From Pseudomonas mendocina (GTDB lineage: Bacteria; Pseudomonadota; Gammaproteobacteria; Pseudomonadales; Pseudomonadaceae): a DNA stretch of 64,000 nt. A program made the translations under genes and the position numbers. Of the stretch, positions 1 to 64,000 are shown piece by piece (position 1 is the stretch's first letter; every line of letters begins with the position of its first letter). Location of the stretch: the NCBI RefSeq assembly GCF_003008615.1, contig NZ_CP027657.1:4092001-4156000 (forward strand), read 5' to 3'. Under the pieces are notes generated by a model. That model was not told the origin of the DNA. It searched no databases and saw nothing but the letters and a program-made list of their open reading frames with translations.

Positions 1-1161
1 GGTCGTGTCGAGCGTAAGCTACTGGCACTCGTGGCGCTTTTCTACCTGAGTCTGATGTTGCTGGTCGGAGCTATCTGGGGGAGTCAGGTCAGCCTCTCCA
101 GTGGACAGTCTGTACAGGATTTGTATCGATCTCTCTATCGTTTGTCGACACTGCTTTCCACTTTGCAGGATGCCGAGATTGGCCAGCGTGGCTATTTGCT
201 GACTGGCAATCAGCAGTACCTGGTGCCTTACGAGCAGGCCGTTGGGCGACTGGACGAGCAACTGCACGAGATGCTGGATAATCCGACTCTGCAGGCATAT
301 GCGGCTGATCTGAAGGTTATCGCGCGGCTCAGCGAGCTCAAGCGTGACGAGTTAGCGCAGACCATCATCTTGCGTAGAGAGCAAGGCCAGTACGAGGCGC
401 AGCGCGTTTTGGCTGCAAATGACGGCAAGCTGTACATGGATGAGATGCGCCAGCGCATCGGCAATGTCGAGCGCGGCGTGGCTCTGTCGCTTCGGGAGCA
501 GAAGGCTGACCTTGAGTGGCGCTCGGGTCTGGCGCTATGGGGCGGCGGTGGTGGGGCGCTATTGATGGTGGCGCTGCTGACGTTACTGTTCAGCGATTTA
601 CGTCGCGATCTACGTGAGCGCGCCGAATTGCTCGAGCGACTGGCTTTCGAGTCGCAGCATGACAGCCTGACCCATTTACCCAATCGCCGTGCATTCAACG
701 AGGCTCTGGATCAGGCGCTGGCTCTGGCCCGGCGCGGTGAGCGTCATGTCGCACTGCTGTACCTCGATCTGGATGGCTTCAAGCCGATCAATGATCAACT
801 TGGGCATGCCGCAGGCGATGCCACTCTCAAAGCGGTTGTCGCGCGCTGGCAGGAAGTGGTTCGTGAGGGCGAGGTATTGGCGCGTCTCGGGGGGGATGAG
901 TTCGCCGTGATCGCGGCTGGTGATGCCGCGGCAGTCGAACGTCTGGCGCAGCGACTGATCGACGCACTGGATGGCCCTTTGCTGGAGCGGCATTCAAGTA
1001 TGCGTGTCGGGGTAAGTGTCGGCCTGGCGCGCTATGCCGAACACGGCGAGGATCGCCGTCGCCTGATTGCAGCCGCCGATACGGCCATGTATCGCGCCAA
1101 GGAGGCCGGTAAACATTGCTATGCCTGGCCTGAGGCTACAGGTCGTGGGGTGGGTGTTTAG
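1..1161 (+). CDS. Diguanylate cyclase with CHASE3-like sensor (5' partial)
   Basis: The reading frame is open to the left window edge, so the N-terminus is missing; the GTG at 31 is probably internal. A hydrophobic segment near the left end, an alpha-helical CHASE3-like periplasmic region, and a second membrane segment (about 540-595) precede a C-terminal GGDEF domain with an intact LGGDEF motif. The product should make cyclic di-GMP from two GTP at the inner membrane in response to a signal. The usual RxxD inhibitory site before GGDEF reads REGE here, so product inhibition may be weak. GGDEF identity is certain; the CHASE3 assignment is by appearance. Confidence 0.88.
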   Translation, partial: GRVERKLLALVALFYLSLMLLVGAIWGSQVSLSSGQSVQDLYRSLYRLSTLLSTLQDAEIGQRGYLLTGNQQYLVPYEQAVGRLDEQLHEMLDNPTLQAYAADLKVIARLSELKRDELAQTIILRREQGQYEAQRVLAANDGKLYMDEMRQRIGNVERGVALSLREQKADLEWRSGLALWGGGGGALLMVALLTLLFSDLRRDLRERAELLERLAFESQHDSLTHLPNRRAFNEALDQALALARRGERHVALLYLDLDGFKPINDQLGHAAGDATLKAVVARWQEVVREGEVLARLGGDEFAVIAAGDAAAVERLAQRLIDALDGPLLERHSSMRVGVSVGLARYAEHGEDRRRLIAAADTAMYRAKEAGKHCYAWPEATGRGVGV

Positions 1162-1332
1162 GTAATCCAGGTCGTTCTCGGTAATGCTCTCGCTGAATAT
1201 GATCCCGCCTGTGTCTTTTCGTCACATCCCCGCATCATTCTGAGGCTGGTCTTTTTCCTGCATGATCTTCGTTGGCGAGTGCCTATCCTGGGCGTTCGAG
1301 CCGTCATGCCGGTTTCGGGAGAGAACTACGTA

Positions 1333-1827
1333 ATGAATTGGGTGGAGCGCCTGCGCACGAGCATGCATGGTCTGGCTGAGTCCCTGGGCAACCTGCTGAT
1401 GGAGGCTTTCCATTATCTGGCCTTGTTCGCCATCGGTGCGATCACTGCCTGGGCGGGGGTGATGGCCTTTCTTGGCATGTTGGAAAAGGGGCATATCACG
1501 GTCGATGACGTCCTGCTGCTGTTCATCTACCTTGAGCTGGCGGCGATGGTGGGGATCTACTTCAAGACCAACCACATGCCGATTCGCTTCATGATCTACG
1601 TGGCGATCACCGCGCTGACTCGTTTGCTGATTTCCGACATTTCCCACACGCACAAGCCGAGTTGGGGCGTGGTGATGGTATCGGGGGCGATCCTGTTGCT
1701 GGCCTTGGCGATTCTGGTGGTGCGCTATGCGTCGTCGCGGTTCCCCGCCGTGGCTGGGCCGAACCCGCGTGGCAAGGCGCGCAATCGCGAAGACGCCGAG
1801 TCCGAGCGTGATGATACGTCTGACTGA
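1333..1827 (+). CDS. psiE: PsiE family phosphate-starvation-inducible membrane protein
   Basis: A 164-residue protein with four evident membrane helices and a polar C-terminal tail rich in Arg, Glu and Asp, typical of the PsiE family. The ATG at 1333 is chosen because GGGAGA lies 9 nt upstream; an in-frame ATG at 1279 has no such site. The molecular role of PsiE is unknown; it belongs to phosphate-starvation regulons in enterobacteria. I see no convincing Pho box in the 170 bases upstream. Both neighbours are unrelated, so it is probably monocistronic. Confidence 0.82.
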   Translation: MNWVERLRTSMHGLAESLGNLLMEAFHYLALFAIGAITAWAGVMAFLGMLEKGHITVDDVLLLFIYLELAAMVGIYFKTNHMPIRFMIYVAITALTRLLISDISHTHKPSWGVVMVSGAILLLALAILVVRYASSRFPAVAGPNPRGKARNREDAESERDDTSD

Positions 1828-2065
1828 ACGCTCTGGTATTGCCAAGAGTGCGATGCGTATGGCGTTCAGCCGGCATACAGGCGTAGCGGGTTGGTGATCG
1901 TCATTTCGTTGTCTCGATTCGATCACCCAGTAGCCCGCTGTCAACGACGCGACTTTTACGCTCAAATCGAACCAGTCCAGTACCGCTGATGAGCAATACC
2001 TTGTCCCCGGTTCATACTCAGCTAACTAATGACGCCCCCTACCTGGCATCTATCGCCAAGATGAT

Positions 2066-2395
2066 TCAGGCCGGTGCCAGACGGCGGCGTTCGGCGCGGA
2101 TTTCCGGCAGGTCGTTGCGGCGTAGATAAACCCGCAGCGGTTCGCTGAGATTCACTCGGTCGTCGATACGCTGCTCCTGCAGCCAGGCCAGGCGCTGGCG
2201 ATCCAGGCGCATCAGCTCGCCCTCGTCGGCGTGCCAGACATACTCGCAGGTGGGGGTGATGGTCTCGGCCGGTACGTCGAGGCCGAAGCTGTCTTCGGAG
2301 AAACGCAGCAGGTAGTGGCCGGTCTTGGCGTTGTAGCCGACGAAACCCTGCAACTGGTCGGCGGCCTGGCAGATCTGGGCGGACGTGATACTCAT
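2066..2395 (-). CDS. Conserved hypothetical protein, 109 aa
   Basis: A small soluble protein, rich in Arg, Leu and Glu towards the C-terminus, with no signal peptide, membrane segment or Cys cluster. The codon usage is that of a real Pseudomonas gene (strong G/C at third positions). It stands alone, 220 bases downstream of the Nudix gene on the same strand, with a repeat between them. I do not recognise the family and assign no function. Confidence 0.6.
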   Translation of the reverse strand: MSITSAQICQAADQLQGFVGYNAKTGHYLLRFSEDSFGLDVPAETITPTCEYVWHADEGELMRLDRQRLAWLQEQRIDDRVNLSEPLRVYLRRNDLPEIRAERRRLAPA

Positions 2396-2493
2396 GGCAA
2401 ACCTCGATTCCGATGGGGTTTGCAGGCAAGGCGAATGGTTCTGTTTATCGGCGCAGCCTAACCGCTGGTGCTGTCGTCTGCGTTGTCGTGGAT

Positions 2494-2600
2494 CAAAAAA
2501 TCACCGGGAGCGATTTTTGACGTTGGCTCCGCCGACGGCCCGCACGGGTGGCCACCAAGGATGGCAGGCCACAAAAAATGCCGGGAGCAGTTCTTGACGT
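2494..2600. repeat. Terminator-like intergenic repeat (CCGGGAGC hairpin family)
   Basis: Two hairpin modules sit in this stretch: AAAAATC-ACCGGGAGC-GATTTTT at the left, and a weaker AAAAAATGCCGGGAGCAGTTCTT at the right, joined by a GC-rich spacer containing CGGCCCGCACGGGTGGCCACC. The same arrangement occurs in the opposite orientation at 62902-62982. A and T runs on the two sides of the stem make it look like a bidirectional intrinsic terminator; it would end transcription from the Nudix/YebC operon. Confidence 0.6.
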
Positions 2601-2615
2601 CGCTGTGCGGCGGCC

Positions 2616-3035
2616 TTACGAGGTCGCCGCCAGGGATTGAAGCCGTGCCAGAGCCGGCAACACCTGTTCGCGCAGTAGTGGCGCCAGGTCATCGGGGAGG
2701 TGCTGTGTGGTGTCGAGCCAGCGCAGTTCTTCCAGCTCGGCAGCGGGCTGAACGGCATGGGGCAGGGCGGCGCGAAAGATATCCGCCTGCAGCCAGGTGT
2801 CGGCCTCGTTGGCGGCGGGCGCCTGGAACTGGCCGAAGGCTTGCAACGCACCAGCGCCCAATCGCAGTTCGAGTTCTTCGAACAGCTCACGTTCGAGCGC
2901 GGTCAGTGCATCCTCGCCTGGTTCGCGTTTGCCGCCTGGAAGCATGAAGAAACGGGTATTGCGTTTGCGCACCAGCAACAGCCGGCCCTGTTCGTCGAAC
3001 AGGCAGGCAGCGGCGATATGAAGAGTGGTTTTCAT
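2616..3035 (-). CDS. Nudix (MutT-like) hydrolase
   Basis: A 139-residue Nudix protein. The Nudix box is complete (G-x5-E-x7-RE-LFEELEL, about residues 34-58), giving the metal-binding Glu residues that hydrolyse a nucleoside diphosphate linked to another moiety; the true substrate cannot be read from sequence. The start at 3035 gives a typical Nudix N-terminus (MKTTLHIAAACLFDEQGRLL); a start at 3077 would add 14 residues overlapping the stop of the upstream gene. It lies 41 bases downstream of the YebC-family gene, so both are probably co-transcribed. Confidence 0.85.
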   Translation of the reverse strand: MKTTLHIAAACLFDEQGRLLLVRKRNTRFFMLPGGKREPGEDALTALERELFEELELRLGAGALQAFGQFQAPAANEADTWLQADIFRAALPHAVQPAAELEELRWLDTTQHLPDDLAPLLREQVLPALARLQSLAATS

Positions 3036-3076
3036 AAGGGAAGCGTAGGGCGCCCATTCAGGACGCCCTGCGATCA

Positions 3077-3778
3077 TCAGCCGGCCAGGCCGACGTAGAC
3101 GTTCTGCACATCATCGTGGCCGTCGATGGCCTCGAGGAACGCTTCGACTTCTTCCATCTGCTCCGGCGTCAGGTTGGTCACCGGGTTCTTCGGGCGATAG
3201 CCGAGCTTGGCCGAGTTGACGGTGAAACCTTGCTCTGGCAGCGCCTTGCATACGGCATCGAGGTCGGTCGGCTCGGTGATGAACAGAGTCGCGCCCTCGT
3301 CATCGGGGACGAAATCCTGGGCGCCGGCTTCGATGGCAGCCAGTTCCGGGTCAGCCCCGTCGTCGCTGCTGGCTTCGATCAGGCCAACGTGGTCGAAGTC
3401 CCAACTGACCGAGCCGGAGGCCCCGAGTTGGCCCTTGCGGAACAGCACGCGAATCTCGGCGACAGTGCGGTTGACGTTGTCGGTCAGGCACTCGACGATC
3501 AGCGGCACCTGGTGCGGGGCGAAGCCTTCGTACTGGGTGCGCTCGTAGTTGATCACTTCACCGGACAGGCCTGCGCCTTTCTTGATGGCGCGTTCCAGGG
3601 TGTCCTTGGGCATCGAGGCTTTCTTGGCCTGATGCACGGCCAAGCGCAGTTTGGGGTTCATGTCCGGGTCGGCGCCGTTACGCGCAGCGAGCATGATTTC
3701 CTTCACCAGCTTGCCGAAGATCTTGCCTCGGGCATTGGCGGCGGCTTCTTTGGGTTTGGCTTTCCATTGGGCGCCCAT
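3077..3778 (-). CDS. YebC/PmpR family regulator or ribosome-rescue factor (YeeN-type)
   Basis: A full-length (233 aa) three-domain YebC-family protein. The N-terminus [20 protein letters not shown] replaces the MAGHSKWANIKHRK start of canonical YebC, so this is the YeeN-like paralogue, not the copy normally next to ruvC. Conserved blocks include [17 protein letters not shown] and the [13 protein letters not shown] segment. Members have been described as DNA-binding regulators (PmpR, a quinolone-signal regulator in P. aeruginosa); more recent work links YebC proteins to relief of ribosome stalling at prolines. AGGAG lies 8 bases before the ATG. First gene of a probable operon with the Nudix gene. 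Confidence 0.88.
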
Positions 3779-3903
3779 CTGGGGTCTCCTGGCCGATAGG
3801 TGAGACGGCGTCAGCGCAGGTCGTGGCGTGACGATCGGATAGGCTGCGGATTCTAGTGCCTTGTGCGGCTGACGGCACCTGCAATTTCGGCCGGAGTGTA
3901 CAG

Positions 3904-3932
3904 CACCCGGCGCAGTGGGCCTGCGCCGGGTG
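3904..3932. terminator. Strong palindromic hairpin between YebC upstream region and small basic gene
   Basis: A perfect 12-bp stem (CACCCGGCGCAG / CTGCGCCGGGTG) with a 5-base loop lies 9 bases past the stop of the 43-codon gene on the minus strand. No clear U-tract follows on either strand, so it may be a transcript-end stabiliser rather than a classic intrinsic terminator. Confidence 0.55.
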
Positions 3933-3941
3933 AGGGTCAGG

Positions 3942-4073
3942 TCAGGCGTGGGTCGAGTGGCTACCCAGCAAGGTCTGACCCTGTTTCTTCGTACGCTTGG
4001 CTTCGCGCTTTTCGTGCGCGGTCTTCTGGGGCTTCTTCTTGCTTTCCTTATGTGAATCCTGACTCTTGCTCAT
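3942..4073 (-). CDS. Small highly basic protein, 43 aa
   Basis: A 43-codon frame starting [20 protein letters not shown] and ending [11 protein letters not shown], with about one third Lys/Arg and no hydrophobic segment. GGAG sits 9 bases upstream of the ATG and a perfect hairpin follows the stop, so this has start, ribosome site and transcript end like a genuine gene. I recall similar short Lys-rich proteins in other pseudomonads. A nucleic-acid or ribosome-associated role is plausible from the charge but is only inference. Confidence 0.7.
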
Positions 4074-4275
4074 GGTGGTGACTCCGGGAAATGGATCATT
4101 GACTGGACATATACGTACTGGTCACTACCACCTCCTCGGCCCCTGGGCCGTCTGCAAAGCGCATTCACCGTATGAAGCATAGTCGCTGGAGCGTAACAGG
4201 TTGTAGCGAATCATCGGTCGATCGTCGTACTGGCTTACCTATGCTTGTCTTTTTGCTGTGAGTCGGGAGGCCATC

Positions 4276-4986
4276 GTGTTTCGTCTATTTCATCGCGTGG
4301 GCGTCGTCCTGTTGTCTGCATGGTTGACGCTGGGCGTCACGTCGAGCCTGGCGCAGGAGGTGCCACAACGCATTGGTGTCATTGGTACCGGCAACATCGG
4401 TAGCCCGTTGGCGCGACTGTGGGTCGAGGCGGGGCATGAGGTGATGATCTCCTCGCGCAATCCCGAGCGTTTGCAGCCTTTGGCCGAGGAGTTGGGCGCG
4501 CGTGCGTGGGTGGGCACCCCATGCGAGGCGGCGGCCTTTGGCGAGGTGATCCTGCTGGCGGTACCTTATGCGGCTACGCCACAGATCGGCCGTGACTGCG
4601 CCACGGAGCTGGCGGGCAAGGTGGTGTTGGACGCCGGCAACCCGCGCCCAGGTCGTGACGGGCCGATGGCCGAGGAGGCCGTGGCGATGGGCGCCGGGTT
4701 GGCCTCGCAGAAATTCCTGCCGGGCGTACGCCTGGTGCGAGCCTTCAACGCCATCGCCGCCTACAACCTGCGCAGCCAGGCTCATCGCGACGGCGAAAAG
4801 CTCGCCATCCCCCTGGCGGCCGATGATCAGGCCGCGCTCGAGGTAGCTGCACGCCTGGTGACGGATGCCGGTTTCGACCCGGTAGTGGTTGGGCCGCTGG
4901 TCAGCGCCAAGTCCTTCGATTTCAACAGCGGGGTCTCGGCGCGCATGCCGACGGCCAGGGAGTTGCGCGCACTGCTGAACCTCTGA
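4276..4986 (+). CDS. NADPH-dependent F420-reductase-like dinucleotide-binding protein with signal peptide
   Basis: A 236-residue protein with a Rossmann motif (GVIGTGNIGSPLARLW) and the SSRNPERL segment that fits NADP-preferring members of the F420-reductase-like (pfam03807) family. Start is GTG 4276, with GGGAGG five bases upstream. Unusually, the Rossmann domain is preceded by a clear signal peptide (FLFHR-like basic start, hydrophobic VGVVLLSAWLTLGVTSSLA, then AQE). Pseudomonads are not known to make F420, so the substrate is probably something else. Export would place a dinucleotide-binding protein in the periplasm, which is odd. The next gene is also predicted to be exported. Confidence 0.75.
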   Translation: MFRLFHRVGVVLLSAWLTLGVTSSLAQEVPQRIGVIGTGNIGSPLARLWVEAGHEVMISSRNPERLQPLAEELGARAWVGTPCEAAAFGEVILLAVPYAATPQIGRDCATELAGKVVLDAGNPRPGRDGPMAEEAVAMGAGLASQKFLPGVRLVRAFNAIAAYNLRSQAHRDGEKLAIPLAADDQAALEVAARLVTDAGFDPVVVGPLVSAKSFDFNSGVSARMPTARELRALLNL

Positions 4987-5055
4987 TGGCGCTTGCCTGG
5001 CTGATCCGGGCGACGCAACATGGCGGCCCTGCGCATTCGCCAAAAGGAGTTGCCC

Positions 5056-6096
5056 ATGTCGCGTTGGACGCTGGTCGCCGGGTTGATGCTGGCCACGGGG
5101 ATGACCCAGGCGGCGCCCGAGCAGGTGCCGCTGTACCGGGAAATCAAGGATTGGGTGGTAGCCTGTGACAACCTGCGCGGTTGCCAGGCGCTGAGCGCCC
5201 CCGAGAGTTTCAATTACAACCCGCTGGGCCTTCACCTGCAGCGTGATGCTGGCGCGCAGGCGCCTCTGAGGCTCTACCTGCGCGATACCGAGCAGCGTGA
5301 GTTTTCCCCCTTGCTGCTCGATGGCAAACCCTTGGCGAACGCCGCTGCGCTGCAGCAGGTGAATCGTGACGGCGAAGCATTGCTGATGGCCGAGGGCGCC
5401 AGCGCTCAGGCATTGCTGACCGAGTTGCGCAACGGTGAGCAATTGCGCATGGACGTGAAGGGCGAGGAAGAAGTGCAGGTGTCGCTCAGCGGGCTTTCCG
5501 CCGCGCTGCTGTTGATGAATGCCGTGCAGGGCCGGGTGGAAACCCGCAGCGCCTTGTATCGCCCTGGTACCCGTGCTGACAGCGAGGTACCGGATGCGCC
5601 GCAGGCGCCGCGTCTACGTGCTTATCCCGGCGTTACGCCGCTTGGCGAAGACGAAAGCCGAGCCATCGCCGAGGCGGTGATGTCGCAGACGCGCAGCCAG
5701 TGGAGCGAGGAGGACATGGACAGCGAGCCCGAAGCCGAAGCCTTCGCGCTTAGCGACCACGAAGCGCTGGTCATCATTCGCACCTGGTGCGCGGCTTACA
5801 ACTGCGACTTCGCTGTCTTTCGCGTCGACCGCCAGCCGCCTTACGCGGAGCAGGATTTGCAGCTTGAGCCGCTGCCTTTGGATCATGATGGGTTGTCAGG
5901 CTGGGTCAGCTACGAGCCGAAGACCGGTGAGCTGGCCTATCTGTACAAGGGGCGGGGAATTGCCGATTGCGGAGACGCGGGGAGTTGGCGCTTTGATGGC
6001 GAGCGCTTTCAACTGGCGTCATTCAGCACCTTGAATCGCTGTGCCGGTGGTAACCCTGGCGATTGGCCTGAACTGTGGCGCACAGCCGAACCTTGA
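5056..6096 (+). CDS. DUF1176 family exported protein
   Basis: A 346-residue protein with a signal peptide (MSRWTLVAGLMLATGMTQAA) followed by a DUF1176-type sequence: WVVACDNLRGCQA near the N-terminus, DHEALVIIRTWCAAYNCDF in the middle and DCGDAGSWRFDG near the C-terminus, with paired Cys residues that may form periplasmic disulfides. The ATG at 5056 follows AAAAGGAG, deciding the start over an upstream in-frame one. It lies 70 bases after the previous gene and may share its transcript. The function of DUF1176 proteins is unknown. Confidence 0.82.
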   Translation: MSRWTLVAGLMLATGMTQAAPEQVPLYREIKDWVVACDNLRGCQALSAPESFNYNPLGLHLQRDAGAQAPLRLYLRDTEQREFSPLLLDGKPLANAAALQQVNRDGEALLMAEGASAQALLTELRNGEQLRMDVKGEEEVQVSLSGLSAALLLMNAVQGRVETRSALYRPGTRADSEVPDAPQAPRLRAYPGVTPLGEDESRAIAEAVMSQTRSQWSEEDMDSEPEAEAFALSDHEALVIIRTWCAAYNCDFAVFRVDRQPPYAEQDLQLEPLPLDHDGLSGWVSYEPKTGELAYLYKGRGIADCGDAGSWRFDGERFQLASFSTLNRCAGGNPGDWPELWRTAEP

Positions 6097-6104
6097 TCGA
6101 GAGC

Positions 6105-6125
6105 GGTGCGCGCGGCGCACTCTAC
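6105..6125. repeat. Single REP of the GGTGCGCACGGCGCACC family
   Basis: A 21-base copy (GGTGCGCGCGGCGCACTCTAC) with one change in the conserved CACCCTAC tail; member of the RAYT-associated family seen at about ten intergenic sites in this window. Confidence 0.7.
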
Positions 6126-6130
6126 TGGTT

Positions 6131-6300
6131 TAGAACCTGTTCACGATCTTTCTCTGCTGCTTACGAAATTGGTGGGCTGAAGCCCACCCTACCGTAGCGC
6201 GAAACTCTCAAGGGGGTTAGCCCACCAGCTTGTAGGTATCTACACCCGTTCGCAGACAAAACCATCGAAAATGAGCCTAAAGATAATGAACAGGCTCTTA
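6131..6300. mobile_element. MITE-like element with imperfect terminal inverted repeats
   Basis: The left end TAGAACCTGTTCACGATCTT (6131-6150) is nearly the inverse of the right end AAGATAATGAACAGGCTCTTA (6280-6300). Between them is the palindrome GTGGGCTGAAGCCCAC (about 6172-6187). Length is 170 bases and there is no coding frame. The right end supplies the stop codon of the TSUP gene (6298-6300). I see no clear target duplication. Confidence 0.55.
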
Positions 6301-7032
6301 GAGGTACCGCCAGATCAGTTGTATGCCGGCCAGTAGAATGCCCAGCCGGGCAATGCGGTAGAACCACAGGTGGTTGACCCGTGATTGCAGCCACAGGCCG
6401 CTCCATACGCCCAGCGGCACGATGGGGGCGAGCATCAGGCTCAGCAGCAGGTTTTCCTGGGTGAACTGGCCCAGCGCGGCATAGGGGAACAGCTTCGCCG
6501 CGTTGGTCAGCAGGAAGAACAGGTTGATGGTGGCAACGAAACGCACCTTCTCCAACTGCTGCGGCAACAGGTGCATCATCACCGGTGGGCCACCGGCATG
6601 GGCGACGAAACTGGTGAAGCCGGCCAGTGTGGACAGCAGCGTACCGCGGCCTTTGTGCAGCGGGCGTGGCGCCTGGTTGCCGACCACCAGGCCGAGTCCG
6701 ACGAAGAGGATGGCGATGGCGCCAATCAGTAGACCGATGGCGCGCTCGTCGAAGAAGCCGAAGGTCAGCGAGCCGATGACGATGCCGATCACGGCACCGG
6801 GCAGCATGACCCTGAGGTTGGCCGTATCCCATTTGCCCCAGTAAGCCTTCAGCCCCACCACGTCGGCCAGGCAGAGAATCGGCAACATGACCGCCACTGC
6901 CTGTTTCGGTGAGGTCGCCAGTGCCAGTAGCGGTACGGCGATGCCGCCCAGAGCGCCGCCGAAACCGCCCTTGGACAGCCCGGTAAGGAAGATCGCCGGC
7001 AGAGCGAACAGCAGAAAGTCGTGCAGGGTCAT
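6298..7032 (-). CDS. TSUP family (TauE/SafE) membrane permease
   Basis: A 244-residue, almost entirely hydrophobic protein with about eight membrane helices and the family start LPAIFLTGLSKGGFGGALGG, plus a repeat-like second half (AGFTSFVAHAGGPPVMMHLLP). TSUP proteins export or import sulfite, sulfoacetate or related anions; the substrate cannot be read here. The stop codon falls inside the inverted repeat of a MITE-like element, so the last residues (IQLIWRYL) may have been altered by its insertion. Neighbouring EamA gene is divergent. Confidence 0.88.
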   Translation of the reverse strand: MTLHDFLLFALPAIFLTGLSKGGFGGALGGIAVPLLALATSPKQAVAVMLPILCLADVVGLKAYWGKWDTANLRVMLPGAVIGIVIGSLTFGFFDERAIGLLIGAIAILFVGLGLVVGNQAPRPLHKGRGTLLSTLAGFTSFVAHAGGPPVMMHLLPQQLEKVRFVATINLFFLLTNAAKLFPYAALGQFTQENLLLSLMLAPIVPLGVWSGLWLQSRVNHLWFYRIARLGILLAGIQLIWRYL

Positions 7033-7210
7033 GAGGCATTACGAGCGAGGGGGAGGGCGCAGAGTAGCAAAGGCCATGTGCTGACTGAACGCCTTGCAGG
7101 CGATCAGGGGGCGATCAGCGCACTGTGCGGTGTTTTTCTTCTGGCACTGTGTCTGCCGCATTATCGGCCATGCGGGTCTAATGAGTGCCCTTCGTTCTAG
7201 GACTGTTTCC

Positions 7211-8104
7211 ATGTCACCCAAGGATCTGCTGCTGGCGCTGCTGGTGATCGTCGTCTGGGGGCTGAACTTCGTGGTGATCAAGGTCGGCCTGCACGGCATG
7301 CCGCCGATGTTGATGGGCGCTCTGCGCTTCATGCTCGCCGCATTTCCCGCGATTCTCTTCGTGCGTCGGCCACAAGTGCCGCTGCGCTGGATGCTGGCAT
7401 ACGGCATGACCATCTCGCTGGGCCAGTTCGCCTGCCTGTTCTACGCCATGTACGTCGGCATGCCCGCCGGTCTGGCGTCGCTGGTGCTGCAATCGCAGGC
7501 CTTCTTCACCCTGTTTTTCGCTGCACTGTTTCTCGGTGAGCGGCTGCGCGGCAGCAACCTGTTCGGTCTGCTAGTGGCGGCCAGCGGCCTGGTGCTGATC
7601 GGCCTGCAGGGCGGGCATACCATGACCCTGGCGGGTTTTGCCCTGACCATCGCTGCGGCCTCGATGTGGGCGCTGGGCAATGTGGTCACGCGCAAGCTGG
7701 GCAAGGTCAATCTGGTTGGTCTTGTTGTCTGGGGCAGCCTGATCCCACCGCTGCCGTTCCTGGCGCTGTCGCTGTGGCTGGAGGGGCCGGAGCTGATCGG
7801 GCAGTCGCTGCGCACGCTCAACCTGGATTCGATGCTGGTGCTGGCTTACCTGGCGTTCGGTGCGACCATTCTCGGTTATGGCCTGTGGAGCCGCCTGTTA
7901 TCGCGCTATCCGGCCAGCCAGGTGGCGCCGTTCTCGTTGCTGGTGCCGGTGGTGGGCATCAGCTCGGCGGCGCTGCTGCTGGGCGAGCGCCTGGGGCCGT
8001 TGCAGATGATCGGCGCGGCGCTGGTGATGGTGGGGCTGTTGATCAATGTCTGGGGCGGGCGTTTGCTCGATAGCTGGCGCCGGCGCGAGCCGACGCTGCC
8101 TTAG
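7211..8104 (+). CDS. EamA family (DMT) metabolite exporter
   Basis: A 297-residue drug/metabolite transporter with ten membrane helices in two EamA repeats; characteristic sequences are VWGLNFVVIKVGLHGMPP at the start and FLGERLRGSN and LLGERLGPLQ closing each half. It most resembles the O-acetylserine/cysteine exporter branch (EamA/YdeD), but substrate is inference. The ATG at 7211 is chosen because the upstream in-frame extension has atypical composition. It is divergent from the TSUP gene and convergent with the DUF1003 gene. Confidence 0.87.
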   Translation: MSPKDLLLALLVIVVWGLNFVVIKVGLHGMPPMLMGALRFMLAAFPAILFVRRPQVPLRWMLAYGMTISLGQFACLFYAMYVGMPAGLASLVLQSQAFFTLFFAALFLGERLRGSNLFGLLVAASGLVLIGLQGGHTMTLAGFALTIAAASMWALGNVVTRKLGKVNLVGLVVWGSLIPPLPFLALSLWLEGPELIGQSLRTLNLDSMLVLAYLAFGATILGYGLWSRLLSRYPASQVAPFSLLVPVVGISSAALLLGERLGPLQMIGAALVMVGLLINVWGGRLLDSWRRREPTLP

Positions 8105-8127
8105 GGCGTATTGCTGAAACAGGTGCT

Positions 8128-8148
8128 GGTGCGCATGGCGCACCCTAC
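8128..8148. repeat. Single REP of the GGTGCGCACGGCGCACC family
   Basis: GGTGCGCATGGCGCACCCTA between the convergent EamA and DUF1003 genes; one half of the REPIN unit found elsewhere in the window. Confidence 0.75.
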
Positions 8149-8158
8149 GATCACTGGC

Positions 8159-8698
8159 TCAGTCGTGCGGGCGCTTTTCCGGTAGGCGTTCGAGGATCTG
8201 ATCCAGGCGCTGCTGGATCTTCTGATCGATCTTCTCGTGCAGGCGCATGATCTCCAGCTCGGCACGCAGGTTCACTTCGAAGTCCAGCCGTGCGGCGAGG
8301 CGATCCTTCGCCGCCTGGCGGTTTTGACTCATCATGATGATCGGCGCCTGGATCGCTGCCAGGGTCGAGAGCATCAGGTTGAGGAAGATGTAAGGGTAGG
8401 GGTCGAAGGCCATGCCGAAGTGCGACAGGACGTCGGTGTTGATCAGCATCCAGCCGAGCATGGTCAGTGCGAAGCAGATGATGAACGTCCAGGAACCACC
8501 CACTGCGGCGACCTTGTCCGACAGGCGCTCGCCGAAGCTCGACTCTTCATCCGAGGCGTCGGCAGCATCGCGGCTAATGGGGCGGCGCTGACGGATCTGT
8601 TCGAGTACGTGGGTTTCTTCCGGCTCGAGTTCGTGCAGAGGTTTGCCGAGCAGGTTCTGGGCCAGTTGCTGCAGAGGGTGCGGGGTGCCGTTGCTCAT
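8159..8698 (-). CDS. DUF1003 family membrane protein
   Basis: A 179-residue protein. After a polar 65-residue N-terminus come two membrane helices (SWTFIICFALTMLGWMLINT and YPYIFLNLMLSTLAAIQAP) with the conserved DUF1003 element DPYPYIFLNLMLS, then the MMSQNRQAAKDRLAA signature and a C-terminal coiled coil (NLRAELEIMRLHEKIDQKIQ). Function of the family is unknown. Sixty bases separate it from the diguanylate cyclase upstream on the same strand. Confidence 0.88.
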   Translation of the reverse strand: MSNGTPHPLQQLAQNLLGKPLHELEPEETHVLEQIRQRRPISRDAADASDEESSFGERLSDKVAAVGGSWTFIICFALTMLGWMLINTDVLSHFGMAFDPYPYIFLNLMLSTLAAIQAPIIMMSQNRQAAKDRLAARLDFEVNLRAELEIMRLHEKIDQKIQQRLDQILERLPEKRPHD

Positions 8699-8758
8699 CG
8701 TGACCGATCTTCCGTGGCTGACAGTTCGAAGCGATGCTGAACCGCTTCGGCCGACTTG

Positions 8759-10288
8759 TCACCTCTCTGGAGCCATATGCAACTGCGCAATTTCCAGACG
8801 GTTGCGACCTTCGGCCTTGGCTCGATAGAGGGCCTGGTCGGCCGCCTCGATCAGTTTCAGCGCCAAGTGAGTACTGTCTTGCGCGTCAGGCGTCAGGCTG
8901 GCCACGCCGACACTGGCTGTGACCCTGGCGAACGGGCTGTCCTGGTGAGGCAGGTTGCGCTGTTCCAGCGCATCCATGAAGGCACGCGCGACGGCTTCTG
9001 CACCTTCACGCGTGGTGTTTGGAAGGATCACCACCAGCTCTTCTCCACCGTAGCGCGCCGCCAGATCCCCCGGACGGCGTACGCATTGCTTGAGTACATC
9101 GGCCACGGTGCGCAGACACTCGTCACCGGCCAGGTGGCCATAGTGGTCGTTGTAGCGCTTGAACAGATCGATATCGAGCAGCATCAGTGACAGGGATGAA
9201 CCACGCCGCTGCGCCCGGCGAATCTCCACTTCCAGCGCCTGGTCGAAACTGCGGCGGTTGGCCAGGCCGGTGAGTGCATCCTGCGAGGCCAGTATCTCCA
9301 GGCGGGCATTGGCATCGAGCAACTCTTCCCGGGCGCTGAGCAACTGGCGTTCGGCGCGTGAGCGACGGCGGATGTCGACGATCAGGCGCTGCCCGATGAT
9401 GCTGACGGCGAGCAGCAGAAGCAGAATCAGCGTGGCGAACAGTTCGGCATCGCGACGCCAGGCGGCCAACGCCTCGTCACGGCCAAGAGCGACGGCGGTG
9501 ATCAGTGGCAGGCGATCATTGCGGCGGAAGGCATACACACGCTCGGTTCCGTCGATGCGTGAGGTCTGCAAGGCGGTCACGGGGTTGTGTTCGCGTAGCA
9601 TTTCCATGATGGGCGAGTCTGACCAGTTCAACCCGATATCCTGCTCGCGAAAGGGGTGGCGAAATAGAATCCGGCCATCGCTGGTCGACAGGCTCATCGT
9701 CCCTTGGGTGCCCAGGTTGAGGCTGCCGAACAAGTGGAGGAAATGCTCAACGCTCAGGGTGATGGCGACGACGCCGGAGAACTGGCCGCTGGCATCGTTC
9801 AGGCGTCGACTTACGGTGAACACCCATTCGCCGGTTAGGCGGCTTTTGATGGTGGGACCGATGAACGTATCGGTGGACGGCGTGTCGCGGTGATGGATGA
9901 AGAATTCACGATCCTCGGCATTGGGGCGAGAGTTGATGTCGCCCCGAGAGACCAGCAGGCGGTTGCCATCGGCGCCGTAGATGATGATGGTGCTGGCCAG
10001 TCGCAGGACGCGGCTTTGTTCCTGCACCACGGTCTGCAGGCGTTCGAGGTGCACATGATCCTTGCCCTCTTGCTCCAGTCGTTCAGCCAGATCCAGCAGC
10101 ACCAGCTCGGACTGGCGAATGACGCCTTCGCTGTAGTTGTCCAGGGCCTGAACCAGGTTGAGGTTAGCCACGTTCAGCTCGTGCAATGCGCGCTCACGGG
10201 AAAACCAGATCTGCCAGGCCGTCAGCAACGCCAGGGACAAGCAGATGAACACCAGCAGGATGGAAGTGAGCCGAATACCGCGCTTCAT
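8759..10288 (-). CDS. Diguanylate cyclase with periplasmic Cache-type sensor
   Basis: A 509-residue membrane protein. The order is an N-terminal helix (residues about 8-28), a 260-residue periplasmic region resembling double Cache (including SRRLNDASGQFSGVVAITLS), a second helix (AELFATLILLLLLAVSIIGQ), a short coiled coil, and a GGDEF domain. The active-site motif is GGEEL with an RPGD (RxxD) inhibitory site five residues upstream, so feedback inhibition by c-di-GMP is likely. It should couple an external small-molecule signal to c-di-GMP production. Confidence 0.92.
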   Translation of the reverse strand: MKRGIRLTSILLVFICLSLALLTAWQIWFSRERALHELNVANLNLVQALDNYSEGVIRQSELVLLDLAERLEQEGKDHVHLERLQTVVQEQSRVLRLASTIIIYGADGNRLLVSRGDINSRPNAEDREFFIHHRDTPSTDTFIGPTIKSRLTGEWVFTVSRRLNDASGQFSGVVAITLSVEHFLHLFGSLNLGTQGTMSLSTSDGRILFRHPFREQDIGLNWSDSPIMEMLREHNPVTALQTSRIDGTERVYAFRRNDRLPLITAVALGRDEALAAWRRDAELFATLILLLLLAVSIIGQRLIVDIRRRSRAERQLLSAREELLDANARLEILASQDALTGLANRRSFDQALEVEIRRAQRRGSSLSLMLLDIDLFKRYNDHYGHLAGDECLRTVADVLKQCVRRPGDLAARYGGEELVVILPNTTREGAEAVARAFMDALEQRNLPHQDSPFARVTASVGVASLTPDAQDSTHLALKLIEAADQALYRAKAEGRNRLEIAQLHMAPER

Positions 10289-10344
10289 GGTGAAACCCAG
10301 AGCCCTACTACGTGGGTACTGAAAAAGGCTTGGGCAAGAGAAGA

Positions 10345-10358
10345 GCCGCAGATGCGGC
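10345..10358 (-). terminator. Probable terminator of the parvulin gene
   Basis: Stem GCCGC / GCGGC with loop AGAT (extending by pairs on both sides) followed on the minus strand by CTCTTCTCTT, 18 bases past the stop of the peptidyl-prolyl isomerase gene. Confidence 0.45.
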
Positions 10359-10375
10359 CCTTCCTTTGCTGAGAA

Positions 10376-10657
10376 TCAGTCCTGGCGGCTGGTAACTTCC
10401 AGCAGGTGGTAACCGAACTGGGTTTTCACCGGGCCTTGGACGACGCCGACCGGTGCGCTGAACACCACGGTATCGAATTCCTTGACCATCTGGCCGGGGC
10501 CGAAAGAACCCAGGTCGCCGCCGCTACGACCGGACGGGCAGGAGGAATTGTCTTTCGCCAACTGGGCGAAGTCGGCACCACCTTCGATGGCGGCTTTCAG
10601 TTCGTTGCACTTGTCTTCGCTGGCAACCAGGATGTGGCGGGCAGTGGCGCGGGCCAT
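10376..10657 (-). CDS. ppiC: Parvulin-type peptidyl-prolyl cis-trans isomerase (PpiC)
   Basis: A 93-residue single-domain parvulin: ARATARHILVASEDKCNELK, GADFAQLAKDNSSCPSG, GGDLGSFGPGQMVKEFD and TQFGYHLLEV are all typical. It isomerises Xaa-Pro bonds and, lacking a signal peptide, acts in the cytoplasm. The ATG at 10657 follows a perfect AAAGGAGG seven bases away, which decides it over an upstream in-frame ATG. Monocistronic, with a hairpin after the stop. Confidence 0.94.
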   Translation of the reverse strand: MARATARHILVASEDKCNELKAAIEGGADFAQLAKDNSSCPSGRSGGDLGSFGPGQMVKEFDTVVFSAPVGVVQGPVKTQFGYHLLEVTSRQD

Positions 10658-10823
10658 GGGAGTACCTCCTTTCAATTGAGGTGCAGAGCCTAGCGCAATC
10701 GACTCGACAAGCAAACGGTAGGCCGTTCGTCCATTGTCATGAGTCATGCCTGCATCTCGTTTGTCCCACCTTCTGTAAGCGGGCGTTTGCCCTGAACTCA
10801 GGTTTCACTGAGGAGACTTGCAG

Positions 10824-11165
10824 ATGAACACCCTGAGCATCGACGGTTGGCGTAAGGCCGACAACGACAGCAAATCCATCCCCATCGGCACCCTGCAGTT
10901 CTATGTCAGCGAGCCGGAACACCTGCGCCTGGAGCAAGCCGAGGAGCAGCTGCAGCGCAGCGGCACGCGCGACATGATGATCGATGCCGACACGCAGACG
11001 CTGGAGCTGGTCATGCCGGATGGCTTCGGCCCGTTGAGCGAGTGCAAGTGGCGGGTCTACCTCGGTGGTGAGGAGGGGCGCGGCCAATTCCACCTGGTTG
11101 GCTACAGCGCCGAGGATGGTTGCCTGATCTACAGCAATGCGGTGATGGTCGACCTGCTGGGGTGA
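10824..11165 (+). CDS. Hypothetical protein, 113 aa
   Basis: A soluble protein starting MNTLSIDGWRKADNDSKSIP, with alternating hydrophobic beta-like segments (LELVMPDGFGPLSECKWRVY and GQFHLVGYSAEDGCLIYSNA). AGGAGA at 10811-10816 supports the ATG at 10824. No signal peptide or known motif. I do not recognise the family. The next gene, also of unknown function, follows after a folded 135-base spacer and may be in the same transcript. Confidence 0.6.
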   Translation: MNTLSIDGWRKADNDSKSIPIGTLQFYVSEPEHLRLEQAEEQLQRSGTRDMMIDADTQTLELVMPDGFGPLSECKWRVYLGGEEGRGQFHLVGYSAEDGCLIYSNAVMVDLLG

Positions 11166-11169
11166 TACG

Positions 11170-11240
11170 CACGGGCAAAGCCTTGCCTGAAGGTGGCAAA
11201 TCACTGCCGCAGGGAAGCGTGCAACCCCTGTAATCAGGGG
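11170..11240 (+). promoter_or_regulatory. Folded RNA segment between two hypothetical genes
   Basis: GCACG near 11170 can pair with CGTGC near 11220, enclosing two hairpins: GGCAA-AGCC-TTGCC and GGCA-AATCAC-TGCC. A further perfect hairpin CCCCTG-TAAT-CAGGGG (11225-11240) follows. The three-way junction and GGGCAAA-type segments look like a structured leader of the gene at 11301, but no known riboswitch class fits fully. Confidence 0.35.
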
Positions 11241-11300
11241 CCTGTAGCGCCTGGCCCGGAATCTGCTTTGCATGAGGCAAACGCTTTTGGCGGAGGCCCC

Positions 11301-11750
11301 ATGACCAGCATCAACAACAGCACGCCTGCCATGCTCAGTTACTACGGCAGTCAGCTCAACAAAAGTTCGACTACAGGCAGCGCTGAGAGCGAAGGCCAGA
11401 GCAGCCAGGATCCCCTGGGCGACCTGCGACGCTTTGCCAAGCAAGTGGTCGCGCGCAGTGAAGGCGGATTGCTGCGGGCAATGAACGGCGGCAGTGCATC
11501 CTCCAGCAGCGGCATACAGCGCAGCGCCGAGAGCAAGCCCTCGACGCCTTCGGTGATTCAACTGCCGGACGTGACCACGCTCGATCGCGACGATGCCGCC
11601 AAGCTGCTGGCGCAGGTGCAGAAAATGGTGGATGCCGGCCTGGACGGCAGCGTGCGTATCGCCGGGCACAATGGCGACAAGCAGACCGATTCGCTGGAAA
11701 CCTATCGCCAGTGGCTGCAGGAGAAGGGCGGCCTCAGCGTTTACGCCTGA
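11301..11750 (+). CDS. Hypothetical protein, 149 aa
   Basis: Starts MTSINNSTPAMLSYYGSQLN after GGAGG (11292-11296). The first 80 residues are Ser/Thr/Gln/Gly-rich and probably disordered; the C-terminal 65 residues (PDVTTLDRDDAAKLLAQVQK onward, ending ETYRQWLQEKGGLSVYA) look folded and helical. No signal peptide or membrane segment. The layout recalls secreted or surface-associated effector-like proteins of pseudomonads, but there is no firm family match. Preceded by a structured spacer. Confidence 0.6.
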   Translation: MTSINNSTPAMLSYYGSQLNKSSTTGSAESEGQSSQDPLGDLRRFAKQVVARSEGGLLRAMNGGSASSSSGIQRSAESKPSTPSVIQLPDVTTLDRDDAAKLLAQVQKMVDAGLDGSVRIAGHNGDKQTDSLETYRQWLQEKGGLSVYA

Positions 11751-11762
11751 GCTGCCCGTGCC

Positions 11763-12812
11763 TCAGCTCAGTGCCGGCTGGGTGTCGCCAGCGTCTTCTG
11801 TGCTGATGACCCGATTGCGCCCGGCGCGCTTGGCGGCGTAGGTGCGTCGATCCGCTGCCAGCATCAACTCGTCGAGCGAATGCCCGTCAGCGCCGAAACT
11901 GGCGACGCCCGCGCTCAGCGTCATGCTGAGTGATCCGCTGGCCAATTCGAGCGGCGCCGTCGCCAGGCGCAAGCGCAGGCTTTCTGCGATCTCCCGCGCT
12001 TGCCCGACGGTGCTGCCAGGCAACAGCACGGCGAACTCCTCGCCACCCAAGCGACAGAACAGATCATTGATACGCAGACGCTGCGCCAGCACCTTGGCGA
12101 AGTGATCCAGGGCGCGATCGCCTGCCTCATGGCCAAACTGATCGTTGATCTGTTTGAAATGATCGATGTCGATGAATATCAGCGAAAGCGGCGTACCGTT
12201 GCGCAGTGCATGCGCGCGTTCACGCTCGAACACTTCCGCCAGCTTCACCCGGTTCGGCAGACCAGTCAGTGCGTCGGTGGTGGCCAGCTCGGTCAGGCGC
12301 TTCTCGTTGCCGATTCGGCTGCGCTCGTAGATGTGCGCGAAAACCATCACTGCCAGGCTGGCCAGCCCGAGGTTGGCGATGATCTCCACGTTCTGCAGCA
12401 ATTGCTCGGAAGAGAAGCGGCGGCTGAAGACGAACAGACCAATGCCCACGAACAGCAGCGAAACATACATGCCCAGGCGCAGGCCCAGTAGCAGGTAGCA
12501 GATGATCGGGATGGTCTGGATCCAGCCGAACACGGCGAAGCTGGTATGAGGCTGGGCCAGCGCCACCATCATGATGCTGAAGAACGGCAACAGGTAGATC
12601 GCGGTCAATAGCTGCAGGTTGCGTGTTCGGTCGAGGATGAGCAGCAGATACAGCGAGACGCCGGCATAAGCGATCTCCAGAAGCGCCAACAGCCAGTTGT
12701 CATGCAACAGATTGATTACCGAGAAGAACAAACCACCGCCCAGCGTGATCCATAGCAGAGCCTTGAGAACCAAGCGGCGGTGTTGTTCGTTCTGTGCGTA
12801 GTGACCGGGCAT
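11763..12812 (-). CDS. Membrane diguanylate cyclase with multi-helix N-terminus
   Basis: A 349-residue protein. Residues about 15-165 form five or six membrane helices without a large periplasmic loop, as in MASE-type sensors; residues about 185-345 are a GGDEF domain with motif RLGGEEFAVLLPG and an intact RIND (RxxD) inhibitory site. It should synthesise c-di-GMP at the membrane. The C-terminus overlaps no neighbour; the hypothetical gene at 11301 is convergent with 12 bases between stops. Confidence 0.92.
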   Translation of the reverse strand: MPGHYAQNEQHRRLVLKALLWITLGGGLFFSVINLLHDNWLLALLEIAYAGVSLYLLLILDRTRNLQLLTAIYLLPFFSIMMVALAQPHTSFAVFGWIQTIPIICYLLLGLRLGMYVSLLFVGIGLFVFSRRFSSEQLLQNVEIIANLGLASLAVMVFAHIYERSRIGNEKRLTELATTDALTGLPNRVKLAEVFERERAHALRNGTPLSLIFIDIDHFKQINDQFGHEAGDRALDHFAKVLAQRLRINDLFCRLGGEEFAVLLPGSTVGQAREIAESLRLRLATAPLELASGSLSMTLSAGVASFGADGHSLDELMLAADRRTYAAKRAGRNRVISTEDAGDTQPALS

Positions 12813-12991
12813 CAGGTGTTCTCTACAACGGAGGAGGCGAAGTGATGCATGACAGTAAGTGGCTATGCAGGAAGCCTGCCGGCTGTTCTCGGATGCCCGT
12901 ATTCACGGGGCTTCGGCAAGCGCGGGAAGCCGGCTATGATCCAGCGCCGGATGGTGCGTCAGAATCACGACGTTAGTGGGGAGAGAGCGGT

Positions 12992-13852
12992 ATGACAACA
13001 ACAATGATGAAATGGCGATGGAGTCGCTGCCTGTTGGCCGTGCTGGCACTGGCGGCTGCGTCTGGCTTGCAGGCCGCCGAGGGCGGGGCACTGATCGATG
13101 CGATCAACGCCTATCGCAGTGAGGTTCAGCGTTGCGGTGTGCAGGCCTCCGAGCCGCTACCGCCGCTGGCCAATGATCCACGTCTGGTGCTGCCGGCCGA
13201 CGGCACCGGCGACTTGCAGCAATCTTTGAGTGCAGCTGGCTATCCGCTGGTCAACGTGCAGGCCATTACTCTATCTGGCCCGCGCGATGTCCAATCGGCG
13301 ATGCAGGCGCTGAGCGAAAGCTTCTGTCGTGTGCTGCTCGATCCGCAGTTCATCGATATCGGCGTCAGCCAGCAGGGGCGTGATTGGCGCATTCTCCTAG
13401 CGCGACCACTGCTCAGCGGCCGTTTGGGTGACTGGCAGAGTGAAGGGGAGAAGCTCTTGCAGCAGATCAACGCCGCTCGGGCCCAGGCGCGCCAGTGCGG
13501 CAACCAGGCCCTTGCCGCCGCTGCACCGCTTGCCTGGAGTGCAGAACTGGGCAGCGCAGCCGAGGCGCATAGCCGGGCCATGGCCAATGGCAACTTCTTT
13601 GCGCATCAGGGGCGTGATGGCCGTACGCCCGGGGATCGCGCGGAGCTGGCGGGTTACAGCGGCGGTCGGGTGGGCGAGAACATTGCCGCCGCGCTGGATA
13701 CCCCGGGCAAGGTGGTCGAAGGCTGGTTGGCCAGCCCAGGCCATTGCGCCAACATCATGAACCCGCAATTCGATGCACTTGGCGCCGCCTACGGCAGCGA
13801 CCCGCAGAGCGACGCCGGCATCTATTGGACGGCAGTGTTCGGCGGGCAATGA
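12992..13852 (+). CDS. CAP (SCP/TAPS) domain exported protein
   Basis: A 286-residue protein with a signal peptide ending near GLQAAEGG. The C-terminal half is a CAP domain: EAHSRAMANGNFFAHQGRDG, VGENIAAA, GWLASPGHCANIMNP and IYWTAVFG, carrying the His and Glu residues of the family cleft. Bacterial CAP proteins are extracytoplasmic and mostly of unknown activity. The N-terminal 130 residues are a separate region with two Cys. GGGGAGAG lies just upstream of the ATG. Convergent with mdaB, 13 bases between genes. Confidence 0.88.
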   Translation: MTTTMMKWRWSRCLLAVLALAAASGLQAAEGGALIDAINAYRSEVQRCGVQASEPLPPLANDPRLVLPADGTGDLQQSLSAAGYPLVNVQAITLSGPRDVQSAMQALSESFCRVLLDPQFIDIGVSQQGRDWRILLARPLLSGRLGDWQSEGEKLLQQINAARAQARQCGNQALAAAAPLAWSAELGSAAEAHSRAMANGNFFAHQGRDGRTPGDRAELAGYSGGRVGENIAAALDTPGKVVEGWLASPGHCANIMNPQFDALGAAYGSDPQSDAGIYWTAVFGGQ

Positions 13853-13865
13853 ACCCCCGCAAGCA

Positions 13866-14453
13866 TCAGTTGCTGCCGAATACCTTGGCCAGGTGTTGTT
13901 CGTAGCGCGCCACATCCTGCTCGATGTTCGGCACCTTCATCACGTCGTTGCAGATGAAGGTGGGCAAGGCGCTCATGCCGAGGAACTCGTTGGCCTTGTG
14001 GAAGGGGAAGTACACCGCGTCCACGCCTTTGCCTTCGAAGAAATCCGTCGGGTCTTCGAAGGCCTGCACCGGCGCGTTCCAGGTCAGTGACAGCATATAT
14101 TGCTTGCCCTGGATCAGCCCGCCGCTGCCGTACTTCTGCGAGGCATCGGAGCGGGTACGGCCATCGTTGGCGTAGAGGCTGCCATGGCCGGCGGTGAAGA
14201 CCTCGTCGAGGTACTTCTTCACCGTCCACGGTGCGCCCATCCACCAGCCGGGCATCTGATAGATCACCACGTTGGCCCAGAGGATTTTCTGCACTTCTTC
14301 TTCCACGTCATAGCCGCCGTCGATGAAGGTGGTCTTGACGTCGAAACCGGCGCGGTCGAGATACGCCACGGCGGCGTCGTGCAACGTGCTGTTGTAGCGG
14401 CCTTCGGAATGCGCGAACTGTTTGCCGCCGTTGAGTAGCAGGATCTTTTTCAT
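13866..14453 (-). CDS. mdaB: NAD(P)H:quinone oxidoreductase MdaB (modulator of drug activity B)
   Basis: A 195-residue flavodoxin-fold protein with start MKKILLLNGGKQFAHSEG, the MPGWWMGAPWTVKKYLDEVF block and GHGSLYANDGRTRSD, all diagnostic of MdaB. It binds FAD and reduces quinones by two electrons, avoiding semiquinone radicals. GGGAG lies seven bases before the ATG. The divergent gene at 14604 is a YgiN-like quinol monooxygenase; mdaB and ygiN are also neighbours in E. coli, so the two probably work in one quinone redox cycle. Confidence 0.92.
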   Translation of the reverse strand: MKKILLLNGGKQFAHSEGRYNSTLHDAAVAYLDRAGFDVKTTFIDGGYDVEEEVQKILWANVVIYQMPGWWMGAPWTVKKYLDEVFTAGHGSLYANDGRTRSDASQKYGSGGLIQGKQYMLSLTWNAPVQAFEDPTDFFEGKGVDAVYFPFHKANEFLGMSALPTFICNDVMKVPNIEQDVARYEQHLAKVFGSN

Positions 14454-14603
14454 GAGTGACTCCCGGAAATGATGGGAGCAGATTAACCATCGACCTGTTG
14501 TTGAAACAGCCGCTCGCAGGCAAAGGATTGTTGACTGATAGTCATGAAAGTGGCGACTTGGCGTGCGCTAGAGTGTGGCCATTCCTTCACGGCAGGAGCC
14601 AAC

Positions 14604-14900
14604 ATGCACGCCTTCATTCTTCACGCCCATACCAAGCCCGAGCAGGCCGAGGCCTTCGAACGCCTGTTCCGCGCCTACATCGACCCCAGCCGCGCCGAGC
14701 CGGGCTGCATCGAGTACCACATGCTGCGCGATGCGCAGGATCCGACGCTGTTCATCTTCTACGAGGTCTGGGCTTCGCAGGCGGCGCTGGCCGAGCACAT
14801 GGCGCTGCCGCATATGCGCGCGTTCCACGAACGGCGTATGGACTACCTGCGGCGCGATCTGGACGTGCGGGCAGTCGAGGTGCTCGGCACGGTTGCTTGA
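14604..14900 (+). CDS. Antibiotic biosynthesis monooxygenase family protein (YgiN-like quinol monooxygenase)
   Basis: A 98-residue single ABM ferredoxin-like domain: MHAFILHAHTKPEQAEAFER, EPGCIEYHMLRDAQDPTLF, FYEVWASQAALAEHMALPHM. Members form dimers and oxidise quinols or similar aromatics without a bound cofactor. The start at 14604 follows GGCAGGAG; an in-frame ATG at 14544 lies in unlikely leader sequence. The divergent placement beside mdaB supports the quinol role. Substrate remains inference. Confidence 0.85.
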   Translation: MHAFILHAHTKPEQAEAFERLFRAYIDPSRAEPGCIEYHMLRDAQDPTLFIFYEVWASQAALAEHMALPHMRAFHERRMDYLRRDLDVRAVEVLGTVA

Positions 14901-15010
14901 CGCACCGCTTTTCACGCTTTGCCAATCGCCTTCTATGCTTGAGTTGACGCCGGCCTCGATTGATTCGCAGGTCGGCCGTTCACAGGAAGAGGACTGCTTG
15001 GAGAAGGCAC

Positions 15011-16324
15011 ATGTTCGGTAACCAGTTGAAGAAGGAGTTGCAGCAGAAAGACACCGAGCTGTCGCTGTACAAGCAGCTCGTCCAAGGCATACAGGCGCAG
15101 AAGATCATGCTGTCGATCGATCCCCAGCGGCGGATCGTCGATTGCAACGACAAGTTCGCCCGTTTCGTCGGCTATGCGCCCGAGCAACTGAAAGGGCGCC
15201 CGCTGAGCGACTTCGTGCCGGCCTACGTCAAGGATCTGCCGTGCTACAAGGATCTCAGCGCGGCGATCGTTTCCGGTCATTCGATCAGTGATCGCTATCG
15301 TTTCCTGCGCAGCGATGGCGCGCTGGTGTGGGTGCAGGCTTCCTGGATGCCTCTGGCGGACGAACGGGGCGTCGTGCAACGCGTTCAGTGCATCGGCAGC
15401 GAGATAACCGAGAGCATGAACAAGGCGCGCGAGAACGAGGATTTCATCAACGCACTGCTGCGTTCGACCGCCGTGATCGAGTTCGACCTGCAGGGCCACG
15501 TGCTCACCGCCAACGAGCAATTCCTGAGTGCCATGGGCTACAGCCTGGATCGGATCAGGGGCCAACACCACCGCATCTTCTGCGAACCGCAGGAGTCATC
15601 CTCCGCCGAGTACACACGCTTCTGGGAACAACTGAACCGCGGTGAGTTCGTTGCCGGGCGCTTCAAGCGCGTGGACAGCCACGGCCACGTGGTCTGGCTC
15701 GAAGCCACTTACAACCCGGTGCACGACACCCAGAATCGTCTGTACAAGGTGGTCAAGTTCGCCACGGTGATCACCGATCAGGTCAACCGCGAAGAAGAGG
15801 TCAACGACGCGGCTGACACCGCCTACGGCATTTCCCAGCGCACCGACACCACCGCCCAGCGCGGCGATCAGGTGGTGACCGAGACGGTGCAGACCATGCA
15901 GCGCATCGCCGAGCAGATGACTTCGGCCTCCGAAGGTATCGAGGCCCTCGGCAAGCAGTCGGTGCTGATCAGTACCATGGTGCAGACCATCGGCGGTATC
16001 GCCCAGCAGACCAACCTGCTGGCTCTGAACGCGGCCATCGAGGCCGCGCGGGCAGGGGAGCAGGGCCGTGGCTTCGCCGTCGTCGCCGACGAGGTGCGCC
16101 AGCTCGCCAGCCGCACCAGCAAGGCCACCGAGGAGATCGTCGGGGTGGTGCAGGACAACCAGAAACTGGTGGACGCCGCCGTGCGCGACATGGCCAACAG
16201 CCGCACCCAGGCCGAGGCCGGCCTGGAGCTGGCCAATCAGGCGGGTGATGTGATCGTGGAGATTCGTCAGGGTGCCAAGCAGGTGCTCGGTGCCGTGGAG
16301 CGCTTCGCCCGACAGCTGCATTAG
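15011..16324 (+). CDS. Soluble methyl-accepting chemotaxis protein with two PAS domains (BdlA-like)
   Basis: A 437-residue chemoreceptor with no membrane segment. Order: short coiled coil ([20 protein letters not shown]), PAS 1 (about 30-140), PAS 2 (about 150-255, with [20 protein letters not shown] typical of PAS sensors that bind heme or flavin), then a compact signalling domain with the conserved hairpin [20 protein letters not shown]. The PAS-PAS-MCP layout and size resemble BdlA, the biofilm-dispersion regulator of P. aeruginosa. GGAGAAGG lies before the ATG 15011. Methylation region is short, so it may signal outside classic adaptation. Confidence 0.88.
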
Positions 16325-16348
16325 GCCTTCACTGCTGGAGCCTGCCGA

Positions 16349-16370
16349 GGATGCGCCTGGCGCACCCTCG
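16349..16370. repeat. Degenerate REP between convergent genes
   Basis: GGATGCGCCTGGCGCACCCT is a decayed copy of the GGTGCGCACGGCGCACC REP, lying between the chemoreceptor and rlhA stop codons. Confidence 0.5.
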
Positions 16371-16372
16371 GA

Positions 16373-18382
16373 TCAGTGGCTGTAGCCCGGTTTCTGGCGA
16401 ATGGTCTTGAGCAGATCATCCGGGCTGATGTGGCCGACCACTTGCGTCGCGGCGCTGCCCGGATGCGGCAGGTCGAGGATATGGCCCTTCATCTTGCCGA
16501 TCACATGCATCTCGCACGGCTTACAGTCGAACTTCAGGGTCAGCACTTCATCGCCGTGCACCAGCTGCATCGGTGCGACGCGGGTCTTCACGCCGGTGAC
16601 GCCCTTGGCCTGCTTCGGGCACAGGTTGAAGGAGAAGCGCAGGCAGTGCTTGGTGATCATCACCGGTACTTCGCCGGGCTCTTCGTGCGCCTCGTAGGCG
16701 GCATCGATCAGCTGTACGCCGTGGCGATGATAGAAGTCACGCGCCTTCTGGTTGTAGACGTTGTAGAGGAACGACAGGTGCGATTCCGGGTACACCGGTG
16801 CCGGTTCGGTCTCGGCCTTGCGATGGCCGCGCGGGTGGGCGGCGACGCGCGCTTCGGTCAGCGCCTCGATGGCGTCGCGGCGCAGTGCCTTGAGCTGCGA
16901 GTTGGGCACGAAGAACGCCTGTGGTGCATCCAGCGTCACGCTTTGGGCGTGGTAGATGGTGGTGCCGAGCTGGGTGAGCAGGTCGCGCAGGCCGTCGAGT
17001 GCCTGTTCCGGCTTGTTGGCCGTGCCGAACGGGCCGGGCAGGGCGACGTCGACGCTGATACCTTCCTCACTGGTGGCGGTGAGCTTGAGCGCATCCTCGC
17101 GCAGCTCGGCCTTCCAGCTCACGCCAATGCGGCGCTCGGCACTGGTGCGTTGCAGGGCTTGCTGCCAGTTGTGGTCGAGGTTGCGCGAGAGCGGGTGATT
17201 CGGGCGCAGGCGGAACAGCCCCTCGGGCATTTCGTTGGGCTCGACGCGGTAGCGGTAGCGCTTCTCTCCGTCTTCTTCGAACTCACCTTTGAGTTCGGCG
17301 ATGTTGGCGCGGAAACCGACCACCTCGCGTTTGACCAGCACGTTGAGGCCGTCGCCGTTGGACAGCGGCTCGTGGGTGACGGCGATCAGGTCGCGCTTGT
17401 TCACCTTCTCGACATTGCCTACTGCCAGCCCGGTGAAGGTCGGCGAGTCGAAGGCGCCGATGTCCACCTTTCGCTCGGTGACGAAGTAGTCGGTGCTGCC
17501 GCGGTGGAAGGTCTTGTCCGGATCAGGCACGAAGAAGTGCGCGGTACGGCCGCTGGAGGCGCGGGCCAAGTCCGGGCGATCCTCGAGAATCGCGTCGAGT
17601 TCACGGCGGTAGTGGGCGGTGATGTTCTTCACGTAGGCCACATCCTTGTAGCGGCCCTCGATCTTGAACGAGCGCACGCCGGCCTCGACCAGGGCGCGCA
17701 GGTTGGCGCTCTGGTTGTTGTCCTTCATCGACAGCAGGTGTTTTTCGTAGGCGATCACGCCGCCTTTTTCATCCTTGAGGGTGTAGGGCAAGCGGCAGGC
17801 TTGCGAGCAGTCGCCACGGTTGGCACTGCGCCCGGTCTGCGCATGGGAGATGTTGCACTGGCCGGAGAAGGCCACGCACAGCGCGCCGTGGATGAAGAAC
17901 TCGATGGCGGCATCGGTTTCATCGGCAATGGCGCGGATTTCCTGCAGGTTCAGTTCGCGCGCCAGTACCAGCTGGGAGAAGCCAGCCTGGTCGAGAAACT
18001 TGGCGCGTGCCAGGGTACGAATGTCGGTCTGGGTGCTGGCATGCAGCTCGATGGGCGGAATATCCAGCTCCATCACCCCCATGTCCTGCACGATCAGCGC
18101 ATCCACACCCGCGTCGTAGAGCTGATGGATCAGCGTGCGTGCCGGCTCCAGCTCATCGTCATGCAAGATGGTGTTGATCGTGGTGAACACCCGCGCGTGA
18201 TAGCGGCGGGCAAACTCCACCAGCCCGGCGATATCGCTCACTTCGTTGCACGCATTGTGCCGCGCGCCGAAGCTCGGGCCGCCGATGTAGACGGCGTCGG
18301 CGCCATGCAGGATGGCCTCGCGGGCGATCTCGACATCACGCGCAGGGCTGAGCAGTTCCAGGTGGTTCTTGGGCAAGGACAT
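16373..18382 (-). CDS. rlhA: 23S rRNA 5-hydroxycytidine synthase RlhA (U32 peptidase family)
   Basis: A 669-residue U32-family protein, matching the length of E. coli RlhA/YdcP (about 650) rather than the shorter TrhP/YegQ. The U32 signature region is intact: ALCVAFSGQCNISHAQTGRS followed by NRGDCSQACRLPY, and further Cys pairs occur in CLRFSFNLCPKQ and FDCKPCEMHV. RlhA hydroxylates C2501 in the peptidyl transferase centre of 23S rRNA in an iron-dependent way, using prephenate-derived chemistry. The ATG at 18382 gives the family start MSLPKNHLELLSPARD; the 54-residue upstream extension has no family support. Confidence 0.9.
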   Translation of the reverse strand: MSLPKNHLELLSPARDVEIAREAILHGADAVYIGGPSFGARHNACNEVSDIAGLVEFARRYHARVFTTINTILHDDELEPARTLIHQLYDAGVDALIVQDMGVMELDIPPIELHASTQTDIRTLARAKFLDQAGFSQLVLARELNLQEIRAIADETDAAIEFFIHGALCVAFSGQCNISHAQTGRSANRGDCSQACRLPYTLKDEKGGVIAYEKHLLSMKDNNQSANLRALVEAGVRSFKIEGRYKDVAYVKNITAHYRRELDAILEDRPDLARASSGRTAHFFVPDPDKTFHRGSTDYFVTERKVDIGAFDSPTFTGLAVGNVEKVNKRDLIAVTHEPLSNGDGLNVLVKREVVGFRANIAELKGEFEEDGEKRYRYRVEPNEMPEGLFRLRPNHPLSRNLDHNWQQALQRTSAERRIGVSWKAELREDALKLTATSEEGISVDVALPGPFGTANKPEQALDGLRDLLTQLGTTIYHAQSVTLDAPQAFFVPNSQLKALRRDAIEALTEARVAAHPRGHRKAETEPAPVYPESHLSFLYNVYNQKARDFYHRHGVQLIDAAYEAHEEPGEVPVMITKHCLRFSFNLCPKQAKGVTGVKTRVAPMQLVHGDEVLTLKFDCKPCEMHVIGKMKGHILDLPHPGSAATQVVGHISPDDLLKTIRQKPGYSH

Positions 18383-18536
18383 GGTTTTTCTATTTAGGGC
18401 TGAGGCACGGTTGGGCGCGCATTGTACCGGGCCATCGCGGCGGGGGCATCCGCGATATGCCGGACGGCGGCTCAGGCTGTCTGAATCCACGTATCTGTGG
18501 GACAGTAACGCCCTTTTTTCAGCGTGAGGCGTGGCG

Positions 18537-19181
18537 ATGGACAACAGAGGGTTGGAGAAGCTCGATCAGTGGCTGCTCAAGTACGGCAACGATGACTCGA
18601 TCCTGTCCGCCAGCGAGCTGGACGGCTTCTTTGCCGCCATCGTCTCGGCACCGCGCCAGGTCGCGCCCGCCGTCTGGTACTCGGCGATCTGGGCCGATCA
18701 GCCGCCGCAGTGGCCCAGCGACAAGGATGGCGAGCGCTTCATGAAGCTGGCTGTCGAGCTGATGAGCGAGGCGACCTACATGCTCAGCGAGGAGCCGGAC
18801 GACTACGAGGCGATCTTCCTGGCGGACAGCAACGGCAAGGGCGAGAAACTGATCGTCTCGGAGTGGTGCTCGGGCTATCTGCGTGGCGCTGCGGTGGCCG
18901 GCTGGCTGGAAGAGGCATTGCCCGAGGCTGCGTCAGCGGCGCTGAAGCTGATCGCCCTGCACGGTGACGAAAGCGGCACGGAAACGCTCAAGGCCATGTC
19001 CGACGCCGAATACGATGCCAGCACGGCGATGATCGAGCCGGCAGCGGTCGAACTCTACGAATACTGGCAGCAGAACCTGCAGCCCTTGCTGCCGGTACGC
19101 CGCGATGACGCCAAGGTCGGTCGCAACGATCCGTGCCCCTGTGGCAGCGGCAAGAAGTACAAGCAGTGCTGCATGTCGTGA
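18537..19181 (+). CDS. YecA/UPF0149 family protein with C-terminal SEC-C zinc motif
   Basis: A 214-residue protein: an N-terminal helical UPF0149 domain ([40 protein letters not shown]) and a C-terminal SEC-C motif [18 protein letters not shown], a CxC...CC zinc site also found at the end of SecA. Such proteins are thought to touch SecA or the ribosome, but the role is not settled. GAGG seven bases upstream favours the ATG 18537 over GTG 18531. Divergent from rlhA. Confidence 0.88.
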
Positions 19182-19224
19182 CGGAGCCAAGCGCCGTCAT
19201 GGCAACCCTGGCAGGCCCATGACC

Positions 19225-19293
19225 GTCACTCCCGCGAAGGCGGGAGTCCAGGTGCCACCGCTATCTCTGGGTTCCCGCCTTCGCGGGAATAAC
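19225..19293. repeat. Paired palindrome of the CCCGCGAAGGCGGGA family
   Basis: Two hairpins in inverse orientation: CTCCCGCGAAGGCGGGAG and TTCCCGCCTTCGCGGGAA, joined by 25 bases. The same unit occurs at 25441-25508 and 30852-30920; all three are intergenic. Confidence 0.75.
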
Positions 19294-19336
19294 GATGGTT
19301 TCATCACATTCCTGAATTCACCCCGCCCCACTGCGC

Positions 19337-19795
19337 TCAGCCGCAACGGTGTTCATCGTTCAGTCCAAGCAGTTCCGGCCGACTTCCGAACAACTGCATC
19401 ACATCGTTCACCGACATCCACCAGTCGTCGTGCCATTTGAGCACGCGCAGGCGCTTGTCTGCCGCGTTCAGTTGCCGGTAGCTCGGCAGGTTGGCGCTGC
19501 TGAACAGGTGCGGCAATAGGGCCTGGCATAACCACTCGCGCAGGCGCTCGGCTCGTGGGCTGGTGCTGTGCAGGCTCAGGCGCAGCAGATTCTCCAGATC
19601 GATCATGGCCTGCGGCGTTTCTTCGTTGCCGAACAAGATGCCTTCGGGGCGGCAGTGGCTCAGCAGCGCCGCGTGTTCGTCGGCCAGTTCCAGTGCCTGG
19701 CAGACGGGCTGCGCGGCGAACCAGAAACGACCATCCGCAGCCCGCTGCACAGTGAGGCGGATATCTTCGAAGCTGGGGTTGAGTGGACTGATCAT
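19337..19795 (-). CDS. BRO-N domain protein
   Basis: A 152-residue protein resembling the BRO N-terminal domain of phages and prophages: IRLTVQRAADGRFWFAAQPV, CQALELADEHAALLSHCRPE, then a helical tail. BRO-N domains bind DNA in several viral proteins. AGGAGG five bases before the ATG supports the start. It is divergent from an HTH regulator with an AT-rich palindromic spacer between, as in phage repressor control regions, but no other prophage genes are nearby. Confidence 0.72.
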   Translation of the reverse strand: MISPLNPSFEDIRLTVQRAADGRFWFAAQPVCQALELADEHAALLSHCRPEGILFGNEETPQAMIDLENLLRLSLHSTSPRAERLREWLCQALLPHLFSSANLPSYRQLNAADKRLRVLKWHDDWWMSVNDVMQLFGSRPELLGLNDEHRCG

Positions 19796-19835
19796 GGCGC
19801 CTCCTTGTGCACGAAATAAAACCTTCCGAATAACG

Positions 19836-19854
19836 ATGAAATCATGAATTTCAT
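19836..19854. promoter_or_regulatory. Palindrome in the BRO-N / HTH divergent promoter
   Basis: ATGAAAT-CATGA-ATTTCAT, a perfect 7-bp inverted repeat, lies between two divergent start codons in a locally AT-rich stretch, with TAAAAT just to the right as a possible -10 for the HTH gene. Placement suggests an operator for the HTH protein. Confidence 0.45.
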
Positions 19855-19911
19855 TTAAAATACAACTGAATGTTCAATCAAGCATGGAAGCGGAATTTAA
19901 CGTCCGCGTCC

Positions 19912-20325
19912 ATGACCGAGAAAACAGAATTCGCCCAGCGCTTGCGCAGTGCCATGATCGCGGCTGGCTATCCAGATCGCCCAGCCGTGCTGGAGCGTGA
20001 GTTCAACTCGCGCTACTGGGGGCGCTCCGTGACCTTCCAGGCCGTTTCACGTTGGCTGCGTGGTGAGGCGATCCCTTCCCAGGACAAGTTGCAGGTACTG
20101 GCCGAGTGGCTGCGTGTCGAACCGCAGGTGCTGCGCTTCGGTGAGCGCGCCGCGGCTACCGTGCGTGAGCAGCGTGGTCGTTGGGAGGATCCGAAGTTCT
20201 ATCAGGAACGTGAGGTCATCGAGGCCTTTCTGGGCCTGCCGATGCCGCAGCGCAAAGTGGTGCGTGAAGTGGTCATGGCCCTGGCCGTTGCAGCCAAGGC
20301 CGATACCGACAAGAAATCAGGCTAA
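19912..20325 (+). CDS. HTH (XRE-like) transcriptional regulator
   Basis: A 137-residue protein from MTEKTEFAQRLRSAMIAAGY. The helix-turn-helix lies in the first 75 residues (VTFQAVSRWLRGEAIPSQDK followed by LQVLAEWLRVEPQVL), the pattern of Cro/CI-like regulators, and the rest is a basic helical tail. An in-frame ATG at 19870 would add 14 residues; neither start has a strong ribosome site, and 19912 is preferred because the family pattern begins there. It probably controls itself and the divergent BRO-N gene. Confidence 0.75.
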   Translation: MTEKTEFAQRLRSAMIAAGYPDRPAVLEREFNSRYWGRSVTFQAVSRWLRGEAIPSQDKLQVLAEWLRVEPQVLRFGERAAATVREQRGRWEDPKFYQEREVIEAFLGLPMPQRKVVREVVMALAVAAKADTDKKSG

Positions 20326-20441
20326 CGCTGAGCACGCATTCACGCCTGGCGCGGTTTTTCATCTTCTTCCCTGCTTGCTCTTGACCAGCTCCCGCCAGCG
20401 CCCTGAGCGAAGCGACGGGCTGTCGCCAGACAGACCTCATT

Positions 20442-21263
20442 TCACCCCAGCAACTCGGCGAATGCCTTGTCTGCCTCGAGTACGGCGGGCAGCGCCTGGA
20501 ACAGTTTGCCCAGGTCGACCTCCTCGAACAGTGGACCTTCCAGGCTCTGTTGAGCCTGCTCGCTGACGCCGTCGAGTTCGATGGTCTCGCCGATCAGTAC
20601 CGATTGCGCCACCAGCCGGGCATAGACCCCGTCGTCCGGCGCCTGGCTGGGGCGGGCCTGGTAGCCGATGGCGTGCTGGATCAGTTGCGGCAATTGCCAG
20701 CGGCGTGCCAGTTCGGCGCCAACTTCCGGGTAGCCGAAGCCCAGTTGCAGGGTTTCCTCGGCGGCATGAGCGGCGGCTTCGCGCTGCGGTTGGCGGTTGA
20801 GGCGGCGGGCAAAGTCCGGCGCGCCGGCCTGGATCAGCAATTCGCCGATGTTGTGCATCATCCCGCAGGTGAAAGCGGCGTCGGCGTCGAGTTGCAACTG
20901 CCTGGCCAGAGTGCGGGCGATGCTCGCCACGCGGAAGCTGTTGAGCCAAAAGGCCTTCAGGTCGAAGCCGGTGTCCACCTTGAACGCGCCGGTCACCGCC
21001 GAGGCCATCACCAGCGTGCGCAGGGTGTTGAAGCCCAGGCGCATGGCAGCGTCTTCCACGCTGGTGGCTTCTCGGGCGCCACGAAAACGTGCCGAGTTGG
21101 CCAGGCGCAACACCTTGGCGGCGATCACCGGGTCACGTTCGATGTTGCGTGCCACGCTTTCCAGATTGGCGCTGGGGTTGTCGAACTGCTGGATCAGCTC
21201 CTGCGCGACCTTGGGGATGCTGGGCAGGCTATGCAGTTCGGCGAAGAGGTGTTCGATATCCAT
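20442..21263 (-). CDS. HDOD domain signalling protein
   Basis: A 273-residue HDOD protein: LHSLPSIPKVAQELIQQFDN at the start, IERDPVIAAKVLRLANSARF, and AFTCGMMHNIGELLIQAGAP where a catalytic HD pair would sit in related phosphodiesterases. HDOD proteins lack the catalytic residues and act as signalling or scaffold domains, often in motility, biofilm or c-di-GMP control. Stand-alone domain without receiver. Monocistronic by spacing. Confidence 0.88.
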   Translation of the reverse strand: MDIEHLFAELHSLPSIPKVAQELIQQFDNPSANLESVARNIERDPVIAAKVLRLANSARFRGAREATSVEDAAMRLGFNTLRTLVMASAVTGAFKVDTGFDLKAFWLNSFRVASIARTLARQLQLDADAAFTCGMMHNIGELLIQAGAPDFARRLNRQPQREAAAHAAEETLQLGFGYPEVGAELARRWQLPQLIQHAIGYQARPSQAPDDGVYARLVAQSVLIGETIELDGVSEQAQQSLEGPLFEEVDLGKLFQALPAVLEADKAFAELLG

Positions 21264-21432
21264 GGCTGGTTCCGCTACAGATGCTTGCTGGGGATAAGCC
21301 GGAGCATAACCAGCAAGGGAGTTGGAGTCAGCGTGATAAAGGCGTCAGCGCGGCTTATTTTCATAAGCCGCGCTGGGCAACCTGTGTCGATGGGCTATCG
21401 GTGACGGGAAAGGCTGTCGCGCGAGCCGCCTG

Positions 21433-21909
21433 TCACTGACGCGGCGCTTGGGTGACGTCGCTGCCGGCCGACCAGATGCGATAGCGCACCTCGACGTCCG
21501 ATGGGGCGTAGATCACCAGCGGCAGCTTGCTGTTGTAACGCACTAGTTGCGGCTCGCCGCCAACGCGTACGAAGGCCGGTTTACGGCTGCCGTCCGGGCA
21601 GGCCATCAGCGTGCTCATCGCCGGGCCGACCTGGCCCAGCTCGTAATAGCTGTAGCCCCAGCCTTCCACGGTCTTTTCCTGCCACTGGCCACCTAGACGC
21701 TGCTGGTTGCAGTCCACTTCCAGGGTCTTGCCGGCGATGATCTCCACCTTGTGCTCGGCTTCGTCGGCCTGCGCTGGCAGCTCGATTACATGGCGGCTGT
21801 AGCCGTCGGCGGCGGCAGGATAGGGCTTGAGTGCCTCGAGCGTGGCGGCGCAGGCTGCCAGGGGCAGGGCGCAGGCGAGGGTGAACAGCGGCAGTTTGAG
21901 TCGATTCAT
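21433..21909 (-). CDS. eco: Ecotin, periplasmic serine protease inhibitor
   Basis: A 158-residue precursor whose mature part follows ecotin closely: [38 protein letters not shown] block, [42 protein letters not shown]. Ecotin dimers inhibit trypsin-fold proteases, protecting against host enzymes such as neutrophil elastase. The reactive loop reads STLM where E. coli has STMM, so the P1 residue is Leu instead of Met. The signal peptide ends LPLAACAA, which also fits a lipobox. Start at 21909 is supported by AAGGAA upstream. Confidence 0.92.
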
Positions 21910-22041
21910 GAGAATTCCTTGCTGAAAGACCTTGTGGGTCGTCCGTGGTTGGAAACCGCCGGATCGGCGGAGTAGCACTGACCGTTGTGAATAGGCCAGG
22001 TTCCTGGGTTTTTCAAGCAAGGTTGCCGCTGTCAGGCCGCG

Positions 22042-22389
22042 TCAGGCGAACACGAAGTACTTGCGCACCGTCTCGACCACTTCCCAGGTGCCTTTCATGC
22101 CGGGCTCGACCACGAAGATGTCGCCGGCCTTGAGGTGAATCGGCTGCATGCCGTCCGGGGTGATGATGCAGTAGCCTTCCTGGAAGTGGCAGTACTCCCA
22201 CTTCACGTATTCCACGCGCCATTTGCCCGGTGTGCAGATCCAGGTGCCCATGATCTTGCTGCCGTCATCGGAGGTGTAGGCGTTGAGATTGACGGTGTGC
22301 GGCTCACCCTCGATGCGCTCCCATTTGCAGGCGTCGACGACGGGCATCGGTTGGGTGTCGCGCAGGACGGTGATCGGTTTGTTGGCCAT
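22042..22389 (-). CDS. Cupin domain protein (cupin_3 / DUF861 type)
   Basis: A 115-residue single-cupin protein with the segments GTWICTPGKWRVEYVKWEYC, HFQEGYCIITPDG and FVVEPGMKGTWEVVE typical of the cupin_3 group, related to ureidoglycolate and ethanolamine-associated cupins. It forms a small beta-barrel; metal-ligand residues are partly replaced, so catalysis is uncertain. It follows the LysR gene by 80 bases on the same strand. Confidence 0.82.
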   Translation of the reverse strand: MANKPITVLRDTQPMPVVDACKWERIEGEPHTVNLNAYTSDDGSKIMGTWICTPGKWRVEYVKWEYCHFQEGYCIITPDGMQPIHLKAGDIFVVEPGMKGTWEVVETVRKYFVFA

Positions 22390-22469
22390 GTCAGGCTCCT
22401 GATTCAGACAAAAGGTTTCCCACCTTAGGCCGCAAGGCTGTGGTGCAATTGTCTGGAGTCGACCTCCGG

Positions 22470-23453
22470 CTAGTCGTTTGCGCTGTCCGACGCGTCTCGC
22501 CAGTTGCCGCCAGGGCGCGGCTTCAGTTCTGCCGGCAAGGCCTGCAGCAGGTAATCCATGAACAGGCGAACCTTGGGCGTCAGCTCGTAGCGATCACGCA
22601 CGCACAGGTAATAATCCAGCGGTGCGCTGGTCGCCCGGCTGCGGGTGGGCGTCGCGGAAGAGAACAGCTCCACCAGTTCGCCGCGTGCCAGGTAGGGATC
22701 GGCGACGAAGGAGGCCAGGCGGGTGACGCCTCCACCTGCTGCCGCGCATAGGGCGAGGGCGTCGATGTCGTTGCTGCTCATGCTGGCCCTGACCTGTGCA
22801 TCGAAGTGCAGACCGTCACGCACGAAGCCCCAGCGCAGGAAGCGTCCGTCGACAGCGATACGAAACAGCAGGCAGTCGTGATCGCGCAGATCCTCCGGCT
22901 CGCTCGGTCGTCCGGCACGCTGCAAGTAGGACGGGGCGGCGCAGAAACGAGTCTGCGCGGTGGCGATGTGCCGGGCGACCAGGCCGTCCTGCAACTGCTG
23001 TTCGATGTGGATGCTGACGTCCACGCCTTCCTGGATGTGGTCGACACTGGCGTCGGTGGTCAGCAGTTCGCAGCGGATGCGTGGATGGCGAGCCATGAAG
23101 CCGGGGATCCGCGGTGCCAGCACGTGGCGGCCAAAGGCGGCACTGGCGGCGATGCGCAGCAGGCCACGGGGCTCATCCTGCAGGTCGGCCACGGCGGCGC
23201 GGGCCAGCTCCAGTTCCTGGATCACGCTCTGCACCCGCTCGAAGTACAGCGCACCGGCATCGGTGAGCGCCAGGCTACGAGTGGTTCGGGTCAGCAGGCG
23301 TGTGCCCAGGCTCTGCTCCAGGCGGGCGATGTTCTGGCTCGCTGCCGCGGCGCTGATGCCCTGTAGCCTGGCGCCAGCGGCAATGCTGCCGCTTTCCACG
23401 GCTTTGACGAAACTCTCCAGGCCGCGCAGGGTATCCGTGCTTTTGCTTTCCAA
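22470..23453 (-). CDS. LysR family transcriptional regulator
   Basis: A 327-residue LysR protein with winged HTH at residues about 10-70 (AAAASQNIARLEQSLGTRLL, TRTTRSLALTDAG) and a periplasmic-binding-protein-like effector domain of the group that often controls a divergent gene. The divergent partner is the DUF2798 gene; a perfect 9-bp palindrome lies 16 bases upstream of the start, as expected for autoregulation. Effector is unknown. Confidence 0.92.
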   Translation of the reverse strand: MESKSTDTLRGLESFVKAVESGSIAAGARLQGISAAAASQNIARLEQSLGTRLLTRTTRSLALTDAGALYFERVQSVIQELELARAAVADLQDEPRGLLRIAASAAFGRHVLAPRIPGFMARHPRIRCELLTTDASVDHIQEGVDVSIHIEQQLQDGLVARHIATAQTRFCAAPSYLQRAGRPSEPEDLRDHDCLLFRIAVDGRFLRWGFVRDGLHFDAQVRASMSSNDIDALALCAAAGGGVTRLASFVADPYLARGELVELFSSATPTRSRATSAPLDYYLCVRDRYELTPKVRLFMDYLLQALPAELKPRPGGNWRDASDSAND

Positions 23454-23468
23454 TACTCGATCGATCCG

Positions 23469-23493
23469 TAAGTTAAGCTTGATACTTAACTTA
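23469..23493. promoter_or_regulatory. Probable LysR binding site
   Basis: TAAGTTAAG-CTTGATA-CTTAACTTA, a perfect 9-bp inverted repeat with 7-base spacer, in the LysR/DUF2798 divergent region. It is longer than the T-N11-A core of LysR operators but contains the same dyad layout. Confidence 0.65.
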
Positions 23494-23567
23494 CCTTTGC
23501 CCCTCTACCGCGGCAATCCCTGGTCTCGTTAGAGTGCCTCGCACTTCATCCAACCGGTACCGCGCCC

Positions 23568-23837
23568 ATGTCCGATCTCGAACTCACTCCCTCTGCCACG
23601 CGAAGCTGGAAGCTGCCTGCCCGCGCCATGCCCGTGGCGTTCGCCTTCTTCATGTCAGCGATCATGGCCATGCTCATGTCGCTGGTGATCACCGCTGCCA
23701 ACAAGGGGATTGGCGACGGCTATCTGCAAGCCGTGCTGAGCGCCTACAGCCTGGCGATGCCGGTGGCGTTCGTCTGCGTAATGCTGGTTCGGCCCATCGT
23801 GCTCAAGCTGGTCAGCCTGACGGTGCGCATGCCCTGA
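23568..23837 (+). CDS. DUF2798 membrane protein
   Basis: An 89-residue protein with two membrane helices (VAFAFFMSAIMAMLMSLVIT and SLAMPVAFVCVMLVRPIVLK) and the conserved PxxxMSxxMS/NxG-type DUF2798 pattern. Function is unknown; such genes commonly sit next to a divergent LysR or TetR regulator, as here. Confidence 0.82.
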   Translation: MSDLELTPSATRSWKLPARAMPVAFAFFMSAIMAMLMSLVITAANKGIGDGYLQAVLSAYSLAMPVAFVCVMLVRPIVLKLVSLTVRMP

Positions 23838-23938
23838 ATCGGTAGCGCCGCGCGGGGGCGCCAGCACGTCGAAAGCATGCGCTATCGACGCTTTGCTTGA
23901 GCTATGATGCGCGCCCCTCGACATCCCGGCAGGTCATC

Positions 23939-24682
23939 ATGTCCGGCAATGCCCTCTACACCGACCTGTCGGGTTACTACGACCTGATGTGCGCGGATAT
24001 CGACTATCAGGCGCAGAGCCACTGCATCCATCGCCTGCAGCAACTGTTCGGCAATGGCGGCAAGCGTCACCTCGACCTGGCCTGCGGCACTGGCCCGCAT
24101 GTGCGGCACTTCCTCGATGCGGGTTACGCCAGCGCCGGCCTCGACATCAATCAACCGATGCTCGACCGCGCCGCCGTGCGCTGCCCCGAGGCGCGCTTCG
24201 ACCTGCAGGACATGTGCGGTTTCAGCGTGGAAACGCCGCTGGATCTGATCACCTGCTTTCTCTACTCCATCCACTACAGCGCCAGTATCGAGCGACTCAA
24301 GGCCTGCATCGCCAGCGTGCATGGCGCCCTGGCGAGCGGTGGGGTGTTCTGTTTCAACGCGGTGGACAAGCAGCGCATCGACAACGCCTCGTTCGTCTCC
24401 CACAGCGCGCGTTATGCCGAGGGCCAGTTTCGCTTCAGCTCCGGTTGGTACTACCGCGGCGAGGGCGAGCACCAAGCGCTACGACTGCGCATCGAGCGAA
24501 GCGTGGATGGGCAGACCGAGGTCTGGGACGATGAGCATCCCATGGTGGCAGTGAGTTTCGCCGAGTTGCAGGCGCTACTGGAGCCGCACTTCGAGGTGCA
24601 GGTGCTGGAACATGATTACCAGCGGCTGATGCCCTGGGATACCGCATCGGGTAATGCACTGTTCGCCTGTATCAAGCGCTGA
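23939..24682 (+). CDS. Class I SAM-dependent methyltransferase
   Basis: A 247-residue protein with motif I HLDLACGTGPHVRHFLDAG, an acidic residue in GLDINQPML binding the SAM ribose, and motif IV region DLITCFLYSIHY. The YDLMCADIDYQAQ N-terminus is typical of small-molecule methyltransferases of the Methyltransf_25 type. Start at 23939 is chosen because it gives the family N-terminus MSGNALYTDLSGYYD. Substrate unknown; monocistronic. Confidence 0.85.
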   Translation: MSGNALYTDLSGYYDLMCADIDYQAQSHCIHRLQQLFGNGGKRHLDLACGTGPHVRHFLDAGYASAGLDINQPMLDRAAVRCPEARFDLQDMCGFSVETPLDLITCFLYSIHYSASIERLKACIASVHGALASGGVFCFNAVDKQRIDNASFVSHSARYAEGQFRFSSGWYYRGEGEHQALRLRIERSVDGQTEVWDDEHPMVAVSFAELQALLEPHFEVQVLEHDYQRLMPWDTASGNALFACIKR

Positions 24683-24720
24683 TGGGGTGGGCAGGGCATT
24701 CCATGCGGTGCCCGACAACG

Positions 24721-25026
24721 TCACTCCGACAGCTCCTTGCCGCAGTGCAGGCAGTTGGGCGTTGCTGGGTCGTGCTGGCGGCCGGCGCGTTCGTCGACAC
24801 GCTCATGGGGCAACTCCCCGCATGAGGGGCAGGAATAGTCGGTGATCGAATGGTGCAGGCGATAGAGATTGACCAGTACACCCGCAATCACCACGGCCAT
24901 GGCAACCAGCAGCTCGCCTCCCATGCCAAAGATGGCCAGGACGAACAGCCCGATCACCAACACCGCAAGCAGCGATTCGAGGAAGTTGGATTGCATGCGC
25001 TGACGGTCATAGTCTTGAGGAGTCAT
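24721..25026 (-). CDS. Small membrane protein with C-terminal zinc ribbon
   Basis: A 101-residue protein from MTPQDYDRQRMQSNFLESLL with two membrane helices (residues about 17-57) and a cytoplasmic tail holding two CxxC pairs (SCPSCGE and NCLHCGK) separated by about 30 residues, a probable zinc ribbon. The start at 25026 is preferred over 25119 because the added 31 residues look non-coding. Function unknown. Confidence 0.65.
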   Translation of the reverse strand: MTPQDYDRQRMQSNFLESLLAVLVIGLFVLAIFGMGGELLVAMAVVIAGVLVNLYRLHHSITDYSCPSCGELPHERVDERAGRQHDPATPNCLHCGKELSE

Positions 25027-25256
25027 GGACTCAGCTTCCTTGTTGTTATCCCCCGAATCCTGCCGATATAGCACTCTGCTGGCAACCACCGGCGCGACGA
25101 GCAGGGTGGGCACCTTCACGGCTTCCCTCCTTCGGCCGCTCTGCCATGGTCTTTCTCCTTAGCCGGGAAGGGGCCAGCGCAGCCGTGGGAACCGCTCTCC
25201 TGAGTCAAGGGTCTATGGTTCTGACCGCGTCTTGGACGCCAAGAAGGAGCTTTGCC

Positions 25257-25415
25257 ATGGATCTTATCCGCATCTTGATCGCTATCATCCTGCCGCCGCT
25301 GGGTGTGTTCCTGCAGGTGGGTTTTGGCGGTGCGTTCTGGCTCAACATCCTGCTGACGCTGCTGGGTTACATCCCAGGCATCGTCCATGCGGTCTATATC
25401 ATCGCCAAGCGCTAG
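25257..25415 (+). CDS. YqaE/Pmp3 family small membrane protein
   Basis: A 52-residue proteolipid with two helices: LIRILIAIILPPLGVFLQVG and FWLNILLTLLGYIPGIVHAV, ending YIIAKR. The LPPLGV and GYIPGIVHA elements are diagnostic of Pmp3. These proteins are induced by salt, cold or membrane stress and are thought to limit membrane depolarisation. AAGAAGGAG lies just before the ATG at 25257. Confidence 0.92.
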   Translation: MDLIRILIAIILPPLGVFLQVGFGGAFWLNILLTLLGYIPGIVHAVYIIAKR

Positions 25416-25440
25416 GGAAACTCTGAAAAAGCCCCATACC

Positions 25441-25508
25441 GTCACTCCCGCGAAGGCGGGAGTCCAGGTACCGCGGGAGTCTGGATTCCCGCCTGCGCGG
25501 GAATGACG
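25441..25508. repeat. Paired palindrome of the CCCGCGAAGGCGGGA family
   Basis: Hairpins CTCCCGCGAAGGCGGGAG and TTCCCGCCTGCGCGGGAA joined by a 25-base linker; follows the Pmp3-like gene and may stabilise or end its transcript. Confidence 0.75.
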
Positions 25509-25577
25509 ACTATTTCAGACTCTCCCTAGAGGCTCGGCAGCCTCTCCAGGCATGTATGGCTGAGCCTGGTGCGACGG

Positions 25578-26183
25578 CTACCTGTCTCGCTCGGTATTGC
25601 GGCGAGGCAGGTATAACTTGGTCATCACCGCCCATTGCAGGGAGCGCTCGTCCTCCAGCCGCACGGTTCCTGTCTTGCGCTGTACACATGCCGGGTCGTT
25701 GCCTGCGTAAGTGATCGCTTCGTCGATGGCCAGCTTCCAGGTCTGCTCGTCAAATCCCACGCCTATCAGGATCACACTGCCGGTCGCTGCAGACTGGTCG
25801 GCCGCGAGAAGGCGTGACATGTACCAGAAATCATCAGATGCGCTGAGAAGCATCTTGCCGCGGTTGTGGTTGGCGAACGGCACCTTCAGTTCGATGTAGT
25901 GGTAGCCGTTGGTCTCAGCATCACGCGCCCACAAGTCGCATTGCTTGGTTTCGCGATCCATCTGCCCACGCCGCTGATCCAGCCAGACTTTGTATTCGAC
26001 CCCGACATCCGTCTGAGGCTGCAGCCCGTAGCGTTCAGCCAGCCACAGATAAAGCTCGATCTTGAACCAGCCTTCGAAGCCGTTGCGCAGCTTGGATAGC
26101 TGCTTCAGGGCTGGGGTGCGGCGATCTTGCAGATCGTTCAGGAACGCCTGAAAGGTATCGGCGACATGTGTAATGCCGGGCAT
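25578..26183 (-). CDS. Hypothetical protein with PD-(D/E)XK-like motif
   Basis: A 201-residue protein of unrecognised family. Residues D83 (KQCDLWARD) and E98-x-K100 (HYIELKVPF) have the spacing and beta-strand context of a PD-(D/E)XK nuclease core, and E43 in a helix could be the accessory acid. GGGAG six bases before the ATG at 26183 decides that start. Downstream of two envelope genes on the same strand with 77-base spacing. The nuclease idea is inference from the motif only. Confidence 0.6.
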   Translation of the reverse strand: MPGITHVADTFQAFLNDLQDRRTPALKQLSKLRNGFEGWFKIELYLWLAERYGLQPQTDVGVEYKVWLDQRRGQMDRETKQCDLWARDAETNGYHYIELKVPFANHNRGKMLLSASDDFWYMSRLLAADQSAATGSVILIGVGFDEQTWKLAIDEAITYAGNDPACVQRKTGTVRLEDERSLQWAVMTKLYLPRRNTERDR

Positions 26184-26259
26184 CGGAACTCCCGTCGTAT
26201 GGATGGCTGTGCAAGGGGCGTGGCGCTTGGCTGTGCGGCCATGAGCGGCGCATGGGCGG

Positions 26260-26736
26260 TCAATAATAGAAATCTTCTGCTGCATGCTTTCTCTGCCGCG
26301 TCAGGGCAAAGAAAGACAGGCACAGCAACAGGATGATCGCCGTTGTGCAGCCGATGAAAACCTTGGCGTCCGTACCGCTGGCGTCGTAATTGGCCTGCGT
26401 CATCTTGATCGAGGGTGACCAGGTGGAGTGGATCACCGCGATCGTGTCATCGATGGCGTATGACGCGGGGTCGTTCTGCCTGTTCTGGGTGTAGGTATCC
26501 GTGAACGTTGTTCCGTCAGCGTCATAGCTGTAGGTGATGATGTTCAGGTCAGGGTTGGGTGTGCTCTGTATCTCGGTAATGCTGGCCTGCGCCTGCTGAC
26601 TGCCGAGCAGCATGAAGAGCGAGGTCGCACCGTGGTTGCTCATGAGGGCAAGAATGGCCAGGGGAACGATCGCGATCAACGACAGTGTGGAGAGCGTGGC
26701 GAGGAAATCTCTTTTTTCTTCTCGTGGGTAATACAT
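26260..26736 (-). CDS. DUF3592-like membrane protein
   Basis: A 158-residue protein with an N-terminal helix (TLSLIAIVPLAILALMS), an extracytoplasmic beta-rich middle with NIITYSYDADGTTFTDTYTQ, and a C-terminal helix (VFIGCTTAIILLLCLSFFAL). This helix-domain-helix layout matches DUF3592. The function of the family is unknown. Lower G+C than core neighbours, suggesting a more recently acquired gene. Confidence 0.65.
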   Translation of the reverse strand: MYYPREEKRDFLATLSTLSLIAIVPLAILALMSNHGATSLFMLLGSQQAQASITEIQSTPNPDLNIITYSYDADGTTFTDTYTQNRQNDPASYAIDDTIAVIHSTWSPSIKMTQANYDASGTDAKVFIGCTTAIILLLCLSFFALTRQRKHAAEDFYY

Positions 26737-26806
26737 TGCTGATGTCTTTAGTGAGGGCTGGGGCGTTTTATCGCGGTTCTAATCCTGCCGTTATCCGAGC
26801 CACTCG

Positions 26807-27436
26807 CTATTGCGGCGCGACCAGAAAGGGGGCGACGCTGCCGAAGGGATAACTGCCCATGCCGACCTGGATGCGGGGGCCGTTGGCCGGCACGCTGCTG
26901 CCCACCACCATGACGTTGTCGATCAGCACCTGTTTGCCAGGGTTGCGGTTGTCTGCCGCGACGATCAGGTAGTAGGTGCCGTCGCGGTCGACCTGCCCAG
27001 TCAGATCCTGATCGATGACACCGACGATGCCACGCACCTGGCCAAAGCCCTGACCCACCACCTTCGACTCGTCGTCCAGCAGAATCAGATAGGGTGCCAG
27101 CACGTACTTGCTGAAGCCCAGGCAGGCGTTCACGCACCACGAGTTCACCTTGATCTGGAAGGGCTTGCCGGCTTTGAGGTCAACCGAAAATACCCGGTAG
27201 TTCGATGGCGTGCCGTTGATCAGCAGGCGAGGTTCCTCGGCGGTGATCTTCCACTGCTCGGGGCGCCAGCCGGGCGCAATCTGCATGGGCTGGGCGGAGG
27301 TATTGCGAAGGGCCTCCTCCGGTGTTTTCGCCAGCGGAGTCGAGGCGTTGACGACTTGTTCCTGATACAGGTGCTGTGGGTTGGCACTGCAGGCTACGAG
27401 GCCGAGGCACAGGCTCAATAGAATGATATTTCGCAT
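26807..27436 (-). CDS. Predicted lipoprotein, 209 aa
   Basis: Begins MRNIILLSLCLGLVACSANP: a signal peptide with lipobox LVAC, so the mature protein should be anchored by a lipidated Cys; Ser at +2 favours the outer membrane. The rest is beta-rich (TYYLIVAADNRNPGKQVLID). Some resemblance to MalM-type periplasmic proteins, but not firm. AAGGAAG precedes the ATG. No function can be assigned. Confidence 0.68.
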   Translation of the reverse strand: MRNIILLSLCLGLVACSANPQHLYQEQVVNASTPLAKTPEEALRNTSAQPMQIAPGWRPEQWKITAEEPRLLINGTPSNYRVFSVDLKAGKPFQIKVNSWCVNACLGFSKYVLAPYLILLDDESKVVGQGFGQVRGIVGVIDQDLTGQVDRDGTYYLIVAADNRNPGKQVLIDNVMVVGSSVPANGPRIQVGMGSYPFGSVAPFLVAPQ

Positions 27437-27600
27437 CTTTTCTTCCTTGAATGATCAGGGCCGTTTCGGGCGTTGCGCCGCTGTGCGCGCGAGCATAAGT
27501 CGAAAGGGCTCGGGTGAAAATCAATCCGTGTCCTTTTCCTTTGGCGTTAAGTCCCTCGGGTAACATGGCGCTGCAACGAACTCAGACCCAGAAGGGCCTT

Positions 27601-27936
27601 ATGGCATCGTCGAAACGAAAATACGCCGGCATCGAGCGCGAGCTTATCCGCACCCTGACCATTGCCTGCGAAACGGCAAAAAGCGAAATCGTCGGCTTCC
27701 AGTGGCTGACCCATGATGTCGACTACGAGCAGTTTCCGCAGAGCCTGGTGGTGACCTGGATGTTCGATACCGAGGCCAACAAGGCACGGGCACTCGCCAG
27801 CCCGGACAAGGAGAGAATGCTGGCCCTGACGTTGGCCGCCTTTGATGAAGTGGGCATCAGCGTTTCCAGTGTCGCCGCGCATGTCGCGTTTTCGGTCGAG
27901 CAGCCGGCAAGGGGCAAACGTGGCCAAGGACATTGA
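27601..27936 (+). CDS. Conserved hypothetical protein, 111 aa
   Basis: A soluble protein starting MASSKRKYAGIERELIRTLT with AGAAGGG five bases upstream; an ATG at 27565 in the same frame lacks a ribosome site. No Cys cluster or membrane segment; motif FQWLTHDVDYEQFPQSLVVT. Its last 17 bases overlap the DUF1289 gene, so the two are translationally linked. Function unknown. Confidence 0.65.
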   Translation: MASSKRKYAGIERELIRTLTIACETAKSEIVGFQWLTHDVDYEQFPQSLVVTWMFDTEANKARALASPDKERMLALTLAAFDEVGISVSSVAAHVAFSVEQPARGKRGQGH

Positions 27937-28108
27937 GAACCCCTGCGTGTCGCTGTGTCAGCTCAACAGCGAGCTGTGCGTCAGTTGCGGGCGCACGCGC
28001 GAGGAAATCCGCAAATGGCGGGGCATGAAACGCCCCGAGAAGATGGCCTGCGTGCAGAAGGCTGCGGTGCGGGTGAAGGCGATTGCCAAGAAGAAAGGCA
28101 AAGGCTAG
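27920..28108 (+). CDS. DUF1289 family small Cys-rich protein
   Basis: A 62-residue protein with GTG start: MAKDIENPCVSLCQLNSELC then VSCGRTREEIRKW. Four Cys in the pattern Cx3Cx6Cx2C suggest an Fe-S or zinc site; the GRTREEI block identifies DUF1289. The basic tail ends KKKGKG. It starts inside the preceding gene (17-base overlap), so coupled translation is likely. Confidence 0.85.
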   Translation: MAKDIENPCVSLCQLNSELCVSCGRTREEIRKWRGMKRPEKMACVQKAAVRVKAIAKKKGKG

Positions 28109-28116
28109 CGGTCAAT

Positions 28117-28168
28117 GATCGTTCCCACGCTCCGCGTAGGAATGCAGCCCGTGACGCACCGCGTCACG
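28117..28168. repeat. GTTCCCACGC-type intergenic repeat
   Basis: GTTCCCACGC-TCC-GCGTAGGAAT followed by the perfect hairpin CGTGACGC-ACC-GCGTCACG (28150-28168). This motif is common between genes in pseudomonads. Confidence 0.6.
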
Positions 28169-28271
28169 AGTACCAACGTGCACAGCTCTGAGCGGTATGT
28201 AGCGACGGGACTTATTTCTTCTTCTTGCAGCAGGGCCGACTGTTTCCCCCTTCGTCTTTCACTCGTCGATC

Positions 28272-28493
28272 ATGTTCGTCGAGAACCTTAATGAGGGGCG
28301 TAGCCAGCGCGTTCTGCAGGCGCAGGAGCTGCGTGAGCTGCTGGACGCCAGGCAGTCAGTGCCCTGTGTTTATCGGGCCACTGCCTATGGCTTCAAAGCG
28401 TATCGTTCGGGCGTTCTACGGATACCTAGCGTCGATATCCTGCGCGAGCTGGCGGTCGTTCCCGCGCTGCCTGCTACCGACCGCGGCGGCTGA
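28272..28493 (+). CDS. Possible small protein, 73 aa
   Basis: A frame from MFVENLNEGRSQRVLQAQEL to PALPATDRGG with Pseudomonas-like codon use but no visible ribosome site, convergent with the acetyltransferase. It could be a real small gene or a decayed fragment; I do not recognise it. Confidence 0.3.
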   Translation: MFVENLNEGRSQRVLQAQELRELLDARQSVPCVYRATAYGFKAYRSGVLRIPSVDILRELAVVPALPATDRGG

Positions 28494-28517
28494 TGCAGAT
28501 GACGGTGCCAAACTCTG

Positions 28518-29210
28518 CTAGTGAACGGTTGGCGTGAGACGCTCGCGTACGAGTTGTTGAGCCTCGTAGGCCAACTGATCGAGGTAATGGTCACGCTGTG
28601 TTTCTGCCTCACTCATTGCCTGCTTACCGTGCTGCTTTAGCAGGTAGGCGTGAATCTGACGCACTTCGGTGGACTGAAACACCGGAGCCAGATCCTGCAC
28701 CGCCACCATACCGTCGGAGCGCTGGTCACGGGTATTCATCAGCACCTGCGAGCCATGCGCGGCCAGCACCTGAAACCCCATCGTTTCGAAGTAGGGCACC
28801 TTGCTTGCCACGCACGTCAGTTCGACATGCGGCCTGCGCTCGATGAGTTGCCGCAGCATGGCCCTTGCGACACCAAGCTGGCGGTGGCTGGCCTGTACGG
28901 CCATATAGCTCAGGGTGCAGGCTTCGGGGTCATCCTGGCTGGGTAGATAAAGAGTGAAACCCAGCACCTGGGACGGGTCTTCATCATCCAGAGCCAGCAG
29001 CAACTGCGCGGGGCTATCCGCTTCACCATTCATGGCCTGAAGATGTAGATGCACTTCGTAGCCGATCACGTACTGGTACAACTGATAGAGCGGGTTGCTG
29101 GGCGTCAGCGGCACCGGGCTGATATCGCTGAAGTAATCCACCACCATTTGCAGCACCTGGCTTTTCAGGGATTCGGGTGGTGGGGTGTTCAGGTGGGTGA
29201 GGGTGAACAT
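28518..29210 (-). CDS. GNAT family acetyltransferase
   Basis: A 230-residue protein with a GNAT core at residues about 65-155: LGFTLYLPSQDDPEACTLSY, then the acetyl-CoA loop HRQLGVARAMLRQL, and PYFETMGFQVL near the end. The C-terminal 60 residues are an extra helical region (RDHYLDQLAYEAQQLVRERL). Substrate unknown. Monocistronic. Confidence 0.82.
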   Translation of the reverse strand: MFTLTHLNTPPPESLKSQVLQMVVDYFSDISPVPLTPSNPLYQLYQYVIGYEVHLHLQAMNGEADSPAQLLLALDDEDPSQVLGFTLYLPSQDDPEACTLSYMAVQASHRQLGVARAMLRQLIERRPHVELTCVASKVPYFETMGFQVLAAHGSQVLMNTRDQRSDGMVAVQDLAPVFQSTEVRQIHAYLLKQHGKQAMSEAETQRDHYLDQLAYEAQQLVRERLTPTVH

Positions 29211-29362
29211 GGCAAGGCAGGTCTCATGAATCGGCGGGCGTCATTGTAACGCTTTGCAGGGTGGAGTCCGGGCTGCTTGCTACGCACGGCTACCTGTCTG
29301 TTGATAAGGGCATGAAAGAAGGAAAAGGGAAATCTATTGGAACGCTGGTTATGGATAAGTGA

Positions 29363-29785
29363 ATGAATCGGTTGATCAGCGGGCTTCTTTTTCTGGTGCT
29401 GTCGGCGCTGGTTGGTTGTGCGCAAGCGGAACTGCGCTGCGAGGACTTTCTCGCGAAGCTCAGTGATAAACCCGGGTTTGTGGAGCTTCTGGAGTGCACT
29501 CAAGATATCGATGCTCAGGGAAAGCCTTTCGTCGCCCGCTATCGCGTAAAGGGCTCGGATGCACGTGAGGCCGAACAGTACATGAGTCGTCACTTCGGTC
29601 AGCCAGCGCTTCGATACATCTGTTGTGGTTGGGATTCAACGCCTTACTTTTATCGTGATGAAACGACGCAGTTGGGGTACATGCTCGGCATGGGATCCGA
29701 GGAGACGCCTGTAAACAAACGTGATTCCTGGCCAGAGATAACGTTTTTCTACATCAATGTTTCTCTGGCGACTGAAGAGCCTTGA
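29363..29785 (+). CDS. DUF4952-like predicted lipoprotein
   Basis: A 140-residue protein with signal peptide and lipobox (LVLSALVGCAQA). The mature part has C-rich features (ELRCEDFL, ELLECTQDI, RYICCGWDS) and YFYRDETTQLGYMLGMGSEE, which I associate with DUF4952. Function unknown. Slightly lower G+C than core genes. Confidence 0.65.
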   Translation: MNRLISGLLFLVLSALVGCAQAELRCEDFLAKLSDKPGFVELLECTQDIDAQGKPFVARYRVKGSDAREAEQYMSRHFGQPALRYICCGWDSTPYFYRDETTQLGYMLGMGSEETPVNKRDSWPEITFFYINVSLATEEP

Positions 29786-29854
29786 TCGTTTCGCCGAATG
29801 AATCGTTACGTAGGGGGAGAGGTACTTTTTCATCCGCTGCGGCTGGTGTGCGGT

Positions 29855-30370
29855 CTATTTGCTACCGTCCTGCTGGCGCTGGGCGGTGTCTTTCATCTTG
29901 GCGGAGAGGATCGCCGCTTCGATTGCCTTCACCGTACCCTTGGCCGGAGGCATTTCGAAGACGGCACTTTCGGCGAGGGTGTAGAGGCGCTCGCTGCTAT
30001 TCAGGGTTAGTTCGAGAAATGCTACGTGCTCCGACCAGGAGCGATAGCGGCGCACCATGAAGATGCTGTGTCTGGCCTTGATCGAGCTGATCTTCGCCAG
30101 AGGAATCCGGCGGTTGTTGGTCTCGCCGCACAGCACCAGTTCGTCCGCGTGGATGAACGCCGGTTGGCTTTTGTCGACCCTGAGCCATTCCACGATGAAG
30201 CGGCACGCCATTACCAATATGACGCAGGGTAGGGCAGAAAGAAGGGCGAATTCATCGTTTGCCACTCCCTTCAGCGTGATGCCTGTCATGACCAGCAGGA
30301 AGAGGAGGGTAATGATTCTGTAGAACTGGACGTTGCCGAACTCCGGTTCGGACAGTAAGCGAACTTCCAT
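29855..30370 (-). CDS. Membrane protein with PH-like domain
   Basis: A 171-residue protein with two N-terminal helices (IITLLFLLVMTGITLKGV and LSALPCVILVMACRFIVEWL) followed by a beta-rich soluble domain (ADELVLCGETNNRRIPLAKI, SSIKARHSIFMVRRY) with the strand pattern of bacterial PH-like domains. AGGA precedes the ATG. A 26-codon frame ends 20 bases upstream and may be the tail of a decayed gene. Confidence 0.6.
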   Translation of the reverse strand: MEVRLLSEPEFGNVQFYRIITLLFLLVMTGITLKGVANDEFALLSALPCVILVMACRFIVEWLRVDKSQPAFIHADELVLCGETNNRRIPLAKISSIKARHSIFMVRRYRSWSEHVAFLELTLNSSERLYTLAESAVFEMPPAKGTVKAIEAAILSAKMKDTAQRQQDGSK

Positions 30371-30549
30371 GCATCATTTTCCTGGAGGGCTATTGCTGCG
30401 GAGCTGGAACAGCGTATTGCATCTGTTCGCGGTGCTGCTGGATCTGCTCCGCAAAATGTAGGCAGGGCATTCGATGGAGGAAAACGCTCTGCGTTTGTTC
30501 TGGCGACTAGCTACGGAGTGAACCCGCCGCTGATTTGTGGTTCTTGACA
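30371..30549. other. Gene-poor spacer at the edge of the accessory patch
   Basis: No convincing gene. A minus-strand frame of 26 codons (30390-30470; MPCLHFAEQIQQHREQMQYA...) has plausible protein-like composition but no ribosome site, so it could be a C-terminal remnant. Confidence 0.3.
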
Positions 30550-30750
30550 CCGGTTTCGCCCTTACGGCGGGTCACTTCTGGCAAACGCCTAGATGGCCGG
30601 CCCCGCCAAAATTAACCAAGAGGTCTTTGCCCCTGGCATCCGGCCCGACTTCGTCGGGTTGATTCGCTGCGCTCACCCTGCGGGCCAGCCTTCGGTTTTT
30701 ACTGCGCTGCGCTTCGTTTCACAACGATTCCACTCGGCCTCCTGACGGGG
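30550..30750. repeat. Long intergenic repeat, inverted copy
   Basis: Runs from CCGGTTTCGCCCTTACGGCG to CACTCGGCCTCCTGACGGGG and is the inverse complement, with indels, of the copies at 30989-31236 and 32222-32556. Confidence 0.65.
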
Positions 30751-30851
30751 CGTTTGGCGTCGTCTGTGAGATTGGCGTTCCAACATTAAAGAGCCCGAGT
30801 ATCGCGGCAACGCCACGATGCTTTCGGGATGTTCTGAAAATGTCATTTATC

Positions 30852-30920
30852 GTCACTCCCGCGAAGGCGGGAGCCCAGGACGCTCGCAGGTTCTGGGTTC
30901 CCGCCTGCGCGGGAATGACG
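30852..30920. repeat. Paired palindrome of the CCCGCGAAGGCGGGA family
   Basis: Third copy of the two-hairpin unit (CTCCCGCGAAGGCGGGAG ... TTCCCGCCTGCGCGGGAA), inside the accessory patch. Confidence 0.75.
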
Positions 30921-30988
30921 ACTTTTTCAGGGGTTCCTTGGCTCTGCTTTTTCTTTTGATTTACCTGCACCGCCAGATCAGACGACGA

Positions 30989-31236
30989 GATCCCCGAATC
31001 CCGTCAGGAGGCCGAGTGGAGGTGCTGTGGAGAGTGGCGTTTGGCATGGATGGCCCTTCGCGACGACCCTCGTAACAGCGCCAGAGCGAGGGGAGTGGAG
31101 CGTAGCGAAACCCGGATGCCGGATGCGCTTTCTCTTTGGTTACTTTCTGCGCGAGCGAAGCGAGTCAAGTGACTCGCCGTAAGGGCGAAACCAGTAGAAG
31201 AGGGCGACGTAGCAAATAAATCTGTCCCATTTTTTG
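30989..31236. repeat. Long intergenic repeat, direct copy 1
   Basis: Begins GATCCCCGAATCCCGTCAGG, contains GTTTGGCATGGATGGCCCTT, GCGCTTTCTCTTTGGTTACT and CTCGCCGTAAGGGCGAAACC, and ends with AAATAAATCTGTCCCATTTT. A matching copy lies at 32222-32556. Apparent frames inside it are by-products of the repeat. Confidence 0.75.
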
Positions 31237-31293
31237 ATTGCTCGGACTGGCAGATGCGCACGCTACGGCAGAGTTATATCTACAGACCCGTAA

Positions 31294-32070
31294 TTACAGG
31301 CTTACAAATGATTGCTTGATTCCATTCAGCTCGGCTGCCTGCGCACTCGTGAAGCCCAGGTTGTGGTGCAACCTCGTTGGCACTAGCACCTCTGCCAGAT
31401 CGGTATCGGTACTCATGTTGCCGATCTCGGCAAATCCTTCTCGGTGGACGGCTACTTTGCTGGCATCTGCCTGGACGCCGGACTTCTGGTGAGCAGCGAG
31501 TCTGAGGGCGAACTTGAGGAGCGGATCCTGGCTGAACGTGATTTTCACGATTATGCCCTCAGCATCCGTGGCGTTCGCGTTGCCGAATGCGGAAACTTTT
31601 CGCAGAGAAGACGACATCCAGTACCGATAATGGTCGGTATTGATATGGTTGAACGTGCCCTGGAATGGATTAGGGAGATTCTTGACCGCGTCCCACTCCC
31701 CTTGGCTCATCTTGCGGTAGTAGACGCTAGGCTGAATCACGTCCTGCGAGATGAATATGCGAGTTTTGAAGGCGACGTGATCGAAGTCCTGAAGCTTGTG
31801 GGGTGATGAGAGGATTTTGGTAAGCGCCGTATCGACGCTCTTGCGAATCCAGGGTTCGCCGAGGGCCTCCCAGATGACGTCCTTTTTCAGCTTGAGCGGA
31901 TCCTGAATTCCTGGGAACTGGTTGAAGTAGCCTCTCTTGACGAACTCGTGCGGAGCCCAATACTTTGCGTGCGGAGGGAGTTCCGCGAAGGTGTCTGGAG
32001 CACACTTCGACAAGTGCCGGTAAAAAAAGCTCAGGGCGATTTCGATCCCACACTTCTTGCATCCAGGCAT
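31294..32070 (-). CDS. Hypothetical protein with N-terminal zinc ribbon and possible ADP-ribosyltransferase-like domain
   Basis: A 258-residue protein not assignable to a family. The start MPGCKKCGIEI, with H19 and C23, could bind zinc. Residues about 110-235 show R119 (YYRKM), a Ser-rich element (S153-S155 in YWMSSSLRKVSAFGNA) and E227 (AEVLVP), the order of R-S-E elements in many bacterial ADP-ribosyltransferases. GGAGGA just before the ATG supports the start. It sits between two direct copies of a long repeat. The transferase idea is inference. Confidence 0.55.
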   Translation of the reverse strand: MPGCKKCGIEIALSFFYRHLSKCAPDTFAELPPHAKYWAPHEFVKRGYFNQFPGIQDPLKLKKDVIWEALGEPWIRKSVDTALTKILSSPHKLQDFDHVAFKTRIFISQDVIQPSVYYRKMSQGEWDAVKNLPNPFQGTFNHINTDHYRYWMSSSLRKVSAFGNANATDAEGIIVKITFSQDPLLKFALRLAAHQKSGVQADASKVAVHREGFAEIGNMSTDTDLAEVLVPTRLHHNLGFTSAQAAELNGIKQSFVSL

Positions 32071-32221
32071 AACATCCTCCGGCGAAGGTCATTCAACGAA
32101 CCACAACGAAGATATAGCAGATCCTCTTTTGTGATGGCTATCCGGGCCGCTTTCTTGCTGCTGGAGTGAGCCCTCTGCTGTTGTTTGTTGCTCTGCCTTC
32201 CACAAAACGCTCATGCACCGC

Positions 32222-32556
32222 GATCCCCGAATCCCGTCAGGAGGCCGAGTGGAGGTGCTGTGGAGAGGGGCGTTTGGCATGGATGCCAAACGAGGAGTGA
32301 TGGGCCAGGGATGGCCCTTCGCGACGACCCTCGGAGCAGTGCCGGAGCGAGGGGAGTTGAGCGCAGCGAAACCCGGATGCCGGGCGCGCTTTCTCTTTGG
32401 TTACTTTCTCTTTCGCGCGAGCAAAGAGAAACGGAGCGCAGCGGAGTAACAGCCGCAGGCTGGCCCGAAGGGCGAGCGAAGCGAGTCAAGTGACTCGCCG
32501 TAAGGGCGAAACCGGTAAGTGTGAACGACAGAGAAAATAAATCTGTCCCCTTTTTC
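32222..32556. repeat. Long intergenic repeat, direct copy 2
   Basis: Same order of segments as 30989-31236, from GATCCCCGAATCCCGTCAGG to AAATAAATCTGTCCCCTTTT, but longer because of extra inserted segments (AAGAGAAACGGAGCGCAGCG region). The two direct copies bracket the zinc-ribbon gene. Confidence 0.75.
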
Positions 32557-32599
32557 ACGGCGGTCTGTCCCCATCTCCTTTCTCGGGTAGCTCTTGCGA

Positions 32600-34273
32600 T
32601 TATGATTTTTCTTTTAATTTCACGGTTATATCTTGAAAGTGGAATTCTTCATTTGTTGGCGAGTGAGTAAATTCATTTTGAATATTATTTATGAATAACG
32701 GGATGTTCGTTAGTCTATTTTTCTTTTCTAGCTTCTTCGATGCAAACAATATTTCATGCCATCCTAGCCACACTGCGCGCTCATCTTGGTTGGTAATGTC
32801 TCCGAAACGAGCTGTATATCTAGCTATGACATATATTATGGGTCGTGAGTTTGAGTTGGAATGTGAGTTTACATTGATTCCTAACGAACCTTTTATTTCA
32901 GTGCTGGTTCTGGAACCTACCCAGGTGTTTACAGAATCAACCCATTTGTTTGCTTGTAAAATGTTCGTACTTCTGCTTTTTCGCTGAGAGGTTGAGCGGC
33001 CGTATATGTCGTGCCATTTTAATTGGATAAGGGCAATGTCGCCGCTATGCCTGTCTATAATGACTGCATCTATGTCAGTTAGTGTTGAGTTATCTTTTCT
33101 TTTTAGCTTGAATCCTGTGGCGGGGATTGAGTAATGGGACTTGGGGAATGCTTTTTCCAAGTCGGATCTAAATTGATCCTCTCTACGGTCTACAGCTCTA
33201 TCCCAATCAGCCGTGTATGTGGCTCGCAAATGCCTAAATAATGCGTAATAAGGATTTGAGAGAGCGCCAAAACAGGGCAAGAGGAAGAAGTCCTTACCGT
33301 ACTCAATGTAAAAAGGACAGGGTGTTTCAAAGTCTCTTTCCCATTCGGTAATGCTTTGAGATGTGACCGTCAATGCTTCAATGGTTGTTTTTACTAGTTC
33401 AGGCTTTAACCCTGCTTCTATCCATACGTCTGATATATCTTCTTTTCTAACATACAGTGTGTTTACGTTTTCTAACGAGATATGTGGGTGTTTAGTTTTC
33501 AGGGTTTTTGCAAAGTCAATATGGCTCAGGATTCTTCCCAGCGCTTGTTCGCAAATAAGCTTCCACTCTTTAAACGATCTGTCTCCAATGATTGAGTCGT
33601 CAGGAAGAGCTTCGCGCTCTAGGAAGTTATGTCCGTAAATAGCGGCTTTTTTTCTATATAAATTCACTAGCTCAAAGTCGTTGTCATATTTGATAAACCA
33701 TTCGTTAGCGCAGTCCACGTAGCTGTACATTTTTCGAGTTATTTTTTTGTTCTCAATTTTTAACAATTCGCCGCTTTTAGATTTTGGCGCTTCGCTCGCT
33801 AGTGCTAACTTTTGAAGCGTTGTTTGGGCGCGTTCTACCAAAGAGGCTTTTGTATCTATTGATATTTCTACTACAGACTTGTCTTCGCTGACATGCGTCT
33901 TCGATAGACCTGTGGCTTCCAGCGAGGCGAGTCTTAATAAGTGGGATAGTTTTCCTAGGCTTGTGAGGTAGGAGTAAGTGTGCGCGCTTAGCCTTGCGTC
34001 ACTTGGCATCCAAGGGATTGGACCTGGGATATCCTGTATTTTAGGTAGCAGTAATTTGAATGCGGCTGCAGCGCCTCTTGCCACATAGAAGTAGCCTTCT
34101 TGTGTGGCAGTTGACTGTTTTGTCTCTCTGCTCAGGCCAATTCCTACAGTTTTTTCTAATTCGCGAGTTATATAGACAACTGCCTCTTGCTCGCGGCCTT
34201 CCCATTGAGAGGCAGCTATATTTTGCAGTTCTTCTATCTTTTTAATTAGCAGTCTTTTTGCTTCGCTTTCCAT
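32600..34273 (-). CDS. AT-rich accessory gene: predicted PD-(D/E)XK-type nuclease, 557 aa
   Basis: A large soluble protein with no signal peptide. The C-terminal third holds a motif like the restriction-endonuclease fold: D402 (TDIDAVIIDRHSG), then Q417-x-K419 (IALIQLKWHD), preceded by E365 in a helix (RREDQFRSDLEKAF). The long helical N-terminal region has no recognised domain. Base composition is visibly AT-rich beside the GC-rich neighbours, a sign of recent transfer. It is alone on the minus strand and ends with a hairpin-T-tract region downstream of repeats. A role in defence is plausible but inferred. Confidence 0.65.
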   Translation of the reverse strand: MESEAKRLLIKKIEELQNIAASQWEGREQEAVVYITRELEKTVGIGLSRETKQSTATQEGYFYVARGAAAAFKLLLPKIQDIPGPIPWMPSDARLSAHTYSYLTSLGKLSHLLRLASLEATGLSKTHVSEDKSVVEISIDTKASLVERAQTTLQKLALASEAPKSKSGELLKIENKKITRKMYSYVDCANEWFIKYDNDFELVNLYRKKAAIYGHNFLEREALPDDSIIGDRSFKEWKLICEQALGRILSHIDFAKTLKTKHPHISLENVNTLYVRKEDISDVWIEAGLKPELVKTTIEALTVTSQSITEWERDFETPCPFYIEYGKDFFLLPCFGALSNPYYALFRHLRATYTADWDRAVDRREDQFRSDLEKAFPKSHYSIPATGFKLKRKDNSTLTDIDAVIIDRHSGDIALIQLKWHDIYGRSTSQRKSRSTNILQANKWVDSVNTWVGSRTSTEIKGSLGINVNSHSNSNSRPIIYVIARYTARFGDITNQDERAVWLGWHEILFASKKLEKKNRLTNIPLFINNIQNEFTHSPTNEEFHFQDITVKLKEKS

Positions 34274-34307
34274 GTTCGTGGTGTTCCAGTTCCTGAGAAA
34301 TAAAAAA

Positions 34308-34330
34308 GGCCGCTTAAAGCGGCCTTTTTT
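34308..34330. terminator. Bidirectional intrinsic terminator between nrdB and the accessory nuclease gene
   Basis: AAAAAA-GGCCGCTT-A-AAGCGGCC-TTTTTT: a perfect 8-bp stem with an A-tract on one side and a T-tract on the other. It ends nrdB transcription on the minus strand and insulates the gene at 32600-34273. Confidence 0.9.
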
Positions 34331-34350
34331 ATTTATAAAAATCTACTGTG

Positions 34351-35601
34351 TCAATCCCAGCTCAACGCCCCACCAGTCTGATACTCGATCACTCGGGTCT
34401 CGAAGAAGTTCTTCTCCTTCTTCAGATCCATGATCTCACTCATCCACGGGAAGGGGTTGGTAGTACCCGGGTACTCTTCCTTCAGGCCGATCTGGGTCAG
34501 GCGGCGGTTGGCGATGAATTTGAGGTAGTCCTCCATCATCGCGGCGTTCATGCCCAGTACGCCGCGCGGCATGGTGTCACGCGCGTATTCGATCTCCAGC
34601 TGGGTGCCCTGCAGGATCATCTGGGTCGCTTCGTCCTTCATCTGGGCGTCCCACAGGTGCGGGTTTTCGATCTTGATCTGGTTGATCACGTCGATGCCGA
34701 AGTTCAGGTGCATGGACTCGTCACGCAGGATGTACTGGAACTGCTCGGCGGTGCCGGTCATCTTGTTGCGGCGGCCCATGGAGAGGATCTGGGTGAAGCC
34801 GCAGTAGAAGAAGATGCCTTCCAGTACGCAGTAGTAAGCGATCAGGTTACGCAGGAACTGGCGGTCGGTTTCCGGGGTGCCGGTCTGGAACTTGGGATCG
34901 GAGATCGAGCGGGTGTACTTGAGGCCCCAGGAGGCTTTTTTCGCGACGCTCGGGATCTCGTGGTACATGTTGAAGATCTCGCCTTCATCCATGCCCAGCG
35001 ATTCGATGCAGTACTGGTAGGCGTGGGTGTGAATCGCTTCCTCGAAGGCCTGGCGCAGGATGTACTGGCGGCACTCGGGGTTGGTGATCAGGCGGTACAC
35101 GGCCAGTACCAGGTTGTTGGCAACCAGGCTGTCGGCGGTGGAGAAGAAGCCGAGGTTGCGCATGACGATGCGGCGCTCGTCTTCGCTGAGACCGTCTGTG
35201 GATTTCCACAGCGCGATGTCGGCGTTCATGTTCACTTCCTGCGGCATCCAGTGGTTGGCGCAACCATCCAGATACTTCTGCCAGGCCCAGTCGTACTTGA
35301 AGGGTACGAGCTGGTTGAGGTCGGCGCGGGCGTTGATCATCTGCTTGTCGCCGACCTGTACGCGCGCGGAGGCGCCTTCGAGGTCGTCCAGGCCTTCCTG
35401 AATGTCGAGGTCGTTCAGGGCTTTCTTGGCGCGAGCGACGGCGTCGGAGTCGTTGGCGTCAACGGCGCGTGCCTGCTCGACCGAGCCGGCAGCTTCGCTG
35501 TCGAGCTTGTCGAAGTTGGTGCCGGCGCTTTGTGCGGTGGCTTTGCTTGCGGCGGCTGCTTCTGCGCCGTCTTCCTTGTCGAATTCATCCCAGCTCAGCA
35601 T
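34351..35601 (-). CDS. nrdB: Class Ia ribonucleotide reductase beta subunit NrdB
   Basis: A 416-residue beta subunit. It carries the di-iron ligand motifs [15 protein letters not shown] and [16 protein letters not shown], and the family C-terminus that docks to the alpha subunit (TGGALSWD). With NrdA it makes deoxyribonucleoside diphosphates aerobically. A start at 35601 ([12 protein letters not shown]) matches the family; the acidic-Ala-rich N-terminal stretch is typical of Pseudomonas NrdB. It lies downstream of nrdA, separated by 456 bases with repeats, and ends at a strong terminator. Confidence 0.96.
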
Positions 35602-36057
35602 GGCTTGGCTCCTGCGTGAGGGCCGGTGAATAAACCGGCCTGTATGGATATACAGATAATTTGAATTATGTTCCGTTGCGTGATGCGCGCAAGGGTAAAC
35701 GGGTACCACTGGTCAGCAGGCGATGGATTGCTGGCTGACCGTTGCCACTCGACCCGGAGGAGGAGGGGCGGGAATTGGTGGGGAGGGGTGGCCCTGTAGG
35801 AGCGGATTTATCCGCGAATTTCGCGGCTGAAGCCGCTCCTACGGAAGAGCTTTGCCCTCTCCCTAACCCTCTCCCGCAAGCGGGAGAGGGGATTAACCGT
35901 GTGTTGCTTCAGCTTTTCATTCAGCTATCGAGCGTGTAGCTGAGCGAGTAGTCGCAAGGCACCTGCTGGAGTGGAGCCCCTGAGCGTACGCATGTACGTG
36001 ATGGGGGCCGCTCTAGCAGGTAACGCCGCGAATGCCGCTCAGATCCACGCGCCAGCC
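35602..36057. other. nrdA-nrdB spacer with two hairpin repeats
   Basis: No gene. Contains the REP palindrome at 35796-35842 and a perfect 10-bp hairpin CCCTCTCCCG-CAAG-CGGGAGAGGG at 35867-35890. Both may process or stabilise an nrdA-nrdB transcript. The nrdB leader just upstream of its start contains an AT-rich patch (35640-35670) which could be a promoter. Confidence 0.6.
35796..35842. repeat. GTAGGAGCGG...CCGCTCCTAC REP pair
   Basis: GTAGGAGCGGATTTATCCGC followed by TCGCGGCTGAAGCCGCTCCT forms a two-sided palindrome; a second member lies at 55355-55417. A common Pseudomonas REP family, different from the RAYT-associated one. Confidence 0.8.
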
Positions 36058-38967
36058 TTACTGACAAGCTTCGCAGTCGGGTTCATCGATGGCGCACGCT
36101 TTCGGTACTGGCGCCGGGGCCGGTGCGGCCTGCTGAGCCGGAGCCTGAGCCTTGGCCGAGAAGCCTTCGTCGCCACCAGCGGACACTGCGTTGAGCTTGC
36201 CGGTGTTGATGGTGGATTTCTCGGTGCTGGTGGCGGCCAGGGCACGGAGGTAGTAGGTGGTTTTCAGGCCACGGTACCAGGCCATGCGGTAGGTCACGTC
36301 CAGCTTCTTGCCCGAGGCGCCGGCGATGTACAGGTTCAGCGACTGAGCCTGGTCGATCCACTTCTGGCGACGGCTGGCAGCGTCGACGATCCACTTGGTT
36401 TCCACTTCGAACGCGGTGGCGTACAGGTCTTTCAGATCCTGCGGGATGCGCTCGATCTGCTGCACGGAGCCGTCGTAGTACTTCAGGTCGTTGACCATGA
36501 CGCTGTCCCACAGGCCGCGGTTCTTCAGGTCGCGAACCAGGTAGGGGTTGATCACGGTGAATTCGCCGGAGAGGTTCGATTTCACGTACAGGTTCTGGTA
36601 GGTCGGCTCGATGGACTGCGACACGCCAATGATGTTGGAGATGGTCGCGGTCGGCGCGATGGCCATGATGTTCGAGTTACGAATACCTTTCTTCACGCGC
36701 TCGCGGATCGGTGCCCAGTCCAGCGACTCGGACAGGTCGACGTCGATGTACTTCTGGCCACGGGCCTCGATCAGGATCTGCTGCGAATCCAGCGGCAGGA
36801 TGCCCTTGCTCCACAGCGAGCCTTCGAAGGTGCTGTAGGCGCCGCGCTCTTCGGCCAGGTCACAGGAAGCCTGGATGGCGTAGTAGCTGATGGCTTCCAT
36901 CGACTTGTCGGCGAACTCGACGGCAGCGTCGGAGCCATAGGCGATGTGCTGCAGGTACAGGGCGTCCTGGAAGCCCATCAGGCCGAGGCCGACCGGACGG
37001 TGCTTGAAGTTGGAGTTACGTGCCTGGTCGACGCTGTAGTAGTTGATGTCGATGACGTTATCGAGCATGCGCACAGCGGTCTTCACGGTGCGGCCGAGTT
37101 TCTCGATGTCCAGCTTGCCGTCGACGATGTGGTTGACCAGGTTGACCGAACCCAGGTTGCAGACGGCGATCTCGTCCTTGTTGGTGTTCAGGGTGATCTC
37201 GGTGCACAGGTTGGAGCTGTGTACCACGCCCACGTGCTGCTGCGGGCTGCGCAGGTTGCACGGATCCTTGAAGGTCAGCCATGGGTGGCCGGTCTCGAAC
37301 AGCATCGAGAGCATCTTGCGCCACAGGTCTTTGGCCTGGATGGTCTTGTACAGCTTGATCTTGCCGTACTCGATCAGGGCTTCGTAGTACTCGTAGCGTT
37401 CTTCGAAGGCCTTGCCGGTCAGGTCGTGCAGATCCGGTACTTCGGACGGGCTGAACAGGGTCCACTTGCCGTCTTCGAAGACGCGCTTCATGAACAGGTC
37501 CGGAATCCAGTTGGCGGTGTTCATGTCGTGGGTACGACGACGGTCGTCACCGGTGTTCTTGCGCAGCTCGAGGAATTCCTCGATGTCCATGTGCCAGGTT
37601 TCCAGGTAGGCGCAGACCGCGCCCTTGCGTTTGCCGCCCTGGTTGACCGCCACGGCGGTGTCGTTGACCACTTTGAGGAAGGGCACGACGCCCTGGGATT
37701 TGCCGTTGGTGCCCTTGATGTAGGAGCCCAGCGCGCGCACTGGAGTCCAGTCGTTACCCAGACCGCCGGCGAATTTGCTCAGCATGGCGTTGTCGTGGAT
37801 GGCGCCGTAGATGCCCGACAGGTCGTCCGGGACGGTGGTCAGGTAGCAGGACGACAGCTGCGGACGCAGGGTGCCGGCGTTGAACAGGGTCGGGGTCGAC
37901 GCCATGTAGTCGAACGAGGACAGCAGGTTGTAAAACTCGATGGCGCGGTCTTCGCGGTTCTTCGGCTCTTCGATGGCCAGGCCCATGGCCACGCGCATGA
38001 AGAACACCTGCGGCAGTTCGAAACGGATGCCGTCCTTGTGGATGAAGTAGCGGTCGTACAGGGTCTGCAGGCCCAGATAGGTGAACTGCTGGTCACGCTC
38101 GTGGTTCAGCGCCTTGCCCAGCTTCTCCAGGTCGTACTCTTTGAGTTTCGGGTCGAGCAGTTCGAATTGCGAGCCAGCTTCGACATAGGCCGGCAGGGCC
38201 TTGGCGTACAGGTCGGCCATCTCGTGGTGAGTGGCGCTGCCAGTGATGTTGAGGAAGGTCAGGGCTTCGGCGCGGATGTTGTCCATCAGCAGGCGGGCGG
38301 TGACGTAGCTGTAGTTCGGCTCACGCTCGACCAGGGTACGGGCGGTCATCACCAGGGCGGTGTTGACGTCTTTCTCGGCCACGCCGTCGTACAGGTTCTT
38401 CAGGGTTTCGCGCTCGATCAGCGAACCGTCGACTTCAGCCAGACCTTCGCAGGCTTCGCGAATGATGGTCTGCAGGCGGCCCATGTCCAGCGGCTGCAGG
38501 CTGCCATCGGCGGCGGTGATGCGGATGCTCGGGTGCGGCTGGGCGATTTCGCTGCCGGCATTGGCGTTCTTGCGCTTGCTGGCCTGGGCTTCGCGGTAGA
38601 TCACGTAGTCGCGGGCGACTTTCTGCTCGCCGGCACGCATCAGGGCCAGTTCGACCTGATCCTGGATTTCTTCGATGTGGATGGTGCCGCCGGACGGCAT
38701 GCGGCGCTTGAAGGTGGCGGTGACCTGTTCGGTCAGGCGCGCGACGGTATCGTGAATGCGCGAAGAGGCAGCGGCGGTACCGCCTTCCACTGCGAGGAAC
38801 GCTTTGGTGATGGCGACGGTGATCTTGTCATCGGTGTAGGGGACGACGGTGCCGTTGCGCTTGATCACGCGTAGCTGGCCGGGAGCGGTTGCAGCCAGAT
38901 TCTGGGAGGAATCGTCGGTCTGCGGCGCCACGGCCTGCGGGTTCTCGCGAGTGATGTCGGTCTGCAT
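36058..38967 (-). CDS. nrdA: Class Ia ribonucleotide reductase alpha subunit NrdA
   Basis: A 969-residue alpha subunit. Residues about 30-120 form an ATP-cone (RVIKRNGTVVPYTDDKITVA), expected to sense dATP/ATP. The active-site set is intact: SSCYLTTVPDDL, NLCTEITLN and AVCNLGSVNL hold the three catalytic Cys and the Asn/Glu pair. The C-terminus ends EPDCEACQ, a CxxC pair that regenerates the site. The upstream region carries NrdR boxes and a DnaA box. Longer than E. coli NrdA, as usual in Pseudomonas. Confidence 0.97.
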   Translation of the reverse strand: MQTDITRENPQAVAPQTDDSSQNLAATAPGQLRVIKRNGTVVPYTDDKITVAITKAFLAVEGGTAAASSRIHDTVARLTEQVTATFKRRMPSGGTIHIEEIQDQVELALMRAGEQKVARDYVIYREAQASKRKNANAGSEIAQPHPSIRITAADGSLQPLDMGRLQTIIREACEGLAEVDGSLIERETLKNLYDGVAEKDVNTALVMTARTLVEREPNYSYVTARLLMDNIRAEALTFLNITGSATHHEMADLYAKALPAYVEAGSQFELLDPKLKEYDLEKLGKALNHERDQQFTYLGLQTLYDRYFIHKDGIRFELPQVFFMRVAMGLAIEEPKNREDRAIEFYNLLSSFDYMASTPTLFNAGTLRPQLSSCYLTTVPDDLSGIYGAIHDNAMLSKFAGGLGNDWTPVRALGSYIKGTNGKSQGVVPFLKVVNDTAVAVNQGGKRKGAVCAYLETWHMDIEEFLELRKNTGDDRRRTHDMNTANWIPDLFMKRVFEDGKWTLFSPSEVPDLHDLTGKAFEERYEYYEALIEYGKIKLYKTIQAKDLWRKMLSMLFETGHPWLTFKDPCNLRSPQQHVGVVHSSNLCTEITLNTNKDEIAVCNLGSVNLVNHIVDGKLDIEKLGRTVKTAVRMLDNVIDINYYSVDQARNSNFKHRPVGLGLMGFQDALYLQHIAYGSDAAVEFADKSMEAISYYAIQASCDLAEERGAYSTFEGSLWSKGILPLDSQQILIEARGQKYIDVDLSESLDWAPIRERVKKGIRNSNIMAIAPTATISNIIGVSQSIEPTYQNLYVKSNLSGEFTVINPYLVRDLKNRGLWDSVMVNDLKYYDGSVQQIERIPQDLKDLYATAFEVETKWIVDAASRRQKWIDQAQSLNLYIAGASGKKLDVTYRMAWYRGLKTTYYLRALAATSTEKSTINTGKLNAVSAGGDEGFSAKAQAPAQQAAPAPAPVPKACAIDEPDCEACQ

Positions 38968-39167
38968 GGGGATCTCCGTGTTCTGTAATTTTCTGGTTGG
39001 ACGTCACGATTAGAAACCGCGCCCTGTCCGCCGTTCATTCCATTAACAACTGAGCCGCACGCGGCAGCGAGGCCGGGCACGGGGTGTTGCAAGAGCGGGC
39101 AGGTAGGGCACGACTTCGGATGCCGTCCTGGCGCAAAAGTCAAAGCGGGGCATTACCACACCCCGCC

Positions 39168-39181
39168 TACTACATATAGTG
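39168..39181. promoter_or_regulatory. NrdR box (proximal)
   Basis: TACTACATATAGTG matches the perfect palindrome at 39586 in 12 of 14 positions. NrdR represses ribonucleotide reductase genes when bound to ATP/dATP. It lies 200 bases upstream of the nrdA start. Confidence 0.7.
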
Positions 39182-39444
39182 GTCGGTCAACGAATATGTC
39201 CGTTGCCTGACCAGCTCACGGGCACCTTCGAGGAAATGCTCCGCGGCTGTAGCCCAGGCTTGGCCTGGGCTTGCTTGAATCTGTCGGTGTAATCACTGGA
39301 AAACGCTGCGAAAAGGGCTTGCGCGATACGTGATTCTTGTATCCGGTATTTCGCTTCAACCCAATATCTGGTGGGTGCTTCGCGATGGGGATACAAGATA
39401 GTGCGCTGTGTGAGGCAATGCAAGGTACTCGGCGAAGAACAACC

Positions 39445-39453
39445 TGTGGATAA
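39445..39453 (-). promoter_or_regulatory. DnaA box
   Basis: TGTGGATAA is the exact complement of the consensus TTATCCACA. DnaA regulates nrdAB in E. coli; here the box lies between the two NrdR boxes, so a similar link to replication initiation is likely. Confidence 0.65.
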
Positions 39454-39585
39454 GGTGTGAGTGCCTTGTGGGTGTTGGCGGGCAAGCCCCCGTCATTTCT
39501 GGCTCTGCCTGTGGGTGACCGTTCGTCGCCCATGACGGGTGGATTTCAGTGCGATGTCGAAGCTGTTCGGCAGCGCACAGACTAC

Positions 39586-39599
39586 CACTATATATAGTG
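39586..39599. promoter_or_regulatory. NrdR box (distal), perfect palindrome
   Basis: CACTATATATAGTG is a perfect 14-base palindrome agreeing with the NrdR consensus. It is 404 bases from the proximal box and 130 bases upstream of the response-regulator start, so it could act on either gene. Confidence 0.75.
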
Positions 39600-39729
39600 C
39601 TTTTGGCATGTGCTGTGCTTACCGTTGATGGTTCTGCAGGTCGCTGCGCCTGCCGCTCGCGCAGAGCAGGGCCAGACCCTAGAATGGGCGTCGTTTTCCG
39701 ACCGTGGCCTGGTGCAGAGGGGAGTGGGT

Positions 39730-40452
39730 GTGGAACAAGAAGCGTGGCAGATCCTCATCGTCGAGGATGACCAGCGCCTGGCGCAGTTGACCCGGGAATA
39801 CCTGGAGGGTAATGGCCTGCGTGTCGCCATCGAAGCCGATGGTGCCAAGGCGGCGGCGCGGATTCTCGCCGAGCAGCCGGATCTGGTGATGCTCGACCTG
39901 ATGTTGCCGGGCGAGGACGGCCTGACCATCTGCCGCAAGGTGCGCGCTGGCTACAAGGGGCCGATCCTGATGCTGACGGCGCGCACCGACGACATGGATC
40001 AGGTGCTCGGGCTGGAGATGGGCGCCGATGACTATGTGTGCAAGCCGGTGCGCCCCCGTGTGCTGCTGGCGCGTATCCGTGCACTGCTGCGTCGCCAGGG
40101 TGGCGAGGCTGAGCGCGATGATGGTGGGCCGCGCCGGCTGCAGTTCGGCCCGCTGGCCATCGACAAGGCGATGCGCGAGGCCTGGCTCGGTGAGCAGGGT
40201 ATCGAGCTGACCAGCGCCGAATTCGATCTGCTGTGGCTGCTGGCGGTCAACGCCGGACGCATCCTGTCGCGCGAGGAAATCTTCGGCGCCCTGCGTGGCA
40301 TCGAGTACGACGGCCAGGATCGCTCCATCGATGTGCGCATTTCGCGTATTCGGCCCAAGATCGGTGACGATCCAATGCACCCGCGCCTGATCAAGACCGT
40401 GCGCAGCAAGGGCTATCTGTTCGTTGCCGAGGCGGCGGAGGCGCTGCTTTGA
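39730..40452 (+). CDS. rstA: RstA-like OmpR-family response regulator
   Basis: A 240-residue regulator. Receiver domain with acidic pocket VEDD, phospho-acceptor Asp in VMLDLMLPGEDG and Lys in YVCKPVRP; then an OmpR-type winged helix (RILSREEIFGALRGIEYDGQ, DVRISRIRPKIGDD). GTG at 39730 follows GAGGGGAG. The pattern of sequence and partner kinase points to the RstAB group; exact stimulus unknown. First gene of a three-gene operon. Confidence 0.85.
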   Translation: MEQEAWQILIVEDDQRLAQLTREYLEGNGLRVAIEADGAKAAARILAEQPDLVMLDLMLPGEDGLTICRKVRAGYKGPILMLTARTDDMDQVLGLEMGADDYVCKPVRPRVLLARIRALLRRQGGEAERDDGGPRRLQFGPLAIDKAMREAWLGEQGIELTSAEFDLLWLLAVNAGRILSREEIFGALRGIEYDGQDRSIDVRISRIRPKIGDDPMHPRLIKTVRSKGYLFVAEAAEALL

Positions 40453-41033
40453 GCAAGCCGGCGAAGAGCGTTCGAGCCAGCGAAGACGCCCGGTTTCCTG
40501 TTCTGGAGACCGGGCGTTTGCGTTTACGGGAGATCGTCGAGGAGGATATCCGCTCCATCTTCCTTGGCCTTTCCGACCCGCAGGTGATCCGCTACTACGG
40601 CGTTTCCTATGCCACGCTGGAAGCCACCCAGGCGCAGATGGACTGGTACCGCGAACTGCTGCTCGAACGCACGGGCATCTGGTGGGGCATCTGCCGTCCG
40701 GACAACCCGGCAGAACTGCTCGGCGCTTGCGGTTACAACGACTGGGAGCGCCGCCACCGTCGTGCCGAGCTGGGCTACTGGCTGATGCCCGAGCACTGGC
40801 GCCGTGGGGTGATGCGCGAGAGCCTGGAGGCCGTGATCGCCTATGGCTTCGAAGCGATGGATCTGCACCGCATCGAGGCCGTGGTGGACACGGAAAACCT
40901 GGCCAGCAGCGGCCTGCTGCGGGGCCTGGGCTTTGCCCACGAAGGTGTGCGCCGCGAGTGCGAGTACCAGGAGGGGCGTTATCTCAGCCTGGATTGCTTC
41001 GGTCTGCTCAGCAGCCAGAGAACCGCGCGATGA
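40449..41033 (+). CDS. RimJ/RimL-type GNAT acetyltransferase in the two-component operon
   Basis: A 194-residue acetyltransferase: ETGRLRLREIVEEDIRSIFL at the start, EHWRRGVMRESLEAVIAYGF for acetyl-CoA binding, and VDTENLASSGLLRGLGFAHE as the family end. It begins at a TTG whose first bases overlap the regulator stop codon (TTGA), with GGAGG seven bases upstream, and ends overlapping the kinase ATG (ATGA). This tight coupling suggests a linked role, perhaps modifying a ribosomal or envelope protein. Substrate unknown. Confidence 0.85.
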   Translation: MSKPAKSVRASEDARFPVLETGRLRLREIVEEDIRSIFLGLSDPQVIRYYGVSYATLEATQAQMDWYRELLLERTGIWWGICRPDNPAELLGACGYNDWERRHRRAELGYWLMPEHWRRGVMRESLEAVIAYGFEAMDLHRIEAVVDTENLASSGLLRGLGFAHEGVRRECEYQEGRYLSLDCFGLLSSQRTAR

Positions 41034-42637
41034 ACTCCATCTTTCTGCGAATCTACGGCGGTATGCTCGCCGCCCTGGTGCTGGTGGCGCTGCTCGGTGT
41101 GGGCACCTTGCACCTGGTCAACGAGGTGCGTGGCGACCAGTACCGTGAAGGGCTGGCGCGCGGCACGTTCCGTCTGATGGCGGACAACCTGCTGGGCATG
41201 AGCGAGGTGGAGCGCCGCCGTGCCCTGGTGGTGTGGTCGCGCCTGCTGGGCATTCCGCTGCGCCTGCAGGAGATGGACGAAGTGCACCTGGAGACGGGCG
41301 AGCGCAATCGGCTGCAACGCGGTCATGTGCTGGTGCAGCAGACCGGTCCGCACTCGGCCAAGGTCTACGGCCTGCTCGACGGCAAGCAGCCGCTGTTGCT
41401 GACCGGTGAGATTCAGCAGATCAGCGAGCAGTTGGCGCGGGCCACCAACTATCTGTTGATCGACGAGCTGATCCGTTACCCGGTCGACGAGCAGCCGCAG
41501 CGTCTGGCCGAGTTGAAGGCAGCCAAGCAGTTCGGCTTCGACCTGCATCTGGTGCGCCTGGACGAGGCGTTGCTCGATCTCGATCAGCGTCGGCGTATCG
41601 ACGAGGGCGATACGGTGATGGCGCTGGGCAGGGGCGGTGATTCCATCCATGTGTTCTCCGGCATCGTCGACACGCCCTGGGTGCTGGAAATCGGCCCGCT
41701 GTATCAGATGAACCCTTATCCGCCGCAGTTGCTGGTGTTCATCGGCGCATTGGGGTTGAGCCTGATCGGCCTGATCGTCTATCTGCTGGTGCGCTCGCTG
41801 GAGCAGCGTCTGCGCGTGCTGGAAGGCGCCGCCACACGGATTGCCAGTGGCCGCCTGGATGCGCGCGTGCCGACCCGTGGCGCCGACTCGGTGGGGCGTC
41901 TGGCCAGCAGTTTCAATGCCATGGCCGAGCACCTGCAGACCTCGCTGAGCACCCAGCGTGAGCTGGTGCGCGCGGTGTCGCACGAGCTGCGCACGCCGGT
42001 GGCGCGCCTGCGTTTCGGCCTGGAGATGATCGCCGATGCCGAGAGCGAAACGGCCCGACGCAAGTACATGGATGGCATGGACAGCGATATTCAGGATCTC
42101 GACAAGCTGGTGGACGAGATGCTGACCTACGCGCGCCTGGAGCAGGGCTCGCCGGCGTTGAATTTCCAGCAGGTGGAACTCAAGGCGCTGATCGATCAGG
42201 TGATCGAAGAGCTGGCGCCGCTGAGCACTACCGTGCGTGTGGAGTGCGGGGCGATTCTCAGTGTGCAGGCCGATACCGCCTGCTGGGTCGAGGCCGAGCC
42301 GCGCTACCTGCACCGCGCCCTGCAGAACCTGGTGAGCAACGCCATGCGTTACGCCGAAGGGCGGGTGTTGATCAGTTGCCAGGTGGGCTACAAGCGTTGC
42401 CGCATCGATGTCGAGGATGACGGGCCGGGTGTGCCGGAGGAGGCCTGGGAGCGGCTGTTCAGCCCCTTCCTGCGCCTGGACGACAGCCGCACGCGCTCTT
42501 CGGGTGGGCATGGCCTGGGGCTTTCCATCGTGCGCCGGATCATCTATTGGCACGGCGGTCGCGCGCAGATCAGCCGCAGCGAGAGCCTCGGCGGCGCGCG
42601 CTTCAGCCTGGTATGGCCGCGGCGTCAGGGGGAGTAG
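41030..42637 (+). CDS. rstB: RstB-like sensor histidine kinase
   Basis: A 535-residue membrane kinase. N-terminal helix (IYGGMLAALVLVALLGVGTL), periplasmic sensor (about 35-225), second helix (LLVFIGALGLSLIGLIVYLL), HAMP, dimerisation/phosphotransfer with SHELRTPVARLRFG, and an ATPase domain with NLVSNAMRYAEG and GGHGLGLSIVRRI. It should phosphorylate the RstA-like regulator. The start overlaps the preceding stop by 4 bases. Confidence 0.87.
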   Translation: MNSIFLRIYGGMLAALVLVALLGVGTLHLVNEVRGDQYREGLARGTFRLMADNLLGMSEVERRRALVVWSRLLGIPLRLQEMDEVHLETGERNRLQRGHVLVQQTGPHSAKVYGLLDGKQPLLLTGEIQQISEQLARATNYLLIDELIRYPVDEQPQRLAELKAAKQFGFDLHLVRLDEALLDLDQRRRIDEGDTVMALGRGGDSIHVFSGIVDTPWVLEIGPLYQMNPYPPQLLVFIGALGLSLIGLIVYLLVRSLEQRLRVLEGAATRIASGRLDARVPTRGADSVGRLASSFNAMAEHLQTSLSTQRELVRAVSHELRTPVARLRFGLEMIADAESETARRKYMDGMDSDIQDLDKLVDEMLTYARLEQGSPALNFQQVELKALIDQVIEELAPLSTTVRVECGAILSVQADTACWVEAEPRYLHRALQNLVSNAMRYAEGRVLISCQVGYKRCRIDVEDDGPGVPEEAWERLFSPFLRLDDSRTRSSGGHGLGLSIVRRIIYWHGGRAQISRSESLGGARFSLVWPRRQGE

Positions 42638-42657
42638 GGCGCGTTCGTGTTGGGCTT

Positions 42658-42708
42658 GGTGCGCACGGCGCACCCTACTGATCGCAGGTAGGGTGCGCCG
42701 TGCGCACC
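42658..42708. repeat. REPIN (two inverted REPs)
   Basis: GGTGCGCACGGCGCACCCTA ... TAGGGTGCGCCGTGCGCACC, with 11 bases between; the whole unit can fold on itself. Between convergent rstB and pcpS. Confidence 0.9.
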
Positions 42709-42714
42709 GAATGA

Positions 42715-43419
42715 TCAGGCCTCCACCGCCACCAGGCTCAGCACCTTGCCGTCGAACAGGGCGAATTGCCCGTCCAGTTCGGCGCCGGTGCGCCAGTCGC
42801 GATTCAGGTCGATCAGCAGGCGCAGGCGCGCGCTGTCGTGGTCGCAGCCCAGCAGCTCGGCATCATGAAAGTAGAAGTGCGTCAGGGTCAGTGGGTAGAG
42901 CGCCTTGAACAGGCTTTCCTTGAGCGAGAAGGTCAGGCTGATGTGCAGGGCGCGGGCTTCGTCGTCCAGCCCGTCGAGGCGTGCCAGTTCGTTTGGTGTG
43001 AGGATTTCGCCTTGCAGGCGCAGGGCGCGGTCGGCTGGCAGCAGGCGTTCCACATCCATGCCGATGGCGCGCCACTGGTCGCTGGCGGCCACCAGGGCGG
43101 CGGCCCAGTTGTCGCCGTGGGTGATGGAGCCGCTTACGCCGGCGGGCCACTGCGGCGCGCGATCTTCCCCAACGGCGGGGGCGATGGCATGGCCGTTGAG
43201 GCGACGCAGGGCTTCACGGGCGCACAGGCGGCCGGCCAGGTATTCACTCTGGCGCTTGGCCACGCCGCGTACCGGGGGAATGTCGCAGCGCTCGCAGTCG
43301 CCTGCGGCGAACTGCGCCGGGTCGAAGCGGGTGCTGATCAGGTGCGCGCCGGCCAGTGGGCGTGGCAGTGGATCGTGATCGTCAAGCGCGCTGCAGCAGG
43401 CGGGGTGATAGGTGTTCAT
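42715..43419 (-). CDS. pcpS: 4'-phosphopantetheinyl transferase (PcpS-like)
   Basis: A 234-residue EntD-type transferase with Mg-binding motifs GMDVERLLP and FSLKESLFKALYP (residues about 127 and 175). It moves the phosphopantetheine arm from CoA to carrier proteins. Pseudomonas PcpS serves both primary fatty-acid ACP and secondary metabolism. Length and sequence fit PcpS (242 aa in P. aeruginosa). Monocistronic. Confidence 0.9.
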   Translation of the reverse strand: MNTYHPACCSALDDHDPLPRPLAGAHLISTRFDPAQFAAGDCERCDIPPVRGVAKRQSEYLAGRLCAREALRRLNGHAIAPAVGEDRAPQWPAGVSGSITHGDNWAAALVAASDQWRAIGMDVERLLPADRALRLQGEILTPNELARLDGLDDEARALHISLTFSLKESLFKALYPLTLTHFYFHDAELLGCDHDSARLRLLIDLNRDWRTGAELDGQFALFDGKVLSLVAVEA

Positions 43420-43552
43420 GGGGCGCGATTGTGCCGTGGCGCGGACTGCTCAGTCATCCGCCGTTTACATTTCTTTGCAGGCAGTTAACAAAGCTAAACG
43501 GACGTTGCCCCTGGCTTTTGTCAGACTGCGCGGGCATTCCCTAGGGATTGCA

Positions 43553-43634
43553 GGTGAGGTTGTAGTCAGTGCGAGGGCACTGACGTTTTCTCCGAGTTCG
43601 AGAACGGTAGCCCGATTGGGTTGCCGTTTTTTTT
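43553..43634 (+). ncRNA. Candidate small RNA ending in an intrinsic terminator
   Basis: In a 467-base gene-free gap. Three hairpins follow each other: GTCAGTGC-GAGG-GCACTGAC (43565-43584), a weaker TTCTC...GAGAA, and the terminator stem CGGTAGCCC-GATT-GGGTTGCCG followed by eight T (43605-43634). TTGTCA (43518-43523) with CTAGGG 17 bases later is a possible but weak promoter. No protein-coding gene precedes it on this strand, so it is an sRNA or an attenuated leader of the gene at 43887. Confidence 0.55.
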
Positions 43635-43702
43635 CGCCTGTCATATTGGGTGGGTGACGAGGCCGATACGTTGCCCCAGTTGCGCTTCGTCGGGGCTGCC
43701 TC

Positions 43703-43768
43703 GTAGGGTGCGCCGTGCGCATCAAGCTGGTATCGCGGTATTCCCGGTGCGCGCAGCGCACCCTACGA
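43703..43768. repeat. REPIN in outward orientation
   Basis: TAGGGTGCGCCGTGCGCATC then GGTGCGCGCAGCGCACCCTA, the two REPs facing the other way from those at 42658, 22 bases apart. Confidence 0.85.
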
Positions 43769-43886
43769 GGTGTGCGCCTGGCGAGTCGTATCGCCAAGGC
43801 GTTCGCATTTGCGCTGTGGCTTTTGCCTGGGCAATTGCAGTCAAATGCCTGTGCGGGCAATTCGACCCCCGCGAGGACCATGGACG

Positions 43887-45761
43887 ATGTCTCAACAATC
43901 GCAATTCGCTCTGCTCGGCAAGAAGCGCTTTCTGCCGTTTTTCGTGACGCAATTGCTCGGCGCCTTCAACGACAACATCTTCAAGCAGTCGCTGATTCTC
44001 GTCATTCTGTTCAAGCTCAACACGGACGCCGACCGCGACCTTCTGGTCAATCTGTGCGCGTTGCTGTTCATCCTGCCGTTCTTCCTGTTCTCCGCGCTCG
44101 GCGGTCAGTTCGGCGAGAAGTTCGCCAAGGACGCGCTGATCCGCAAGCTCAAGCTGGTGGAGGTGTTCATCCTCTTCGCCGGTGCCGCCGGTGTGCTGTT
44201 CAACAACCTCACGCTGATGCTCGCCGTGCTGTTCGCCATGGGCACGCAGTCGGCGCTGTTCGGCCCGGTGAAGTATTCGATCCTGCCGCAGCATCTGCAG
44301 GAAAAAGAGCTGGTCGGCGGTAACGCTCTGGTGGAGATGGGCACCTTCCTGGCGATTCTGGCCGGCACCATCGGCGCCGGAGTCATGATGGCCAGCAGTC
44401 ACTATGCGCCCATCGTTGCCGGATCCGTGGTGGTGGTTGCACTGATCGGCTACCTGGCCAGCCTGGGCATCCCCCGCGCGGAGCCGGCCATGCCGTCGCT
44501 GCGCATCGACTGGAACATCTTCCGTCAGACCTGGCTGACCCTGAAACTCGGCCTTGGCCAGCGCCCGGCGGTGTCGCGCTCGCTGGTCGGCAACTCCTGG
44601 TTCTGGTTCCTCGGTGCGGTGTACCTGACGCAGATTCCCGCCTACGCCAAGCAGTGGTTGTATGGCGACGAGAGCGTGGTGACGCTGATCCTCACCGTGT
44701 TCTCGCTGGGTATCGGCTTGGGCTCGATGCTCTGCGAGCGCATGAGCGGGCATAAGGTGGAGATTGGCCTGGTGCCATTCGGCTCCATTGGCCTGACCCT
44801 GTTCGGCATTCTGCTGTGGTGGTTCTCCGGCGGCTTCCCGCAGGGCGACGGGCTGCATGACTGGATGGCGCTGCTGGGTTACGGCCAGGCCTGGTGGATT
44901 CTCGGCTGCATACTTGGCATCGGTCTGTTTGGCGGTTTCTATATCGTGCCGCTGTACGCGTTGATCCAGTCGCGTACCGTCGAGCACGAGCGGGCGCGAG
45001 TGATTGCTGCCAACAACATCCTCAATGCCTTGTTCATGGTGGCGTCGGCCATCGTCGCGATTCTTTTTCTCAGCGTGGCCGGGCTGTCGATTCCGCAGTT
45101 GTTCCTGGTGGTCTCGCTGATGAACGTCGCGGTCAACAGCTACATCTTCAAGATCGTCCCCGAGTTCAGCATGCGCTTTCTCATCTGGCTGCTGGGGCAT
45201 TCGATGTACCGTGTCGAGCACAAGGGCTTGCAGGCGATCCCCGAGGAAGGCCCGGCGGTGCTGGTGTGCAACCACGTGTCGTTCGTCGATGCGTTGCTGA
45301 TCGGTGGCGCGATCCGCCGGCCGGTGCGCTTCGTCATGTATTACAAGATCTACGACCTGCCGGTGCTCAACTTCATCTTCCGCACTGCCGGCACCGTGCC
45401 GATCGCCGGGCGTAACGAGGATCTGCTGATCTATGACGCTGCGTTCAAGAAGATTGCCGAGTACCTGCGCAACGGCGAGCTGGTGTGCATCTTCCCCGAG
45501 GGCAAGTTGACCGGTGATGGGGAGATCAACGAGTTCAAGGCTGGTGTCGAGCGCATTCTCGAAGAGAATCCGGTGCCGGTGATCCCGATGGCGTTGCAGG
45601 GGCTGTGGGGCAGCTTCTTCAGCCGTGACCCGAACAAGGGTTTCTTCCGGCGCTTGTGGTCGCGGGTGTGTCTGGTAGCCGGTGCGCCGGTAGCGCCGGA
45701 GCTGGCCAAGCGCGAAGCGCTGCAAGTGCAAGTGAGCGAGTTGCGCGGCGACTGGCGTTGA
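43887..45761 (+). CDS. MFS lysophospholipid transporter-acyltransferase fusion
   Basis: A 624-residue protein. Residues about 10-410 are an MFS transporter of the LplT type (FVTQLLGAFNDNIFKQSLIL); residues about 430-620 are a PlsC acyltransferase with H-x4-D motif NHVSFVDALLIGG and FPEGKLTGDG. The likely job is to bring lysophospholipids in and re-acylate them at the inner membrane. Unlike E. coli Aas there is no acyl-ACP synthetase domain. GAGG precedes the ATG at 43887. Confidence 0.85.
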   Translation: MSQQSQFALLGKKRFLPFFVTQLLGAFNDNIFKQSLILVILFKLNTDADRDLLVNLCALLFILPFFLFSALGGQFGEKFAKDALIRKLKLVEVFILFAGAAGVLFNNLTLMLAVLFAMGTQSALFGPVKYSILPQHLQEKELVGGNALVEMGTFLAILAGTIGAGVMMASSHYAPIVAGSVVVVALIGYLASLGIPRAEPAMPSLRIDWNIFRQTWLTLKLGLGQRPAVSRSLVGNSWFWFLGAVYLTQIPAYAKQWLYGDESVVTLILTVFSLGIGLGSMLCERMSGHKVEIGLVPFGSIGLTLFGILLWWFSGGFPQGDGLHDWMALLGYGQAWWILGCILGIGLFGGFYIVPLYALIQSRTVEHERARVIAANNILNALFMVASAIVAILFLSVAGLSIPQLFLVVSLMNVAVNSYIFKIVPEFSMRFLIWLLGHSMYRVEHKGLQAIPEEGPAVLVCNHVSFVDALLIGGAIRRPVRFVMYYKIYDLPVLNFIFRTAGTVPIAGRNEDLLIYDAAFKKIAEYLRNGELVCIFPEGKLTGDGEINEFKAGVERILEENPVPVIPMALQGLWGSFFSRDPNKGFFRRLWSRVCLVAGAPVAPELAKREALQVQVSELRGDWR

Positions 45762-45765
45762 TGTC

Positions 45766-45827
45766 GCTGCGCATGGCGCACCCTACGTGAGGCGATGGTG
45801 CCCGCCGTAGGGTGCGCTGTGCGCACC
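45766..45827. repeat. REPIN
   Basis: GCTGCGCATGGCGCACCCTA and TAGGGTGCGCTGTGCGCACC in inverse orientation between the fusion gene and gdx, which are convergent. Confidence 0.85.
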
Positions 45828-45831
45828 AGCC

Positions 45832-46146
45832 TTAGTGACTCATCTTCAACCCGATCAGCCCGGTGATGATCAGCGCGACGCTGGCCAGGCGCATCAGCGC
45901 CATGGACTCGCCGAACAGGATGATGCCGGCGATCACCGTGCCCACGGCGCCGACGCCGGTCCAGATCGCGTAGGCGGTGCCCAGTGGCAACTCTTTCATG
46001 GCCAGGCCGAGCAGGCCGAGGCTGACCAGCATGGCGCTGACGGTCAGCAGGGTCGGCAGGGGGCGGGTGAAGCCTTCGGTGTACTTCAGGCCGATGGCCC
46101 AGCCGACTTCGAACAGGCCGGCAAGCAGCAGAATGATCCAGGACAT
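45832..46146 (-). CDS. gdx: Guanidinium exporter Gdx (SugE), SMR family
   Basis: A 104-residue four-helix protein with start [20 protein letters not shown], including the essential Glu13, and KYTEGFTRP and [20 protein letters not shown] typical of the SugE/Gdx subgroup rather than QacE/EmrE. It exports guanidinium ion in exchange for protons, as a dimer. A guanidine-II riboswitch immediately upstream fixes the assignment. GGAGG precedes the ATG. Confidence 0.94.
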
Positions 46147-46169
46147 GATGACCTCCAGTGAGTGCTGAA

Positions 46170-46221
46170 GGGGCCGTCCCCGGATGAGCCACCCTGTGAT
46201 CAGGGTGCGGAGGTCGTCCTC
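46170..46221 (-). promoter_or_regulatory. Guanidine-II (mini-ykkC) riboswitch
   Basis: Read on the minus strand, two hairpins have the class-defining ACGR loops: GAGG-ACGA-CCTC and GGGG-ACGG-CCCC. The second lies just before the gdx ribosome site. Between them is a helper stem (ACCCTG / CAGGGT). Guanidine binding to the loops frees the ribosome site. Gene identity and motif agree. Confidence 0.9.
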
Positions 46222-46225
46222 GCGT

Positions 46226-46250
46226 GCGCCAATATTGTGCATATTGGCGC
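46226..46250. promoter_or_regulatory. Palindrome upstream of the gdx riboswitch
   Basis: GCGCCAATAT-TGTGC-ATATTGGCGC, a perfect 10-bp inverted repeat next to the first riboswitch hairpin. It may be an operator for a repressor acting on the gdx promoter or an extra leader stem. Confidence 0.5.
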
Positions 46251-46277
46251 GTCCGGAACAAGTCGCCCCGTATTGGT

Positions 46278-46462
46278 GCGATTCATCGGGCTATGTCTGC
46301 GTTAAGTGCTGGGGGTTGGTGCAAAGGCCCGTAGGGTGGGCCGGGCGGCGCTCCGCTTCAGCCCGCCAGCGGCGGTCAGCGTGGGCTAAAGCCCACCCTG
46401 CAAGGCTCCGAGCCTTCCCTGAACCGCTTGGCAACAGCTAACGCAGACATAGCGATTCATCG
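46278..46462. mobile_element. MITE-like insertion with 15-bp inverted repeats and direct repeats
   Basis: GCTATGTCTGCGTTA (46290-46304) and its exact inverse TAACGCAGACATAGC (46439-46453) bound a 164-base segment without coding frame. The same 11 bases GCGATTCATCG occur at 46278-46288 and 46452-46462, overlapping the right repeat by 2 bases, as expected of a 9-bp target duplication. The interior carries the GTGGGCTAAAGCCCAC palindrome also found in the element at 6131-6300. Confidence 0.7.
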
Positions 46463-46464
46463 AG

Positions 46465-47412
46465 TCAGTGGGCGCTTTTCTCGGCGTCCTGGCCCATACG
46501 ACGGAACACCGTGGCGATCAGGGCGCCGGAGAGGTTGTGCCAGACGCTGAACAAGGCGCTGGGTACGGCCGCCAGCGGGCTGAAATGGGCGCTGGCCAGA
46601 GCGGCGCCGAGGCCGGAGTTCTGCATGCCCACTTCGATGGACATTGTCTTGCGCTGCGCCAGCGGCATGCCGCACAGGCGGGCGGCCAGATAGCCTAGCG
46701 TCAGACCGATGCTGTTGTGCAGGATCACCACCAGCATGATCAGCAGGCCGGATTCGGCGATCTTGGCCTGGCTGGCGGCCACGACCGCGGCGACGATGGC
46801 GACGATGCTCACCACCGAGATCAGCGGTAGTACATCCACGGCGGTTTTCACCCGCTCACCCAACAGACGCTGAGCGATCAGGCCGAGGATGATCGGCAGC
46901 AGTACCATTTTCAGGATCGAAATGAACATCGCGCTGAAGGAGACCGGCAGCCACTCCGATGCCAGCAGCCAGATCAGTGTCGGCGTGACGATGGGGGCGA
47001 GCAGGGTGGTGACCGAGGTGATCGACACCGACAGGGCCAGGTCGCCACGGGCGAACCAGGTGATCACGTTGGAGGCGGTGCCGCCTGGGCAGCAGCCGAC
47101 CAGGATCACGCCGACGGCGATCTCCGGCGGTAGGGCGAACAGCTGGCACAGCAGCCAGGCGGTGCCGGGCATGATGATGAACTGCGCCAGCACGCCCACC
47201 AGCACGGCGAGGGGGCGACGCGCCACTTCGCGGAAATCGGCGGCTTTCAGGGTCAGCCCCATGCCGAACATGATCAGTCCGAGCAGCGGTACGATCCAGC
47301 TGGTCAGTGGCAGGAACCACGTCGGCTGGAAGAACGCCAGAATGGCGAACAGCAACACCCAGATGGCGAAGGTATTGCCGACGAAGCGGCTGAGGGCGAT
47401 CAGTGCATGCAT
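46465..47412 (-). CDS. Bile acid:sodium symporter family (BASS) protein
   Basis: A 315-residue protein with ten membrane helices. Family marks include WIVPLLGLIMFGMGLTLKAA, the CCPGGTASNVITWFARGDLA crossover motif that binds sodium, and IEVGMQNSGLGAALASAHF. BASS proteins take up organic anions with sodium; substrate in Pseudomonas is usually unknown. No neighbour is linked. Confidence 0.88.
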   Translation of the reverse strand: MHALIALSRFVGNTFAIWVLLFAILAFFQPTWFLPLTSWIVPLLGLIMFGMGLTLKAADFREVARRPLAVLVGVLAQFIIMPGTAWLLCQLFALPPEIAVGVILVGCCPGGTASNVITWFARGDLALSVSITSVTTLLAPIVTPTLIWLLASEWLPVSFSAMFISILKMVLLPIILGLIAQRLLGERVKTAVDVLPLISVVSIVAIVAAVVAASQAKIAESGLLIMLVVILHNSIGLTLGYLAARLCGMPLAQRKTMSIEVGMQNSGLGAALASAHFSPLAAVPSALFSVWHNLSGALIATVFRRMGQDAEKSAH

Positions 47413-47502
47413 GGCGGTGTTTCCTGGCAGGTATTCGGAAAAACCGGCAAGCCTACCAGAAGCCGTTCAGGATCGGCTGCGCGTCAACCTCGGGTTCATC
47501 GC

Positions 47503-47567
47503 GGTGTGCACGGCGCCCCTACCCGTATGCCTTGCGCAGCGATCCCGTAGGGTGCGCCGTGCGCACC
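47503..47567. repeat. REPIN
   Basis: GGTGTGCACGGCGCCCCTAC (partly decayed) and GTAGGGTGCGCCGTGCGCAC inverted relative to each other, between the symporter gene and hexR. Confidence 0.8.
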
Positions 47568-47579
47568 CGCTTTTAGTAC

Positions 47580-48449
47580 TTACAGCGGTTCTTCGTCCGC
47601 CGGGTAACGGCTGGCGCCAAGGCTTTCCTTGATCTTGCGCAGGTGCGGCTGGAAGTCCACGCCACGGCGCAGGGTGACGCCGGTGGCGAGCACGTCGAGC
47701 ACGGTGAGCTGGATGATGCGCGAGGTCATCGGCATGTAGATGTCGGTGTCTTCCGGCAGCGGAATGTCCAGGCTCAGGGTGCTGGCCCTGGCCAGTGGCG
47801 AGCCGGCGGCAGTGAGGCCGAGCACCGAGGCGCCGTTCTCGCGAGCCAGGCGTGCCACCTCCACCAGTTCACGGGTGCGCCCGGTGTAGGAAATGATCAC
47901 GAACAGATCACCGGTGTGTGCCACCGAGGCGATCATGCGTTGCATAAGCACGTCGGAGTGGGCCGAGACCGCCAGGTTGAAGCGAAAGAACTTGTGCTGG
48001 GCATCCAGTGCCACCGAGGCCGATGCGCCAAGGCCGAAGAAGTGGATCTGCCGGGCCTGGATCAGCAGGTCGACGGCGCGGCTGATGTGCTGCGGGTCGA
48101 GGCTCTGGCAGGCGCTGTCCAGCGAGGCGATGGTGCTGCCGAAGATCTTCCGGGTATAGGCATCGGGGCCATCGTCGGCCGCGACCGCACGGCTGACATA
48201 GGCGGCGCCGCTGGCCAGGCTCTGCGCCAGCTGCATCTTCAGTTCCGGGTAGCCATTGGTGCCGAACGAGCGGCAGAAGCGGTTGACCGTCGGCTCGCTG
48301 ACGCCGGCGGCCTGGGCGAGGGCGGCGATGCTCAGGCGAGTGGCCTGTTGCGGATCGTGGAGGATCACTTCGGCCACCTTGCGTTCGGCCTTGTTCAGGT
48401 CGTCCAGGCGGCTCTGGATCTGTTCCAGCAGGTTGCGCACGCGGTCCAT
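47580..48449 (-). CDS. hexR: HexR transcriptional regulator of glucose metabolism
   Basis: A 289-residue RpiR-type protein with N-terminal HTH ([20 protein letters not shown]) and a C-terminal SIS sugar-phosphate isomerase-like domain. HexR releases DNA when it binds KDPG (2-keto-3-deoxy-6-phosphogluconate). It is divergent from zwf with its operator in between, the standard Pseudomonas arrangement. Start at 48449 fits the family ([20 protein letters not shown]). Confidence 0.95.
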
Positions 48450-48580
48450 GGGGGCTCCTAGCAGGCGTTGAACGGGTTTGCGATTTCGCGCCAGGGGTGA
48501 CGGTGATCGGTAAGAAGGCCGGCTTATCCTACTGATCACGCCCTGCGCTCACCACTGATTATCGCCCAATCCAGGAAATG

Positions 48581-48595
48581 TTGTTGCTATAACAA
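48581..48595. promoter_or_regulatory. HexR operator
   Basis: TTGT-TGCTATA-ACAA fits the TTGT-N7-ACAA pattern described for Pseudomonas HexR. It lies 67 bases upstream of zwf. Confidence 0.8.
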
Positions 48596-48661
48596 TATTT
48601 GTTCTTGATAAAACCACTATCACCCGGTATCTCTAGTGCATCTTGATAAAAGAATAAAATC

Positions 48662-50117
<1,456 letters not shown>

Positions 50118-50131
<14 letters not shown>

Positions 50132-50831
50132 ACTGAAGCTGCCCGAAGGCGTGCTTGCCCATGATCACGCCAGTGCGCAGGCGCTGGCGGATGCGCTGGC
50201 CTTGCAGGTGGCTGAGGCCTTGCGCCAGGCCATCGCCACGAGTGGTCGGGCGACTCTGGTGGTCTCTGGCGGGCGCAGCCCGATCGCCTTTTTCGAAGCC
50301 CTGGCTCAGCAGGAACTGCCCTGGGCACAGGTCGTGGTGAGCCTGGCCGACGAGCGCTGGGTACCGGTCAATCATGCCAGCAGCAACGAGGCGCTGGTGC
50401 GCCGCTATCTGCTCTGCGGGCTGGCTGCCGAGGCGCGTTTTCTCAGCCTCTATCAGGTCGCCGGCAACCTGCAGCAAGCCGCCGAACTGGCCGATGCGGC
50501 CTGCGCCGAGCTGGCGCCCATCGATGTGCTGGTGCTGGGCATGGGCGACGATGGCCATACGGCTTCGCTGTTCCCCGCCAGCCCCAATCTGGCCGAGGCG
50601 CTGCAGCCAGGCTGCGAGCGACGTGTATTACCGATGCAGGCGCCGAGCGAGCCGAGCCAACGCCTGACCCTGACGCTGCCGGTGCTGGCCAGTGCCCGTT
50701 TGCCGCTGCTGGCGATACAGGGCCAGGCCAAGCTGGCGACATTGGCCGAGGCGCTGGCGCCCGGCGATATCGCCCGTCTGCCGATTCGGGCCTTCCTGCA
50801 TTCTCCTCTCGAAATCCATTGGTGCCCCTGA
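50118..50831 (+). CDS. pgl: 6-phosphogluconolactonase
   Basis: A 237-residue NagB-fold lactonase with [40 protein letters not shown] and [20 protein letters not shown], the Pgl signatures. It hydrolyses 6-phosphogluconolactone between Zwf and Edd. GGGAGG inside the zwf end serves its ATG. Confidence 0.95.
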
Positions 50832-51502
50832 TGACCAGCCCCGATCAGAGCCAGCGTGCGCGCATGGCCGAAAAAATCGCCGAGATCGACCGCATCTGCG
50901 CTCAGGCGCGGATCATGCCGGTGATCACCATTGCCCGTGAGGCGGATGTCCTGCCGCTGGCCGATGCGCTGGCTGCTGGCGGCCTGCACGTGCTGGAGAT
51001 AACGCTGCGCTCCGAGCATGGTCTGGAGGCGATCCGCCGCCTGCGCCGTGAACGCCCCGAGCTCTGCGTCGGTGCCGGCACCGTGCTCGATGAGCAGATG
51101 CTGGCTGCGGCGACCGATGCCGGTGCGCAGTTCATCGTCACGCCGGGCAGCACCCGTGAGCTGCTGCTGGCCGCGCTGGACAATCCGTTGCCCCTGCTGC
51201 CCGGCGTCAGCAGCGCGTCGGAACTGATGATCGGTTATGCCCTCGGCTATCGCCGCTTCAAGCTGTTCCCGGCCGAAATATGCGGCGGCGTGGCAGCGCT
51301 CAAGGCGCTGGCCGGTCCTTTCGGTGGCGTGCGTTTCTGCCCCACTGGCGGCATCACCGTGGACAACCTGCAGCGTTACATGGAGCAGCCCAACGTCATG
51401 TGCGTCGGCGGCACCTGGATGTTCCAGCGTGACTGGGTCGAGCGCGGGGACTGGTCGCGTATCCGGCAGTGCAGCAGCGAGGCGTTGCAGCTACTGGCCT
51501 GA
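50831..51502 (+). CDS. eda: KDPG/KHG aldolase
   Basis: A 223-residue class I aldolase. Schiff-base Lys in RRFKLFPAEICGG, general-base Glu in HVLEITLRSEHG, and CPTGGITVDN binding phosphate. It splits KDPG into pyruvate and glyceraldehyde 3-phosphate. TGATG overlap with pgl; the KDPG it consumes is the HexR effector, giving feedback. GTG at 50819 is an unlikely alternative start. Confidence 0.96.
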   Translation: MTSPDQSQRARMAEKIAEIDRICAQARIMPVITIAREADVLPLADALAAGGLHVLEITLRSEHGLEAIRRLRRERPELCVGAGTVLDEQMLAAATDAGAQFIVTPGSTRELLLAALDNPLPLLPGVSSASELMIGYALGYRRFKLFPAEICGGVAALKALAGPFGGVRFCPTGGITVDNLQRYMEQPNVMCVGGTWMFQRDWVERGDWSRIRQCSSEALQLLA

Positions 51503-51656
51503 ATGGCACTGCGTGGTGGCCTCTGGCCATTGGCGCGACAAAAGGATTTAACCACTGTGCCGTGTTGGTCGCCTTGATCGTCTGCTGACCCCGTGCTGGC
51601 TTCAACAAAAACAATTCTCCAGCGAAACCTGAAATATCCGCAGTTGGAGAATGTTT

Positions 51657-53579
51657 ATGAACACCTGGTTCGCCAATCTTGGCGTCACCCGCAAGCTAGC
51701 GCTTGGCTTCGGCCTGGTGCTGGCACTGACCCTGGTTCTCGCCAGCGTTTCCTGGAACAGCATGGGCAGTCTGATTCAGCGCAGCGACTGGACGGCGGAC
51801 ATCAGCCACCTCAACAACCTGCTCAGCGAGCTGCGGGTCAATCGCCTGCGTTACATGCTGGACGATGGCGACGAGAAAATTGCCGAGCAGGTGCAGAAGT
51901 CGCTGTCCGACTACAGCACTGCCCATGCCGATGTGCGCAGCCGTTTCCGCAGTGAGGAAAACGTGCGTCTGCTGGCGCAGCAGGCCGAGCAGATCGAGCT
52001 TTATCAGCAGTCTTTCAGCCGTATGGTCGAGGCCTATCGCCAGGCGCGCGCCGCCCGTGAAGCAATGGGCGTGCAGGCGCGCAAGGCGTTCGCCGACCTG
52101 GAGAGCCTCTACAGCGTCGTGCAGCAGATGAGCGAATACGATGAGCGCCGTCCTGGTCGTTATCAGGCTGTGCGTGACGTGCGTGAAAACCTGCAACTGA
52201 CGCGTTACGAAGTGCGCGGCTACACGGCCAATCCCAATGCGCAGACCGAGCAACTGGTGACCGCCCAGGTCGAGCGCGCGGTGAAGAGCATCGATGAGCT
52301 GGCCGCGGCTTTCGCCGGCGAGCAGAGCGCGGCCATCGATACCGTGCGCGGTGGTCTGGATGACTATCGGCTGGCGGTGCAGCGTTTTCGTCAGGCCAAC
52401 GACACCATCGTTGCCGCGCGCGTCGAGCTGACCCAGCAGGGCTACGAGATCGTCAGGCTGAGCGAGGCGCTGGCGCAGGTTCAGATCGACCGACGCGACA
52501 GCGAAACCGCTGCCGCGCGTAGCCTGCAGATCATCACCACGCTGCTGGCACTGGCACTGGGCGTGTTCTCGGCCAGGGTCATCACCCGTCAGATCACCCG
52601 CCCGCTGAGCGACACCCTGGTGGTGGTCGAGCGCATCGCTTCGGGCGATCTCACGGCACTGCCGCCAACCACACGGCGCGACGAGTTGGGCATGTTGCAA
52701 CAGGGTGTGCAGCGCATGGGTGATACCTTGCGCCAGCTGATCAGTGGCATTCGCGACAGCGTCAGCCAGATTGCCAGCGCTGCCGAGGAGCTTTCGGCCG
52801 TGACCGAGCAGACCAGTGCCGGAGTCAACAGCCAGAAGCTGGAGACCGATCAGGTGGCTACCGCCATGCAGGAAATGTCCGCCACCGTGCAGGAGGTGGC
52901 GCGCAACGCCGAACAGGCCTCGCTGGCTGCTTCGGATGCGGATCGTGAAGCGCATCAGGGCGATCAGGTGGTGGCCGAGGCCATCGAGCAGATCGAGGAG
53001 CTGGCGCAAGAAATGGCGCGCTCCACCGACGCCATGAACCTGCTGCAGCAGGAGAGCGACAAGATCGGCAGCGTCATGGACGTGATCAAGGCGGTTGCCG
53101 ACCAGACCAACCTGCTGGCGCTCAATGCCGCCATCGAGGCGGCGCGTGCCGGTGAGGCCGGTCGTGGTTTCGCCGTGGTCGCGGACGAGGTGCGCGGTCT
53201 GGCGCGGCGCACCCAGCAGTCCACCGAGGAAATCGAAACCCTGATCGCTGCCCTGCAGCGCGGCACCCATCAGGTGGCCAGCGTCATGCAGGAAAGCCGC
53301 AGCCTCACCGAGGGCAGCGTGGCCCTGGCGCGCAAGGCCGGTGATGCGCTGGGCGTGATCAACCACAAGGTGTCCAACATCCAGTCGATGAACCAGCAGA
53401 TCGCCGCTGCTGCCGAGCAGCAGGGCGCGGTGGCCGAGGAAATCGGCCGCAGTGTGCTGAACGTGCGCGACGTTGCCGAACAGACCGCTACCGCCAGTGA
53501 CGAGACGGCCAAATCCTCGGCCGAGCTGGCGCGCCTGGGCAACCAGCTGCAATCGATGGTCAGCCGCTTCCGCGTCTGA
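51657..53579 (+). CDS. Methyl-accepting chemotaxis protein with helical bimodular (HBM) sensor
   Basis: A 640-residue chemoreceptor: first helix ([20 protein letters not shown]), a long all-helical periplasmic domain of about 250 residues with two stacked four-helix bundles, a second helix ([19 protein letters not shown]), HAMP, and a signalling domain with [20 protein letters not shown]. The layout and N-terminus resemble McpS of P. putida, which senses TCA-cycle acids. GGAGA six bases before the second ATG decides the start. Ligand not determinable here. Confidence 0.9.
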
Positions 53580-53593
53580 TCCGAGTTGGATTC

Positions 53594-53649
53594 GGTGCGC
53601 ACGGCGCACCCTACGAGGATTACGGTTCCGTAGGGTGCGCCGTGCGCAG
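53594..53649. repeat. REPIN on the 3' side of the RAYT gene
   Basis: GGTGCGCACGGCGCACCCTA ... TAGGGTGCGCCGTGCGCAG, five bases from the RAYT stop; nearly perfect symmetrical unit. Confidence 0.92.
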
Positions 53650-53653
53650 CGGG

Positions 53654-54187
53654 TCATTCGCCATATTCGCCATCGTCCACTTTGGTATTACCGCCCCAGT
53701 TCGCTGGATATACCCCCTTTCTCACCAGCCGATGGAAGCTCGACCACGGCCAGTCCTCTACTCGATGCACCAGGCCATGGCGTACCGGATTGAAATGCAG
53801 GTAATCCAGATGCCGGGAGTAGTCCTCCTCATCGCGAATGCGGTGTTCCCAGAAGCGCCGCTGCCAAAGGCCTGATTCGCGGCGCAGGTTACGGCTCAGG
53901 CTGACTGTTCCCGGCATGGTCACGGCCTGCGAGGTCAGGCGTTTGATCATCGACCAACGCAGGCCGAAGTCAGCATCACCCTGTGGTAGACGCCAGAGAC
54001 AATGCAGGTGATCGGGCAGGAGCACCCAGCCTTCGATAGAGAAGGGATATTGGCTTCGTACCTGCTCGATGGCACGCCTTAGAGCTGCGCGCAGCGGTGC
54101 ATCGGTCAATGTGCTGTGGCATTGGTGGCTGATCAGCGTGAAGAAATAGCAGGCGCCCGCGTCGCGAGCTCGGCGGTAGTTGGACAT
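53654..54187 (-). mobile_element. REP-associated tyrosine transposase (RAYT)
   Basis: A 177-residue Y1/HUH nuclease. The HUH motif is LPDHLHCLWRLP and the catalytic Tyr lies in HLDYLHFNPVRHGLV. Each side of the gene carries a REPIN of the same family (53594-53649 and 54232-54289), the usual layout for a RAYT and its cognate repeats. RAYTs cut single-stranded REP DNA and are thought to spread the repeats; they are usually vertically inherited, single-copy genes rather than selfish IS elements. Confidence 0.93.
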
Positions 54188-54231
54188 TCCCTGTCTCCTG
54201 AAGTCTTGCCGGCAGATTCAGGATAGTCGGC

Positions 54232-54289
54232 GGTGCGCACGGCGCACCCTACGTGATCGCGCGGTTTCGTAAGGTGCGCTGTGCGCACC
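54232..54289. repeat. REPIN on the 5' side of the RAYT gene
   Basis: GGTGCGCACGGCGCACCCTA ... TAAGGTGCGCTGTGCGCACC, 44 bases upstream of the RAYT start; one arm has two changes. Confidence 0.9.
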
Positions 54290-54421
54290 GAGAATATTTC
54301 AGCGTGCCTGTCGATTCGTCCGTCGCCTGTTCGACTACTGCATAGAACCCCGACCTGGGTTCACTGTCAGCCGTAGGGAGCTATCCTGCGTGCGACGTCG
54401 ACTCGAACAAGGAGAAAGGCG

Positions 54422-54856
54422 ATGCGTTTCATGGTGATTGTCAAAGCGACTGCGGATTCCGAGGCTGGTCTGATGCCCTCCGAGGAGCTGCTCACGGCCA
54501 TGGGCCTTTATAACGAGGAGCTGGCGGCCGCTGGTGTGATTCAGGCAGCCGAGGGCCTGCACCCGAGCGCGAAGGGCGCGCGGGTGCGCTTCTCCGGGGC
54601 GCAGCGCACGGTGATCGATGGCCCGTTCATGGAAACCAAGGAGTTGGTGGCCGGTTTCTGGATCTTTCAGGTCGAGTCGTTGCAGGCCTGCATCGACTGG
54701 GTCAAGCGTTGCCCCAACCCGATGCCTGGCGAGTCCGATATCGAGATTCGGCAGATTTTCGAAGCCGAGGATTTCGGCGCCGAGTTCACCCCCGAGTTGC
54801 GTGAGCAGGAAGAACGTATCCGCGCGCGCATGAGCAGTGACAGTCAAGGAGAGTAG
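54422..54856 (+). CDS. YciI/DGPF domain protein
   Basis: A 144-residue protein with the DGPFMETKELVAGFWIFQV motif of the YCII-related DGPF group and an acidic C-terminal tail. Such genes commonly pair with a VOC-family gene and often an ECF sigma factor; here the VOC gene follows 2 bases after the stop but no sigma factor is present. Biochemical function unknown. Confidence 0.85.
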   Translation: MRFMVIVKATADSEAGLMPSEELLTAMGLYNEELAAAGVIQAAEGLHPSAKGARVRFSGAQRTVIDGPFMETKELVAGFWIFQVESLQACIDWVKRCPNPMPGESDIEIRQIFEAEDFGAEFTPELREQEERIRARMSSDSQGE

Positions 54857-54858
54857 CG

Positions 54859-55278
54859 ATGAAGATACATGCCTATCTGATGTTCGACGGCCAGTGCGAG
54901 GATGCCTTCAACTTCTACGCCGAGCTGCTGGGCGGCAAGCTGGAGCTGATGCGCTTCGGCGAAAGCCCGGATGCCAGTGAGGTGCCGCCGGAGTTTCACG
55001 ACCGAGTGATGCATGTCTGCCTGACTACCGGCGACCAGATTCTGATGGCTTCCGACACCATCCCGCAGTATCCGCACCAAGGCATCAAGGGCTGCTCCAT
55101 ATCTCTGCAGGTGGACAATGTGCCCGAAGCCGAGCGCCTGTACGAGGCGTTGTCGGCCGGTGGCGAGGTGCAGATGGAATTGCAGTCCACCTTCTGGGCG
55201 ACCCGTTTTGCCATGCTCACCGACCGCTTCGGTGTGCCGTGGATGATCAATTGCGTGATCGATAGTCAGGAGGGGTGA
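54859..55278 (+). CDS. VOC family protein (PhnB-like)
   Basis: A 139-residue glyoxalase-fold protein starting MKIHAYLMFDGQCEDAFNFY, with GGKLELMRFGESPD and the family end FGVPWMINC. PhnB-like members usually lack a clear catalytic set and the function is open. AAGGAGA lies within the end of the YciI gene, so the pair is one operon. Confidence 0.88.
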   Translation: MKIHAYLMFDGQCEDAFNFYAELLGGKLELMRFGESPDASEVPPEFHDRVMHVCLTTGDQILMASDTIPQYPHQGIKGCSISLQVDNVPEAERLYEALSAGGEVQMELQSTFWATRFAMLTDRFGVPWMINCVIDSQEG

Positions 55279-55317
55279 GCCCGTTCCATCCCTCGTCATT
55301 ATCCATTCGCCCGCTTT

Positions 55318-55338
55318 GGTGCGCGCGGCGCACCCTGC
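55318..55338. repeat. Single REP of the GGTGCGCACGGCGCACC family
   Basis: GGTGCGCGCGGCGCACCCTG downstream of the VOC gene. Confidence 0.75.
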
Positions 55339-55354
55339 AAGTGGTTTGGATATG

Positions 55355-55417
55355 TCGCGGCTGAAGCCGCTCCTACCGAGCAGATGAGCACCGTAGGAGT
55401 GGCTGGGCGGCATTGCG
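55355..55417. repeat. GTAGGAGCGG-type REP pair
   Basis: TCGCGGCTGAAGCCGCTCCT followed by GTAGGAGTGGCTGGGCGGCA in inverse orientation; partner family of the element at 35796. Confidence 0.7.
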
Positions 55418-55419
55418 TT

Positions 55420-57678
55420 TCAGCTTGCCAGCGTCAGTGGCTCGGGCTCTTCCTGCACCTGCACGCCTGAGAGGAAATCTTCGCCCCAGCGGCGTATGTC
55501 GTTGTAGCAGACGATGTCGAACAGCTCGCGCAGGCGCGCCTGGGCTTCGCTCTTGGGCAGGTTCAGCGCCAGGTAGCAGGTGTGCGCCAGGTCGGCCGGG
55601 TCGTGCGGGTTGGTCAGCAGGGCGCCCTTGAGCTCGGCCGCTGCGCCGGCGAATTCCGACAGCACCAGCACGCCGCGTCCGCCGAGCAGGCCTTGCGCTG
55701 CGACGAATTCCTTGGCCACCAGGTTGAGGCCGTCGCGTAGCGGGGTGATCCACATGACGTCGGCCATGGCGTACCAGGCGCTGACTTCCTCGAACGGCAG
55801 GCTGCGGAAGAAGAATTGCAGCGGTGTCCAGCCGATGCGGGCGAAGCGGCCGTTGATGCGGCCGACTGCCTGTTCGATCTGGCTTTGAAGTTCGTTGTAG
55901 ACGGTCATTTCCTTGGCCGCTGGTACGCACACGGTGACCAGGGTGACCTTGCCCAGCAGTTCCGGGTTGTCGGCCAGCAGGCGCTCGTAGGCGTTGAGTT
56001 TTTCCAGGATGCCCTTGGTGTAGTCGAGGCGCTCCACCGACAGAATCAGTTTCACGCCTTTCATCTCCTCGCGCAGCTGGCCCATCAGTTCCTTGATCTT
56101 CGGTGCTTCCAGCGCGTTACGTACCCGGTCGATGTCCAGCCCGACCGGGTGGGCACCGAGCTTGACCTGACGGGTGCCGGTGTCCAGTGCGGTAGTCATG
56201 CGCTCCAGGCCCACGGCGCAGCCATAGGTGATGAAGCGCGGCGCGCAGTTCTGCCGTTCCAGGGTTTTCAGCGGGAACACGCCGCGGGCGACATCGACGA
56301 AGTTCTCCACCTGGCGCGGAATATGGAAGCCGATGTAATCGCACTGCAGCAGGCTGCCGACGATCTGCCGGCGCCAGGGCAGCACGTTGAACACGTCCGC
56401 CGAGGGGAAGTAGGTGTGGTGGAAGAAGGCGATGCGCAGATCCGGGCGCAGCTCGCGCAGGTAGGCCGGCACCATCCACAGGTTGTAGTCGTGTAGCCAG
56501 ACGATGGCACCTTCGGCGGCCTCCAGCGCTGTGCGCTCGGCGAAGGCGCGGTTGACCTTGCAGAACACCTGCCAGTCGTCCTCGTTGAAGGTGGCACGCT
56601 CCCAGAAGGTGTGCAGCGTCGGCCAGAAGGCTTCCTTGGAGAAGCGTTTGTAGAAGATGTCCACCTCTTCCTTGCTCAGCTTGACCCGTGCGGCGGTGAG
56701 CTTGGGATAGCGCTCGGCGTCTACCGTGGTGTGGCTGTCGAACGGCTCGTCACCATCCTCGTGCACGGCCCAGGCGACCCAGGAACCGGGGCGGCCGTCG
56801 CCGAAGAAGCTTAGGAGAGTAGGGATGATGCCATTGGGCGACGTGGGGCGGCGGCGCTGCAGCTTGCCGGCGTCATTGCGGTATTCCTCATAGGGCAGGC
56901 GGTGATAGACCATCACCAGCTCGGCCTTGCCCGGCTGCGCGGCCTGGCGGCGTTCGGCGGCGATGCCATGCTCGCCAAGGAAGCCGAAATGGGCGAAGGC
57001 TTCGAGAATGCCGCCGCAGCCCGGCCGGTTGGCGTGCAGGGTGCGCGAGTGGTTGGCTGTGGCTTCCAGCAGCGCGCTTTCCGACTGGCCGACACAGACG
57101 CCGTGGAAGCTGGCGCTGAGCATGGACAGGTCGTTGAGCGTATCGCCGGCTGCCAATACCTGATCGTGATCCAGCTCCAGCCAGTCGGCCAGGGCTTGCA
57201 GGCTGCTGCCCTTGTTCACACCCTTGGGTAGAAAATCCAGGTACAGCTCGGCGGAGTAGAGCAGGTCGCAGCCCAGCTCATCGGCGATCTCGCGCAGCGC
57301 CGGGTTGGCCGCTTGCTCGGGCGTGCAGAAGTAGGAGCAGCGGCGCGCCTGCGGCACGTCCTGGCGTTCCAGGCCGAACGGTTCGATGGCACTGGCCACC
57401 TGGCTTTCGCCAGGCCAGCGCGCATCGACCACGCTTTGCAGCGGCTGGATCGGTTGCAGGCTGTCGCCATGCACCAGGGTCGCGCCGACGTCGGCGATGA
57501 TGTAGTCCGGCTGTGGCAGTGTCGGGTCGGCCAGCAACGGCAGTACCGCTTCCAGGCTGCGCCCGGTGACGTAGGCGAGCTTGATCTCGGGGTGGGCGGC
57601 GATGGTCTGATAGAGGCTCAGGCGATCCTCGGGGTCGCCAGCGAGAAAGGTTCCATCCAGGTCGGTAGCTAATAGCAT
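55420..57678 (-). CDS. ggpPS: Glucosylglycerol-phosphate phosphatase/synthase (GgpPS-type fusion)
   Basis: A 752-residue two-domain enzyme. Residues 1-245 are a HAD phosphatase with catalytic DLDGT at residues 6-10 (Asp6, Asp8) and GDTLNDLSML near 179; residues from about 265 are a GT20 glycosyltransferase with LHDYNLWMVPAYLRELRPDL, HHTYFPSADVFNVLPWRRQI and TPLRDGLNLVAKEFVAAQGL. The phosphatase-first order is that described for GgpPS of Pseudomonas, which makes the osmolyte glucosylglycerol from ADP-glucose and glycerol 3-phosphate. OtsA/OtsB fusions have the reverse order. Probably induced by salt. Confidence 0.85.
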   Translation of the reverse strand: MLLATDLDGTFLAGDPEDRLSLYQTIAAHPEIKLAYVTGRSLEAVLPLLADPTLPQPDYIIADVGATLVHGDSLQPIQPLQSVVDARWPGESQVASAIEPFGLERQDVPQARRCSYFCTPEQAANPALREIADELGCDLLYSAELYLDFLPKGVNKGSSLQALADWLELDHDQVLAAGDTLNDLSMLSASFHGVCVGQSESALLEATANHSRTLHANRPGCGGILEAFAHFGFLGEHGIAAERRQAAQPGKAELVMVYHRLPYEEYRNDAGKLQRRRPTSPNGIIPTLLSFFGDGRPGSWVAWAVHEDGDEPFDSHTTVDAERYPKLTAARVKLSKEEVDIFYKRFSKEAFWPTLHTFWERATFNEDDWQVFCKVNRAFAERTALEAAEGAIVWLHDYNLWMVPAYLRELRPDLRIAFFHHTYFPSADVFNVLPWRRQIVGSLLQCDYIGFHIPRQVENFVDVARGVFPLKTLERQNCAPRFITYGCAVGLERMTTALDTGTRQVKLGAHPVGLDIDRVRNALEAPKIKELMGQLREEMKGVKLILSVERLDYTKGILEKLNAYERLLADNPELLGKVTLVTVCVPAAKEMTVYNELQSQIEQAVGRINGRFARIGWTPLQFFFRSLPFEEVSAWYAMADVMWITPLRDGLNLVAKEFVAAQGLLGGRGVLVLSEFAGAAAELKGALLTNPHDPADLAHTCYLALNLPKSEAQARLRELFDIVCYNDIRRWGEDFLSGVQVQEEPEPLTLAS

Positions 57679-57795
57679 CGTTGTTTCTCCAGAAGTGGCC
57701 GATACGGCTCTGCTCGAAGGCGAGCGGCCGGCGGGCCGGGTTTCTGGCTGCTTGGGGTAGGCTCGGGGCCTTGCCGAAACAGCCGGTTTACGTAT

Positions 57796-59058
57796 TCAGG
57801 ATGCAGGGTTCGGGTTGTCCTCCATTTGCTCGTGCTCCTGCGGCGGAGCATCGGGCATCAACTCCAGCACCGTTGGGCTGGTGCGCAGCATGGGTACGAA
57901 GTGGGCGGCGTCGCCGGCGACCAGGTCGCTGACATGGCGCAGCCGGTAAAGGGTGTAGGCGGCCAGCAGGCCGAGGGTGCAGGCGAAGTACAGCGGCAGT
58001 GCGCCAGCGCCCAGTTGCTCCATCAATACGCCGGCCAGCAGCGGCCCGCACACCGAGCCGATGCCGTTGACCATCAGCAGGCTGGCGGAGCCGGAAAGAA
58101 TCTCGTCGCTGCGTAACTGGTCGATCAATTGCGCCACGGCAATGGGGTAGATGGCGAAGGCCAGACCGCCCCAGATGAAGATCGCGCCGAGTAGCAAGGG
58201 GCCTGCCGGCAACACGCTCATGACCAGCGCCAGGGCCACGGCCAGCACTACCACCCAGAACAGCACCTGGCGGCGGTCGTGGCGGTCGGAGTAGATGCCG
58301 ATGGGCCATTGCAGCAGGGCGCCGCCGAGAATGGTTGCGGTCATCAGCAGGCCGACACCGGGCGTATCGAAACCGGCCAGGCTGGCGTAGACCGGCGCCA
58401 TGCCCCAGAAGGCGCCGAGCGCCAGCCCGGACAAGCCCGCAGCGACGATGGCCAGCGGCGCGATGCCCCACAGTTGGCGCAGGTTGCTCGGCGGCGTTTC
58501 CGGCAGGTTCGGCTGCGTCTGCCGGGTGAGGGTGATGGGCATCAGTGCTGCACTGATCAGGATGGCGGCGATGGCGAACAGGGTGAACTGCACCGGGTCG
58601 GCCAGGTGCAGCAGCTGCTGAGCCAGGGCCAGGGCGCCGAGGTTGACCGCCATGTACACCGCGAACACCTGGCCGCGCTTCTCGTTGGGTGCCTGGGCGT
58701 TGAGCCAGCTCTCGATGACCATGTACAGCGTTACCAGTGCCAGGCCGTAGAGCACGCGAAGAACCAGCCACACCCACGGATCGATCAGCAGCAGGTGGAG
58801 AAGGGCAGCGATGGCGGCCAGGGCGGCGCAACAGGCGAACGCACGGATGTGCCCGATGCGCCTGACCAGCGGTGTCGCCAGCCAGGTGCCGAGCAGGAAC
58901 CCGACGAAGTACCCGGACATGATCAGGCCGAGCATCGTGGTGGAGTAGCCTTCGGCGACGCCACGCAGGGTCAGTAGGGTGTTGAGCAGACCATTGCCAA
59001 GCAGGAGTAACGCGACCCCGCTCAGCAATGAACTGATGGGGGCAATCAAGGACCACAT
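57796..59058 (-). CDS. MFS transporter (YcaD family)
   Basis: A 420-residue twelve-helix transporter with the MFS loop motifs GYFVGFLLGTWLATPLVRRIG and YSDRHDRRQVLFW. The NxxLNxxAPNEKRGQ-like sequence ESWLNAQAPNEKRGQVFAVY is typical of the YcaD group. Substrate unknown. It lies 117 bases upstream of ggpPS on the same strand, so both could be expressed together. A MarR-like palindrome lies upstream. Confidence 0.85.
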   Translation of the reverse strand: MWSLIAPISSLLSGVALLLLGNGLLNTLLTLRGVAEGYSTTMLGLIMSGYFVGFLLGTWLATPLVRRIGHIRAFACCAALAAIAALLHLLLIDPWVWLVLRVLYGLALVTLYMVIESWLNAQAPNEKRGQVFAVYMAVNLGALALAQQLLHLADPVQFTLFAIAAILISAALMPITLTRQTQPNLPETPPSNLRQLWGIAPLAIVAAGLSGLALGAFWGMAPVYASLAGFDTPGVGLLMTATILGGALLQWPIGIYSDRHDRRQVLFWVVVLAVALALVMSVLPAGPLLLGAIFIWGGLAFAIYPIAVAQLIDQLRSDEILSGSASLLMVNGIGSVCGPLLAGVLMEQLGAGALPLYFACTLGLLAAYTLYRLRHVSDLVAGDAAHFVPMLRTSPTVLELMPDAPPQEHEQMEDNPNPAS

Positions 59059-59113
59059 GCGAACTACCCTAGGGAACTATGCCGGTGATGGCAAGCAGGA
59101 AGTACGCCAATGC

Positions 59114-59129
59114 TTAGCTAGATAACTAA
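59114..59129. promoter_or_regulatory. MarR-like operator candidate
   Basis: TTAGCTA-GA-TAACTAA, one mismatch from a perfect 7-bp dyad, 56 bases before the MFS start and resembling MarR-family sites. No MarR gene is adjacent. Confidence 0.4.
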
Positions 59130-59300
59130 TTAAGTTTTTGAAAAATAAAGAATATTTTTACCGATAAACGGTCTTTGGATATTTTTCAGGGCTTGCGGCG
59201 CGCCTGGGCGAGGCACTGGCGGGTGCGGCTGCACCGATCTTGCGCCTGGTGCGTAGGGGCTGAGCGGACGAGGCTTTTGTGTCTGGCGACTATGCCTCGC

Positions 59301-59320
59301 TAGGGTGCGCCGTGCGTACC
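59301..59320. repeat. Single REP of the TAGGGTGCGCCGTGCGCACC family
   Basis: TAGGGTGCGCCGTGCGTACC, one change in the conserved tail. Confidence 0.75.
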
Positions 59321-59411
59321 GGAAACGCATTACTGCCCTGGTGAGCGCGACCTGGGCGGCTCCGCGACACCCTACCCGCATGCCCGGTCGATCTCCCCCC
59401 GATTTACCGGG

Positions 59412-59783
59412 TTATTCGGTACGCCAGATGATTTCCGTCTCGCCGTCGGCATCGACCTTGATCCAGCGGTCGGCTTCCTCATCGCTCTCGTCTTCTACCC
59501 AGGTGCCGGGCGCGCAGCGAACCTGCACACCGAGTGCGGCATGGGCCGCGCGGGCACAGGCCAGGTCGTCGGCCCAGGGCGTGGCGTCGCTTTCCAGGTA
59601 CAGGCTGTGCCATTTGCCCACGGCTTTCGGCAGCCAGGTCACCGGTACATCGCCGGCCTTGCATTTGAAGGTCTGGCCTTTCTGCTGCCACTCGCTGCAC
59701 GGGCCAAGGGCGTCGCCCAGCCACTGCGCCACGGCGTCGCGCTCGGCGTCTTTCAGGTAGATCTCGATATCGGGTTGGCGCAT
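59412..59783 (-). CDS. Conserved hypothetical protein, 122 aa
   Basis: An acidic soluble protein starting MRQPDIEIYLKDAERDAVAQ, with three Cys and no recognised domain. It lies 5 bases downstream of rlmA on the same strand and is probably the last gene of the dapE-rlmA operon. Start at 59783 is preferred because it avoids overlap with rlmA and has a natural N-terminus. I do not recognise the family. Confidence 0.65.
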   Translation of the reverse strand: MRQPDIEIYLKDAERDAVAQWLGDALGPCSEWQQKGQTFKCKAGDVPVTWLPKAVGKWHSLYLESDATPWADDLACARAAHAALGVQVRCAPGTWVEDESDEEADRWIKVDADGETEIIWRTE

Positions 59784-59788
59784 GGCTT

Positions 59789-61815
<2,027 letters not shown>

Positions 61816-61906
61816 CTACTGCCTGCGCGGGTGCCTCCGGCTGTCTGGTGGACTTGGGTGGGCAGAGCGCTATCCCTATAATGCGCGGCTTCGTTCAGGG
61901 GGTGAG

Positions 61907-62716
61907 ATGAACACAGACGATCAGCGATTCGGCGGCATAGCCCGGCTTTATGGCCAGGAGGGCTATCAGCGCCTGGCGGCGGCGCACGTGGCGGTGGTCG
62001 GCATCGGTGGGGTCGGCTCCTGGGCGGCCGAGGCGCTGGCGCGTTCGGGGGTGGGCGAGATTTCCCTGTTCGACCTGGACGACGTCTGCATCACCAACAC
62101 CAACCGTCAGGTGCATGCTGTCGAAGGTGCGGTCGGTAAGGCCAAGGTCGATGAGATGGCCGCGCGCATTCGCGCCATCAATCCGGCTTGCGTGGTGCAC
62201 GCCGTGGCGGACTTCGTCACCCGCGAAACCATGGCCGAGTACATCACCGAACAACTCGACGGGGTGATCGACTGCATCGACAGCGTGCCGGCCAAGGCGG
62301 CGCTGATTGCCTGGTGCAAGCGGCGCAAGATTCAGATCGTCACCACTGGTGGTGCTGGCGGGCAGGTCGACCCGACGCAGATTCAGGTCACCGATCTGAA
62401 CAAGACCTTCAACGACCCGTTGGCAGCCAAGGTGCGTAGCATGCTACGCCGCGACTATGGCTTTTCCCGTACGCCGGGGCGCACCTACAGCGTGCCCTGT
62501 GTGTTTTCCACCGAGCAGTTGCGTTATCCCAAGCCGGACGGCACGGTCTGCCAGGCCAAGGGCTTCGTCGGCGAGGGGGTGAAGCTGGACTGCGCGGGAG
62601 GTTTCGGCGCGGTGATGATGGTCACCGCCAGCTTCGGCATGGCTGCTGCGGCCAAGCTGGTGGACAAGCTGGTGGCTGGGGCTCGACGTCCGGCAGAGCG
62701 CAAGCCAACCGAGTGA
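61907..62716 (+). CDS. tcdA: tRNA threonylcarbamoyladenosine dehydratase TcdA (CsdL)
   Basis: A 269-residue E1-like enzyme with ATP-binding GIGGVGSWAAEALARSGVGE and LFDLDDVCITNTNRQVHAVE. It dehydrates t6A37 to cyclic ct6A in tRNAs reading ANN codons. The C-terminal helix GMAAAAKLVDKL fits membrane/partner contact. Divergent from dapE. Confidence 0.94.
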   Translation: MNTDDQRFGGIARLYGQEGYQRLAAAHVAVVGIGGVGSWAAEALARSGVGEISLFDLDDVCITNTNRQVHAVEGAVGKAKVDEMAARIRAINPACVVHAVADFVTRETMAEYITEQLDGVIDCIDSVPAKAALIAWCKRRKIQIVTTGGAGGQVDPTQIQVTDLNKTFNDPLAAKVRSMLRRDYGFSRTPGRTYSVPCVFSTEQLRYPKPDGTVCQAKGFVGEGVKLDCAGGFGAVMMVTASFGMAAAAKLVDKLVAGARRPAERKPTE

Positions 62717-62901
62717 AAAGTCGTCGCGGGCTATTCATGGCGTGATCTGCTCTGCGCGGCAGGTGGTTGCCAGAGGCGCTGGGTCACTAAGAAGGGGCGT
62801 GTACGTGGTACTTGACTATGCTGGGCCAAAGGAGTGGTTGCAGTCGGCGAGGCAGGATGTATGGCCCGTTGTTGGAATTCGAGGTGTTCTGTGTCGTACC
62901 T

Positions 62902-62982
62902 GTTCTTTGTTGCCCGCCATCCCTGGCGGCAACCCTGCGGGCCGTCGCAGTGCGACGCCAAAAAACGCTCCCGGCGTTTTTT
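62902..62982. repeat. Terminator-like intergenic repeat, opposite copy
   Basis: Inverse-complement partner of the repeat at 2494-2600: GCCCGCCATCCCTGGCGGCA, then AAAAAACG-CTCCCGG-CGTTTTTT (62960-62982). The hairpin with T-tract ends 31 bases before the start of the solute-binding protein gene and may attenuate it. Confidence 0.6.
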
Positions 62983-63013
62983 CCGCGTCTCGCTGAGAGG
63001 GCTTCGGGCACGG

Positions 63014-63814
63014 ATGCTCGCCTCCCTGGCGCTGTTTGCGTTGCTGGCCGCCATGATCTCGGTGCCGGCTCAGGCCGAACTGCAGAAATTGCGTATCGGC
63101 ACTGGCGAATGGGCACCCTATATCGATCAGGAGCGCGCTGATGGTGGCGCTCTGGGGCGTCTGGTCAGCGCGGTATTCGCCGATGTCGGCTACGACGTCG
63201 AATACATCTTCCATCCCTGGGATCGCAACGTGCTGATGCTGCAGCAGGGGCATTTGAACGCGATCATGCCCTACAGCTGTACGCCCAGTCGGCTCAACTA
63301 CGGTATCTGCAGCGACCCTGTGGTGCGTGGAGAGATCGTGCTGTTCTATCGCCGTGATCATGCCTTCGACTGGACGACCGTCGACGATCTGCTGAATTAC
63401 CGCATCGGTACGACTCTGGGCTATTCCTACGGCCCGGCATTCGACGCGGCCATGCAGGCCGGGCGCTTGAACGTGGAGCAGAGCGGCAAGGAAGACACCA
63501 GCTTCCGACTGCTGGAGCTGGGGCGTATCGACCTGCACCCGCAGGATCGTGCGGTTGGCTACGCAATGCTGCGCCGTCTGTTTCCCAAGGATGGTGGCAA
63601 CATCGTCCACCATCCTCGTCAATTGAATACCGAGCCGCTGCGCCTGATGTTCCGCAAGGACGACGCCGAGAGCGCCGAGTTGCTGCAGCAGTTCAACGTC
63701 AGCCTGCGGCGCTTCGCCGAGCGCGGTGATCTGCAGCGTTTGCAGCAGGCGCTCAACACTGGCAACGCCGATGAGTGGCGACCCAGTGTTCCGGCTCAGA
63801 CGGCACTGGATTGA
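63014..63814 (+). CDS. Extracellular solute-binding protein (family 3-like)
   Basis: A 266-residue protein with a signal peptide ending PAQAE, followed by a type II periplasmic-binding fold: IGTGEWAPYIDQERADGGAL, DVEYIFHPWDRNVLML and VGYAMLRRLFPK. Cognate permease genes are not in view. Start at 63014 is chosen because the repeat-derived sequence upstream is not protein-like. Ligand unknown; may act with a transporter or a sensor kinase. Confidence 0.82.
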   Translation: MLASLALFALLAAMISVPAQAELQKLRIGTGEWAPYIDQERADGGALGRLVSAVFADVGYDVEYIFHPWDRNVLMLQQGHLNAIMPYSCTPSRLNYGICSDPVVRGEIVLFYRRDHAFDWTTVDDLLNYRIGTTLGYSYGPAFDAAMQAGRLNVEQSGKEDTSFRLLELGRIDLHPQDRAVGYAMLRRLFPKDGGNIVHHPRQLNTEPLRLMFRKDDAESAELLQQFNVSLRRFAERGDLQRLQQALNTGNADEWRPSVPAQTALD

Positions 63815-63841
63815 CCCTCATTTCTCCCAAGAGTCCCAAAC

Positions 63842-64000
63842 ATGACCAATAACGATGTGCTGCGTAGCCTGCGCTACCTGCTGAATGTCAGTGACGCCAA
63901 GCTGGCGTCGCTGTGCGAGCTGGCCGACTACCCCGTAGCACCGAGTCTGATTTCCGCCTGCCTGCTGCCTGAGGACGATGCCGGATATCAATCCTGCAAC
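63842..64000 (+). CDS. DUF1456 (YehS-like) protein, 3' partial
   Basis: Frame MTNNDVLRSLRYLLNVSDAK runs off the right edge. The start and the LRYLLNV...LISACLLPEDDAGYQ segment match YehS/DUF1456, whose members have two repeats of this domain. Function unknown. Confidence 0.85.
   Translation, partial: MTNNDVLRSLRYLLNVSDAKLASLCELADYPVAPSLISACLLPEDDAGYQSCN

Follow-up and report, generated by a model that had tools for sequence, protein, structure and literature searches.

The closest described counterparts of the locus studied here are two defence-rich sites of P. aeruginosa, cDHS1 and cDHS2, and the Tn7-like transposons that carry defence genes as cargo. According to the parts of PMC10250203 that deal with them, cDHS1 and cDHS2 have median sizes of 26 and 6 kb, are flanked by tRNA or tmRNA genes and in most cases contain mobile genes. 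Like them, the site behind nrdB holds variable, defence-rich content between core genes that no single mobile element explains, but it is smaller, contains mostly one or two genes, lies behind a protein-coding gene and, at some of the loci, ends in a structured repeat. Defence-carrying Tn7-like transposons, as described in portions of PMC8649781 and PMC10293859, likewise occur behind a conserved gene at a fixed position, and one relative has such an element at this very place, whereas the other nrdB loci fetched yielded no Tns genes. The words 'nrd' and 'ribonucleotide' are absent from the main text of these two papers. Chromosomal integrons share the gene-then-repeat order, but the nrdB repeat is unlike the integron repeats of its own genome. 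A literature search, with preprints and most subscription papers outside its reach, found no published hotspot at nrdB.

The window, by which we mean the whole stretch of 64,000 nt that was analysed, comes from a Pseudomonas near P. mendocina; its features are given in Table 1. A sequence-only reading had placed two direct copies and one inverted copy of a repeat around two cargo genes next to the nrdB terminator, and had proposed that recombination between the repeats loads and swaps this cargo. All three copies are present, as judged by the repeat finder links and the covariance-model scores. The stretches 30986-31234 and 32219-32555 are joined by direct repeats of three families, with identities of 97% over 67 nt, 91% over 104 nt and 87% over 84 nt, and the covariance model, which had 33 copies as training rows, scored 195 bits at 32233-32399 (+), itself a training row, 118 bits at 31000-31138 (+) and 30 bits for the degraded inverted copy. 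Elsewhere in the same genome, a single further long match was found (position 3789139, 71% identity), and the covariance model gave three matches in total. The repeats bound the cargo only in part: the 258-aa gene is the sole cargo gene with copies on both sides, whereas the 557-aa gene lies between copy 3 and nrdB and has a repeat on one side only. The AT-rich character of the latter gene, which adjoins the terminator hairpin and its T run, was borne out (GC 0.41-0.42 across 32501-34000 vs 0.60 in nrdB). A number of relatives have homologues of the GNAT gene downstream of nrdB, and plasmid records similar to the locus match it in the nrdB-nrdA part only.

Table 1. Features of the nrdB slot in the window (positions count from the first letter of the window).
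Feature	Position	Strand	Basis or remark
nrdB	34351..35709	-	Pfam Ribonuc_red_sm, 1.6e-92; fixed left anchor of the slot
Terminator-like hairpin with T run, between nrdB and cargo	34308..34330	-	read from the sequence
Cargo 1, 557-aa predicted PD-(D/E)XK nuclease, fold related to part of Upx	32600..34273	-	
Repeat copy 3, longest	32215..32560	+	repeat finder, blastn, covariance model; beyond cargo 1 as seen from nrdB
Two GGA-loop hairpins within repeat copy 3	32266..32331	+	sub-threshold Rfam TwoAYGGAY match
Cargo 2, 258-aa, zinc-ribbon-like N-terminus and predicted ADP-ribosyltransferase fold	31294..32070	-	
Repeat copy 2, internal deletion	30986..31240	+	repeat finder, blastn, covariance model; far side of cargo 2
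Inverted repeat copy, degraded	30617..30749	-	covariance model, E 2.4e-5; blastn pieces
GNAT gene, right flank	28518..29210	-	Pfam Acetyltransf_7

The junction was compared across Pseudomonas. nrdB is fixed, the cargo is unlike between most species and between most of the 80 named nrdB loci, and the DNA of close relatives diverges directly past the stop codon of nrdB. Among 76 loci of other species (the 80 loci minus L050, L081, L083 and L093, which have fewer than 600 bases downstream), 40 were AT-rich in the kilobase directly behind nrdB, compared with 17 of 694 control windows. The first AT-rich ORF ran in the same direction as nrdB in 33/39 loci, and one further AT-rich locus had no such ORF. 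The two genes of the window are not a standing part of this site, with ordinary GC, in nearly all relatives: the 557-aa gene was found in none of 56 other genomes, and the 258-aa gene had a partial match of 52% in one of them. In the near-identical pair L026/L172, the one such pair compared, the cargo was alike except for a 1.24-kb insertion, and the first cargo was common to a few species pairs (L049-L184, L060-L082 and L072-L080); both observations were counted against repeat-driven exchange. At L063, a 5' element and its own terminator are common to distant species and not to close ones.

The content of the site was then set against models of anti-phage defence. With PADLOC, 18 of 30 nrdB-site proteins (28 of the 62 ORFs at nrdB loci and the two genes of the window) matched at E ≤ 1e-10, six of ten in each of three batches, while none of ten control genes did; because the proteins came mostly from AT-rich loci and included some second cargo genes (L090, L092, L096), 18/30 should not be read as a rate across all loci. 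The nrdB slot is a variable cargo site, and much of its cargo matches anti-phage defence models rather than forming a random mix. No integrase or transposase domain was found over the cut-off in the 30 proteins run against Pfam, and L049 gave one weak TniB match below it. The ORFs of L025, L030 and L034, which from their look had been read as REP-associated transposases, were dropped as such; those of L025 and L034 had no Pfam match.

Neither of the two window proteins, both among the 30, matched a PADLOC model, which was also counted against repeat-driven exchange. The 557-aa protein is predicted to have a fold like that of an Upx-type PD-(D/E)XK nuclease and the 258-aa protein one like that of a zinc-ribbon ADP-ribosyltransferase, and both are predicted anti-phage effectors. 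The slot has a fixed and easily scanned address, in that the gene directly behind nrdB in a Pseudomonas is in many cases a candidate for defence; this makes the two unnamed genes worth testing.

Of the 80 other loci, 19 have the repeat no more than 4 kb behind nrdB, but no repeat was detectable within this distance in 25 of the 40 AT-rich nrdB loci, and it is therefore not required. The proposal of the sequence-only reading that recombination between repeats swaps the cargo was supported in part, in that the cargo differs between most species; against the part given to the repeat stand the AT-rich loci that lack one, a nrdB gene with no mosaic visible by sliding identity (a weak test for crossovers, given the high conservation of nrdB) and a Tn7-like transposon in one relative. 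In a repeat-count sample of 14 genomes picked for few contigs, most of which had repeat matches, 8 of the 11 low-copy genomes having the repeat carried it no more than 10 kb behind nrdB; chance would give ~0.14 copies there in the 11 (67 copies in 4.9 Mb). Furthermore, four loci (the window, L090, L163 and L184) show cargo alternating with repeats that all point the same way.

We assign a probability of about one half to the reading that this is a defence-gene slot into which homologous recombination brings new genes, nrdB being the left arm and the repeat the right; our best guess is that the exchange runs through the repeat. nrdB would offer the left homology arm to incoming DNA, and the repeat would be both right homology arm and landmark for gene exchange. 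The repeat itself is probably a mobile element of inverted pairs, and incoming DNA would find homology in its dispersed copies. A circle of cargo and repeat could enter by a single crossover into a resident repeat; this would add a further unit of like orientation and so produce the layout found in the window. Neither an excised circle nor an empty site nor a donor was observed. The repeat bears on whether compact defence genes are able to spread with no integrase of their own.

Alternatively, the site may be a harmless landing pad, where the terminator insulates genes from the operon, ordinary recombination in the core genes on either side does the swapping, and the repeat is a separate MITE-like element with a preference for gene 3' ends; we regard this as possible but somewhat unlikely. 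The AT-rich loci without a detectable repeat are consistent with it, as is the Tail-repeat-Tail bias published for intergenic repeats of P. fluorescens, to judge from part of PMC2718517. The R0, R2 and R200 elements described there are structured, some have inverted ends, and they lie between gene 3' ends, but defence cargo is not tied to them in that part of the paper (R200 has 320 bp). In genome G134, the repeat is amplified to at least 150 matches, mostly as inverted pairs among the matches listed. The aligned pairs listed (20 fetched) share ends by eye, save L212, which has no left end, and several copies lie beside terminator-looking hairpins, so that in G134 the copies have the make-up of a MITE, a short amplified element with inverted ends. 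This solo amplification also fits a bystander and was counted against repeat-driven exchange.

The four loci in which one-orientation repeats alternate with cargo argue against a bystander, and so do the repeat sites away from nrdB. An AT-rich ORF of at least 200 aa lay within 1.5 kb of 13 of 31 such sites (the strongest matches, two candidates per genome scored, nrdB sites excluded), compared with 1.2% of 1979 random positions taken from the same 16-kb windows; by this criterion, 18 of the 31 had none. Some of the genes at these sites match defence models: five of ten proteins did so in PADLOC at E ≤ 1e-10, three only at E > 1e-10, and two had no match. Family PDC-S08 occurred both behind nrdB (L039) and at another repeat site (L196). 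The repeat can be used as a sequence handle for finding further slots.

A Tn7-like origin would make the nrdB end an attachment site and the small cassettes what is left of transposon cargo once the transposition genes are lost. It was suggested by G085, a genome whose nrdB protein is 99% identical and in which ~28.9 kb separate the nrdB stop from the 5' element, ending in TnsA-, TnsB-, TnsC- and TniQ-type genes. In G090, a TniQ homologue (46%) stops ~300 bp before a 5' element, with a repeat further on. A strong TniQ of the G085 type was present in only 2 of 249 genomes, however, with no match in the window's own genome and no Tns or TniQ gene at its nrdB locus, and tblastn with four G085 proteins found none at the other fetched nrdB loci (up to 10 kb downstream). 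The candidate ends agree at 15 of 26 positions, an agreement reached by 6 of 20000 shuffles, over 26 bases picked by eye. The nrdB 3' region of L097 and G062 looks similar to the presumed left end as well, so that both the ends and a CTGAC duplication are uncertain. We consider a Tn7-like origin of the small cassettes quite improbable. Within the recombination reading, a Tn7-like transposon would likely account for the arrival of larger islands at this spot in some relatives.

Delivery of the cassettes by the genome's own integron integrase, with the repeats as attC-like sites, is extremely improbable. The genome does encode an integrase over the curated cut-off (456729-457670) with adjoining ~75-bp repeats, and the gene-then-repeat order resembles an integron array, but these resident repeats had no blastn match in window positions 29001-36000. 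The nrdB repeat is also several times longer and, at sites elsewhere, occurs as inverted pairs that often have no cargo. A scan for the attC pattern found none even in the real integron and was thus uninformative.

A bolder version of repeat-armed recombination would be an integrase-free counterpart of the integron, in which a mobile GGA-hairpin RNA repeat is a portable right arm for stacking and exchanging single defence genes behind nrdB and a number of other core genes, maybe under CsrA/Rsm control; we hold this to be speculative and unlikely. The motif GGGGACAGA at repeat tails occurred 14 times in the 304 kb made up of 4 kb behind nrdB and three times in 859 kb upstream, and was set aside as evidence since few loci have it. 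The repeat is a covarying structured element, with both sides changed in 18 of 41 pairs. No Rfam family matched window positions 27000-36000 at the gathering score. The GGA-loop hairpins resemble TwoAYGGAY RNA (RF01731), presented in part of PMC4333381 as a candidate CsrA-binding RNA, but the window copy, at 40.8 bits, is 2 bits under the curated cut-off of 43, and the motif sits here in a longer repeat beside defence genes. Copies in two of eight further loci searched passed this cut-off, L163 with 49.2 bits and L167 with 45.1 bits.

Behind nrdB, the kilobase following the 3' region had a GC content at least 0.10 below that of the gene itself in 40 of 76 usable loci, as compared with 17 of 694 control kilobases from those loci; the sample comprised 80 nrdB loci fetched from other genomes, a single locus per species. 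The first AT-rich ORF was co-directional with nrdB in 33 of 39 cases, and in 31 of these 33 its start lay no more than 180 bases from the nrdB stop codon. An all-against-all comparison of the loci showed that the first cargo genes, meaning the variable genes in this slot, were mostly unique at the DNA level, the exceptions including three pairs with a common first cargo (L049-L184, L060-L082 and L072-L080). In the near-identical pair L026-L172, the cargo was equal save for a 1.24-kb insertion within it; an 86% relative of this insertion lies behind nrdB of P. aeruginosa PA7.

Among close relatives, divergence begins at the base following the nrdB stop codon. A short 5' element, consisting of a GGATGTT-type block and a GCCCCGC/GCGGGGC terminator, is located ahead of the cargo in 16 loci by strict pattern and in about 23 by eye. 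Its distribution is scattered: locus L063 has it in common with distant species, and the near relatives L061 and L065 (nrdB 94-99% identical) do not share it. Among the matches listed, those of 13 genomes extended into the block ahead of the terminator (query start at or below 34); 10 of these genomes have the element within 45 bases of nrdB. It was located after a Tn7-like TniQ gene in G085 and G090, and close to a contig end, not at nrdB, in G001.

The nrdB-nrdA DNA of the window is 95.7% identical to that of Pseudomonas sp. ZH-FAD and ~95% identical to the P. khazarica, P. guguanensis, P. chengduensis and P. mendocina loci. From nrdB onward, the window carries a terminator hairpin, the 557-aa gene (GC 0.41-0.42 over most of its length), repeat copy 3, the 258-aa gene, repeat copy 2 and a degraded inverted copy. 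Neither gene was matched by PADLOC models or by any Pfam model above its cut-off.

Coordinates of the window, its slot features and further elements
Feature	Location	Strand	Remark
Window	4,092,001-4,156,000		genome size 5.77 Mb
nrdB	window 34351..35709	-	left anchor
557-aa gene	window 32600..34273	-	predicted PD-(D/E)XK nuclease
Repeat copy 3	window 32215..32560	+	346 bases
258-aa gene	window 31294..32070	-	predicted ADP-ribosyltransferase fold
Repeat copy 2	window 30986..31240	+
Degraded inverted copy	window 30617..30749	-
Second repeat family (CGTCACTCCCGCGAAGGCGGGAG...)	window 30826-30930, 25415-25468, 19199-19252		three times; one inside array
Integron integrase	G000 (own genome) C1:456729-457670		498 bits, cut-off 265
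~75-bp repeats	L253 10227-14060		eight, adjoining integron integrase
Cobalamin riboswitch	L194 2225-2420		within fetched region of repeat-bordered AAA gene, cobF-side slot

Judged by protein models, the nrdB-slot cargo resembles defence genes, though not all of it. PADLOC matches at E<=1e-10 were obtained for 18 of 30 tested nrdB-site proteins and for none of 10 control genes from the opposite side of nrdAB. Matched cargo included AbiU, a SIR2 protein of ThsA type, PDC-S60, a UG5 defence reverse transcriptase, AbiZ and NsnA in one set, a Pycsar cyclase, HEC-04, PDC-M36A and PDC-S59 in a second, and PDC-S08, a dGTPase, AbiU and a type IV enzyme in a third. Some cargo, such as AAA ATPases, hits many models, and a match therefore does not fix which system is present. 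One locus (L085) carries a CBASS-like trio of SAVED-HNH, SMODS and ThiF behind nrdB. Several of ten additional slot ORFs were ordinary enzymes or transporters, so that the cargo is partly non-defence. Nucleotide-pool enzymes (5'-nucleotidase type PDC-S08 and dGTPase) adjoin the ribonucleotide reductase genes in L039 and L065, which may be chance.

A repeat match was found within 4 kb behind nrdB in 19 of 80 loci, that is, in 15 of 40 AT-rich loci versus 4 of the 36 remaining ones (tallied by hand). The repeat is thus frequent at the slot yet not required there, and it may be a bystander. An alignment of 33 copies supports a 41-pair structure in which 98.6% of cells pair and 18 pairs vary in both partners; the observed measures were not attained in any of 500 shuffles. 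Pairing dropped to 33-51% for slid structures, over which the 41-pair structure has an advantage, being derived from the very sequences scored. On the window plus strand, the alignment holds 66 G-T cells versus 3 A-C cells, and therefore the folded molecule is likely read from this strand, antisense to the cargo genes. Folding of the window copy was lower than that of shuffles by 3.7 standard deviations for the plus strand and by 2.8 for the minus strand. The CsrA-type motif CANGGANG is restricted to the plus strand, where it occurs once in copy 2 and twice in copy 3; the degraded inverted copy lacks it. Of 8 further loci searched, 2 had copies above the Rfam TwoAYGGAY cut-off, of which the window copy fell 2 bits short; CsrA binding has been proposed for this family (PMC4333381).

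Across the genus, the 346-base copy had blastn matches of some kind in 215 of 249 genomes, many of them covering a short piece only. The covariance model found the repeat in 12 of 14 chosen genomes, with 1-12 hits each in eleven and at least 150 in G134. Among those listed, the G134 hits were mostly inverted pairs forming an element of less than 1 kb with shared ends, an amplification that could show the element's insertion rule; several amplified copies adjoin terminator-like hairpins. Eight of the eleven low-copy genomes (G000, G012, G014, G185, G206, G215, G223 and G269) had a copy within 10 kb behind nrdB, and G085, G263 and G265 had none in that interval. At repeat sites away from nrdB, an AT-rich ORF of at least 200 aa lay within 1.5 kb in 13 of 31 cases, the corresponding figure being 1.2% for 1979 random positions drawn from the same 16-kb regions. 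Several of these ORFs sit between the repeat and another gene's 3' end, the neighbours presumably being, by look, an NYN-domain gene, a glutamine amidotransferase, cobF and purE. Five of ten proteins from these sites had PADLOC matches at E<=1e-10 (HEC-06 or Orf5, ATPase-Toprim type, PDC-S46, AriAB and PDC-S08), and PDC-S08 occurs at both kinds of site (L196 and, behind nrdB, L039).

In G085, the nrdB stop and the 5' element lie about 28.9 kb apart. Tn7-like transposition genes (TnsA, rve/Mu-type TnsB, TniB and TniQ) lie at the far end of this insert, and the remainder includes what we take, by look, to be restriction-like genes. TniQ of this type was strong in only 2 of 249 genomes (G085 and G090), and in G085 it possibly targets nrdB. 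There may be a CTGAC duplication, on which no weight is placed, since the 3' region of nrdB in L097 and G062 looks similar to the left end. The slot cassettes in general may be transposon remnants. Taken together, these observations imply that the DNA to the right of the nrdB stop codon has been replaced repeatedly, with cargo in most loci lacking a visible recombinase. The sequence-only reading suggested that recombination between repeats loads and swaps cargo. Homologous recombination in which nrdB provides one arm and a dispersed repeat the other would fit the facts. Units of one orientation, as observed in the window, L090, L163 and L184, are what a cargo-repeat circle would leave after integrating by a single crossover.

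Defence hotspots are already known, cDHS being an example (PMC10250203). No paper on the nrdB slot was found in the open-licence PubMed Central literature, and as far as searched there, the address behind nrdB, the one- or two-gene scale of the slot and its tie to a covarying structured repeat common to several slots are new. The integron's ~75-bp repeats were not found at the nrdB slot of the window; an integron integrase is encoded elsewhere in the same genome.
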